47,722 bases of DNA, from positions 1 to 47,722 of the forward strand of contig DAIDKH010000032.1 of assembly GCA_027450145.1 (NCBI GenBank), written 5' to 3'. A program made the translations under genes and the position numbers. The DNA comes from Chthonomonadaceae bacterium. GTDB taxonomy: Bacteria; Armatimonadota; Chthonomonadetes; Chthonomonadales; Chthonomonadaceae. This document shows, one piece after another, positions 1 through 47,722 of the stretch (position 1 is the first letter of the stretch; every line of letters starts with the position of its first letter). A model generated the notes under the pieces. That model saw nothing but the letters and a program-made list of their open reading frames with translations. It ran no database searches and was not told the origin of the DNA.

Positions 1-213
1 GTGTTCCGGTGGTCGCTGCAAGGTGCATCCGCCGTGCAGCCCGCGTCGGGTCACCACGATGTTCGCACGTACTAACGCCTGTAGTACCTTAGAAAGGTAC
101 GGCATTGGCACGTGAGTGGCATCGGCTATCTCCTGCGTCGTTTGCGGACGGTTAGAAGACATCGCGAGGTGCACCGCTGCACGCAACGAATATTCCGCGG
201 TTGTGGAAAACAC
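1..213 (-). CDS. Rrf2-family transcriptional regulator, 3' end outside window
   Basis: Seventy-one codons are visible, starting at a GTG at 213 with an AGGAGG Shine-Dalgarno seven bases upstream. The product begins VFSTTAEYSLRAAVHLA and continues into TTQEIADATHVPMPYLSKVLQ and a T-R-R-G-x-x-G-G wing, which is the winged-helix pattern of Rrf2 proteins (NsrR, IscR, RsrR). The Cys ligands that would show whether it binds an Fe-S cluster lie beyond the window edge. It is divergent from the nitrate operon, so a nitrogen-oxide or redox sensor acting on the shared intergenic region is the natural guess. The exact subfamily cannot be told. Confidence 0.88.
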   Translation of the reverse strand, partial: MFSTTAEYSLRAAVHLAMSSNRPQTTQEIADATHVPMPYLSKVLQALVRANIVVTRRGLHGGCTLQRPPEH

Positions 214-261
214 TATACGGCCTCCTGCACAATATCCCAACCATTAACATTTACTCTACTT

Positions 262-289
262 ATACCCGTATTAGGCAACCCTCGGGTAT
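262..289. promoter_or_regulatory. Inverted repeat in the divergent nitrate-operon control region
   Basis: Seven-base arms ATACCCG (262-268) and CGGGTAT (283-289) flank a 14-base spacer, midway between the Rrf2 gene and the operon promoter. It could be an operator for the Rrf2 protein or a hairpin in the Rrf2 mRNA leader. No other copy was seen. Confidence 0.3.
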
Positions 290-341
290 CCGCCATATTC
301 CTGATTATGGTGAAAATAAACCTAAATTGGATAATTATATC

Positions 342-370
342 TTGACATCCATTATACTTCGAACTACAAT
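342..370 (+). promoter_or_regulatory. Sigma70-type promoter of the nitrate reductase operon
   Basis: TTGACA at 342-347 and TACAAT at 365-370 are separated by exactly 17 bases, a near-consensus housekeeping promoter. The predicted start is about 377, giving a leader of roughly 39 bases before the GTG at 416. Such a strong core promoter would be expected to need repression, in keeping with the divergent Rrf2 gene. Confidence 0.75.
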
Positions 371-415
371 TAAAACAGTAACCGTGATAGAGCCATTTTA
401 GAACGGATTGACGAC

Positions 416-1021
416 GTGGAGAATATATTTGTAATTGACCCTGCTAGGTGTATTGGATGCCAGGCATGCGTGCAGGCGTGTGGCGAGTGCGGGACACATC
501 GTGGCACCTCTATGATTCACCTTGAGTACATCGACCGTGACGTAAGTGTACAAACAACCCCGCAAATCTGTATGCACTGCGAAAACCCCACATGTGCCCA
601 GGTATGTCCTGCCGATGCAATCAAGCAGAACCCGGATGGCGTCGTGCAAACTGCTCTTAAGCCGCGATGTATCGGCTGCAGTAACTGCGTACTCGCGTGT
701 CCATTTGGGGTGCCCAAATACATAGCACAAGCAGACCAGATGATGAAATGCGACATGTGCTACGACAGAACGTCGGTCGGCAAACGCCCAATGTGTGCAA
801 CGGTCTGCCCATCCGAGGCGCTGTTTTTTGGCCCCGCTGAGGTGTGGGAAAGGCGCCGGCGCGGCAGACTGGTAAACACCTGGAAGTTTGGTAGGCAGAC
901 GGTAAAAACAGGGGTGTACATGGTGATGCCAGGTAATTCGGCACTGCCGGAGTCCACGGTGCAAATGGACGTGCGGCTTGGCGCGATTGGCGTTGTACAG
1001 CGACAGGAGGCTAAACGGTGA
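416..1021 (+). CDS. Four-cluster 4Fe-4S ferredoxin subunit of nitrate reductase module
   Basis: This 201-residue protein has sixteen cluster-ligand cysteines in the DmsB/NrfC/NapG-like order: C12-x2-C15-x2-C18-x3-C22, C52-x2-C55-x4-C60-x3-C64, C85-x2-C88-x2-C91-x3-C95 and C112-x2-C115-x11-C127-x3-C131. That predicts four [4Fe-4S] clusters forming an electron wire. There is no signal peptide or membrane segment, so it should sit on the cytoplasmic side. The GTG start at 416 is the only reasonable one and has a weak Shine-Dalgarno. The gene is first in the operon and overlaps the Rieske gene by four bases. It most likely passes electrons between the membrane cytochrome and the molybdenum subunit. 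Confidence 0.9.
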
Positions 1022-1509
1022 GCGACAAGACACCCACATGGAAAACAGACTTTCCTATAGAGGCAACAACAGATAACTATGTTTCGCGACGTGAATTTAC
1101 CAGGTTTCTCGTGCTGGTTTCTGGCGCGGCGGCAACCGGCAGCGGATATTTTGTCATAGAGAAGTTTGCCGCCAACCGCGAAGCTTATCCCACAGCGGTT
1201 GTTGCTCTTACTTCAGAATTGGCGCCTGGTCACGCGAAACTTTTCAATTACCCTACAGAGAATGATCCTGCGATTTTGATTCACCTTAATAATGGCGGAT
1301 ATGTTGCATACAGGCAGCGTTGTACCCACTTAAGCTGCCCCGTGAACTACAGGCAAGATAGCGATCAATTGAAGTGTCCATGCCACAACGGTGTTTTTGA
1401 TGCAGCAACCGGTGCTGTATTGGGTGGCCCGCCCCGGAGGCCACTACCCCGCATCATGATTAGGGTTGGGCAGGATCGCATTTATGCCTTGGGAATACAA
1501 GGATCATGA
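1018..1509 (+). CDS. Rieske [2Fe-2S] protein with Tat-like signal anchor
   Basis: The 163-residue product carries a complete Rieske site: C102-T-H104 and C120-P-C122-H123, with C107 and C122 placed for the usual disulfide. C102, H104, C120 and H123 are the cluster ligands. Residues 23-45 read S-R-R-E-F-T-R-F followed by a hydrophobic stretch, like the uncleaved Tat anchors of respiratory Rieske proteins. That would place the cluster outside the cytoplasm, although the neighbouring catalytic and ferredoxin subunits carry no export signal. It overlaps both neighbours by ATGA/GTGA-type junctions, so translation is coupled. It is likely an electron carrier in quinol oxidation for nitrate reduction. 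Confidence 0.9.
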
Positions 1510-1754
1510 GACGAATTAATCCCATTCATGCCAGGCAGGAGCAGAAACTACAGGCTATTTCGGCCCTTATGCTAATGGTGATGGTCTTACTGCTTATTCA
1601 GTTATGGCTGCTTACTCTTGCACAACAGGAGTACCTTGCTGAGAAGAGCACGCTGGCCGTACCAACCTTTCTTGCCTCGGTTGGCTGCTTTCTCATAAAC
1701 CTGTGGTTGCTTCATTACGTGAACAACCTAGACAAAGGTGAAACGAAGAAATGA
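1506..1754 (+). CDS. Small two-helix membrane protein (DUF6755-like)
   Basis: The 82-residue protein has two predicted transmembrane helices, roughly residues 17-39 and 50-72, with a charged N-terminus and a short Lys-rich tail. From memory it fits the DUF6755 small proteins found beside Rieske and nitrate reductase genes; I could not check this. It overlaps the Rieske gene by four bases at its start and the transporter gene by four bases at its end. A role as a small membrane subunit or assembly partner of the Rieske/cytochrome complex is inferred from position only. Confidence 0.7.
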   Translation: MRRINPIHARQEQKLQAISALMLMVMVLLLIQLWLLTLAQQEYLAEKSTLAVPTFLASVGCFLINLWLLHYVNNLDKGETKK

Positions 1755-2935
1755 ACCCACGTCAGCAGCGGGTGGCGCTGTTGCTTTCCACCCTCGCATT
1801 CGCGATAGCATTCGCCGTTTGGGGAATGATCGCACCACTTTCGAAAGTCTTTCAAACCAGCATGCACCTTACCGAGCACGAGGTTTGGCTACTGATTGCA
1901 ATCCCTGTGCTCCTGGGTTCGACCTTACGCCTTCCTTTGGGCATGCTCACAGAGAGGTACGGAGGAAGATTGGTTTTTGGTTCGTTGCTTATTATGCTCG
2001 CACTACCTGCTTTCATGTTAACATATAGTTCCACTTACACCGCAATGTTATTCTGGGCTCTGGTGTTGGGCACAGCAGGTGCATCATTCGCAGTAGGGAT
2101 TGCCTTTACCTCCGACTGGTTTGAACCTGAGCGCCAGGGCATGGCTCTTGGCGTTTATGGAGCGGGAAACATTGGCCAAAGCATTGCACTGTTCGCGGTT
2201 CCGCTACTTACCTCTCTTCTTGGCAGTTGGAGAATAACGTTCCGTGTTTTTGGCATTGTCAGCTTGGTGTACGGTTTAATCTTCCTACTTTTTGCTCAAA
2301 ATGCACCAATCTCAAAGACACCAAAATCCTTCCGCCAGATGCTCACAGTTTTGGCAACACGTCCTATGTCGTGGCTGCTGTCACTTTTCTATTTCGTGAC
2401 ATTTGGTGGGTTTGTTGCCCTCAGTATTGGGTTGCCTAAACTTCTTCAGGGTCTGTTCAACCTTAGCCAGCAAGATGCAGGGCTGCGCGTGGCGGGTTTC
2501 GTTGTGCTGGCTACTATAATGCGACCCGTAGGCGGCTATCTTAGCGACAAATTTGGCGGTGAGAAAATGCTTGTCATCGTCTTTACAATGTCCGCCGTTT
2601 TTGCACTGGGCCTAACCAGCGCCGCCATTGTTCCGTTCAGCATCGGCGCACTGGGAATCGCTGTGTTCATAGGTATGGGGAACGGCTGCGTGTTTAAGTT
2701 GGTGCCCCAGTATTTTGCAGCCGATACTGCTGTGGTCACCGGATTGGTTGGCGCCATGGGAGGTCTCGGTGGCTTCTTCCCGCCACTCGTGCTTGGCTTT
2801 GTCAAGGGCTGGACGGGCTCCTACGCACCAGGATTCGTGCTCCTAGCGGTGTTTTGTGCCATCTGCCTGATGCTAACTTACCGAGTTCTTATTCTTGGTA
2901 AATCACCGGCAAGAACAGTTCCAGCGCCTCAATAG
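1751..2935 (+). CDS. narK: NarK-type nitrate/nitrite MFS transporter
   Basis: The 394-residue protein has about twelve transmembrane helices. R60 in the STLRLPLG segment and R258 in IMRPVGGYLSDKFGG match the paired arginines that bind the anion in NarK proteins. The family's Gly-rich nitrate signatures appear as GTAGASFAVGIAF and GMGNGCVFKL. It would import nitrate, or exchange nitrate for nitrite, feeding the cytoplasmic molybdenum enzyme encoded downstream. The ATG at 1751 overlaps the stop of the upstream small protein. A nitrite reductase is not in this window, so the fate of nitrite is unknown. Confidence 0.9.
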   Translation: MNPRQQRVALLLSTLAFAIAFAVWGMIAPLSKVFQTSMHLTEHEVWLLIAIPVLLGSTLRLPLGMLTERYGGRLVFGSLLIMLALPAFMLTYSSTYTAMLFWALVLGTAGASFAVGIAFTSDWFEPERQGMALGVYGAGNIGQSIALFAVPLLTSLLGSWRITFRVFGIVSLVYGLIFLLFAQNAPISKTPKSFRQMLTVLATRPMSWLLSLFYFVTFGGFVALSIGLPKLLQGLFNLSQQDAGLRVAGFVVLATIMRPVGGYLSDKFGGEKMLVIVFTMSAVFALGLTSAAIVPFSIGALGIAVFIGMGNGCVFKLVPQYFAADTAVVTGLVGAMGGLGGFFPPLVLGFVKGWTGSYAPGFVLLAVFCAICLMLTYRVLILGKSPARTVPAPQ

Positions 2936-2998
2936 TGACAGAGGCTTCAGTGGTTCCCACAGTTCATTTGGCGCACAGTTGCATGGAAAGGCGCAGAA

Positions 2999-4042
2999 GT
3001 GACAATTAGTATCAACTCAAGAGCCTTGAGAAATGGATTGATCGCGGTCGTGCTGTTGGTGTTGTCTATCTATTTTGGCTCCGACCGGATGAAATATTTC
3101 GATCCTGCCCTCATAATTTACACGAGTGCCACGGTGTTCGCCACCTTTGGCGTAGTCTATCGGTACGCTGTCTGGCTGCAAAAGCCTCCTACTGCACTGT
3201 ACTGGCGCAGAGGCTGGCAGCTGTTTCTGCAGCCTGGCTCTCTGCTTAAACACATCGCCGAACTGTGCAGGCTTTTTGTTCAGAATTTCATATTACAGAT
3301 ATTCATCGAGCGGCGAAGCTATCTGCGATGGGCTGCACATTTTCTTCTGTCCTGGGGTTGTCTACTCGCAGCAGCCGTTACTTTTCCACTCGTATTCGGT
3401 TGGGTGCACTTCGATCCAGCACCCAACAACCCCTCTATGTATGTGCCTGTGGTGATGGGAATTCCAATGGGAAGATTTCCAGCCTACTCACTGATCGGAT
3501 GGACTACATTTCACCTGCTGGACTTTAGTGCCATTGGAATTATTATTGGGATGGTTCTATCATTTAGAAGGCGAATGTACGACACAGATGCCCAGGCGCT
3601 TCAATCATTTACAATGGACTTTCTGCCACTCATTCTGCTTTTCGCGGTCTCCATTACGGGACTTATGCTAACCGTGAGCTCAACCTTTATGCATGGCGAT
3701 TCTTACGGATTCCTCGCCCTCATACATGCCTTCAGCGTAATCGTGACCCTGCTCTACCTTCCATTTGGCAAATTCTTCCATATCTTTCAGCGCCCTGCGA
3801 ACATGGGAGTGCACTTCTACAAGGCTGCAGGGGCTGTCAGCGATCGAGCACTCTGCGCACGCTGCGGGGCGGATTACGCGAGTTCGATGCATGTGGAGGA
3901 TCTTAAGCAGGTGCTTGCAGAGTTAGGTATGGACTACACCTTTGACGATGGAACGCACTACCAGGACGTATGTCCCACGTGCAGGCGCAAAATGATGGCC
4001 GTTAACCAGCTGCAGGCCATTGGCGGCCCCGGTTTCCTATAA
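2999..4042 (+). CDS. NarI/DsrM-like membrane cytochrome b with C-terminal CxxC pair
   Basis: This 347-residue protein has about six transmembrane helices up to residue 265. H114 (RWAAHFLLSWG), H172, H243 (LIHAFSV) and H261 (PFGKFFHIF) sit in or next to helices, and the LPFxKFFHIF end is typical of NarI, DsrM and HmeC quinol oxidases with b haems. The soluble tail (266-347) holds C286-x2-C289 and C325-x2-C328, a likely zinc or iron site for docking a partner. The GTG start at 2999 follows AAAGG. It is the probable quinol-oxidising subunit. Which haems it binds cannot be proved from sequence. Confidence 0.75.
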   Translation: MTISINSRALRNGLIAVVLLVLSIYFGSDRMKYFDPALIIYTSATVFATFGVVYRYAVWLQKPPTALYWRRGWQLFLQPGSLLKHIAELCRLFVQNFILQIFIERRSYLRWAAHFLLSWGCLLAAAVTFPLVFGWVHFDPAPNNPSMYVPVVMGIPMGRFPAYSLIGWTTFHLLDFSAIGIIIGMVLSFRRRMYDTDAQALQSFTMDFLPLILLFAVSITGLMLTVSSTFMHGDSYGFLALIHAFSVIVTLLYLPFGKFFHIFQRPANMGVHFYKAAGAVSDRALCARCGADYASSMHVEDLKQVLAELGMDYTFDDGTHYQDVCPTCRRKMMAVNQLQAIGGPGFL

Positions 4043-4068
4043 GATCTAGCTAATAGGGGATTATTTTT

Positions 4069-6234
4069 ATGGCAATACCACCTCTCTCAAACCCAGAGTT
4101 AATCGCTCATTTTGGTCCGCATACTAACAGTACGCCTAGCGGCGGCTGGCAAAGTGGCGGCGCACCGGATAAATTGGTGCAAACACACTGTTGCTTTTGT
4201 GGGCAGCAGTGCGGAATTACACTAAAGGTTAGAAAAAACCGAGTCATTGGTTTCGAACCACGCGAAGACTTTCCATTTAACGAAGGCAAATTGTGTCCCA
4301 AAGGTGTGAAGCGCTACCTTCAAAATGAGCATCCTGACAGGCTAACCACTCCGCTTAAGCGTACGGATGCAGGGTTTGTACCCATTGGCTGGGAAGAGGC
4401 GCTAGACAGTACCGTTTCAGAAATAAGGCGTATACAGGCACAATACGGCCGTGATGCCTTTGCCATGTTGACAGGTGCATCGCTAACAAACGAAAAGGCG
4501 TATATGGTTGGGAAGTTTGCCCGGCTGGCTCTGCAAACCCGCAATCTCGACTATAATGGGCGCCTATGCATGGTATCTGCAGCGGCGGCTAACAAGAAGG
4601 CTTTTGGCGTTGATCGTGCGGCAAATTCATGGAGTGACATTCCGCTAGCGGATGTGATTTTGGTCATCGGAGCGAATGTGGCGGAGTGTGCCCCAATAAC
4701 CACCGATTATATTTGGCGGGCACGAGACCGAGGCGCAAAGCTGATCATGATCGATCCGCGGGTGACACCCCTTGCCCGCACAGCCGACCTATTTATTCCA
4801 GTACGCCCGGGCGGTGATGCCGCGCTGATGAACGCAATCCTTAACGTGGTTATCGCGCGAGGATGGATTGATAAGCAGTTTATCGATGAGCATACCGTGG
4901 GCTTCGATGCGGTGAAAAATATGGTCGCACAGTATACTCCAGAGTTCGCCGGCCCGCTGTGTGGTGTAGAACCTGAACTAATCGTGCGCGCTGCAGAGAT
5001 GTGGGGACCGGCGAAGACCAGCTTCCTATTGCACGCACGAGGAATTGAGCATCACATTCACGGTGTAGACAATGTACTGAGTTGTATCAACCTGGTATTG
5101 GCAAGTGGACGAATAGGTCGCCCGGGCTGTGGCTATGGAACAATAACGGGACAGGGCAACGGACAAGGTGCAAGAGAACAGGGCGGCAAATGTGACCAGT
5201 TACCCGGTACACGAGACCTCGGAAATCCCGACCATCGGAAATATATTGCCGAGGTGTGGAAGGTTGCTGAGTCCGAGATACCCACCGCAGGAAGCTCGGC
5301 AGAAGAATTAATGCAGATGATGCACGAAGGTGAGATTAAGGGGTTGCTGAACATATGCTTTAATCCCCTTGTTTCACTTCCAGACTCGAACTATACGCGT
5401 GAGGCGCTCAGCAGGCTGGAGCATTTCAGCATCATTGACTTCTTTATGAGTGAGACCGCCCGGCACGCAGACATTATCCTACCAGGGTCTCTGCAAGAAG
5501 AGGATGAAGGCACAGTTACCAGCGCGGAGGGCAGGGTCATCAAGATTAACAAAGCAGTGGATCCTCCTGGCGATGCACGAGTAGACTGGCATATCCTTCG
5601 CGACATTGCCCGCAGGTTAGGAAAGGGCGGTTATTTCGACTATGAGTCGCCCGAGGATATATTCAACGAACTCCGTCTTGCATCCAAAGGCGGCACATCA
5701 GACTACTTCGGAATCACCTACCAGAAGATTGAGCAGAACAACGGTGTTTTCTGGCCATGCCCCAGCCTGGATCACCCAGGTACCCCACGTCTATTCGAGG
5801 GCGGACGCTTTTTTCACGCAGATGGCCGTGCGCACTTCATTGCGGTAGAGTGGGCGCCGCCCGCTGAGTCACCGGACGATGAGTATCCCCTCGTGCTCAC
5901 AACCGGAAGAGTTGTCAGTCAATTCCTTAGCGGCACCCAAACCAGACGGATTGGCAGCCTCGTCGACCAGTATCCTGAACCGCTTGTAGAGATGCATCCA
6001 AGTCTTGCGGCGAAACTGGGTGTAGAAAAAGGCGCTACCGTACGAGTAGAAACGCGACGTGGAGTGGTTACCTTAAAGGCCAGCGTAGTTACCACCATAC
6101 GACCAGATACGGTATTTATTCCGTATCATTGGCCCGATGACAAATCTGCCAACCTTCTGACAATACGCGCCCTTGACCCCACCTCCAAAATACCGGAATT
6201 TAAATGCTGCGCTTGCCGCGTATCACGGTGCTGA
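4069..6234 (+). CDS. NasA/NarB-type nitrate reductase catalytic subunit (molybdopterin)
   Basis: The 721-residue protein has the N-terminal cluster motif C41-x2-C44-x3-C48-x27-C76 and a molybdenum-ligand cysteine at C167 in [11 protein letters not shown], matching the RLCMSS segment of assimilatory NasA rather than the selenocysteine of many formate dehydrogenases. The pterin-binding [13 protein letters not shown] segment lies mid-protein, and the C-terminal cofactor-binding domain ends [12 protein letters not shown], the usual NasA ending. There is no Tat signal, so the enzyme is cytoplasmic. The sequence belongs to a group found in several non-proteobacterial phyla, from memory. A formate dehydrogenase-like activity is the main alternative, but the NarK neighbour favours nitrate. 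Its last 12 bases overlap the end of convergent rarA. Confidence 0.85.
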
Positions 6235-7578
6235 CCCGTCATCAGCCTGTTTGCGGGCCGCCATGCGCGCAGCAATACGTGCCTCGGCCCCTTCCGAGGT
6301 CGGCTCGTAGAAGGGTACAGATTGCACACCCTTTGGCAGATATTGCTGTTGAACGTAATGCCCCGGGAAATCATGCGGATAGAGATAAGGTGCCTTGCTT
6401 GCCACAGCTTTGCCCAACACGGACCTAGGATCGCGCAATGGGCCGGGCACCGTCCCTACGCCGTTTGTGGCAACCTCCTGTTCAGCGCGATTTATTGCGA
6501 CTGTACATGCGTTGCTTTTTGCGGCGGCAGCGAGATAACACACGCATTGAGACAATATGAGGCGTGCCTCGGGCAGTCCAACGAACAGTACTGCCTGCAC
6601 TGCAGCATTTGCAAGGACCAACGCCATCGGGTCGGCGTTGCCCACGTCCTCACTCGCGAGGATAACAAGTCGGCGAGCGATAAACCTGGGGTCTTCGCCG
6701 GCGTTAAGCATGACAGCAAGCCAGTAGAGCCCTGCGTCCGGATCTGATCCCCGGATGGACTTAATAAACGCTGATATTGTGTTGTAGTGTTCATCACCTT
6801 CACGGTCATACCGTGGTGCGCGCTGTTGCGCCGCTTCCTCAGCATCTGCTATGTTAATGTTTCTAATTCCGTCAACTGGTTCTACAGCGAGCGCAGCTGC
6901 CTCAAGGGCATTAAGCGCTCGTCGAGCGTCACCGGCGGCCATACCGCACAGGTACCGCATCGCGGGTTCGTCTAGATGCACGTTTAGCGCGCCTAGACCC
7001 CGTTCCTTGTCATCTCGAGCGTGTTCCAACACCTTCCGCAGTTCTTCCTCTGTTAGCGGTTCGAACCGAAATAGGCGCATGCGCGAGAGTAGAGCGCCAT
7101 TCAGTTCAAAGAGTGGGTTTTCTGTGGTGGCGCCAATAAGAATGACTGTGCCATCTTCCACGTGTGGCAGCAGGGCATCCTGTTGAGACTTGTTCCACCT
7201 GTGTATCTCGTCAATGAATAGAACAGTCTTTATGCCCCGTCGAATTCGGGACCGAGCTGAGTCAATGACTTTGCGTATTTCGGCCACTCCACTCGTCACA
7301 GCGCTGTAGTCCTCAAACACAGCGCTGGTGGCGCCGGCTATCACGCGCGCAAGGGTAGATTTACCACAACCAGGTGGTCCCCAAAACAACAACGAGGTAA
7401 GGCGATCGGTCTCAATGCACTTGCGAAGGTGGGATAGCGGACCAACAAGAGCTTCCTGACCCACAAAGTCATCTAAGGTAGCAGGGCGCATGCGAGCAGC
7501 TAGCGGGGCAGTGGGTGTGACCTCTGTCCCCTGGCCAGCGTTAACCACCTCATCGTCATCAAATAACCCGTTGGGCAT
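6223..7578 (-). CDS. rarA: Replication-associated recombination protein A (AAA ATPase)
   Basis: The 451-residue protein is a full-length RarA/MgsA. It has Walker [10 protein letters not shown] at 67-75, Walker B LFIDEIHR at 119-126, a sensor-1 GATTEN segment, and the C-terminal tetramerisation region ending near LPKGVQ. RarA acts at stalled replication forks with the single-strand-binding protein. The ATG at 7578 follows GAAGGAG. It is convergent with the nitrate reductase gene, and the two coding sequences overlap by 12 bases, so no dedicated terminator fits between them. Confidence 0.95.
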
Positions 7579-7762
7579 TATCCTGCTCCTTCACGTTAGC
7601 GCTCACAATTATACTACACCTCGTAACCAAGGACCCGCTAGGCCGCACGGCCTAAGTTTTCTGAAAATATCAATCATTGGTATTAAGGATTCGAAATATC
7701 TGCCGATGATTAGTTCGGATCACCCGCAAACATACGGGCTTCCCACTATAGGAGTAAACTTT

Positions 7763-7999
7763 ATGCAGATTTCACTTAATGGCGCCGGAATGGTACAGCA
7801 TCTTACGTCACTTCCCGCGCAAACGTCTACCGCAGCACCACAGGCTTCTTCTAGCAGCAGCTACTCCGCGGCATCGACTCCCGCGGTATCTGTCTCTATC
7901 TCCAAAGGGGCTACATCTACCAGCAAGGCTGCTGAGGAAGCCGGTGAGAGCGCTGGTAAAGAAGCTTCCGAGACTGGCACCGAAGGAACAGGTGGCTAA
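7763..7999 (+). CDS. Small Ser/Ala-rich orphan protein
   Basis: A 78-residue reading frame begins at ATG 7763 with AGGAG eight bases upstream. The product is MQISLNGAGMVQHL followed by a low-complexity Ser/Ala/Thr segment and an acidic, Gly-rich tail. There is no signal peptide or hydrophobic helix. It is likely disordered after residue 15. I do not recognise a family. A perfect 11-bp hairpin lies 35 bases after the stop, and the strong ribosome site plus terminator make a real short gene likely. Confidence 0.6.
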   Translation: MQISLNGAGMVQHLTSLPAQTSTAAPQASSSSSYSAASTPAVSVSISKGATSTSKAAEEAGESAGKEASETGTEGTGG

Positions 8000-8034
8000 C
8001 CAACTCGAAATCTGGAACTAAAATAACCACAAAT

Positions 8035-8070
8035 AAAGAGATGCCCTGCAGGAGTGCTAGGCATCTCTTT
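8035..8070 (+). terminator. Hairpin after the first small orphan gene
   Basis: AAAGAGATGCC (8035-8045) and GGCATCTCTTT (8060-8070) form a perfect 11-bp stem with a 14-base loop. The tail TTTAAAATT is only weakly U-rich, so termination strength is uncertain. Confidence 0.6.
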
Positions 8071-8167
8071 AAAATTACTAAATGTTGCAATCACGGTTAC
8101 CGATATAATGAGAGACAGCAAGCACTGTTCATGGAAGACCTATAGTAACCTGCATGGAGGTAGAAAC

Positions 8168-8452
8168 GTGCGTATTGCAACACATCCCAATCATTTGGCG
8201 CAAGACTTCGCCCACGGCACCAGCCCGTCAAAGCGTGTGACGATTTATCCTGAGCACGCCAAACCACTTAACGGATACAATGGTGGCTACAGTAGCGACA
8301 GTACCGGTATCGGATTAAGCCCGGTTCCAGGTGTTCTCTCTACGTTATCCGCCAGGCCCGGCAGTGGCGCACCTAAAATTGGCGCATTGGCACAGCCAGC
8401 AACACCAAACGCAATTCCGGAGCCGGGAACAACGCTCTCCATATTTGCATGA
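8168..8452 (+). CDS. Small Pro/Gly/Ser-rich orphan protein
   Basis: A 94-residue frame starts at GTG 8168 with GGAGG seven bases before it. An in-frame upstream extension exists to 8054 but has no ribosome site and runs through the preceding hairpin. The protein starts VRIATHPNHLAQDF and is then rich in Pro, Gly and Ser, with the repeated pattern SPVPG/IPEPG near the end. No transmembrane segment or known domain is seen. A TATAAT at 8104-8109 could be its own -10 box. It ends six bases before a strong hairpin. Function unknown. Confidence 0.6.
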   Translation: MRIATHPNHLAQDFAHGTSPSKRVTIYPEHAKPLNGYNGGYSSDSTGIGLSPVPGVLSTLSARPGSGAPKIGALAQPATPNAIPEPGTTLSIFA

Positions 8453-8458
8453 CGCAAA

Positions 8459-8503
8459 AAAGCACTGGGTATGGGCCAAAGAGCAGCCAATACCCAGTGC
8501 TTT
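8459..8503. terminator. Bidirectional intrinsic terminator
   Basis: AAAGCACTGGGTAT (8459-8472) pairs perfectly with ATACCCAGTGCTTT (8490-8503) around a 17-base loop. Read on the minus strand, the stem runs into TTTTTT, a good terminator for the sigma factor gene ending at 8525. On the plus strand it closes the small orphan gene ending at 8452. Confidence 0.85.
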
Positions 8504-8524
8504 ACCTCACTATGAAGGCATCAG

Positions 8525-9154
8525 CTATACCATTGTAGAACTGAGCTTTCGACTGGCGAGCGCCTTGCGCGCCCGCGATGCATCGGTCGCCTCGAGAGTC
8601 TTGCGCAGGTGCGTACGACCACGATGGATACGTGATCTCACGGTTCCAATGCTACAACCCATTCGGGCTGCGATCTCTTCGTAAGAAAGCCCCTCCACGT
8701 CACACAGCAAAACTGCCACGCGAAACGGCTCCGGCAGTAGATTCAGAGCGTTTTGAAGGCGCTCTTCCATTACTGTTTCCATAAGCTGCGACTCGGGATT
8801 ACTCTCGTCATCGCGAAGCTGCATCAAGAGGCTCTCCTCATTGTCCTCGTCATTCATCGGCTGATCCAGCGAAAGCGGCCGCTGTTTCGGCCTTCTTCGC
8901 AGTAAATCGATGAACAGGTTAGAGAGAATTCGGAAGAACCAACTCTCAAAGGGCATCTGGCGATTGTAAGATTCGAAGGACCTAAACGCACGAAGATAGG
9001 CTTCTTGAGTAAGGTCTTCTGCATCGTCACGATTCCCTGTCATTCTGTAAGCGATATTATATGCTTGTCGTTTTGTTTTCGCTATTAGCCTCTCGAACTC
9101 CACGGTCTGACGCGCGGAATCCGGTCGGGGTTCCCATCGTTTAACGTTTGCCAT
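8525..9154 (-). CDS. ECF-like sigma-70 family RNA polymerase sigma factor
   Basis: The 209-residue protein has sigma region 2 at about 20-90, with the TGNRDDAEDLTQEAYLRAF core and the FESWFFRILSNLFID segment. An acidic linker follows. Region 4 lies at about 133-185, with LSYEEIAARMGCSIGTVRSRIHRGR as the -35-binding helix-turn-helix. Regions 1 and 3 are absent, as in group IV factors. The ATG at 9154 has GGAGG nine bases upstream. No anti-sigma gene lies beside it, which is unusual for SigW/SigE-like factors. A palindrome upstream may mark its promoter. Confidence 0.92.
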   Translation of the reverse strand: MANVKRWEPRPDSARQTVEFERLIAKTKRQAYNIAYRMTGNRDDAEDLTQEAYLRAFRSFESYNRQMPFESWFFRILSNLFIDLLRRRPKQRPLSLDQPMNDEDNEESLLMQLRDDESNPESQLMETVMEERLQNALNLLPEPFRVAVLLCDVEGLSYEEIAARMGCSIGTVRSRIHRGRTHLRKTLEATDASRARKALASRKLSSTMV

Positions 9155-9275
9155 TTGTTTGGCCTCCAGACCGACACGTTGAAGTAGGCGCTGTTGCCAG
9201 ACACGAACTTCTCACAGTGAAAAACAAATCCACTGTACTTAGTTAGACGCCCGGTAAACCGCTCTGGTGTCATAA

Positions 9276-9297
9276 AAATTCCTAAGACTAGGAATTT
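9276..9297. promoter_or_regulatory. Perfect inverted repeat upstream of the sigma factor gene
   Basis: AAATTCCTA (9276-9284) and TAGGAATTT (9289-9297) are perfect 9-base arms around AGAC, about 120 bases upstream of the sigma start. The minus strand contains GGAAT, loosely like the GGAAC -35 box of ECF promoters, so autoregulation is possible. A repressor operator is the alternative. Confidence 0.4.
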
Positions 9298-9400
9298 ACG
9301 GGAAAAAGTTTAAACATTGTTGGTTTCCGGTACTTAGGCGATGGCTGGAAAGTGCCGGCCTAAACCGCACGTGCGAACAATATCATTATGGTAAATATAA

Positions 9401-9445
9401 AACGGGTGGTTTACTCCCGAAACTACCAGGAGCAAATCACCCGTT
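9401..9445 (-). terminator. Intrinsic terminator of the ftsZ operon
   Basis: The outer arms AACGGGTG and CACCCGTT and the inner arms CTCC and GGAG form one long stem. It starts 26 bases past the ftsZ stop (9472), and the minus strand continues into TTTTATATTT. Confidence 0.8.
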
Positions 9446-9471
9446 GATTTTAGCTAAATTTGCGTTCGCTG

Positions 9472-10680
9472 CTACTGTTTGCGCAGGAAGGTTGGAATGT
9501 CCCAGTCGTCGCCCGCGCCAGCTTTTGGTTTTGCGGCGGGACCCTGGGCTAGACCTGGCGGGTTGGGTCGTGCCGTGTTGGATGATGCAGCGCCAGTGCC
9601 AGCTTGCCTGTTCTCGTCTGGCCGTGAGGCACGTGGCGCTGCGGGCGAAACCACAGCTGCCGCACGCGCCTCCGATGAGCCTGCATCGCCCTGATCTTCC
9701 TGGAAGCCAGCTGCAAGCACGGTCACTCGCAGTTCGCCTTCCATACTGGGATCCAGTACCCAACCAAAGTTCAAGGTTGCATCCATTGGGTTGGTTAGTG
9801 CCTTAATCTGGGCTGCTGCCTCTTCAAACTCGACAAGCGTAATATCAGGCCCAGAAGTAACATTGACCAGTACTCGAGTGGCACCGTTAATGCTTGTTTC
9901 CAGAAGCTGGGACGAGATTGCGTTTTGCGCGGCCTCCATTGCTCTATCGTCGCCTTTGCCAAGGCCTATACCCATGAGTGCAGGTCCAGAACGAGTCATT
10001 GTTGAGCGCACATCGGCAAAGTCTACATTAATAATGCCGGGCACTTGAATGATGTCTGAAATACCCTGTACGCCCTGGCGCAATACATCATCTGCAAATT
10101 TAAACGCATCAACGAGCGTCATCTTGCGGTCACCTAGAGATAGCAGCTTGTCGTTTGGCACAACAATGATGGTGTCTACCTTACCACGCAAGGTTTCTAT
10201 TCCCTGCTCCGCAAGTCTCATTCTTCGTGGCCCCTCAAAACCAAAGGGCTTGGTTACAACAGCAACGGTAAGGGCGCCCATCTCGCTCGCTATTTCGGCG
10301 ATCACTGGGGCAGCACCTGTTCCGGTTCCACCCCCCATACCGGCAGTGATAAAGACCATGTTGCTGCCTTCAATGAGCCGATAAATGTCGGCCCGGCTCT
10401 CTTCCGCCGCAGCGCGCCCAACTGCAGGATCACCACCAGCACCTAACCCACGGGTAGAGTCGATGCCAAGTTGCAGCTTACACTCCGCGCGCGATGTTTC
10501 TAGCACCTGAAGGTCGGTGTTCATTGCAATAAACTCGACACCGATAAGTCCTGAGTCGATCATACGGTTGACAGCGTTAGACCCACCACCACCCGCACCA
10601 ATTACCTTAATTTTGGCCTGTTGCCTTATTTCCTGTTGTGGTACTATGCCGTTGTATGCCATGTTAATCACTTGGTTCAC
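9472..10680 (-). CDS. ftsZ: Cell division GTPase FtsZ
   Basis: The 402-residue protein has the FtsZ nucleotide loop [13 protein letters not shown] (25-37), the tubulin signature GMGGGTGTG (114-122), and the T7-like GFEGP region. A disordered Ala/Pro-rich linker leads to the conserved C-terminal peptide [12 protein letters not shown], which binds FtsA and ZipA/SepF-like partners. The GTG at 10680 directly follows GAGGGAAGG, which is close. A GTG nine bases downstream (10671) has better spacing and is an equal candidate. It polymerises into the division ring. It lies 55 bases after ftsA and is closed by a terminator. Confidence 0.97.
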
Positions 10681-10735
10681 CCTTCCCTCAGCTGCCGGAT
10701 TATACTATTTTGCACCACTTTCTTGCAAATTACAT

Positions 10736-11977
10736 CTAATTCTGTGTAAATGGCGCGAACAATTTACGAAGCCACTCCATAACCAGCGTCAGCCAGCTTG
10801 AAGACATGCTTTGCAGGCCAGGTTGTGCATATTGCTCACTGGCTCCGTATTGCACCAGACCAATTGCTGTGGCATAACACGGGCTCTGTAATGGCTCTGG
10901 CAGGGCTGCCACACCCGTTGGTACTCCACGGCGCACAGGTACATGAAGTACCTGCGCAGCCGCTTCAAGACATCCATTGAGCAGCGAGCCTCCACCACTT
11001 ACCACTACACCAGCTGGAATAAGACCAGTACACCCTGCTTCTTCTAGCTCCTGTTGTACCAGCTCAAATAACTCCAGCATTCGGGGTTCTATGATATGTG
11101 CGAGTGCGCGACGGCGCAGGCCGCGAGGGTCATCACGACCCAGTTGTGCTACCTGCACAATATCCTGCTCGGGCACTAGGCTCTCAAGCGCGCTGCCCGC
11201 CTCTGTTTTTAGCCGTTCCGCCTCTTCAGTGTCTACAGCTAAACCGTAAGCAAGATCGTTGGTAACATGCGTACCACCAATTGGCAGGACCGATGAAAAA
11301 TAGATACACCCTTCGCGATAAACGGCAATATCCGAGGTACCACCACCAATGTCGACGATGCATACCCCTAACTGCTTCTCTGCAGGGAGCAGCACAGCAC
11401 TTGCAGTCGCAATTGGCTCCAGAACGTGAGCCGCAACGCTAAGCCCTGCGGAATTAACGCATCGGTCCACGTTTTGAATAAACGGCGTAGATCCGTGCAC
11501 AATATGCGTATCCACTTCAAGCCTGGAGGCGTGCATACCAGTGGGATTCTGTATATTAGGCTGCCCATCAACACTAAAGCCTCGGGTTAGTGCGTGAACA
11601 ATCTGTCTGTCTGGCGGAAGGACAATCACACGTGACGCCTCTTTCACGCGCTCTACATCAGACTGAGTTATTAGTCGGTCGGTGTGGGAAATGGCAACTC
11701 GGGCAGAACTGTTAACAGAGAGAATGTGTTGACCGGTGACGCCTACATACACCTGTTCGATGTCGCAATTAGCCTGCTGCATGGCGGTTCCCATCGCCAT
11801 TCCAATAGCTTGGGAAGTTGCGTCAATGTCTACAATTACCCCTTTGCGTACCCCTGTCGACTTATTTATACCAACTCCAAGTACTTCAATCTCGCCCGAT
11901 TCAGTTGCCTGCCCGATGATGGCGCACACTTTGGTTGTGCCAATATCCAGGCCGGCAATTATATTGTTCTTCGGCAC
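10736..11977 (-). CDS. ftsA: Cell division protein FtsA
   Basis: This is an actin-fold ATPase of 413 residues. The phosphate-binding loop reads AGLDIGTTKVCAIIG near the start, and a second nucleotide loop reads VDIGGGTSDIAVY. An SHS2/1C domain lies between them, and the C-terminal amphipathic helix LTLVMEWLRKLF provides the membrane anchor that tethers FtsZ. I prefer GTG at 11977, seven bases after GAGG, over the TTG at 11983, which is too close to that site. It is followed by ftsZ in the usual order. Confidence 0.96.
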   Translation of the reverse strand: MPKNNIIAGLDIGTTKVCAIIGQATESGEIEVLGVGINKSTGVRKGVIVDIDATSQAIGMAMGTAMQQANCDIEQVYVGVTGQHILSVNSSARVAISHTDRLITQSDVERVKEASRVIVLPPDRQIVHALTRGFSVDGQPNIQNPTGMHASRLEVDTHIVHGSTPFIQNVDRCVNSAGLSVAAHVLEPIATASAVLLPAEKQLGVCIVDIGGGTSDIAVYREGCIYFSSVLPIGGTHVTNDLAYGLAVDTEEAERLKTEAGSALESLVPEQDIVQVAQLGRDDPRGLRRRALAHIIEPRMLELFELVQQELEEAGCTGLIPAGVVVSGGGSLLNGCLEAAAQVLHVPVRRGVPTGVAALPEPLQSPCYATAIGLVQYGASEQYAQPGLQSMSSSWLTLVMEWLRKLFAPFTQN

Positions 11978-12022
11978 AATCAAACCTCGCCTACCAGTAA
12001 TGACTGGATGCTCTAGTAGAGA

Positions 12023-12478
12023 TTAAAACCCACCGGTTTCCGTTTTCGAAGCAAATACCTGTGCAGGATTAAGGGTCGTTCCAGCGGCGATCTCATCCTG
12101 CTGCTTCTTGCGATTGAGGGCCAGTTTATTAAGGTAGAACCGGCGCATTAGCGACAGGTTATTGAACACTCTGGTTCCAAGTACCAATACCGCAACGAGT
12201 GCGAGGTTGATACCCAACTGATCGCCTGCCCACGCCAGCAATGCCGCAAGCAGTGAATTCAGCACAAAACCAGAGGCGAAAATATCGTTTTGAAATCGGC
12301 CCTCTATTCCGGCTCGAATTCCTCCAAACGCACTGTCTAGAGCGGCCAATGCTGCCACAGAGAGATAAGGGGCATAGTTAGGAGGTATTCTCCAGTGAAA
12401 TGTCCTAAAGGCCACCGTGCCTAGCGTCAAACCTGCGAGCAGGCCCACGACAGGCAATATTGCGGATCTAAACTTCAT
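12023..12478 (-). CDS. sbp: Small basic protein Sbp (DUF1290)
   Basis: The 151-residue protein has about three to four transmembrane helices. It carries the family signature LDSAFGGIRAGIEGRFQ, then GFVLNSLLA, GDQLGINLALVAVLVLGTRVFNNL and a basic MRRFYLNKL tail. Sbp is encoded between divIB/ftsQ and ftsA in many Gram-positive-like bacteria; its role is unclear. The ATG overlaps the stop of the DUF881 gene by one base, so the two are probably translated together. It is longer than the roughly 120 residues usual for the family, with an extra Gln/Thr-rich tail. Confidence 0.88.
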   Translation of the reverse strand: MKFRSAILPVVGLLAGLTLGTVAFRTFHWRIPPNYAPYLSVAALAALDSAFGGIRAGIEGRFQNDIFASGFVLNSLLAALLAWAGDQLGINLALVAVLVLGTRVFNNLSLMRRFYLNKLALNRKKQQDEIAAGTTLNPAQVFASKTETGGF

Positions 12479-13284
12479 TAGTTGTCTCCGCCACTAGCGG
12501 CTGGATCATGCCGGGGTGACACGGGATGTCCAAACCTGAACTGGGTACTGCCTGCAAAGGCCGTCAATAGTAACTTTGGTACTTTCACTATCTTCACCAT
12601 ATCAGGGTTGGTGCCCCGCATTTGATCCAGTATACCCCCAGGTAAATTGAGACCACCGTAAAGAGCATTAGGGTCGCCAATGGCCTGTATAACATACGGT
12701 GGAGCGGTGGGAACGCCGTTCACTTGAATGACCGGCCCCACGCACCTTATTGTTGAATTTCCTACCAAGCGCTGTCCGTTAATCGAAACTGCCTCAGCCC
12801 CAGCCACCTTCATCTCATTCACAACCTCTTCCAAATCAGTGTCATGTACAAGGTTGACCAGGGTAGCGGGATTGGAAGCATTAACTGTAGATTGCGAGTT
12901 GTCGTTTAAGGTTACCTGTATGCCGGGGCCTGCTACTTCTGTTAAACCTGCAAAACACTGTGCGTCCTTTAGCTCCTGATTTAGCGTACTTGCAGCGCCG
13001 GTTCGCTTTGCAATCTGGTCGTTCAAATCCTGATTTTGTCTACGCAGGTGACTATTTTCCTGTTGTATCGACCTAATCTGCTTCGTAAGATCTACGGTAA
13101 GGGTCTGAACGCCGTTGGTATCGTTGCCAAAGAAGAAGCCCTCGCGTTGCGGGCCGTTACCTGCGCGCGAAACCTGATTGACCGTCTGGACTGCCGCTGC
13201 CAAGATGAGACCCAGAACAAAACAGAGAATCGTTAACTGCCATGTATACGATTTATGATTAATGCCCGAAGAATAGACTGTCAT
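12478..13284 (-). CDS. DUF881 membrane-anchored protein
   Basis: The protein is 268 residues from ATG 13284, which follows AGAGG by six bases. An upstream ATG at 13329 would overlap ftsQ by 32 bases and has no ribosome site. After a short basic N-terminus there is one transmembrane helix (about 15-35), a coiled-coil stretch with QQENSHLRRQNQDLNDQI, then the DUF881 globular domain with GPGIQVTLND and EAVSINGQR. Proteins of this type sit in division clusters of Firmicutes, Actinobacteria and relatives and resemble extracytoplasmic division or wall-synthesis scaffolds. Its precise role is not known. Confidence 0.88.
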   Translation of the reverse strand: MTVYSSGINHKSYTWQLTILCFVLGLILAAAVQTVNQVSRAGNGPQREGFFFGNDTNGVQTLTVDLTKQIRSIQQENSHLRRQNQDLNDQIAKRTGAASTLNQELKDAQCFAGLTEVAGPGIQVTLNDNSQSTVNASNPATLVNLVHDTDLEEVVNEMKVAGAEAVSINGQRLVGNSTIRCVGPVIQVNGVPTAPPYVIQAIGDPNALYGGLNLPGGILDQMRGTNPDMVKIVKVPKLLLTAFAGSTQFRFGHPVSPRHDPAASGGDN

Positions 13285-13297
13285 ACAAAACCTCTTC

Positions 13298-14158
13298 TTA
13301 CTGCAGTCCCTGCTTATGTGCGGAAGCATGGTGTGTTGCCATGCTTTTGCCTGCCTGGCTAGAGGCTGACAAACTCGATTGGCGTGGAATACATGCCGGT
13401 TGCTCTGGGTATGTTAGGTCTACGAGCGATACCTTTGAACCAATATTGGGATCGATCTGAACAATGTGTACAAGCACTGCCAACTTCTTCTTCAAATGTT
13501 GCGGCTGTCCAAGGTTCACGGCAACGGTTCCCAGTACATTTAACCACACATTACCGTCTGGGTCAACAGTTATTTTGGAGCATTGCAAACCTGAAGTACT
13601 CTCTACTCTATTCAGTACGTAGAGCGCACTCTCTAGGCGCGAACCACTGGGCCGATCACCTGGTTGCAACACTCCGCAGCCTGCTAAAACAGACGGTACA
13701 TTGCCGGCGGAGGTGGTAGCCTTTCGAATTACCAAGCCAGATGATGCAATTTCCCAAAAACCGTTTGCACCATCAAGCAATGCGGCCACTCGGCGCGGGG
13801 TGACGGTTACTTCCAACCCAACGCGTAGCGTTCTTCCCATCGATTCTGAATCTACACACGGTATGGCGGCAAGTCGCTTAAGGCAGTCAGTGCCAGAATA
13901 TTGAAAGTAGTTTGAATTCTGCAGGGGAGAAACTGCGGCCAACACTTCCGTCCTCTCGTCCGGTAAAAGCGTTGAAATACCATTCACAGTAATGGTTCGT
14001 ACACGAAAGAGGGGGGATGTCACCAGCGCCGCTGCACACTCCACCAGCAGAGCCGAACCCAATGTCGCCAGCACCAGTCGCCGCTTCAGGCCAGTGGTCG
14101 GCGCCGCAAAGGAGCGCGAACCGCGATGAGGTCTATGCTGTCTGTGTGCACTAACCAT
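13298..14158 (-). CDS. ftsQ: FtsQ/DivIB-like division protein
   Basis: The 286-residue protein has a basic cytoplasmic N-terminus (about 1-26), one transmembrane helix (27-46), and a POTRA domain beginning FRVRTITVNGISTL. The FtsQ-type domain follows, including TVTPRRVAALL and the downstream beta segments. Sequence identity to model FtsQ is low, but length, topology and position between ddl and the DUF881/sbp/ftsA/ftsZ genes fit well. It would bridge early and late divisome proteins outside the membrane. The C-terminus is a Ser/His-rich tail with no recognised motif. Confidence 0.85.
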   Translation of the reverse strand: MVSAHRQHRPHRGSRSFAAPTTGLKRRLVLATLGSALLVECAAALVTSPLFRVRTITVNGISTLLPDERTEVLAAVSPLQNSNYFQYSGTDCLKRLAAIPCVDSESMGRTLRVGLEVTVTPRRVAALLDGANGFWEIASSGLVIRKATTSAGNVPSVLAGCGVLQPGDRPSGSRLESALYVLNRVESTSGLQCSKITVDPDGNVWLNVLGTVAVNLGQPQHLKKKLAVLVHIVQIDPNIGSKVSLVDLTYPEQPACIPRQSSLSASSQAGKSMATHHASAHKQGLQ

Positions 14159-14176
14159 GATACTTTGCTCCCTGGC

Positions 14177-15136
14177 TCAAACGGAAACAGGCCGGGACTG
14201 CAATGCGCTCTCGATAATTCCATCCAGCATGGTACAGAATGAAATACCTGCCTTTTCCGCTGCTTGCGGCAGGAGGCTGGTTGGTGTCATGCCTGGTATG
14301 GTATTCGTCTCGAGAATTACACCTTCCTTCTCTTGTACGATAAAATCGGTCCGTGACATTCCGTGGCAACCCAACAGATCGTGGCATTCCACAGCTAGAA
14401 CACCCAGCCTGTGCAGAACGTCTTGCGGTAACCTGGCAGGAATTATATGCTCGCTGCCACCCGCGGCATACTTGCTTTCGTAATCGTAATATTCTGATTT
14501 CGGTACTATCTCAATGGGTGGCAGAGACTTTGGAAACTGAAACGCATTACCCAGCACACCTACTGTTACTTCCATTCCCCTAAAATACGGTTCAATAATA
14601 ATAAGATCATCGAATTTCCAGGCATCTCGCATGGCAGATTGCAGTTCATCCACGTTGTTGACCCTGGCGCATCCAAATGTTGAACCTTCACAATTTGGCT
14701 TTACGAAAACCGGGAACCCGCCTAACTCATCATTAAGTCGGGCAACCAATCCGGTCATATCAAAATCCTGACCACGGTTGATGGCGATTTCAGGCAGCAC
14801 CGGTAGCCCGGCTCCCCTATAAAGCCTCTTGCTTTGCCACTTATTCATAGCCAATGCGCTCGCCAGGATCCCGGATCCAGTGTACGGCACGTTCAGCCAC
14901 TCTAGAAGACCCTGCACCGCCCCGTCCTCGCCTCCACGGCCATGTAAAGCTATAAAAACTAGGTCGGGCAGGTTACCCCGCTGGTCTAACAGGTCTTCTA
15001 CCTCACCGGCATATGCATCATATCGACCAGGATCTAGGGCAGAAAGAATTTGCGCCCCCGTAGATAAGGACACCTCGCGCTCGTGCGATTTCCCCCCCAT
15101 TAGTACCATCACCCGCAACCGCTCATTTATTGTCAT
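14177..15136 (-). CDS. ddl: D-alanine--D-alanine ligase
   Basis: The 319-residue protein is an ATP-grasp ligase. It has the GGKSHEREVSL substrate loop (14-24), LHGRGGEDG, the ATP-binding KPNCEGSTFG, the YYDYESKY omega-loop region, and the C-terminal magnesium/ATP motif ETNTIPGMTPTSL. It makes the dipeptide ending of the peptidoglycan precursor. The Tyr in the YYDYESKY loop is what D-Ala (not D-lactate) ligases have. It starts two bases after murC ends, so translation is coupled. Confidence 0.96.
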   Translation of the reverse strand: MTINERLRVMVLMGGKSHEREVSLSTGAQILSALDPGRYDAYAGEVEDLLDQRGNLPDLVFIALHGRGGEDGAVQGLLEWLNVPYTGSGILASALAMNKWQSKRLYRGAGLPVLPEIAINRGQDFDMTGLVARLNDELGGFPVFVKPNCEGSTFGCARVNNVDELQSAMRDAWKFDDLIIIEPYFRGMEVTVGVLGNAFQFPKSLPPIEIVPKSEYYDYESKYAAGGSEHIIPARLPQDVLHRLGVLAVECHDLLGCHGMSRTDFIVQEKEGVILETNTIPGMTPTSLLPQAAEKAGISFCTMLDGIIESALQSRPVSV

Positions 15137-15138
15137 GT

Positions 15139-16545
15139 CTACCTCTGCACCCTTACCAAGCCCACTAGCTGATCGGCCACGCGGGAAACGTCACCAGCTC
15201 CCATAAATACAAGCACATCCGCAGGCCGTAGCACCCTCATAATAGTTCCCGGCAGCTCATTCATATCCCGCGCAAGGTACACCGGCGGTGGATCATTGCT
15301 GCGCACCACCAGATCCGCGATTGCAGCCGATGAAATATCGCCAGGGTCCTTCTCCCGTGCAGCATAAATAGGCGCCAAAATCAGTACGTCGGCATGGCCA
15401 AGGACATCAACAAATTCGTGCAGAAAGTCACGCGTGCGAGAATACAGGTGGGGCTGAAATACTAAAACAACTCGGCGACCTGAATAGGCGCTTGCCAGTG
15501 CGGTCAATGTTTCACGAATCTCTGTAGGGTGGTGGGCATAGTCGTCGACTACCGTTACTTCCCCGCCTCCCAGAGCAAGCGTACCCAATAATTGCTGTCG
15601 CCTGTCAACACCGTAAAACTGTTGAATACCGGCAACCATTTCATCAAGGTTTGCTCCCGGAAGCACGTCGGCCAGTGTTAACACCGCCAGCGCATTCGAG
15701 ACATTGTGCCTCCCAACTACATGGAGGCGTATGCGGTAGTTGCGCCATGAAAATGAGGACTCATCCTCTAATTTCAAGTGAGTGACGTCATCCATTCCGT
15801 ACCAATGAATGGAAGCACCTTCCGGCATCAAGGCCGCTAGCTCCCTTACGCCCAGATCATCGCGGCAGAGTATGAGTGATCCTCCCTTTGCCACAATCGC
15901 AGTAGCGAAAGTGCGAAAGCTCTCCATCATGCGTTCTGCGGTGCCAAAATGGTCCATATGATCCGCTTCGACATTGGTAATAATCGCGATGTTAGGTACT
16001 AGACAAAGAAATGAGTCATATGCTTCGCATGCTTCAGCAACAAATGGAGCGTTTAGCGAGCCTATAATTACGTTGCCGCCGAGTTGAGGGACCTCTCCCC
16101 CCACAAACACTGTAGGGTGCAGCCCTGCCAATGCCATACAAACCCCAGCCATAGACGTTGTAGTTGTCTTGCCATGCGTACCTGCTACGGCCACTGTACA
16201 TCCAGAATGAGCGGCCATTAACCTACCCAGGAACTCCGCTCTGGAAACAACGGGCACACCCATTTGGGTCGCCGCAATCAACTCTGGAGATGTCGACGCA
16301 ATAGCTGCCGAGGCTACCACGAGTTGTATATCTGGTGAAATGTTCTCCGCTCGGTGCCCCTCAAAGATCGTCGCGCCAGCAGCTTTCAACCTCGCGAGGG
16401 CCGGGTTGGCAGCGGTACTCGCATACAGGTCGGAACCTGAAACTCGACTGCCACGCTCTAGAGCAACCTGAGCAAGTGCACTAACGCCAATTCCGCCGAT
16501 TCCCGCAAAGAAGATATGCGAAGGAAAGGTAATGTGGGCTGTCAT
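15139..16545 (-). CDS. murC: UDP-N-acetylmuramate--L-alanine ligase
   Basis: The 468-residue protein is a full-length Mur ligase. It has an N-terminal UDP-MurNAc-binding Rossmann loop AGIGGIGVSALA (14-25), the ATP loop GTHGKTTTT (122-130), the central NVEADHMDHF motif, and the C-terminal VVDDYAHHPTEI and PHLYSRTRDF segments that position L-alanine. It adds the first amino acid of the peptidoglycan stem. The leader before the ATG is AT-rich and lacks a visible Shine-Dalgarno, unlike its neighbours. murB, often fused or adjacent here, is absent. Confidence 0.97.
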   Translation of the reverse strand: MTAHITFPSHIFFAGIGGIGVSALAQVALERGSRVSGSDLYASTAANPALARLKAAGATIFEGHRAENISPDIQLVVASAAIASTSPELIAATQMGVPVVSRAEFLGRLMAAHSGCTVAVAGTHGKTTTTSMAGVCMALAGLHPTVFVGGEVPQLGGNVIIGSLNAPFVAEACEAYDSFLCLVPNIAIITNVEADHMDHFGTAERMMESFRTFATAIVAKGGSLILCRDDLGVRELAALMPEGASIHWYGMDDVTHLKLEDESSFSWRNYRIRLHVVGRHNVSNALAVLTLADVLPGANLDEMVAGIQQFYGVDRRQQLLGTLALGGGEVTVVDDYAHHPTEIRETLTALASAYSGRRVVLVFQPHLYSRTRDFLHEFVDVLGHADVLILAPIYAAREKDPGDISSAAIADLVVRSNDPPPVYLARDMNELPGTIMRVLRPADVLVFMGAGDVSRVADQLVGLVRVQR

Positions 16546-16564
16546 TTAAAAATATATCTATTTA

Positions 16565-17095
16565 TTAGAGGTTACTAAAATCGGTAACCGAGCGTTCACG
16601 AGGATCCACATGGATACCCGTTGTATGCAGATAAGCTATCGCACGCTGAACCTCACCCAGTCGGCCCGTAAGTGCTATTTCAACCCAGCCGCCGTCCTCG
16701 TCGAGATCGGCACCTGTAATATTGCACACGATATCGAAATCACGGCCTAACCGATACAATATGGGAGTTGTGATTGACTGCCGTTGAACAACATCAAGCC
16801 GAATGTGTATTGTGTACGCACTGGAAATGGAATCTTCGGGTCGCTGGCCGAGCCCGCTTGGCAGAGAGAGATCCACTTCGCCACTTGCAACCATACCGAG
16901 ACTCGCTAGGTAAGCTCTAGCGGCCGCACATTGTGAAGCAGACCCTTCCACTTCAATGGACATAAAGGCCGTTTCACTGGTGATACGCGCTTTAATAATA
17001 GTCGGTACCACGTGAAATAGCCTGGCCATCCGCCACAATATGGGTTGGCATACCTGCTCACCTACGGCCGTGATGTTTATGCACTGCGAAGCCAT
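16565..17095 (-). CDS. Double NIL-domain protein
   Basis: The protein is 176 residues from ATG 17095, seven bases after AAAGGAC. An in-frame extension upstream has no ribosome site. Two ferredoxin-fold NIL domains are visible. One covers about 6-70 (QPILWRMARLFHVVPTI then MSIEVEG). The other covers about 95-165 (TTPILYRLGRDFDIVCNITGADL then GWVEIALTG). NIL domains are best known as the ligand-sensing tail of the methionine importer MetN and also occur in NIL-ferredoxin proteins tied to homocysteine synthesis in methanogens. It sits between the sulfur-carrier gene and murC, which points to methionine or sulfur metabolism. Confidence 0.8.
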   Translation of the reverse strand: MASQCINITAVGEQVCQPILWRMARLFHVVPTIIKARITSETAFMSIEVEGSASQCAAARAYLASLGMVASGEVDLSLPSGLGQRPEDSISSAYTIHIRLDVVQRQSITTPILYRLGRDFDIVCNITGADLDEDGGWVEIALTGRLGEVQRAIAYLHTTGIHVDPRERSVTDFSNL

Positions 17096-17167
17096 AACTT
17101 GTCCTTTAAACGATGCAATCGAAATCGTTACCCCGGCACTCGAAGGCACCGGGGCACAACACCAGAA

Positions 17168-17443
17168 CTAACCCCCTGCAATTGCAGGAACAATGGAGAT
17201 CGAGTCGCCATCCGCAATAGGTGTCTGCAGTCCCTGTAAGAAGCGGATGTCTTCTTCATTAACGTAGATGTTTACGAACCTGCGCAACTCCCCATCCGGG
17301 CCAATGAGCCTGGCCTCCATGCCAGGGAAATTTGCCTCTAGCTCGGCTAACAATGTAGCCACCGAGCCGGGACTTGCCTGCACGGCCTCCTGATTATTTG
17401 TGAACTTACGCAGAGGCGTGGGAATTAGCACGCTTATTGCCAT
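17168..17443 (-). CDS. MoaD/ThiS-like sulfur-carrier protein
   Basis: The protein is 91 residues from ATG 17443, five bases after GGAGG. It is a ubiquitin-fold protein with the MoaD pattern: IPTPLRKFT at the start, VNIYVNEEDIRF in the middle, and DSISIVPAIAGG at the end. The terminal Gly-Gly is what an E1-like enzyme adenylates so that the carrier can hold sulfur as a thiocarboxylate. No moaE, thiG or E1 gene is nearby. The neighbours are instead a threonine-synthase-like PLP enzyme and a NIL protein, so a role in cysteine or homocysteine sulfur insertion is likely. Confidence 0.88.
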   Translation of the reverse strand: MAISVLIPTPLRKFTNNQEAVQASPGSVATLLAELEANFPGMEARLIGPDGELRRFVNIYVNEEDIRFLQGLQTPIADGDSISIVPAIAGG

Positions 17444-17481
17444 AGAAACCTCCAAAAATCTACTACTAGTATACTGGCAAA

Positions 17482-18732
17482 CTACACAACCTGTAACAGT
17501 TTGTCTGTCTGCAGTGCCTGATCGAGGGCGTCAAGATTCGGCTGAATGAGAACCGGCGCCCCCAGGTGCCCCTGCACGGCTTCCTGTGTCTTTAACCCGT
17601 TACCGGTTATGGCAATGACTACCAAATCATCCGCTCCAAAGCGCCCCTGCTCTGCAAGCTTCTTCGTAACCATGACTGTCACACCGCCAGCGGTCTCGGT
17701 GAAGATGCCTTCAGTACTGCCTAAAAGCTTGATGCCCTCAATCACCTCGTCATCAGTAACGTCTGCTGCCCAACCGGCGGATTTTCGAACAGTATCCATA
17801 GCCACATATCCATCGGCAGGATTCCCAATGGCTATGGATTTTGCAATCGTGTTGGGCTTTTGGGGCCTAAACACCTCTGCGTTAGTTTGAATAGCAGTAG
17901 TTATGGGCGAACACCCCGTGGCCTGGGCTGCATACATGCGCGTAGGCACTCCATTCTCCAACAGGCCAAGGCGGTTCATTTCATTCAAGCCTTTGTAAAT
18001 TTTGCTGATTAGCGAACCGCCAGCACACGGAACAACGATATGATCCGGAGCACGCCAACCGAGCTGTTCGGCAATTTCATAACCAAATGTTTTTGAACCA
18101 TCCCCGTAGTAGGGTCGCAAAGTGATGTTTACAAAGGCCCAGCCGTATTTGCCACCAGCTTCCGCGCAGAGCCGGTTGACTTCGTCGTAATTACCTTTAA
18201 CGGCCAGCACGTTGGCACCATAGACAAGAGTACCTAATACTTTTCCCTGCTCAAGATCTGAAGGAATGAAGATGTACGCCTTAAAGCCACCTTCCGCCGC
18301 GTGGGCAGCCACCGAATTGGCCAGGTTTCCAGTGGAGGCACATGCAACAGTGTCGAATCCGAATTCGCGCGCCTTCGTAAGTGCTGTTGCGACGACACGG
18401 TCTTTAAATGACAATGTAGGATGATTGACCGCGTCATTTTTGATGTACAGATTGTTGAGCCCTAGCTTCTTTCCAAGGCGTTCTGCTTTAACAAGCGGAG
18501 TGAAGCCCACGTTGTGCCCTACACACGGCGGCCCCTCAACTGGCAGGAGATCGTGATACCTCCACATGGAGGGCGGCCCTGCCTGGATCGACTTTCTACT
18601 GACGCGAGGAGCGATTTCCTCCCAGTTCATGATCACTTCCAGCGGGCCGAAGCAGAGCTCGCACACATGTATAGGCGAAAGCGGATATTCTTCACCGCAT
18701 TCGCGACAGCGCATACCAAGGGTCTTAGGCAT
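17482..18732 (-). CDS. thrC: Threonine synthase family PLP enzyme
   Basis: The protein is 416 residues from ATG 18732, eight bases after GGGAG; the longer open frame upstream is riboswitch. An N-terminal zinc-ribbon (C9-x2-C12 and C24-x2-C27) precedes a fold-type II PLP domain. The PLP lysine is K110 in LSFKDR, and the phosphate loop is CASTGNLANS. Threonine synthase converts O-phosphohomoserine to threonine. In this family the vinylglycine-type intermediate could also accept sulfur, and the two downstream genes encode a sulfur carrier and a NIL protein. Plain threonine synthase remains the default name. The leader's T-box appears not to carry a threonine codon. Confidence 0.88.
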   Translation of the reverse strand: MPKTLGMRCRECGEEYPLSPIHVCELCFGPLEVIMNWEEIAPRVSRKSIQAGPPSMWRYHDLLPVEGPPCVGHNVGFTPLVKAERLGKKLGLNNLYIKNDAVNHPTLSFKDRVVATALTKAREFGFDTVACASTGNLANSVAAHAAEGGFKAYIFIPSDLEQGKVLGTLVYGANVLAVKGNYDEVNRLCAEAGGKYGWAFVNITLRPYYGDGSKTFGYEIAEQLGWRAPDHIVVPCAGGSLISKIYKGLNEMNRLGLLENGVPTRMYAAQATGCSPITTAIQTNAEVFRPQKPNTIAKSIAIGNPADGYVAMDTVRKSAGWAADVTDDEVIEGIKLLGSTEGIFTETAGGVTVMVTKKLAEQGRFGADDLVVIAITGNGLKTQEAVQGHLGAPVLIQPNLDALDQALQTDKLLQVV

Positions 18733-18778
18733 TATGAAATCTCCCGTGTATAGTAAACTGTGCGGATGCGCCATGCAA

Positions 18779-19111
18779 CAAAAAGGCCACTCGTAACCAT
18801 GCGCTACCGCGGGGTGCACAGGACGAGAGGCCAAAGCCTTCGTGGTTCCACCTGTTTTCACTGTTCCGTCACCAGAACAGCCTCGTCGGGTGCAGCCTGT
18901 CAATTCACAGACAACACCCCGACCCTGTAACGGGAGTCCCCCGGCAGCGCCTACTGGGCATTAACCTGTTCAGCGCTGCGGCTCAGAGGCCATTTCGACT
19001 GGATTGCATGTACCGGCTTTCACCAACCCGGCTCGCTGTGTCAGCAACGACCAGACTACTCCACCTCTTCGTCGCCAAAAACCTTCACCGGATTAACCGG
19101 GATTTATTCTT
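18779..19111 (-). promoter_or_regulatory. T-box riboswitch leader of the thrC-moaD-NIL operon
   Basis: On the minus strand, stem I has AGAGG (19064-19068) pairing with CCTCT, the AGTA loop-E element (19057-19060), and a distal AGCGAGCC...GGTTGGTG...AAGCCGG tip. The specifier strand GAAATGGCCTCTGAGC lies at 18981-18996. The T-box itself is GGTGGAACCACG at 18841-18852. A downstream stem, GGCCTCTCGT (18823-18832) with ACGAGTGGCC (18785-18794), has one mismatch and runs into TTTTT, a terminator. The specifier is best read as AUG (18993-18991): it is followed by a purine and ends at the base stem. UGG or GGC are possible in shifted registers. The T-box variable base is A, which predicts a tRNA discriminator U, unusual for tRNA-Met. 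Confidence 0.88.
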
Positions 19112-19117
19112 TTTGAA

Positions 19118-19123
19118 ATTATA
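19118..19123 (-). promoter_or_regulatory. Extended -10 promoter of the T-box operon
   Basis: TATAAT is preceded by TGG, giving an extended -10 (TGnTATAAT). The -35 region at 17 bases is CGCAAG, not consensus. Transcription would start near 19111 and include the whole T-box leader. Confidence 0.6.
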
Positions 19124-19139
19124 CCATAGGAACGTAAAC

Positions 19140-19499
19140 TCTTGCGAGGAAGTAGGTGCTAATTCATAGTGCACCTAATTGTGCGATTGGCCTGTGCGCC
19201 TGCGTAAAGCCAGTTCAAATGTCAACTGGCCCATGGGAAAGATGAACTTGTAAGCGAGATTGTAAATTGGCAGCGTAAGTGCTCGAGTCCGAAACGCTGC
19301 CTCAGCTGGTAGTTCTGCCCCGCAGGTTGCCTAGCTGGTTCGTGACCAAAAAGCGTAATGTAGCCACGGCGGTGCCGAATACGATGAACACTACATCGAC
19401 CTCAATGCGTAGCTGACCACTCAATCTATGCCGTTTAACTATGTCGTGATGACCGCCGAGAGCTTATTATTACTAGGTTGTTTTGCAAGGCAGGTCAGC
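19140..19499. other. Non-coding stretch, nothing recognised
   Basis: About 360 bases between the T-box promoter and the decayed gene hold no convincing open frame, RNA gene or long repeat. Stops occur often in all frames. It may be further decayed sequence continuous with the pseudogene beside it. Confidence 0.5.
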
Positions 19500-20420
19500 C
19501 TAACCCTTGGCTACGGGCGGCAGAGGTACCGTGTAATTCCAGGCAATCCCTACATCGTCCCTGCTAGTTATCACGTTGTGAATAATCCCACCGTCTAGTT
19601 CATTTCCTCTGAAATCAACACTGTGCTTCTGCACACCACAATCCTTTAGCACAGGGTTTACATTAATCGGAAGCCGCTAGCAAATGGTCACGTTAGGAAA
19701 GCGTGCGTGTGGCGTAGTGACGATGTTGGTCGTATGTAGAACATGTAACGGTAAAACTGTGGTGCATTTCACCGCACCGGTCATATCTGGGCAGGGAAAC
19801 TTAGTGGCGAAAGTGGGGGTCTTATTGGGAGTTGTCGATGAATCGACGCATATCCACTGTTCGCACTGCCGTTGTCGAAGTGGTAAAACCTACAGCTGCC
19901 ACAAAAACGGCTAGATACGCGCCGCGTCACCGACCTGCCAAATGGCCGAATGGAAATTCGGTATGCGGCGTTCCTCGTTCCTAGCAAGCTGCGCGGACTG
20001 CAAGGCGTTCAGCCCGCAGTTGGCAGGTCGACTCGTACCTAGCTGCACCAGAAATCGTAGCGCCTTACAGTGTTGGTTGTGCTTGCAGTAAATGAAGACC
20101 GACCGAAAGTAGGAAGTGGTTTGCGTCTGTTGAACTTGCCGGAGGGCAGTTATGGACACATTTGCGGCCCGGAGCGCGCCGGCAACTGCCTTTGGCACTG
20201 CCGGAGATTGGCACACAGCCCACATTACTACCGCAATCCATTATCCCACTAGAATCGGTGTTGCTATCCGCAGCAGCAAAGGACGAGACAAACATGTGTT
20301 AGCCGGCCGCAACATCATTTAGCTTGAGAGCGATGGATCCACAACTGCAATGGATAATTACAATCTGAACGTTCTATATGTGACCGGCGTGCAGATGTTC
20401 AGTCAAACGCTCTGCGATTG
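19500..20420 (-). pseudogene. Decayed gene, probably a right-handed beta-helix protein
   Basis: Protein-like segments survive in shifting minus-strand frames. From 19679 to 19500 an ATG-less frame reads INVNPVLKDCGVQKHSVDFR then GNELDGG and ends VPLPPVAKG-stop; the HSVDFRGN...GG pattern is the usual last rung of secreted beta-helix proteins. A single TAG (19677-19679) separates it from 70 more open codons in the same frame (to 19889). Around 20130-20230 another frame gives GSAKGSCRRAPGRKCVHN, like the repeated 'DPLF..GnyrLaPGSPcId' rung motif. Around 20300-20380 a third frame resembles another rung. It lies downstream of a LacI/pseudopilin/small-protein set. The assignment rests on motif resemblance only. 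Confidence 0.4.
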
Positions 20421-20482
20421 CGCGGCAACCCTACCCGTTGGTATTTACCTGACAGCCGCGGTTTCTTAGTCCACGCGGCAAA

Positions 20483-20522
20483 TATTTAATGGAACCGCCA
20501 GCATAGACAGTTCCATTAAATA
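20483..20522 (-). terminator. Hairpin after the small secreted protein gene
   Basis: TATTTAATGGAAC (20483-20495) and GTTCCATTAAATA (20510-20522) are perfect 13-base arms with a 14-base loop. It lies about 60 bases past the stop at 20586. The minus strand continues TTTGCC, a short U-rich tail. Confidence 0.65.
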
Positions 20523-20585
20523 CCAGACTAATAACCGCTGACCTCGACCCTTCGGTGTTCGACCGAGCGTTCCAAACAATTCTTA

Positions 20586-20831
20586 CTAGCTGCCCGGTTT
20601 TGCCTGCGATGACGGCGGCACAGAAGTTGAACCTGCCTGTTTGTACTTGGGGCCGTAATTGCCCTGTGGATTGTAACCCTTCGCACCAGGCGCCTTCCAG
20701 GGCGGAACGCCCGGAGCGCCGCCGCCTTGAGGCTGGTGTGGGCCAGAAAAGTACGCTACTCCTGCCACAACGATAAGGGCGAGTATGACAACAATAGATG
20801 TTGTGATTGCAGGATGAATCGATTTTTGCAC
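20586..20831 (-). CDS. Small membrane-anchored Pro/Gly-rich protein
   Basis: The 81-residue protein begins at GTG 20831, six bases after AGGAG. One hydrophobic helix (about 8-28) follows a short N-terminus with a Lys and a His. The rest is an exported, low-complexity tail rich in Pro, Gly, Gln and Lys (GGAPGVPPWKAPGAK). Small proteins of this layout are often encoded directly after pseudopilin genes in Armatimonadota-like genomes, from memory. It may anchor in the membrane or cell wall. Function unknown. Confidence 0.7.
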   Translation of the reverse strand: MQKSIHPAITTSIVVILALIVVAGVAYFSGPHQPQGGGAPGVPPWKAPGAKGYNPQGNYGPKYKQAGSTSVPPSSQAKPGS

Positions 20832-20861
20832 TGATTTCTCCTAGGGTTAACTGGAAGCATA

Positions 20862-20903
20862 GGAGGACAAGGCTTGAGCCAAAGAGGCCCGTACTTGTCC
20901 TCC
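20862..20903 (-). terminator. Hairpin between pseudopilin and small protein genes
   Basis: Perfect 10-base arms GGAGGACAAG (20862-20871) and CTTGTCCTCC (20894-20903) enclose a 22-base loop. No U-tract follows, so it may be a partial terminator or an mRNA-stabilising stem that sets pseudopilin above the next gene. Confidence 0.5.
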
Positions 20904-20914
20904 CTTCCATCAAC

Positions 20915-21682
20915 CTACTGATCCTTATCCCACATACCGGAGGGATACATTCCGTATTGCTTCAGTTTCACGTCAATGGGATCTGTGCCCTGAACCTGAA
21001 TTCCCTGTGGTGCTCTCGTGGCGTCAACCCTCATCCACTTGGCATGACCATCTGCGAACGCGTAATTGCCACCGCCGTTATGAAGTGTGCCACCGTTGGG
21101 AAGCTGATTCGGGTTAGTTAGATCGCCATACGTCCAGAAGATCTCTGTGGCCCAACCCTCACTCCATTGGTGGTACCAATTGGGGCGCTCTGCTAAGAAG
21201 ATAGTGCTAGCCGGATTGGTGATCGACGAATCTGGGGCAGCAGCGGGCGACATGCTGTAAGAAAGGCCGCCGGGACTCCAGTCACCGTCTACGGGCCAGT
21301 CGAAATTCTGGCTATAGGTTACAGGTGTCGCAGCAATCTTGTTGTTTGCACCATCTTGCCCGCGATTCCATGTATCGTCCGGACACTTCCAAACCTGCTT
21401 GTCCTTAATATATGGATTGATTTGCTGGTGCCATGGCATCCAGCTAGGCGCCCAACCCCACGTCCAGCTATGAACCTCATCATAGTCTTGTGTGTACATC
21501 AGCTCGCCCAGCATAATCTGGTTCTCGTTGCTGATACAGGTAATACCTCGGGCCTTTTCGCGGGCCTGCGCAAAGACAGGGAACAGAATCGCAGCAAGAA
21601 TAGCGATAATTGCGATTACTACCAACAGCTCAATTAGAGTGAAGCCATTGGTTTCTGAGCCATTACGGCTTGAAGCTCTCAT
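20915..21682 (-). CDS. Secreted pseudopilin with H-x9-DG-like tail
   Basis: The 255-residue protein starts at ATG 21682 behind AGGAG. It has a type IV prepilin leader cleaved before [19 protein letters not shown], followed by [14 protein letters not shown], which marks the large pseudopilin families of Armatimonadota and Planctomycetes. The body is Trp-rich ([17 protein letters not shown]). The C-terminal [16 protein letters not shown] matches the H-x9-DG ending of DUF1559-type proteins. It would be processed by a prepilin peptidase and assembled into a type II secretion-like pilus or surface fibre. LacI lies just upstream on the same strand, suggesting sugar-responsive expression. Confidence 0.88.
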
Positions 21683-21735
21683 TAGTATTCTCTCCTGAGA
21701 GTGCGTTCACCGCACTCGTATCGGTATCATGGGTC

Positions 21736-22779
21736 TCACACATTTAACGTGGTTCCCGGTGAGTATTCAACCGGAATCAGCCGGTGGCACACGCCCTGGT
21801 TGTTATTTCGAATCAACTCATCCAGAAGATCTACAGATGCGCTGGCGAGGTCATCAAGGTCTACCTTAACTGATGCCAGCCGGTGTCGGGTATCGAATGG
21901 CCAATGCACGCCATCGTAGCCCAGTACCGACAGCCTATCCGGCACGGAAATACCTGCACGTTCGCAGTATTCCAGCGCCTGATAACCTACGAGATCATGC
22001 CAGCAGAAAATAGCCGTTGGCGGCTGGCTTTGCGCAAGCATTCGATCGATCGCCGCACCGGTTGTCGCTCTATCGTGATCCCTAACAGGCACACACAAGC
22101 TATCCGGCACATCGACTCCGTCCTGAGCAAGAAGTTGACGAAGAAGGGTTGATCGCCCCTCAGCGTCTCTGCTCTCACCGCTAGCGTCGCAAAGAATGCC
22201 TATGCGTTTGTGTCCGGCCTCCACCAGCTTGCGCGCGGCTATGCCCATACCCAAATTCATGTCATCCTTCACCGTAGAGAGGTTGAGGCTGTTCCTTCTA
22301 CCATTCACCAGCACGATAGGCAGCCTGGATCCCTCTAGCAATGGGACGAGCGGGTCGTCGAGTAAGGGAGCAAACATCAACAGTCCATCGGCACGGCCAC
22401 CGTTGATCGCTCGATAGGTCTCTTCAGGACCTCGGTTGAAGTTGCAGTGCACGAGGATGTCGTATCCCCGTTTGCCAGCAGCATTCTCGATTGCAGTTGA
22501 GAGACGATCCATATAGAGGTCGTCGCTCTGTCTGTATCTAAAGCTGTTGAAAAAGGCGATTACGTTAGTAGATCCGCGCTGCATTGAACGCACCAGGAGA
22601 TTTGGGGAATAGTCCAACTCTCGTGCTGCTGCTTCTACACGCTGATGAACTTCCTCAGAAATTCGCCGTTCACGAGCCTTACCTGTAAGAACCAACGAAG
22701 CAGTACTGACCGACACACCGGCTTTTTGAGCCACTGCGCTTAACGTAGATCGGTTGGATGCGTTATTGTGTCGTCTCAT
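21736..22779 (-). CDS. LacI-family transcriptional repressor
   Basis: The 347-residue protein has the LacI helix-turn-helix at about 12-40 (LSAVAQKAGVSVSTASLVLTG), a hinge helix with SPNLLVRSM, and a periplasmic-binding-protein sugar domain (NVIAFFNSF, GLLMFAPL, IGILCDASG, AIFCWHDLVGYQAL, SVLGYDG). It should bind a sugar effector. It is first in a minus-strand group with the pseudopilin and small secreted protein genes. Two TTAACGTTGA-type sites flank its promoter start region, so autoregulation is likely. No Shine-Dalgarno is visible before the ATG. Confidence 0.94.
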   Translation of the reverse strand: MRRHNNASNRSTLSAVAQKAGVSVSTASLVLTGKARERRISEEVHQRVEAAARELDYSPNLLVRSMQRGSTNVIAFFNSFRYRQSDDLYMDRLSTAIENAAGKRGYDILVHCNFNRGPEETYRAINGGRADGLLMFAPLLDDPLVPLLEGSRLPIVLVNGRRNSLNLSTVKDDMNLGMGIAARKLVEAGHKRIGILCDASGESRDAEGRSTLLRQLLAQDGVDVPDSLCVPVRDHDRATTGAAIDRMLAQSQPPTAIFCWHDLVGYQALEYCERAGISVPDRLSVLGYDGVHWPFDTRHRLASVKVDLDDLASASVDLLDELIRNNNQGVCHRLIPVEYSPGTTLNV

Positions 22780-22784
22780 CGTGA

Positions 22785-22865
22785 TTAACGTTGATCAATT
22801 TGTTTGCACAAATACTTGAGCAACATTCGAATGATATCACAGTACTTCCGTTTTGTCAACGTTAA
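22785..22865 (-). promoter_or_regulatory. Promoter and paired operators of the LacI gene
   Basis: On the minus strand, TTGACA (22859-22854) and TATCAT (22836-22831) are 17 bases apart, a good promoter. Two copies of one 10-base element, in opposite orientation, lie at 22856-22865 (TCAACGTTAA) and 22785-22794 (TTAACGTTGA), 71 bases apart. Each has the near-palindromic AACGTT core expected for LacI proteins. One overlaps the -35 box, the other lies between the transcription start and the ATG. Confidence 0.65.
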
Positions 22866-23054
22866 ATTAGCGGTTTTCACGAGAACCACCAACAAATTGT
22901 GATTATCTCTTCTTCGAATTTTGCTTGAGCGCACAATGAAGTGCTTGCAGTTGCATATATTCAAGGAAATAGGTCGATTACTGTAGATACGCACTTAGTT
23001 TCTGCCTCAGTGCGTATAATATGGGGAGCAAAACCTACAGACTGCGAGAACATC

Positions 23055-25976
23055 ATGACTCTTTCTCACGGATTCCGGCTCGTTCGCACCGAAGAACTAC
23101 CGGAAATCAACACTGTCGGCCATTTTTATGTGCACGAAAAGACAGGGGCGGAGGTACTGTCCCTGGTAAACGATGACGAAAACAAGTGCTTCGGTATCTC
23201 ATTTCGAACCCCGGTCTCCAACTCTACAGGTGTCGCGCACATCCTTGAGCACTCGGTTCTATGTGGTTCACGCAAATACCCCCTGAAGGAACCATTTGTT
23301 GATCTACTTCGTGGCTCACTACAAACGTTTCTAAACGCTTTTACCTATCCGGATAGAACCTGCTACCCTGTCGCCAGCCAGAATCTGCAGGACTTTTATA
23401 ACCTTATGGATGTCTATCTGGACACAGTATTTTATCCACGGCTGCAGCGCGAGATATTCCAGCAAGAGGGGTGGCACATTGAAATCGATCCCCAGGGTGG
23501 AAAATTAGTCTACCGCGGCGTCGTTTTCAACGAGATGAAGGGGGCATATGCGTCCCCGGATGATAACCTCGATAATCTCGTTCGGGAGTCGTTATTCCCC
23601 GCGAATGGATACCGGCACGACTCTGGCGGTAACCCTGCCGTTATTCCAGATCTCACATATGAGGCGTTTGTCGAGTTCCACCGTACGCACTATCATCCCT
23701 CAAACAGCATGACGGTGGTTTACGGTGATGACCCCGAGGAGGCTCGCCTCGAACGCCTGAACGATTACTTTAAGGACTTCGACCGAATTGACAGGCCCCC
23801 GCTGGTAGCACTTCAGCCCGCGTTGCCGTCACCTGTTCGGGTTACGGGCGCTTACCCTGCGGGTCAGGAGACAGAATCGCTTGCACAGACGTCGGTCAAC
23901 TGGTTGCTGCCTCAATCTAGCGAAATTGACGCAAACTATAGTCTTAACTTGCTGGAAGAGGTTCTGCTTGGAACCCCGGTATCACCACTGCGTAAAGCGT
24001 TGCTTGATTCCGGGCTTGGTGAAGACCTCACCCCGTCCGGCCTCTCCACAGTGATGCGGCAGATGACATTCAGTGTTGGCATGAAGGGCGTGACGCCTGC
24101 CAATACCGAATCAGTCGAGCGCCTCATTATTGCCACCTTAGAGAAGATTGTGGATGAGGGTGTACCCGAGAGCGCCGTGGAAGCTGCGTTTAATACACTT
24201 GAATTTCAGATGCGCGAAAACAACACCGGTTCATTCCCGCGTGGTTTGGCGCTCATGGTTCGCTCGCTTACCACATGGACATACGATGGGGATCCGCTGG
24301 GGCCTGTTGCATTTCAAAAGCCGATGGACAGGCTGCGCGAGCAGGTTTTCGGTGTCGGTGATGTAAACAAGCATCTTAAGGCACTCATTCAAGAGCACCT
24401 GCTACAAAATCAACATCGAATTACAGCAACTATACTGCCAGATACAGGCCTTGATAAGGCATGGACGGAAGCCGAAGAAAAGCGCCTGGAACGCATAAAG
24501 GCTTCGTTAGGCGCAAATGAACTTTCAATAATTAGCGCAGAATTCGAACAGCTTCAGCGCATGCAGCACACGCCGGATTCTCCGGAAGCTCAGGCCAGTC
24601 TCCCTACATTGCACCTTTCGGACCTTCCACGTGAGGTCAAAGTAACACCCACAGCGCTCACCTCGCATGGTGATGTGCAGGTCCTTAGCCATGACCTGTT
24701 CTCTAACGGCATCCTATATGCACAGCTGGCGTTCAATCTTCGTGGCCTACCGGCTCGATTGGTACCATATCTACACCTTTTCAGTCGGTCACTCACCGAA
24801 TTGGGAACTATGACCCGCGATGCCACAGAATTTACCCGCTGGATAGGATGTAAAACAGGCGGTGTGGGTGCTTCAAGCATGGCAACTACTGTAAAAGACA
24901 GCCCCCTTCCCGCTGCCCGCCTAATCGTTACTGGCAAAGCTACTGCCGCGCATATTCCAGACCTTTTTGCGATAATTCGCGAAGCCATTCTGGAAGTCAA
25001 CCTGGACAATCGCCAGCGGTTCGAGCAGATGGTTCAGGAGGAGAAGGCACGGCTTGAGGCAGCACTCGCCCCAGCCGGTCGCAGTTTTATTGCGAGCAGA
25101 TTACAATCCAGTTACAACCAGGAAGGATGGTTTAGCGAGACCACCGGCGGCATAGAGTATTTAATGTTTGTTCGTAAACTTGCTTCCCGCATCTCTACAG
25201 AATGGCCTTCGATACTCAATGACCTTCAGTCCATGCTGGCGCTTCTCATTCGGCGCAACAATCTGGTTATCAACCTCACTGCTGACGGCAAAACACTGGA
25301 AGCCGCTCATGGTGAGCTACCCCGCCTGTTGCAGTCGCTAAACGACGCTCCGATCGTGGATGCGACCTGGCCAATGGCAATGGACTGGCAGAATGCTGGC
25401 TTTACCATACCTGGTCAGGTGAATCATGTGGGCCTCGCGGTGGACCTCGCGAAGGGCGGGATCTCTCCCACTGGCACGGCAATCGCCATACAGAAGCTAC
25501 TGGGTACCACCTGGTTATGGGAGCGAGTTCGACAGGAAGGTGGAGCCTACGGTGCCGGGGCCTCGATCAGCCGGTTAACGGGAATCATGGCATTCACCTC
25601 GTACCGAGATCCGAATCTAACTCGCACGCTAGATAACTTCCGAAACGCCGCGCGATACCTTGAGTCGCTGGAAATCAGCGATGAGGAGCTAGAGCGCACA
25701 GTTGTTGGAAGCATTGGTACGATGGATGCCTACCAATTACCGGACGGGCGCGGCTTTACGGCACTTGTTCACCACCTGGCCGGGATAACCGATGATTGGC
25801 GCCAACAGTCTAGAGAGGAACTACTGGCGACCACCCGAGATGACATTCGAGCATTTGGCGCAGCGCTACAATCTGTACTACCTAACGCGCGATTTGGAGC
25901 AGTGGCCAGTGAAGCTGCAATCAACGCTGCAAATGCAGAACAACCCGGACTACTTCAAACAGTCAGGGTGATGTAA
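23055..25976 (+). CDS. PreP-like M16C zinc metalloprotease
   Basis: The protein is 973 residues from ATG 23055, the usual size of presequence proteases. The inverted zinc site is H62-I-L-E65-H66 followed by SVLCGSRKYPLKEPF, with the distal Glu at E160 in FNEMKGAYASPDDN. Four homologous M16 half-domains form a closed chamber; the C-terminal half carries RQEGGAYGAGASI near residue 830 for substrate binding. No signal peptide is seen, so it is likely cytoplasmic and degrades peptides. A TATAAT box at 23015-23020 lies about 35 bases upstream, and a strong terminator follows. It is a single-gene unit. Confidence 0.93.
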   Translation: MTLSHGFRLVRTEELPEINTVGHFYVHEKTGAEVLSLVNDDENKCFGISFRTPVSNSTGVAHILEHSVLCGSRKYPLKEPFVDLLRGSLQTFLNAFTYPDRTCYPVASQNLQDFYNLMDVYLDTVFYPRLQREIFQQEGWHIEIDPQGGKLVYRGVVFNEMKGAYASPDDNLDNLVRESLFPANGYRHDSGGNPAVIPDLTYEAFVEFHRTHYHPSNSMTVVYGDDPEEARLERLNDYFKDFDRIDRPPLVALQPALPSPVRVTGAYPAGQETESLAQTSVNWLLPQSSEIDANYSLNLLEEVLLGTPVSPLRKALLDSGLGEDLTPSGLSTVMRQMTFSVGMKGVTPANTESVERLIIATLEKIVDEGVPESAVEAAFNTLEFQMRENNTGSFPRGLALMVRSLTTWTYDGDPLGPVAFQKPMDRLREQVFGVGDVNKHLKALIQEHLLQNQHRITATILPDTGLDKAWTEAEEKRLERIKASLGANELSIISAEFEQLQRMQHTPDSPEAQASLPTLHLSDLPREVKVTPTALTSHGDVQVLSHDLFSNGILYAQLAFNLRGLPARLVPYLHLFSRSLTELGTMTRDATEFTRWIGCKTGGVGASSMATTVKDSPLPAARLIVTGKATAAHIPDLFAIIREAILEVNLDNRQRFEQMVQEEKARLEAALAPAGRSFIASRLQSSYNQEGWFSETTGGIEYLMFVRKLASRISTEWPSILNDLQSMLALLIRRNNLVINLTADGKTLEAAHGELPRLLQSLNDAPIVDATWPMAMDWQNAGFTIPGQVNHVGLAVDLAKGGISPTGTAIAIQKLLGTTWLWERVRQEGGAYGAGASISRLTGIMAFTSYRDPNLTRTLDNFRNAARYLESLEISDEELERTVVGSIGTMDAYQLPDGRGFTALVHHLAGITDDWRQQSREELLATTRDDIRAFGAALQSVLPNARFGAVASEAAINAANAEQPGLLQTVRVM

Positions 25977-25988
25977 TCTGTTCAGGTT

Positions 25989-26026
25989 CCCCTCACCTAA
26001 AACGGCAATACGCCTTAGGTGAGGGG
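25989..26026 (+). terminator. Intrinsic terminator of the M16 protease gene
   Basis: CCCCTCACCTAA (25989-26000) and TTAGGTGAGGGG (26015-26026) form a perfect 12-bp GC-rich stem with a 14-base loop, followed by TTT. It starts 12 bases after the stop. Confidence 0.9.
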
Positions 26027-26076
26027 TTTCCAGACGCTCGCGCAAAGTCAATTTGCGTATTCGGATCCTCATTGGC

Positions 26077-26280
26077 CTATATATCGATGCCTTCCAGCTC
26101 CGAAATGACCGAATTCAGATCGTCAAGGATATTCTCAAAGTCGAATCCATTCTCGCTCTCCTGCCACTTTTCAGAACGCTCGTCGAAATATAACTGCATC
26201 TCGTTCTGCAACTCTTCGAGAGTTTTTAGCGCGCTTGACTTTAGGCTCCGCCAGTGCGAAGTGTTTGGTAAATTGCTCAA
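26077..26280 (-). CDS. Small acidic coiled-coil protein, conserved-hypothetical-like
   Basis: The best start is TTG at 26280, seven bases after AGGAG; upstream in-frame starts at 26307 and 26295 lack a ribosome site. The resulting 67-residue protein is helical and acidic. LKTLEELQNEMQLYFDERSE then KWQESENG and DFENILDDLNSVISELEGID resemble small uncharacterised proteins with an ERSEKWQES core that I recall from many genomes. There is no signal peptide. The convergent M16 gene and its terminator lie downstream. Confidence 0.65.
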   Translation of the reverse strand: MSNLPNTSHWRSLKSSALKTLEELQNEMQLYFDERSEKWQESENGFDFENILDDLNSVISELEGIDI

Positions 26281-26307
26281 TAACGATCTCCTCATGGAAC
26301 GGTACAA

Positions 26308-26675
26308 AAACCAAGCCCTAGACCCTAGTTACACGAGAACACGGGATTTAGTGACACCCTCGCACCGTTAGTTTACTGCACTTAATCCCGGGTTTAGGCG
26401 CCCATAAAGGTATACCAACAGCGGACTTCGGCTCTAACTATATCAATTAGTTAGTCCAATACAAAACTCATTCTTTCAACATTGCACGTTGAATATTTTT
26501 TCCATTCAAAGCTCGTTACCACTGCCACAATTCGGCCAGCCTTAATCTATGTCTCCAAAAATTCCTCTGCAGAACCAGCGACGTGGTACGAGATGTAAAT
26601 TAGGTTTGGCAGCCAACACCGCACGCGTCCGGTGCAGTTCCTCAATTTGCGCGAAAGTCTCACAGCCTCGAGCAG
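26308..26675. other. Intergenic stretch without recognised feature
   Basis: It lies between the small acidic protein gene and the end of the phosphoesterase gene. It should contain the promoter of the small gene. No clear hairpin, RNA gene or open frame was found. Confidence 0.5.
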
Positions 26676-29243
26676 CTACCGCAGCATGCGGGCGGTGAGT
26701 GTATGCACCACCGGGGGCACAGGGGTGTGCGCACCCTTTATCGAGTGCCATATAATTGCGTTAAGCAATTGTGAACTATTCTCATCGGCATGCCTAAAAT
26801 CCATATTCATACTTATTTTGGCGTCGTAAGATTTAGAGGAATTCAACGCGGCAACGATGTTTCTTCGCGGTAGTATGGCGCTAAAGGGAGTATCGTTCAT
26901 CGGTTGCGAAAGGAAATCATGAATTAAAGGAGCGTTGGCATCGTAGCGGCACATCGGCTTCATGTGAAGTAACGACTCAATGGTATGCAAAATAGAGTCA
27001 GTAGTATAAAAGTGATGGTCAATGCTATGTTGTGCGATGTACGGACTGATTACGTAGGCAGTTGATCTGTGACAGTCAACGTGGTCATAGCCGTTCTGCG
27101 CGTCATCTTCCACCACAAAAATTGCAGTCGATTTCCAGTAAGGACTATGGCTGACTGCCTGTACCACGCGCCCTACAGCGTAGTCGTTGTCTGCGACCAT
27201 CGCCTGTGGCGTTGCATATCCTGGTTTGGTGCCAATAGTGTGGTCTCTCATGAACCTCACCATCTCCAAAGCTGGAAGATCATTGTGCTTTACAAACTCG
27301 TGAAACTCTCTAAGCCACTCGGATACCCTGGAATTGCTGTGGTATTGACCATATTCTCCCCTCTGTGTAGGCGCCTTGCAGTCGTATTTTGCCCATGCAT
27401 CGCTGTCGGCAAAGTTGAACGTAAGCCTCCGGAAATTAAGATCTGTATGACCCACTAACCCGGGTTCGTCCGGGTGGTTGTCTGCAAGGACAACTCTTCC
27501 CGTTTTGGGATCTTTGTAGTTTCCGCCCTGTAGAAAAAAGCCGTAGTTTCTATAGCTCACGCCGGACCTTGCAGCGTCGTCCCACAAATACCCACCCGGT
27601 GCTTCGGTAACATCCGGGAGGCCCTCTCGGCTAACGGGAATCCCATTGACTACTCCACCAAAATCGTAGAACCGTCCCCTACCGCTGTAGTTATAGGGCA
27701 CATTGCGCTCAACGTACTCACTCGCCATTCCCTCAGTACACCAGTACCAGCCGTCTGTAGAAACTTCGGCACTGCAGTAGTAGTTGTCTAGCAAAACAAA
27801 CCGCAAAGCAAGTGCGTGCTGATTGGGCGTGACCATTTTACCAAATGTGCAGAGAGAGGGATCTCCATTTCCCTGCGGAATATCACCTAGAACCTGGTCG
27901 TAAGTCCGGTTCTCTTTGATGATGTAGATAACGTGCTTTATACCGGTTTTAGGCAGAGGAGTATCGTCCTCCGCACGATTATTGGCAGCAACCTCGGCGC
28001 TCAGTCGTGCCAGATCTACCTGCTTCGGGGAAGCAATCACCTGCACAGTTCCCTCAAGGATATTTTCTATGTACCGTCCCCAACCACCCGATGGACCTTG
28101 GTCCTTACCGTTGGAGCGCTTGGCTTGGTAGCCCTTCGCGTTGGCTATGAACAACCGACCACCCACAGAAGCTACTGCGGTGGGATACCAGCCCGTCGGT
28201 ACCTCTCCGAGCAGCTTAAGGCGCCAGTGTGAAATTGCAAACACGGCCACTGCATTTTTATCGGCCAGGGTAACATACAGCCTCGTTTGGGCCCGGTTTA
28301 GGGCCAGGCCGGTGGGTGTAACTCCGGGCAAACCCGATCGACCCCGCAACGATTCAGTCTGCAGCACATGATCGTTGAGTGTGTTAATGATACTCACCGA
28401 ACCTGAAGCGGCATTTGCAACAAACAGATGCGTTTGGCGGGCATCTAGCAGTAGAGCGATTGGATGGTCACCTGTTCGAATGTTCCTTACGATGTGCGCC
28501 GGTTCGCTGCTGCCGACGTAGACATCGGAAACAACGCCATCGCGTTCACTGCTAACATACACCTTTTGATCGGCATCCGGTCCTTTCGTCACCGCGGTAA
28601 CAGCATACGAAAAGCCGGGCGTGGGCACCAAAGTTACACTTCGCCTGCCTGTGGTCTTCATGATCGCAAGTGAGCTAGGTAAGCCCTTGCTGGTTGTGGT
28701 CTCATTGTTGGTAACGTAAATTCGCCGACCTGAACCGCTGACTGCGATGCCTGCCGCGAAAATCGGATGGGAGGCGCTCTGTGGAGAAGCTTGGAGCTCA
28801 ACTCCAGTAAAGGAAATGCGACCTCGTCCGTTCAGCGCGTATTCGCCAATAGTCCCTGCGGACCCATAGGAGACGTACAGGCGGTAGCTGCCGTCCTTTC
28901 GAGCGTTGGGCGCGAACGCCAGGCCGTAGTAGAGGTTTAGCTTTTTATGGTCATGCCAGTTAGCGTGGCGCACTCCAATCTGTGACACTACCGCGCCGGT
29001 CTTGCAGTCGATCACCGACAGATATTCGCGGAAACCCGTATCTGTCACTACCAGGTAACGACCGTCAGGTGAACCTACCATGTTACAGGGAAAACTACCT
29101 ACGAAGTCCTGTCGGCCCTCAGGGGAGATTCGCTCACCAGTTGGCAGCCGATGGCCCGGCGAAGTGGAGGCTTCAGTTGAAATGCGTGTTAAGAGGACCA
29201 GGCACGCTGTAAGAATGCCGAAACGGATCCAAGTTCTACCCAT
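26676..29243 (-). CDS. Secreted YncE-like beta-propeller/phosphoesterase fusion
   Basis: The protein is 855 residues from ATG 29243, eight bases after GAGGAG. An upstream in-frame extension to 29309 has no ribosome site. A signal peptide (about 1-26) leads into a seven-bladed propeller with YVTN-type repeats (RIYVTNNET, KVYVSSERDG, HLFVANAASGSVSIINT, RLYVTLADKNAVAVF) to about residue 425. The C-terminal half is a PF04185/alkaline-phosphatase-like domain starting KHVIYIIKENRTYDQVLGD, with VVEDDAQNGYDHVDCHRS carrying metal-site Asp and His residues. It probably hydrolyses phosphate esters outside the cell. Pho-box-like repeats sit at its promoter, supporting induction under phosphate starvation. 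Confidence 0.88.
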   Translation of the reverse strand: MGRTWIRFGILTACLVLLTRISTEASTSPGHRLPTGERISPEGRQDFVGSFPCNMVGSPDGRYLVVTDTGFREYLSVIDCKTGAVVSQIGVRHANWHDHKKLNLYYGLAFAPNARKDGSYRLYVSYGSAGTIGEYALNGRGRISFTGVELQASPQSASHPIFAAGIAVSGSGRRIYVTNNETTTSKGLPSSLAIMKTTGRRSVTLVPTPGFSYAVTAVTKGPDADQKVYVSSERDGVVSDVYVGSSEPAHIVRNIRTGDHPIALLLDARQTHLFVANAASGSVSIINTLNDHVLQTESLRGRSGLPGVTPTGLALNRAQTRLYVTLADKNAVAVFAISHWRLKLLGEVPTGWYPTAVASVGGRLFIANAKGYQAKRSNGKDQGPSGGWGRYIENILEGTVQVIASPKQVDLARLSAEVAANNRAEDDTPLPKTGIKHVIYIIKENRTYDQVLGDIPQGNGDPSLCTFGKMVTPNQHALALRFVLLDNYYCSAEVSTDGWYWCTEGMASEYVERNVPYNYSGRGRFYDFGGVVNGIPVSREGLPDVTEAPGGYLWDDAARSGVSYRNYGFFLQGGNYKDPKTGRVVLADNHPDEPGLVGHTDLNFRRLTFNFADSDAWAKYDCKAPTQRGEYGQYHSNSRVSEWLREFHEFVKHNDLPALEMVRFMRDHTIGTKPGYATPQAMVADNDYAVGRVVQAVSHSPYWKSTAIFVVEDDAQNGYDHVDCHRSTAYVISPYIAQHSIDHHFYTTDSILHTIESLLHMKPMCRYDANAPLIHDFLSQPMNDTPFSAILPRRNIVAALNSSKSYDAKISMNMDFRHADENSSQLLNAIIWHSIKGAHTPVPPVVHTLTARMLR

Positions 29244-29307
29244 AAACACTGCTCCTCGCGGGCCCTTGATGGCACATCTCTTATTGACTGGTTTTACATA
29301 CCAGAAC

Positions 29308-29362
29308 ATTGTAACCGCCCTCTGTCATGTAACTATTAACAAACCATTAAGATTTCATTAAC
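29308..29362 (-). promoter_or_regulatory. Pho-box-like triple repeat and -10 box
   Basis: On the minus strand, GTTAATGA (29362-29355), CTTAATGG (29351-29344) and GTTAATAG (29340-29333) are 8-base units repeating every 11 bases with 3-base spacers. This is the layout of PhoB-family binding sites, closest to the PyTTAAPyPy(T/A) form described in cyanobacteria. A weaker fourth unit, CATGACAG, follows in phase. TACAAT at 29313-29308 is a likely -10 box. Confidence 0.6.
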
Positions 29363-29494
29363 AGGTTGGGCACAGCAATACGGTTATGACATGCGCGTTA
29401 AGACTGTTGGCTCGTGTGATACGTCGTGTGGTTGCCGAGGTTGAACCGCATTGTTACGGGCTACCTACAGCGGCGTAGAGGATAGTGCTTGTCG

Positions 29495-30529
29495 TTACTG
29501 CCTTTCTAGAAGCTCGGCGATATCAGTATGGCCACCGTGACGCGCCCAGCCTGCCGGTGTACCACCCCATAATGGCTCGATTACCTGGTTGGATGCACCT
29601 CGGCTCATCAACAGTTCGACTAACCTTCTAAAGCCTCGGTTAGCCGCCTCATGCAGCGCAGTTCGTGGCGATACCCAGTCGCAAGGTGTAACTAGCAGGT
29701 CTCCGCTAGCTCCTGCGTCCAGCAAAATAACTGCAATTTCGTAATGGTTGTGTACAACTGCATAGGTGAGCGCTCGTTCCACCAGTTCGCGGGCAGGTGC
29801 TTCATGCAGGCACCTATGCACGAGTTCCACGTCGCCCAGCCCTGCCGCATGCCTAAGGTCCACTCGTGCGCCCCTGCCTGCAAGCGCGCGCGCTGTACCA
29901 AGCCCACAATTCCAGAGTGGTAAGGACAGCACATCCGGGTCATCCAACAGATCAGTCATTGCGCCATGCTGCGATAACAGGTCAATGATCGACAGAGATA
30001 CCCCCGCATCGGAGACCTGCTTCGAGGTGATTACCAATCCTATCGTATTCGACTTTCGCAGATCTCCGCATAGCGCGTTGGGATCCGCACCACACTTCAG
30101 CAAGGACTTGATAACCTCCAAAATATTAGGAGGCAATGCACACCGAATTGGGTTACCCGCGATATGGTGCAGCAACATCGCCCCAGCGAAATAACCGCTT
30201 TCATACCACTCGCCCTTTGTACAACGGTATGAGATTAGTTGCGGATACCTTGTCAACAAATCGTTCAGAAGCTTTACGTCACCGCTGTCCAGTGCGTCCA
30301 CCGCCGCCAGGAAGTGGACGTGGTCTTTTAACGCCACCCAGCTGGTGAAGCTGCTCTCCCTGGCGATAACCAAAAGCGCATCGTTCAGGTCGATCTGTCC
30401 GCTGCTAGTGCGGCCAGCCGCCTCGGGTCCGTGGCTTTCAAAGCGGCTTAATGCATCGGGCGAACCAGCACGAGCCTGACGAAGCAGCTCACGAGCCTCG
30501 GATTCATACCGGCCAAGGTCTACGTCCAT
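29495..30529 (-). CDS. Ankyrin-repeat protein
   Basis: The 344-residue protein has no signal peptide. Ankyrin repeats are clearest after residue 120: NILEVIKSLLKCGADPNALC, DVELVHRCLHEAP, HYEIAVILLDAGASGDLL, and TALHEAANRGFRRLVELLMSRGAS followed by TPAGWARHGGHTDIAELL. The first 80 residues contain a SSFTSWVALKDHV segment seen in bacterial ankyrin proteins with a short helical N-terminal region. The ATG at 30529 has AGGAGG upstream but 16 bases away, so the start is uncertain. It is probably a protein-interaction adaptor with unknown partners. Confidence 0.88.
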   Translation of the reverse strand: MDVDLGRYESEARELLRQARAGSPDALSRFESHGPEAAGRTSSGQIDLNDALLVIARESSFTSWVALKDHVHFLAAVDALDSGDVKLLNDLLTRYPQLISYRCTKGEWYESGYFAGAMLLHHIAGNPIRCALPPNILEVIKSLLKCGADPNALCGDLRKSNTIGLVITSKQVSDAGVSLSIIDLLSQHGAMTDLLDDPDVLSLPLWNCGLGTARALAGRGARVDLRHAAGLGDVELVHRCLHEAPARELVERALTYAVVHNHYEIAVILLDAGASGDLLVTPCDWVSPRTALHEAANRGFRRLVELLMSRGASNQVIEPLWGGTPAGWARHGGHTDIAELLERQ

Positions 30530-30763
30530 AGGTTCAGATATCTTGCCTCCTGTCGCATCTAGCCATGGACCGGTTGCTGCTAGCCAGAGTACAACGCAAT
30601 CATTGTTTCACACGGTAGAGAATTCAACGGTTTGATCTGGCTCCCTTGGTAGACCATAGCAAAATCCCACCAGGGGTGCACACTTTAGCTCTCTCGCCGC
30701 TACATTCAAATCCGCGGTCCAGAGTTTGGCGGTCGACATGCAGGCTGGCGGTATTATCGTCCT

Positions 30764-30808
30764 GGTGAATGTCCCCTTGCACTAGTCAACTGCAAGGGGA
30801 CATTCACC
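30764..30808 (-). terminator. Perfect 18-bp hairpin after the CE6 esterase gene
   Basis: GGTGAATGTCCCCTTGCA (30764-30781) and TGCAAGGGGACATTCACC (30791-30808) pair perfectly around nine bases, starting two bases past the stop at 30811. No U-tract follows. It closes the hemicellulose locus as a strong stem, perhaps a terminator or 3'-end stabiliser. Confidence 0.6.
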
Positions 30809-30810
30809 GC

Positions 30811-31659
30811 CTACTTGGTTGAGCTAACCGGATAACCGAGCAGTGACAGCATTTTGTCACCGTAGCGTGTGCCAAATTCACGGTATCCAGCAGGAGTAAA
30901 ATGCAGGTGATCTGGTCGGCAGGGGCACCCGGCTGATGAGATAACGTAGCAGTTTGGTATTGTTTGGGGAAGCGTGTCTATAATGGCGTTCATACTTGCA
31001 CAGGCGCCATTTTCGTCAGCGTTCACCACTTCGCCGGCGAGCAGAGGGACATTAGCAGGATTCAGGTGCAGGTCCTTAATCAGGTCGTCATAAACAGATT
31101 TGACTTTACTGGGCCAGTTAACATCGCCGGTGTTAGACTCACCCTGGTGCAGCAATATGCCCTTTATAACCCCTGTCTTCTGTGCTATCCTCGCCATATC
31201 AACCAGTCGCTGATAGGGGTCACCGCCGTACGCTGCGATAATCCCCTTCATCCAGGAAGGTGCAGTCTCTGAATATGCCTTGTACTGATCCTTCTCAAAC
31301 ATCTCAATTTTGCATCCGGCAACGGCGACATTAATGATGCCAACCCGAATATTCTTGGGAAGATGGGCAACGAGGGTACGGCCGAAATAATCACAAGGAC
31401 TAATCCCTGTACCAGGGCGGGCGAGCGGCGGCACAGCAGTGTACCAATGGCCCATTTTGCGTTGCATTTCTGTAAAGTCAACAGCGGCCATCATTTCGAA
31501 ACGAGGGTCGATCGGCCCCATATCCTGTTGCTCTACACCGGGAAACCCTTCCATGTTGGATTGCCCAAACGCAAGGAAGACGTAGAAGTTCTTATTTTGT
31601 GCGACAGCTGATACATTGAGAAAGAGCATTGCAGCTAAGACGAGAAGTCCTGTTCTCAT
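30811..31659 (-). CDS. Secreted SGNH acetyl esterase (CE6/SASA family)
   Basis: The 282-residue protein has a signal peptide ending near AVAQN. The SGNH blocks are FLAFGQSNMEG (catalytic Ser), VAGCKIEMF (Gly), LLHQGESNTGD (Asn) and PDHLHFTPAGYREFG (Asp/His). This arrangement is that of sialate-O-acetylesterase-like and CE6 acetylxylan esterases. It would remove acetyl groups from xylan or xyloglucan oligosaccharides outside the cell. It is last in the hemicellulose locus, 51 bases after the single CE1 gene, and is closed by a hairpin. Confidence 0.9.
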   Translation of the reverse strand: MRTGLLVLAAMLFLNVSAVAQNKNFYVFLAFGQSNMEGFPGVEQQDMGPIDPRFEMMAAVDFTEMQRKMGHWYTAVPPLARPGTGISPCDYFGRTLVAHLPKNIRVGIINVAVAGCKIEMFEKDQYKAYSETAPSWMKGIIAAYGGDPYQRLVDMARIAQKTGVIKGILLHQGESNTGDVNWPSKVKSVYDDLIKDLHLNPANVPLLAGEVVNADENGACASMNAIIDTLPQTIPNCYVISSAGCPCRPDHLHFTPAGYREFGTRYGDKMLSLLGYPVSSTK

Positions 31660-31710
31660 TCATACAACCTTTCTAATCGACTTGATATTGTTCGCTCACG
31701 CCATACAAGG

Positions 31711-32820
<1,110 letters not shown>

Positions 32821-32903
32821 TCACACCAAGGAAAAGCCGCGTAGAAAAACTCTCGAATTGCTGCACTATGTTAAAAGTAAGCGCGAAAGTGCCGTCAAGG
32901 ATC

Positions 32904-35066
<2,163 letters not shown>

Positions 35067-35127
35067 TTACAATGGGAATGTGCGGGCGTCTAGCCGAAGG
35101 GCAACGCACCGCCCTTGCGAAGGCGGC

Positions 35128-36504
35128 CTATTTGCCAAACTGCCACCATGCGAAATTGAAAGCACCTGAGCCCGGTTGACGGTTGAAGACGAAATAGAGA
35201 TCGTGAACGCCCTCTGCGCCCTGAATGTCTGAATGGAGCACTTTCCACGCATCCGCTCCGCCGGTATCGGGAACAGTTACGGTGGCTATCACAGGGCCGT
35301 TAACACTGTCCAGGTGAACAACAATGGAAGAACCCGAGGACTCACTCGCGGCATTCAGGGCAAGCGACCTGGCACCGCGGGCGCCAAAATCGACGTTCTC
35401 CACCTTGATGTAGGCTCCGTTCTGCTCGCCTGTCACACAGACCCCTGCACCAGACAAATTCTCCGTGTGAATTCCACTTTCCCAGGCAATAGTTGCCGCC
35501 CTAGTCCTCTTGAACGGATCTAGATGAGCTATAGGCGGCGCGCCCTTGCGGGTAGGTAGAATGGTGGGAAATGAACCGTCCGGGTTGTACTTGAACTCCT
35601 CAACACAGACGGATCGATCAAAGCCTCCCCCACCGGGCAGCGCTTGATTATGATAGAAGAAGTAGGAGTGCCCTTTGTAGTCAATCACACCGGGATGATT
35701 GGTAAACGCCAGGTGTGGAAGGTGATTAGGCATGATAATGCCGCGATAGGTCCAGGGGCCGGTTGGTCCAGGGCTCGTGGAATAGGCGATGAATTCCGGT
35801 ATACCTCCTGCCGCGTACACCAGGTAGTACAAATTGCCCCGTCTGTAGAACCACGGTCCTTCCACATAGAGCGACCGTCTATGCTTTAAACCTGGACCTT
35901 TACCAAATGCAGCCGGTGTAAGCGGTACCTTTACAATACCAACCTTCTGGTCATAGGAGATCATATCTCGGTTGAGCTTTACGTAGAAAAGTTGTGAATT
36001 GCCCCAGTAAAGGTATGCCTGTCCATCTCGATCAATGAAGACTGTTGGGTCAATATCCGCTGGACTTATATGCACCAGCGGGTGCCCAAGCGCATCGTGG
36101 AAAGGCCCCTCCGGTCTGTTGGCAACGGCTACCCCAACAGACATGCCAACACCCTTCTGCGTCATAGGTGCGTAGCAGTAGTATTTCCCATTGCGCTGTA
36201 TGACCTGTGGCGCCCATGCATCACGCGCTGCCCACGAGAAGGTCTTGAGCGATAGAGGCGAACCTTCGTCCGTCCAGTTGACCATATCGGAGGACGTGTA
36301 TAAACGCCAATCTTTCATTACAAACCAGGTTGCATGGTCCTCGTCGTGATCGGTGTACAGGTAGACCTTCCCATGTATCACCACGGGAGCGGGATCCGCA
36401 GTATACCTTGTCTGTATGATAGGGTTGTCCGCCCGTGCAGCCGGCAGGAGCGTTAGAGCATAACTAAGTGTGAGCAGCGATGGCAGTAGTTTACTGGTCT
36501 TCAT
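35128..36504 (-). CDS. Secreted GH43 arabinofuranosidase/xylosidase with CBM6-like domain
   Basis: The protein is 458 residues from ATG 36504, five bases after GGAG. A signal peptide ends near ARADN. The five-bladed GH43 domain shows the three family acids in YTADPAPVV (base Asp), SPADIDPTVF (pKa Asp) and SLYVEGPWFY (acid Glu). From about residue 325 a beta-sandwich follows, with GGADAWKVLHSDIQGAEGVHDLYFVF and a Trp-rich end, typical of CBM6 on xylan-active enzymes. It would release arabinose or xylose from arabinoxylan. Exact subfamily and specificity cannot be told from motifs. Confidence 0.92.
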   Translation of the reverse strand: MKTSKLLPSLLTLSYALTLLPAARADNPIIQTRYTADPAPVVIHGKVYLYTDHDEDHATWFVMKDWRLYTSSDMVNWTDEGSPLSLKTFSWAARDAWAPQVIQRNGKYYCYAPMTQKGVGMSVGVAVANRPEGPFHDALGHPLVHISPADIDPTVFIDRDGQAYLYWGNSQLFYVKLNRDMISYDQKVGIVKVPLTPAAFGKGPGLKHRRSLYVEGPWFYRRGNLYYLVYAAGGIPEFIAYSTSPGPTGPWTYRGIIMPNHLPHLAFTNHPGVIDYKGHSYFFYHNQALPGGGGFDRSVCVEEFKYNPDGSFPTILPTRKGAPPIAHLDPFKRTRAATIAWESGIHTENLSGAGVCVTGEQNGAYIKVENVDFGARGARSLALNAASESSGSSIVVHLDSVNGPVIATVTVPDTGGADAWKVLHSDIQGAEGVHDLYFVFNRQPGSGAFNFAWWQFGK

Positions 36505-36624
36505 TGTTCTCCAGTCCGGGCGATGTATGTAATTGCGCCACAATTCAAGGCGTCAAATGATAGGCAGGCATCTTCAAGCATTCGCACCAGGCCCACAAAA
36601 AGGTGAGCCTGGTGCCGCTAACTT

Positions 36625-38985
36625 CTACGGCAGCACGGTAAGTTCGGCAGCACTCACCGCGTCGGTTCCATCCACGTTCGAGAGCGCAGTAAAGCGGAAA
36701 TACCGCGCCTCCACTGGTTTGAAATAGACTTCCTGAGCGGTTGGGTTATTCTTCACATTATCGAATCGCCCGTTTTCAATCTCTGTGGTCCACTTATTCC
36801 CGTCAACACTGGTTTCAAACCGAAAGGTGTTCACCGTTCCGATCGATTGACCATCCTGTCGAGGTAAGTAAACAAACCCAGCGATTCTTAGTGTGCGCTG
36901 CATATCCACGGTGATGACGTGAGGCATGGGACCACTAGCCGCCCATAACGTCGCAGGATTGCCGTCAATGGCGTGATTGGCGCTGCCCCAATCGGTAGCC
37001 GATTGGGTGTCGACACTAATAACCTTCCAGCCCAGAGGAATGTAGCCCGGGTACGATTTTTCGGCGACCATGCCTAGGTCACCCGTCGCCGTGATACACG
37101 CGGCGTACACAATACCGCCCTGTGGGAGCGAAAGAGGCGACCGGTACACTGTGGAATGAACAGTGGGCATTTCGCCGTTTACGGTGTAAACCATGGTGAG
37201 ATTATCCGCGTTGCGCATGGTAACAGCACCTTCGGCATCTCGGTCAGATAGTATCGGTGGCGCAATGAGTTCTGCCTGTTTGTAAAGAGCCAGCACCGCA
37301 AGCGTGGGCTCCAGGCGCGAGCGAGCGATGCTAATTCGCACACGGTCTGTGGTTATTGGGGAGTGCAATCGCAGCAGCCGCTTGTGCCCAACCGTAGTCT
37401 GTTGGTCTACCGTTGTCCACAGCCCATTGGTCCAAGCTTCCACGCTGAACTGTTCAATACGTTGACCACGGTGGTCGACCGCTTCCTGCAGGCAGACAAC
37501 GTCGAACGTGGTGGGTTGCGCCAGTTGAAGCGTGAGCAGGCCCGTAGTGTGCCCCTGGGCAGCCTCCCACCAGGTATCAAGGCTTCCATCCATCGCGTGG
37601 GACGGCTGATGCGCCTTATCTGACGTGTCTGCGGTGAGCGTGCCTCCCTCGGCAAGGTTTTTGTCAAAGGTCGCGGCGATTACTTGTGCCATTTGCCGCA
37701 CGGCGGTTACCTGAATGTCTGGAATAAGGCCCCGCGTATTTGGCGAAAGGTTGAGGAGCCAGTTGCAATTGCGACCAACTGAGGCGTAGTAGTTATTGAT
37801 AAGATCAGCAGCCGTGCGGCACGGCTTGCCTGCGGCCCAAAACCACCCATAGAGAATGGGCATGTCCGCTTCTGCAGGGTACCACCACAGGTAGGAACCC
37901 GGTACCAATTTTGCGTTGCTGCCCAGGTCCTCTGCAGTCATGTCGGGCCACGTGCAGTCCTGCGGAGCTTCTGGAAGGGGTACTACGCTCCATTCGGTCG
38001 TCCTGCCAATACCACCCTCGTTGCCAACCCATCGCGCATCCGGCCCCTTTCCAAAGATGACGGCCTGCGGCTGAAGATGACGGATGAGATCATACCAGGC
38101 CTGGTAATCATAGGTTTCGTGTACACTGGGATCGGGATTGGCGCCGTCGAACCACACCTCTTCGATGGGACCGTACTGCGTGAGGAGCTCATAGAGCTGG
38201 TTAAGGAAGTAGCGGTTGTAGTCATTCACCACGTACTCGTAGCTTTTGAAGCCGTGCGGCGGGGTGCGCCCTTTCGAGGGCTGTCGTGTGAATTCTGCGG
38301 GATCGGTTGGTATCACAGACTTTACGGCCTCACTTCCATTGCCGTAATAGCCAGAGGGGTTGGTCGGATTTGTGCGGAGCTGGAACAGGTCTGCAGGTGA
38401 GAGGTAGACGCCCATTTTGATGCCATGTCGGTGAGCTGCCTCGGCTACCTCCCGCACTTCGTCCCCTTTGCCGTCACGCCAGGGACTGGAAGCAACGGTA
38501 TGCGCAGTGTATCGGCTTGGCCACACGCAGAACCCGTCGTGGTGCTTGCACACCAAAATAACCATACGCCCACCGCCATCCTTGATGGTGCGCACCCATT
38601 GATCCGCATTCAGTTCGGTAGGATTGTAAATTGAGGGGCTTTCATGCCCGCTTCCCCACTCCACACCATTAAACGTGTTCGGCCCGAAATGGATAAAGAA
38701 TTCCCGCTCAAGCCTCATCCAGGCGGTTTGATTCGGCCGAGGAAGAACCTTCGCGGCTTTCTCAATTATCACCGCCTCTGAGTCACCGTTGGCGATAAAC
38801 TGAACGTCGGAGTAAGGGATTGAGGGTAACGAGTTCGTGTCATTACTATTCATGGTTGTGCTCGCATCTGTTGGAAGTGGAATACCCAGCCCAAGGGCAC
38901 CGATGCCCACGGCTTTTAATAGGCGCCGCCGCGTAAGTGACCGCTTATTATCTGCCCGACGGTTATTTTTATCGTTGTTGGTCAT
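36625..38985 (-). CDS. Secreted GH29 alpha-L-fucosidase, multidomain
   Basis: The protein is 786 residues from ATG 38985, eight bases after AGGA. A twin-arginine signal (SLTRRRLLKAVGIGALGLG) shows export in folded form. The GH29 barrel spans about 75-440, with FFIHFGPNTFNGVEWG, CKHHDGFCVWPS and the nucleophile Asp in EEVWFDGANPD. An F5/8-type beta-sandwich (about 445-585), a chitobiase-like C-terminal domain with MVYTVNGEMPT, and a second F5/8-type domain (about 650-786) follow. It would remove terminal fucose, for example from fucosylated xyloglucan side chains. Confidence 0.92.
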   Translation of the reverse strand: MTNNDKNNRRADNKRSLTRRRLLKAVGIGALGLGIPLPTDASTTMNSNDTNSLPSIPYSDVQFIANGDSEAVIIEKAAKVLPRPNQTAWMRLEREFFIHFGPNTFNGVEWGSGHESPSIYNPTELNADQWVRTIKDGGGRMVILVCKHHDGFCVWPSRYTAHTVASSPWRDGKGDEVREVAEAAHRHGIKMGVYLSPADLFQLRTNPTNPSGYYGNGSEAVKSVIPTDPAEFTRQPSKGRTPPHGFKSYEYVVNDYNRYFLNQLYELLTQYGPIEEVWFDGANPDPSVHETYDYQAWYDLIRHLQPQAVIFGKGPDARWVGNEGGIGRTTEWSVVPLPEAPQDCTWPDMTAEDLGSNAKLVPGSYLWWYPAEADMPILYGWFWAAGKPCRTAADLINNYYASVGRNCNWLLNLSPNTRGLIPDIQVTAVRQMAQVIAATFDKNLAEGGTLTADTSDKAHQPSHAMDGSLDTWWEAAQGHTTGLLTLQLAQPTTFDVVCLQEAVDHRGQRIEQFSVEAWTNGLWTTVDQQTTVGHKRLLRLHSPITTDRVRISIARSRLEPTLAVLALYKQAELIAPPILSDRDAEGAVTMRNADNLTMVYTVNGEMPTVHSTVYRSPLSLPQGGIVYAACITATGDLGMVAEKSYPGYIPLGWKVISVDTQSATDWGSANHAIDGNPATLWAASGPMPHVITVDMQRTLRIAGFVYLPRQDGQSIGTVNTFRFETSVDGNKWTTEIENGRFDNVKNNPTAQEVYFKPVEARYFRFTALSNVDGTDAVSAAELTVLP

Positions 38986-39171
38986 AGCGATTTTCCTGTA
39001 CATTGGTCTGCGGTTAGCGTTGAATGAGAACGCGTAATCGATGAACGGAGCCTTGTGGTGAAGTTTCTACCGGCACCCCAGTGTCACTCTTTTCCCATCC
39101 GTCTGCAACAAAATTAAGCAGGGCTACAGTTTATACCTCCTGAAGCGCACCACGCTCGATGGCGTGGCGGT

Positions 39172-39185
39172 AAATACGCGTATTT
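39172..39185. promoter_or_regulatory. 14-bp palindrome upstream of the fucosidase gene
   Basis: AAATACGCGTATTT is a perfect palindrome with a central CG, as in LacI-family operators. It lies in a 237-base gap before the GH29 gene, the largest in the locus, suggesting a second control point. The core differs from the palindrome at the local LacI gene. Confidence 0.35.
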
Positions 39186-39222
39186 CGTTTATAGTCTCCC
39201 GCATGATGAGGTGCGCACGACA

Positions 39223-41634
39223 TTATCGCGAGTTTAGCGAAATCACGACTTTGGCACCGGTGTAGTGCACCGTGTAGTTCGGTTGCCCCAATCGCACGCC
39301 GGTACCGTTGTGCGCACCAACAACCACGATATGAAATGTTCTACTGGCCAGCATCCCATTAAAGCTTCCGGTTCTACTGCCAATCGTCAACTGCCTTGCA
39401 TTGTCGTTCCAGGTAAATGGAATTACGGAGTATTTACCCTTCTCATAGTTGTATGTGTTGCCTTCATCCTCATACAGCTTGAAGGATCCGCTGGCGCCGC
39501 TGTAAACGCGGATCTCAAGCGGATTTGCGCTCTCATTGGCGTACTGAATAAATGGCCCCATGGGAACGACAGATCCTGCCTTCACATAAATCGGAATCTC
39601 ATTGAGGGGCGTAGCAACTACGTGCGACGTGCCACCAGTGATGGAAGCTCCTGTCCAAAAATCGAACCATTTACCGGCAGGGAAATAGACCGATCGGGTA
39701 ACGGCATTAGCCGTTGTTACAGGATTGATCATAAATGCTGGACCAAAAAGGAACTGATCTTTTATGTTGTACACGTTTGGATCGTTTTGGTAATCAAACA
39801 CCAACGGTCGCATAATTGTGTAACCTTGGCTGGTAACTTTCCATGCCAAAGAATAAATGTAGGGCATCAACCGGTAGCGAAGGTTATCAAATTTCAACAG
39901 TGTCGCCTTCGTGGTATCGCTCCAGCTATCGCTATACAGTTCTCTTGTGCCACCGCCATGTATTCGAAAAATTGGGCAAAATGTGCCGTATTCAAACCAG
40001 CGTGTGAACAGCTCATTGTTTGCGCTGGTCTTCCAGTTCTTGGTATGTCCCCAATAGCCGCCAATGTCTGTTGTCCAGTAGGGCATGCCAGCACTTGCAA
40101 AATTAAGGCCAGCGGGAATCTGCCTCTGTAACGTGGCAAAATTGCACTGGATATCTCCTGACCAGCAGGTGGTAGCGTACCTCTGCTGCCCGGCAAATGC
40201 GCTGCGGGTAAGTATGTAGACCCGTTTGCCATGGGGACCTACGGTGCGCCATCCGTCATAAAGCGCGCGACTGTGCTCTAACGGATAGGCATTGATATTT
40301 AGTACACCTTTGCCCAGAGAAGTGTTTACTGTGCGCATATTAAAGGCGTCAGGATAAGGCTGCGGCTCTGTGTTGTCGGCCCAAATTCCATCCCAGCCAT
40401 ATTTGCCCAACAGGTCGTCATAAATCTGGCGATAAACCACAGCCCGTGCTTTCGCGTTAAATGAATCGTAAAAGTGGTGCGTTCCTGTGCTAGGATAAAA
40501 CGCACCCAGGCGGTTGATTTCGTTGAAGTTATGATCCTCTCCAGGATTAGTCGGATTGGCCACATCCTCATACACCGGCCAAATGGAAATCATTCCATGT
40601 ATGTGGGCGTTATGAAAGTCGGTTAACAGGGCTTTAGGGTTGGGATAGCGGGCAGGATTCATGATATGAGAACCCCATGCAAACGGGCTCCAGTAATCCC
40701 AGTCCTGCACAATACAGTCTAGCGGAATGTGGTTGTTACGATACCCATTTTTCACGGCCTCAAGTTCCGCCTGACTGTTGTACTTGTCTTTTGACTGAAA
40801 CAGACCATATGCCCATTTGGGGAACATTGGCGCAGCACCCGTGGCGACTCTGTACAGAGATACTACTTTGCCTAGGCTTGGTCCATAAAAGAAGTAGTAG
40901 TCCACCATGTTACCGCACTGCGAAACGTAACGAAATTCGGTGTCATTATCCACATCGCCGTAGAAATCTGATGGCGAGGCGTTGTCCCAAAAGAGGCCGT
41001 ATCCCCGGTTGGAGACCAGCACTGGAATATTGATCTCGGTATTGGCGTTAAGAATATGCTCATTGGCGCCTTTAAGATCTAAAATGTCATCCTGGTGCTG
41101 CCCCAAACCATATAGGGCCTCGCTGGCGGGGGATTGGTAGAGGTTTTCTATCCGGTTCGTGTTTACGCCACTTACCTCGTCTGGAGTAACAGATTTGCTG
41201 TTTTCACCGGCTTCGGCAAGTATTACGTGGTTTTTAAGGTCTGCAAAGGTGATCGATCCCGTATTCCTGCTCACACTTACCTTAAGGCTGGAGGTTTGGA
41301 TGGTAATACTTGCCGCACTACCGTGAACATGGAACCGTGGTTTACCCCAGATTCTGTTGACGGAGAGTGAATGCTTGATGGGTAAACTGGCGGCAGGAGC
41401 ATATTCTACGCGAATAATGTCGCCTTCACACACTTGAACTCGCATGACGCCTCGGCTTAACGAGAATGTCACCCCTTGCGCATCTGTTTTGTAACGGACT
41501 ACAGACAGGTTCGAAGCAATATTGCTGTCATTTGGTAAGCTGCGCACTACCTGGCCTGAGGCATGCGAACTAACGGTTGCTGCCACCATAGCCAGCAACA
41601 ATGTTCCAACTAAGTACCCGCGTAGTGTGTGCAT
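39223..41634 (-). CDS. Secreted GH31 alpha-glycosidase, probable alpha-xylosidase
   Basis: The 803-residue protein starts at ATG 41634 with GAGAGG upstream and a signal peptide ending near SSHAS. The N-terminal galactose-mutarotase-like domain and GH31 barrel are complete: CIVQDWDYWSPFAWG, the nucleophile Asp in DGIWADNTEPQPY, and the acid/base Asp in CWSGDIQ. The C-terminal sandwich ends with KLYEDEGNTYNYEKG. The WADNTEP version fits the alpha-xylosidase-type branch better than maltase-type (WxDMNE), but this is not proof. With the fucosidase it points to xyloglucan side-chain removal. Confidence 0.9.
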   Translation of the reverse strand: MHTLRGYLVGTLLLAMVAATVSSHASGQVVRSLPNDSNIASNLSVVRYKTDAQGVTFSLSRGVMRVQVCEGDIIRVEYAPAASLPIKHSLSVNRIWGKPRFHVHGSAASITIQTSSLKVSVSRNTGSITFADLKNHVILAEAGENSKSVTPDEVSGVNTNRIENLYQSPASEALYGLGQHQDDILDLKGANEHILNANTEINIPVLVSNRGYGLFWDNASPSDFYGDVDNDTEFRYVSQCGNMVDYYFFYGPSLGKVVSLYRVATGAAPMFPKWAYGLFQSKDKYNSQAELEAVKNGYRNNHIPLDCIVQDWDYWSPFAWGSHIMNPARYPNPKALLTDFHNAHIHGMISIWPVYEDVANPTNPGEDHNFNEINRLGAFYPSTGTHHFYDSFNAKARAVVYRQIYDDLLGKYGWDGIWADNTEPQPYPDAFNMRTVNTSLGKGVLNINAYPLEHSRALYDGWRTVGPHGKRVYILTRSAFAGQQRYATTCWSGDIQCNFATLQRQIPAGLNFASAGMPYWTTDIGGYWGHTKNWKTSANNELFTRWFEYGTFCPIFRIHGGGTRELYSDSWSDTTKATLLKFDNLRYRLMPYIYSLAWKVTSQGYTIMRPLVFDYQNDPNVYNIKDQFLFGPAFMINPVTTANAVTRSVYFPAGKWFDFWTGASITGGTSHVVATPLNEIPIYVKAGSVVPMGPFIQYANESANPLEIRVYSGASGSFKLYEDEGNTYNYEKGKYSVIPFTWNDNARQLTIGSRTGSFNGMLASRTFHIVVVGAHNGTGVRLGQPNYTVHYTGAKVVISLNSR

Positions 41635-41660
41635 TAAAGTACCATCCTCTCATGGGTCGT

Positions 41661-41683
41661 AACTACCTGCCGGTGAGGTAGTT
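41661..41683 (-). terminator. Short hairpin between GH43 and GH31 genes
   Basis: AACTACCT (41661-41668) and AGGTAGTT (41676-41683) form an 8-bp stem in the 84-base gap. No U-tract follows on the minus strand; it may adjust expression within the operon. Confidence 0.4.
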
Positions 41684-41718
41684 AACAAAACCTTGCAGTA
41701 GACGCACCAGCCAGGTTG

Positions 41719-43383
41719 CTAGTGTCCACCAGCTAGTGCAGCCAGCGACAGCGAACCGCTCTCGTGGAAGTAATCTACGTCTAGCCAGCCACGGCTTGCC
41801 GCTGGGTTATAATCAAAGATGCCAAAGCGCTCACCCTGAAACGTCGCTAATGTAAAATGCATTGGAAACGGCTTTCCAAGCGTCTCGAATTTTTGGCCGT
41901 CCAGGCTGTAACTGAATTCCGCCAGGTTGGTTCGAAAGTCGCAATGAACAGCAAGCCAAATCGTTTCAGCGCGCACACCGGCAACGGTGTTCGTGACATC
42001 CTCCGAGGGCGCCTGAAGGTTGCCATTGTGATTTACCACTCGCACAATCCTCATGCCTTTCGCCCCGCGGTAAACACCAATGTAACCAAAATACTGCTCC
42101 AGGAGGCACAGCCCAGCACGATCTCCTGCCCTAAGGTGACTGACATCGACCTTTATCACACCGGAACACACTGGGCCCATGGTGCGTTGGGTGAGGGTGT
42201 TGCGGGCATTCGTAAGGTTAGGAGCGGTCTGTGTGTAGAGGCGAAGGTAACCGGGCCTGGCAGTGAGTGACCACTTTGAGTCGTCAGGATTGTGATTCCA
42301 CTGCCACTGCATCGCCAGGGTCGTGCCTGTAAAGTCATCGGAAGATGGCGGTGAAGCAATTGCCGAAGTCACAAGCGCGGGTTTTTTACTGGTCACAGGG
42401 AAACCAGGTTCATTAGGCTCCCCAAAATAGGGCCAGCCGTTGCTCCAGGTGATTGGGCCGAGCCACATCGTCCTACCCACTGGCCCTGTATCCGCAAGCG
42501 AAAAGCCCCACCAGTCGCCGTTAGGGAGCTGCACAATACCGCCCTGGTGAGGAGCATGCCACGGCATCTGGTTTGCACATACAGTAGTGCTGGTGAACGG
42601 CCCATCGCGGTGCGGAGAGCGCGAGCAGGCAATGGTCGCGTTCATAGAGTAGACCGCATTAAAGACGTAATAGGTGCCGTGGATCTTGTAGGCGTGCGAG
42701 CCCTCGCCGTCGTGGTGCGGTAGAGTAAAAGCCGGGGTATTAGAGATAACTCGCGTGAGGTCCTTGTTCAATACGGCAACAGAAATCCTGCCGCCGGTGC
42801 CATTGTAAACCAGGGGTGTGCCGTCGTCGTCAAACATCAGCCCCGGGTCAAATAGATAGCCGTTCAGGTGGTTCATCTTCCAGGGTCCCGCAGGGTGGGG
42901 GGCGCGAAAGACCACGGTTCCGGCGTTCTGAATATTGTCCACAATGTAAAACGTTCCATCGTGGTAACGCAGGCTTGGCGCCCACACTCCCTGCGCGTAC
43001 TCACTGCCGCCTATTAAGTTGTACTTGGAACCGAAAGGCAGCCTGTTGGCCGCGTAGCCCGCGATGTTCCAATGAACGAGATCACGAGAGTGCAGGATCT
43101 CCAGCCCCGGCACGCTCACAAAGGTGGTAGTAACGAGGTAAAAGTCTTTACCAACACGGATGATGTCGGGATCAGGATAGTCGCCATAGAGCACAGGATT
43201 GGTGAAAGTCCCATTCCCATTATCCGCTGAAAGACCGCGTACCGTGGTCGTAGGAGTTGGCGGAGCGGTTTGCGCCGCTGCCGTGAGCGGCAAGAGGCTC
43301 ATTCCCAACAGTGAGCAGAGCGCTGTGGTTAGGCCAACAAGGGCACTATGCCTGGTCAGCGGGAAGTTGATACTGCAAAACAT
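41719..43383 (-). CDS. Secreted GH43 beta-xylosidase/arabinofuranosidase
   Basis: The protein is 554 residues from ATG 43383, six bases after AAGG, with a signal peptide ending near TAAAQ. The GH43 acids appear in GDYPDPDIIRVG (base), YLFDPGLMFDDDG (pKa) and HHDGEGSHAYKI (acid Glu). From about 345 a concanavalin-like C-terminal sandwich (SSDDFTGTTLAMQWQWNHNP... RPGYLRLYT) matches XynB3-type beta-xylosidases. It is first of the hydrolase genes after lacI. A short palindrome, GCAAC-A-GTTGC (43427-43437), lies in the gap before it and could be an operator. Confidence 0.93.
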   Translation of the reverse strand: MFCSINFPLTRHSALVGLTTALCSLLGMSLLPLTAAAQTAPPTPTTTVRGLSADNGNGTFTNPVLYGDYPDPDIIRVGKDFYLVTTTFVSVPGLEILHSRDLVHWNIAGYAANRLPFGSKYNLIGGSEYAQGVWAPSLRYHDGTFYIVDNIQNAGTVVFRAPHPAGPWKMNHLNGYLFDPGLMFDDDGTPLVYNGTGGRISVAVLNKDLTRVISNTPAFTLPHHDGEGSHAYKIHGTYYVFNAVYSMNATIACSRSPHRDGPFTSTTVCANQMPWHAPHQGGIVQLPNGDWWGFSLADTGPVGRTMWLGPITWSNGWPYFGEPNEPGFPVTSKKPALVTSAIASPPSSDDFTGTTLAMQWQWNHNPDDSKWSLTARPGYLRLYTQTAPNLTNARNTLTQRTMGPVCSGVIKVDVSHLRAGDRAGLCLLEQYFGYIGVYRGAKGMRIVRVVNHNGNLQAPSEDVTNTVAGVRAETIWLAVHCDFRTNLAEFSYSLDGQKFETLGKPFPMHFTLATFQGERFGIFDYNPAASRGWLDVDYFHESGSLSLAALAGGH

Positions 43384-43491
43384 AAGAAGCCTTGTACTCC
43401 TTGTTGCATGGCCGGTTTATGATAAAGCAACAGTTGCAATTGGGCCGAGTTTACTGCTAATGTACAGTTCTACCTGCATCTGCACGCCGTT

Positions 43492-44595
43492 TTAATGGGG
43501 TACAGAACCAGTTGACCCCCGTACAATGAGGCCCGAGGGGACGGCAATCTCTCGGGGTGCCGGGTCGAAACCAGCCTTAAGGCTGTTCACCAGTTCCCGC
43601 ATCGCGACCTGCCCCATCTCTTCCCAAGGCGAAGCGCACGTTGTGAGCGGTGGATTGCTAAGCCATGCCGCGCTAAGATCGGAAAAGCCGACAACCGAAA
43701 TGTCTTGCGGAACCCTAAGGCCCCGGCGCTGGCAGGCCTGTATCGCCACAAGGGCAGCTTCATCGCGCCAGCAAAAGATTGCAGTTGGGCGGCCAGCAGG
43801 ATGATCCAACAGGTTACCGGCAGCCGTCAGTCCCGATTCGACGTCATGCTCTACGGAAGCGCCGCGGCCGTAAACCGACATCCGTTCCCGAGCAATGTAC
43901 CCATCCGGAACCTCAAGGCCTCGCAATGCCATTTCGCCAAGAAAAAAACCCTCTCGGTTCAACATTCCCTCCGTTGGCTGCGATTCAAAGCCGCTAGAGA
44001 TGAATGCGATTCGCCTGTGCCCCAGAGCAACAAGATGAGAAATTGCCTCATGACAACCTACCGCGTCGTCGGCCGATACTCGAATACCGTAGGGTTGCGG
44101 CACCCACTCGTCCACCGTTACTACAGCCATCCCTGCGCGAATAACTTCCTCATAGAGCGGTCTTTTGTCGAGCACCACGCGCAGCATGAGGCCCTCCAAT
44201 CGCAGTTCCATGCACTGGCGTATGCGCTCGTTAAAAGTCTCAGCCGTGACCGACAGAACCTTGAGCGTAAAGCCTTCGTGCTCAGCGGCTGCCATTGCAC
44301 CCACCATCGTATGCCAATATGGCTCGTAGTGAACGTCGTCGACTATGTAGCCAATCATGCCAGATTTGCCGGTTCGAACGGATCGCGCCAGCGCATTGGC
44401 TCTGTAGCCCAGTTCGCGCGCAGCATCCAGTACACGCTGTTGCGTCTCAGGGCGTATCTGCATCTCCGCCGCCCTGCCGTTCAATACATGTGTCACCGTG
44501 GCTCGCGACAAACCAGCCTTGGCAGCCACCATAGCGGCAGTTACAGGCCCAGAGCGTGACAGTTGCGGAGCATCCTCTTCATGACGCCTTACCAT
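43492..44595 (-). CDS. LacI-family repressor of the hemicellulose locus
   Basis: The 367-residue protein has a helix-turn-helix (about 18-45, VTAAMVAAKAGLSRATVTHVLNG), hinge helix ANALARSVR and a sugar-binding domain (IGYIVDDVHYE, RIAFISSGFES, AIFCWRDEAALVAI, SVVGFSD). It heads the co-directional run of secreted hydrolases and presumably senses a xylan or xyloglucan oligosaccharide or sugar. A perfect palindrome covers its own transcription start. The second LacI of the window (21736-22779) is a distinct, non-duplicate protein. Confidence 0.94.
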   Translation of the reverse strand: MVRRHEEDAPQLSRSGPVTAAMVAAKAGLSRATVTHVLNGRAAEMQIRPETQQRVLDAARELGYRANALARSVRTGKSGMIGYIVDDVHYEPYWHTMVGAMAAAEHEGFTLKVLSVTAETFNERIRQCMELRLEGLMLRVVLDKRPLYEEVIRAGMAVVTVDEWVPQPYGIRVSADDAVGCHEAISHLVALGHRRIAFISSGFESQPTEGMLNREGFFLGEMALRGLEVPDGYIARERMSVYGRGASVEHDVESGLTAAGNLLDHPAGRPTAIFCWRDEAALVAIQACQRRGLRVPQDISVVGFSDLSAAWLSNPPLTTCASPWEEMGQVAMRELVNSLKAGFDPAPREIAVPSGLIVRGSTGSVPH

Positions 44596-44636
44596 CTCTT
44601 AGCGCCTCGCACATTCGCGAAAAGCGCAATCGCCCA

Positions 44637-44686
44637 ACTATCACGTGATAGTCTGCATTCTAACATAAGAGGCGCATGTAAGTCAA
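44637..44686 (-). promoter_or_regulatory. Promoter and operator of the locus lacI gene
   Basis: On the minus strand, TTGACT (44686-44681) and TAGAAT (44662-44657) are 18 bases apart. ACTATCACGTGATAGT at 44637-44652, a perfect 16-base palindrome with central CG, overlaps the expected start point. This is the classic position for an autorepressing LacI protein. Confidence 0.65.
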
Positions 44687-44689
44687 TAT

Positions 44690-45110
44690 AGCAAATTACT
44701 GCCGTTAAAATGGCTGTCACCTCTATTGCATTAGAATTTGAAAGAAAACGGGCCGGGTGGAAACACGCGAAAACTGTGTCCGCACTTTCTCAACATGGTA
44801 CCCGTTTATTCAGTACACAGGGGCCACGAACGCGGCAGGTTAAGGATTTCCCTCACGCTTTTTGTAGCCTCGTTCCCATCCCCAGCTGGAACAGCTTGGC
44901 GGCGGCGCAAAATAAAATAGAAATGTGGTGCGGTGAGGCTCTGAACAGCTTTACCAGGATGCGCCCATTTTTGCGCCCATCTTGGCAATATCTCACTGCA
45001 TGGCTTCTATATCGCTACAATCTAAGTGCTGTTCATTAAGCGAGAACGGCCTGTCATACGAGGCAGTTCATCCGTAAGTGACCACGGAATATCCACGATA
45101 AACGCAAGAT
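44690..45110. other. Intergenic region, no supported gene
   Basis: An open frame of 109 codons on the plus strand (44710-45039) has no ribosome site, atypical composition and no recognisable domain, so I do not call it. The segment around 44868-44896 contains CGTTCCCATCCCCAGCTGGA, loosely like a dispersed GTTCCCAAGCTCCAGCTTGG-type repeat I recall from other genomes. Nothing else was seen. Confidence 0.4.
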
Positions 45111-45241
45111 GAATATGCCGACGATATCGGCATATCGTAAAAACATGCCGATATTTTTCGTTTTTATCGGCATATTAACCCCAATGAGCCGCTTAAAATG
45201 GCGATCCCAATGATGAATTCCTAATTGGTTAGCAGGTCAAA
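45111..45241. repeat. Direct repeat copy A with nested palindromes (Fic 3' side)
   Basis: About 130 bases are repeated at 46954-47085; the first ~105 bases differ at only a few positions. It contains ATATGCCGA/TCGGCATAT arms around CGATA, then ATGCCGATA/TATCGGCAT arms around an 11-base spacer. Read on the minus strand, the second stem is followed by GTTTTT, so it also works as an intrinsic terminator for the Fic gene. The repeat runs into the last codons of that gene. Confidence 0.85.
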
Positions 45242-46378
45242 AAACGGCTTGTTTAAATAATACGCCTCGCGCCCTACAGAGATTCGCGGCGACAGTACCC
45301 CAATGTCGCTGAGCCGTTTCAAATATTTTGAGGCGGCGTCTCGCTTCGCAATGCCAGCCTCCTCCAGAAACGAAATTTTACAGTAGGGTTGAGCAAATAG
45401 CACATCCATAAGGTCTGGACGATAAATACGCGGCAACTCACTCTTAACCTTTTCGCTGGTCTCCTGCATCAACGCTCGGATTTTTTGAATACGAAGATGA
45501 GTTGCAATGGCCGTTTTCTCTATTCCACGCAAGAGGAATAGCGTCCAGTTTTCCCAATCTCCGTGTGTTGTGACGCGTCGCAACCCTTCGTAGTATTCGC
45601 CCTTATTCTCTATAATGTATCGGCTGAGGTACAGAACTGGAACATCCAGCAGCCCTGTAGAGATCAGGTAAAGGATGTTGAGAATGCGACCCGTTCGCCC
45701 GTTGCCGTCGGAGAATGGATGGATCGCCTCAAACTGATAGTGCACTGCCGCCATCTTAACCAGTGGGTCAATGTCATCTGCACTGTGAATAAACTGCTCC
45801 AACGCAGCCAGTTTGTCGCGGATAATATTTTCACCGTATGGCGGGGTATAGATAACGGTGCCGGTCTTGTCGTTGACAATTTTTGTACCGGGGATCCTGC
45901 GTATTCCAGCAGTATTTTGCTTAATAACTTGTACTATCTCTTCAAACAGAGACGTGCATAGTGGTCGTCCGTTTTTGATCTCATCAATCCCATACCAAAG
46001 AGCATCGTTGTAGCGCAATACCTCCTTCGTCGCAGGATCAGTCCTATCTGTTTCACCTGCAAATGCGCGGTAGAGTTCGTCGTTGGTCGTTACGATGTTT
46101 TCGATCTCAGACGATAGCTTAGCTTCTTGCAGGCCAATGGTTCTTACCAAAACAGCCTGGTTTGGTATTAGGTTTCCGGCTCCTTTCAGTTCTGCTAGTG
46201 CACGGCCCGCAGCTGTCGTCTGCTTGAGGACTGATTTAGTTTCCAGGTTCACGTCTTTCGGCGGAAGATCTGGCAGGTTGTTGTAAGGGTCGTTAGGATC
46301 AACCTCTAATATCACCGTACCCTCCTGGTTTGTGGGCCTGCCTTCAGGTCCTTTGCCAGATTCGCTCTTCTGGTTCAT
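45221..46378 (-). CDS. Class II Fic-family protein with C-terminal winged helix
   Basis: The 385-residue protein contains the complete Fic core HPFSDGNGRTGR, giving a catalytic His and an ATP-phosphate loop, and the substrate flap near KTGTVIYTPPYGEN. The N-terminal inhibitory helix has S-x3-E-N in LSSEIENI, so it is a self-inhibited class II enzyme with no separate antitoxin needed. The C-terminal 80 residues (DVLFAQPYCKISFLEEAG... KYLKRLSDIGVLSPR) form a winged helix. Fic enzymes transfer AMP to protein hydroxyls. The start at 46378 follows AGGGA. Its promoter is covered by the same palindrome found in the flanking repeats, suggesting autoregulation through the winged helix. Confidence 0.92.
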   Translation of the reverse strand: MNQKSESGKGPEGRPTNQEGTVILEVDPNDPYNNLPDLPPKDVNLETKSVLKQTTAAGRALAELKGAGNLIPNQAVLVRTIGLQEAKLSSEIENIVTTNDELYRAFAGETDRTDPATKEVLRYNDALWYGIDEIKNGRPLCTSLFEEIVQVIKQNTAGIRRIPGTKIVNDKTGTVIYTPPYGENIIRDKLAALEQFIHSADDIDPLVKMAAVHYQFEAIHPFSDGNGRTGRILNILYLISTGLLDVPVLYLSRYIIENKGEYYEGLRRVTTHGDWENWTLFLLRGIEKTAIATHLRIQKIRALMQETSEKVKSELPRIYRPDLMDVLFAQPYCKISFLEEAGIAKRDAASKYLKRLSDIGVLSPRISVGREAYYLNKPFFDLLTN

Positions 46379-46428
46379 GTAGCGTAGTCCCTAATACATG
46401 GAGAGTTGATACCATGATACGCTGTTGC

Positions 46429-46467
46429 ATTATAATATGCCGATTTTTACCCAATTTATCGGCATAT
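46429..46467 (-). promoter_or_regulatory. Fic promoter overlapped by an ATGCCGAT palindrome
   Basis: On the minus strand, TATAAT lies at 46434-46429. ATATGCCGAT (46435-46444) and ATCGGCATAT (46458-46467) are perfect 10-base arms with a 13-base spacer covering the -35 to -10 spacer. The same core occurs twice in each flanking repeat. Confidence 0.7.
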
Positions 46468-46648
46468 TAGACCACTATACCCTGGCCACCGGCATATTGG
46501 CGCAACAAGATTCGTGCAATCCAACGGTGGAAAGCGAGATCCGGCATGGTGTTAACAGCCAACTGTTTAATGGTAAAAGTCGGAGATTACGGCTCGTTGG
46601 TGAGATGTCGCAGTCAGGAAGGGTTCAAGTTTTTCATAGAGGTGAATA

Positions 46649-46900
46649 ATGGAACAGTTCGTTTATGATGGCCTGAAGGAAAACATTGAAGACGCTAAAA
46701 AAGGCAGCTTCTTCACGAAATCTGTCGGGTTCATGATGCTAGGGCGCATTGATTTTGGCGCGGAACGCGGAGATATTTCGTTATCGCAAATGGAGGAACT
46801 GGAGAACATGGTTGTTGCTGACTGCAGATCCAAACATTACCGCGTTATGGTTATCGCGAATACTGACATACCTGACGAGGCATTGGAACATACTCCGTAG
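46649..46900 (+). CDS. Small acidic protein of unknown function
   Basis: The 83-residue frame starts at ATG 46649, six bases after GAGG. MEQFVYDGLKENIEDAKKGS, FMMLGRIDFGAERGDISLSQ and MEELENMVVADCRSKHYRVM give a soluble, mixed helix-strand look, with no membrane segment. I do not recognise a family. It is divergent from the Fic gene and enclosed with it between the two direct repeats, so it may be a partner, such as a modulator or target. That is positional inference only. Confidence 0.55.
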   Translation: MEQFVYDGLKENIEDAKKGSFFTKSVGFMMLGRIDFGAERGDISLSQMEELENMVVADCRSKHYRVMVIANTDIPDEALEHTP

Positions 46901-46953
46901 TTCGTTTTATGTATGAGTAAACAGACTGGCAATTTGCGACCTTCATGCCGTTA

Positions 46954-47085
46954 GAATATGCCGACGATATCGGCATATAGTAAAAACATGCCGATATTTT
47001 TCGTTTTTATCGGCATATGAGCCCCAATGAGCCGCTTAAAATGGCGATCCCAATGATAAATTTCTAATAATTCAGCGGGTCAAAG
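46954..47085. repeat. Direct repeat copy B with nested palindromes
   Basis: This is the second copy of the ~130-base element at 45111-45241, in the same orientation. It includes a degenerate copy of the last Fic codons: TTTGACCCGCTGAATTATTAG on the minus strand against TTTGACCTGCTAACCAATTAG in Fic. A 34-codon minus frame (47080-47184, [20 protein letters not shown]...) ends within it but has no family I know. The copy may mark the 3' end of a lost gene or one border of a duplicated or inserted cassette. Confidence 0.8.
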
Positions 47086-47256
47086 ATCTGAATACTGCAT
47101 TACCTGCAGCGCCAGTTCAGCCTCGCATACACTCTGAAATGCCGCGGCATCATTAGGTCGTACCAGCCTTCCACAAAACTCCATCGCTCTTCATCAAATT
47201 GTTCAATAGGCAGTAATTCAGCTAGTAACATAGCTTTGCGGTGCTATACTGTTTGC

Positions 47257-47722
47257 ATGTGCAGCAGCCTATCATCTACTAACCGCACGCAACTCTCCGC
47301 TGGTGAGCATTCACCTGCTGGCATTCCAAAAGCAATATGGCTCATCGCTGCCGCAGCGTTTTGCATTCGTTTAGGTATCCTCATCTCCACGCACTTTACC
47401 AGTGAAGATTTTCTCATCACCCTGCGCTATGCACAAAATCTTGCCGATGGCAGGGGACTTGTGTTTAACCGAGGTGAGTGGGTGCTTGGCACCACTACCC
47501 CACTCTATACCCTGATACTGGCAGCACTAGCCTGGCTAAAACTACCGGCCGCGCTGCTAGGCAAGCTGCTCAATATTGGCGCGGATACCCTGCTCTCCCA
47601 GATCGTGAAGATGGTCAGCCAGGCGCAGCGCAGCCGCGCACCCATCCAACGCCTCGCGGACCGGGTCGCTTCTTACTTCGTTCCGGTTGTCATTCTCACT
47701 GCAATCATTACTTTCGTCGTGT
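47257..47722 (+). CDS. Membrane glycosyltransferase start fused in frame to a CopA-type P-ATPase fragment (cut by window end)
   Basis: The frame starts at ATG 47257 and is open to the window end. Residues 1-105 contain one transmembrane helix, then [20 protein letters not shown] and [12 protein letters not shown], the signature of GT39-like polyprenyl-phosphate sugar transferases. From about residue 106 ([14 protein letters not shown]) the sequence becomes [20 protein letters not shown] then [14 protein letters not shown], which is the segment before the actuator-linked helix of copper P1B-ATPases. No single known protein combines these. Both families have an N-x-x-ADTL-like string at this point. 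The likely cause is an assembly chimera or illegitimate fusion at about 47572-47595. Confidence 0.7.

Follow-up and report, generated by a model that had tools for sequence, protein, structure and literature searches.

The first-pass annotation of a 47,722-nucleotide stretch of Chthonomonadaceae DNA (contig DAIDKH010000032.1; hereafter, the window) placed a T-box riboswitch with an apparent methionine specifier, AUG, in front of an operon headed by a 'threonine synthase'. Why should a methionine switch precede a gene for threonine synthesis? Here, cmscan of the window gave a sole Rfam match, the T-box family RF00230, which was full length (model positions 1–219; 19081–18816) and scored 94.5 bits (E 1.5e-19), above the curated gathering score of 93 bits. 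Every part named in the first pass (AGTA loop, distal tip, GAA–specifier–GAGC strand, antiterminator, and terminator with U-tract) was located on the minus strand (Table 1), and its span of 18779–19111 runs from the promoter-proximal leader to the U-tract. The distal Stem I element GGUUGGUG, a Stem II S-turn with the F-box CCGUUA, and GAGC were present, and GAA-AUG-G spans 18996–18990, opposite the specifier-loop S-turn. In folding, antiterminator and terminator were mutually exclusive, with 18832–18824 as the common strand, and the terminator fold was better than those of shuffled sequences. A comparable hairpin and U-tract follow most of the related leaders. The sigma-70/terminator scan missed the terminator because its loop is long, and the sigma-70 consensus scan found no minus-strand promoter and did not list the TGGTATAAT element, which was read directly from the sequence. 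We read the leader as a T-box riboswitch acting by transcription attenuation, its tRNA binding and switching being predicted; it has the same parts, register, and transcription attenuation as the long Stem I class of RF00230 with Stem II and IIA/B.

Table 1 Features of the T-box leader and the downstream operon in the window.
Feature	Position	Strand	Basis
Extended −10 promoter-like element TGGTATAAT	19118..19126	-	Read directly from sequence
T-box leader, full-length RF00230	18816..19081	-	cmscan
Stem I base stem, 5′ strand AGAGG, above kink-turn	19064..19068	-	RF00230 match; covaries with 18989–18985 in 20 leaders
AGUA, specifier-loop S-turn	19057..19060	-	RF00230 match
GAA, 3′ strand of specifier-loop S-turn	18994..18996	-	RF00230 match
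Specifier AUG (Met)	18991..18993	-	Kept in all 20 leaders, with variable neighbours
Stem I base stem, 3′ strand CCUCU	18985..18989	-	RF00230 match and 20-leader comparison
T-box UGGA inside GGUGGAACC, variable nucleotide A at 18847	18847..18850	-	RF00230 match
Antiterminator CAGG-UGGAACC-ACGA ... UCGU-CCUG	18817..18854	-	RF00230 match and folding
Intrinsic terminator GGCC(U)CUCG...CGAG(U)GGCC-U5	18780..18832	-	Folding, z −2.67
metM-like PLP enzyme (416 aa) with an N-terminal zinc-ribbon motif; annotation: threonine synthase	17482..18732	-	PF00291, TIGR00260
metO-like sulfur carrier of the ThiS/MoaD type, C-terminal GG	17168..17455	-	PF02597, 65.8 bits
Two-NIL-domain protein	16565..17149	-	PF09383, 73.9 bits

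Orthologous operons were sought in 61 genomes by searches with the NIL protein and for ThrC-family members, and the specifier was compared in 20 leaders, all from Armatimonadota (the contigs of G002 and G008 end too early to show the whole leader). AUG was present in all 20 and was the sole triplet of the specifier loop that was always kept. The four base-stem pairs beside the loop varied among GC, AU, and GU and were paired in all 80 cells of the 20-leader comparison. Because AUG was invariant and lies one nucleotide from this covarying base stem, which is the default specifier position in TBDB, it was fixed as the specifier, as first proposed. The base 3′ of AUG was G in 16 leaders, A in three, and U in one. 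The base between GAA and AUG was absent in 15, A in three, and C in two, and the standard register GAA-N-AUG occurred in five leaders. No ACN triplet was found in the specifier loop of any of the 20 leaders, in agreement with the first pass, and a threonine specifier was rejected. It is conceivable that another triplet of the loop is read (UGG, Trp; GGC, Gly; AAU, Asn) and that the AUG register is illusory: in the window leader, the spacing between GAA and UGG is the standard one, and GGC would suit the U73 implied by UGGA, as the tRNAGly of this genome has U73. However, the orthologous leaders read AUGA, AUGU, or C-AUG, so that each of the three triplets was lost in some of them and AUG never. 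The variable 3′ neighbour excludes UGG and GGC, and the tRNATrp has G73. We therefore rejected these registers, including the UGG register that the first pass had left possible, as extremely improbable, provided that specificity did not shift among the orthologous leaders.

The genome of the window carries two further T-boxes, before ilvB-ilvN (GAA-U-CUC) and valS (GAA-U-GUC). In a calibration set of ca. 90 T-box loci of relatives, the ilvB T-boxes read CUC and the valS T-boxes GUC, mostly as GAA-N-XXX with a single nucleotide separating the triplet from the base stem. Nearly all loci carried UGGU. Compared with most T-boxes of the phylum, the window leader is one nucleotide shorter between GAA and the specifier. 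Since some Leu leaders also lack N (GAA-CUC; L053, L236, L245, and L247), this shortened specifier loop has precedents. The valS T-boxes of two relatives (L037 and L218) had UGGC in place of UGGU.

The T-box UGGA would require U73 on the tRNA, and the first-pass annotation had cautioned that this is atypical for tRNAMet. Inspection of the discriminators bore out the caution. In the genome of the window, the tRNAs with the anticodon CAU, which AUG matches, have A73 (elongator tRNAMet and tRNAIle2) or C73 (initiator), and U73 occurs on tRNAGly, tRNAThr, and tRNACys. The complete genome G003 has exactly three CAU tRNAs, with A73, A73, and C73. The CAU tRNAs of G055, a genome from another family that encodes their CCA end, showed the same discriminators. 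No CAU tRNA with U73 was detected among the 40 tRNAs of the window's incomplete assembly, the 46 of G003, or the 47 of G055. The variable nucleotide was A in 12 of the 14 leaders of the window's family (the partial leader of G008 counted), G in G003, and U in G016. A recurs in G055, and apart from this genome, the leaders of other families carry U. The pairing between variable nucleotide and discriminator thus fails in the window's genome and in G055, where A faces A73 or C73, and the window leader differs from the RF00230 family in that none of the CAU tRNAs seen offers a partner for its variable nucleotide. In TBDB, this pairing occurs in the majority of T-boxes but not in all; therefore, a discriminator match was not counted as a defining T-box feature. 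Taken together, the leader is a methionine T-box, a kind already known, with a shortened specifier loop and a discriminator mismatch.

Among the CAU tRNAs of G003, only the initiator (C73) can pair with the variable nucleotide of its leader, UGGG. Initiator tRNAs in bacteria usually have A73; in this phylum, all but one of the copies read (L172, L170-L197, and L499) have U72 and C73 (...GCTC-CCA). The T-box of the window's family may therefore read initiator tRNAfMet rather than the elongator, as the met leader of Staphylococcus does (PMC3771891). Besides that precedent, the C73 of the initiators, the G003 leader (L105), whose UGGG pairs fully with C73 and U72, and the abandonment by this family of a U able to pair with elongator A73 are consistent with such a reading. 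On the other hand, most leaders of the family carry an A that cannot make a Watson-Crick pair with C73, and one keeps U; we consider initiator reading possible but rather unlikely. Also rather unlikely is the evolutionary proposal that this T-box dropped the elongator discriminator pairing and was tuned to initiator tRNAfMet (C73), in which case the usual discriminator pairing could be dispensed with or an A-C contact would take its place. If this tuning were true, methionine synthesis would be tied to the supply of initiator tRNA. The conserved mismatch provides a natural test of the importance of the N-N73 pair in T-boxes.

The first gene of the operon starts with ATG at 18732, with GGGAG upstream, and its product exceeds the TIGR00260 cut-off. 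The designation 'threonine synthase' operon held as far as the enzyme family and the ThiS and NIL genes that follow are concerned, but most likely not for the identity of the enzyme. In the tree, a 100/100 branch split the MetM-like clade, which included the window protein, from canonical ThrC; the genome of the window has a canonical ThrC as a second gene (L264), with no T-box match. The identity of the window protein was 60% to the Microcystis homologue and 36% to its own ThrC, and its closest named MetM-like relative is on an Armatimonadetes contig (L368; 74% identity); the tree also placed L366 among the MetM-like proteins. The clade includes homologues from Cyanobacteria, Nitrospirota, Aquificota, and others and was connected to Streptomyces MetM via its Microcystis member, since an identity of 51.6% is reported between the Microcystis ThrC and the MetM of Streptomyces albulus (PMC12172450). 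S. albulus MetM is a homocysteine synthase using O-phosphohomoserine, and its gene adjoins the ThiS-like metO under a SAM riboswitch (Hasebe 2024, as cited in PMC12172450). MetM activity is known to have been demonstrated in Streptomyces only, and the cyanobacterial homologue worked in vitro as a threonine synthase and deaminase and reportedly did not fully act as MetM in vivo (PMC12172450). In the window, the next gene encodes the ThiS-like sulfur carrier expected of MetO. Of the 80 homologous loci in our collection scan, 73 had ThiS directly downstream and 42 had NIL. Additionally, a SAM riboswitch was found directly upstream of the metM-like gene in five of 18 scanned loci (NC10, Planctomycetes, Kiritimatiellae, Actinomycetes, and one other bacterium).

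The gene product is thus most likely not ThrC but a homocysteine synthase of the MetM type, the activity being predicted from homology and gene context. The misfit between a methionine switch and a 'threonine synthase' would then vanish because the predicted product of the operon, homocysteine, is the precursor of methionine. A rival reading, in which the enzyme is a true threonine synthase under a threonine-sensing T-box whose specifier has degenerated or moved, would accord with the TIGR00260 score and with the U73 of the own tRNAThr, which matches UGGA. We consider it very improbable, given the lack of ACN in the specifier loop of every leader, the separate canonical ThrC without a T-box match, and the SAM riboswitches ahead of distant homologues. 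Methionine binding is a possible role of the NIL protein; the parallel is the NIL domain found in MetN, to which the match was weak.

MetX was not found in the genome of the window, nor in any of the 17 sampled genomes of its family, and the only strong PF01053 protein of this genome matched racemase and lyase models below their cut-offs rather than MetY, and was not recognisable as a homocysteine synthase. Across the 61 genomes, MetX was absent in 27 of the 31 with a MetM-like gene versus seven of the 30 without it (Fisher p 4.9e-7, a value that ignores kinship among genomes of shared ancestry). At the family level, the association had p 0.036 with the mixed family f3 excluded. Four genomes carry MetX and the MetM-like gene together. 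A methionine T-box might also control a gene that serves mainly as threonine synthase/deaminase, as both pathways share O-phosphohomoserine, and the in vitro activities of the cyanobacterial homologue point in this direction (PMC12172450). In G009, moreover, the MetM-like gene was the sole ThrC-family gene found, as if also serving threonine synthesis, and no T-box was detected before it. However, canonical ThrC is also present in most genomes with the MetM-like gene, and MetX loss, linkage to the ThiS sulfur carrier, and the SAM riboswitches elsewhere argue for homocysteine synthesis; a mainly threonine-related role is thus improbable.

The arrangement can be compared with three known systems. 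Met T-boxes of Staphylococcus (metICFE-mdh) and Lactobacillales have an AUG specifier and control methionine biosynthesis or transport (PMC3771891). The window leader resembles them in specifier and in methionine control, but it belongs to another phylum and precedes metM-metO-NIL instead of metICFE. As in S. albulus (Hasebe 2024, cited in PMC12172450), an RNA switch related to methionine precedes the gene of a threonine-synthase-family enzyme, and a ThiS-like protein is encoded next to it. The switch is a T-box here and a SAM riboswitch there, and the window operon adds a NIL protein. In the NIL/ferredoxin-DUF39-COG2122 pathway of Desulfovibrio and methanogens, which forms homocysteine from aspartate semialdehyde, a NIL protein is likewise linked to homocysteine formation (PMC5764234). 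In contrast, the window enzyme is a PLP-dependent relative of ThrC, and its NIL protein consists of two NIL domains, with no match to ferredoxin.

The T-box very probably reads tRNAMet via AUG and controls a metM-metO-NIL homocysteine operon, with both binding and enzyme activity predicted from sequence. Uncharged tRNA(CAU), on building up, would make two contacts: its anticodon would pair with the Stem I AUG, and its 3′ CCA end would pair with the UGG in the bulge of the T-box. The antiterminator would thereby be stabilised and the operon transcribed; with charged tRNA, the terminator would form. The metM product, a threonine-synthase-family enzyme, would convert O-phosphohomoserine to homocysteine using sulfur carried on the ThiS-like protein. 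As the operon is predicted to make homocysteine, switch and gene would both serve methionine. After the NIL gene, murC and ddl follow on the minus strand (14177–16545), with gaps of ca. 20 and 2 bases. Since the strand is the same and the gaps are short, the Met T-box may also affect these cell-wall genes by co-transcription.

MetM-like genes were also found in Aquificaceae (L410, L419, L426, and L436), including a genome labelled Aquifex aeolicus; ThiS adjoins the gene in L419 and L436 and was not found beside it in L410 and L426. Aquifex aeolicus has been named among the organisms without a known homocysteine route (PMC5764234), and with these genes the gap becomes testable. In Armatimonadota, the conserved RNA specifier would correct the annotation of the 'threonine synthase' genes beside ThiS, and often NIL. 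Homocysteine synthesis is the most likely function of these ThiS-adjacent enzymes and, by homology, of those in Nitrospirota, Cyanobacteria, Aquificota, Omnitrophota, and others.
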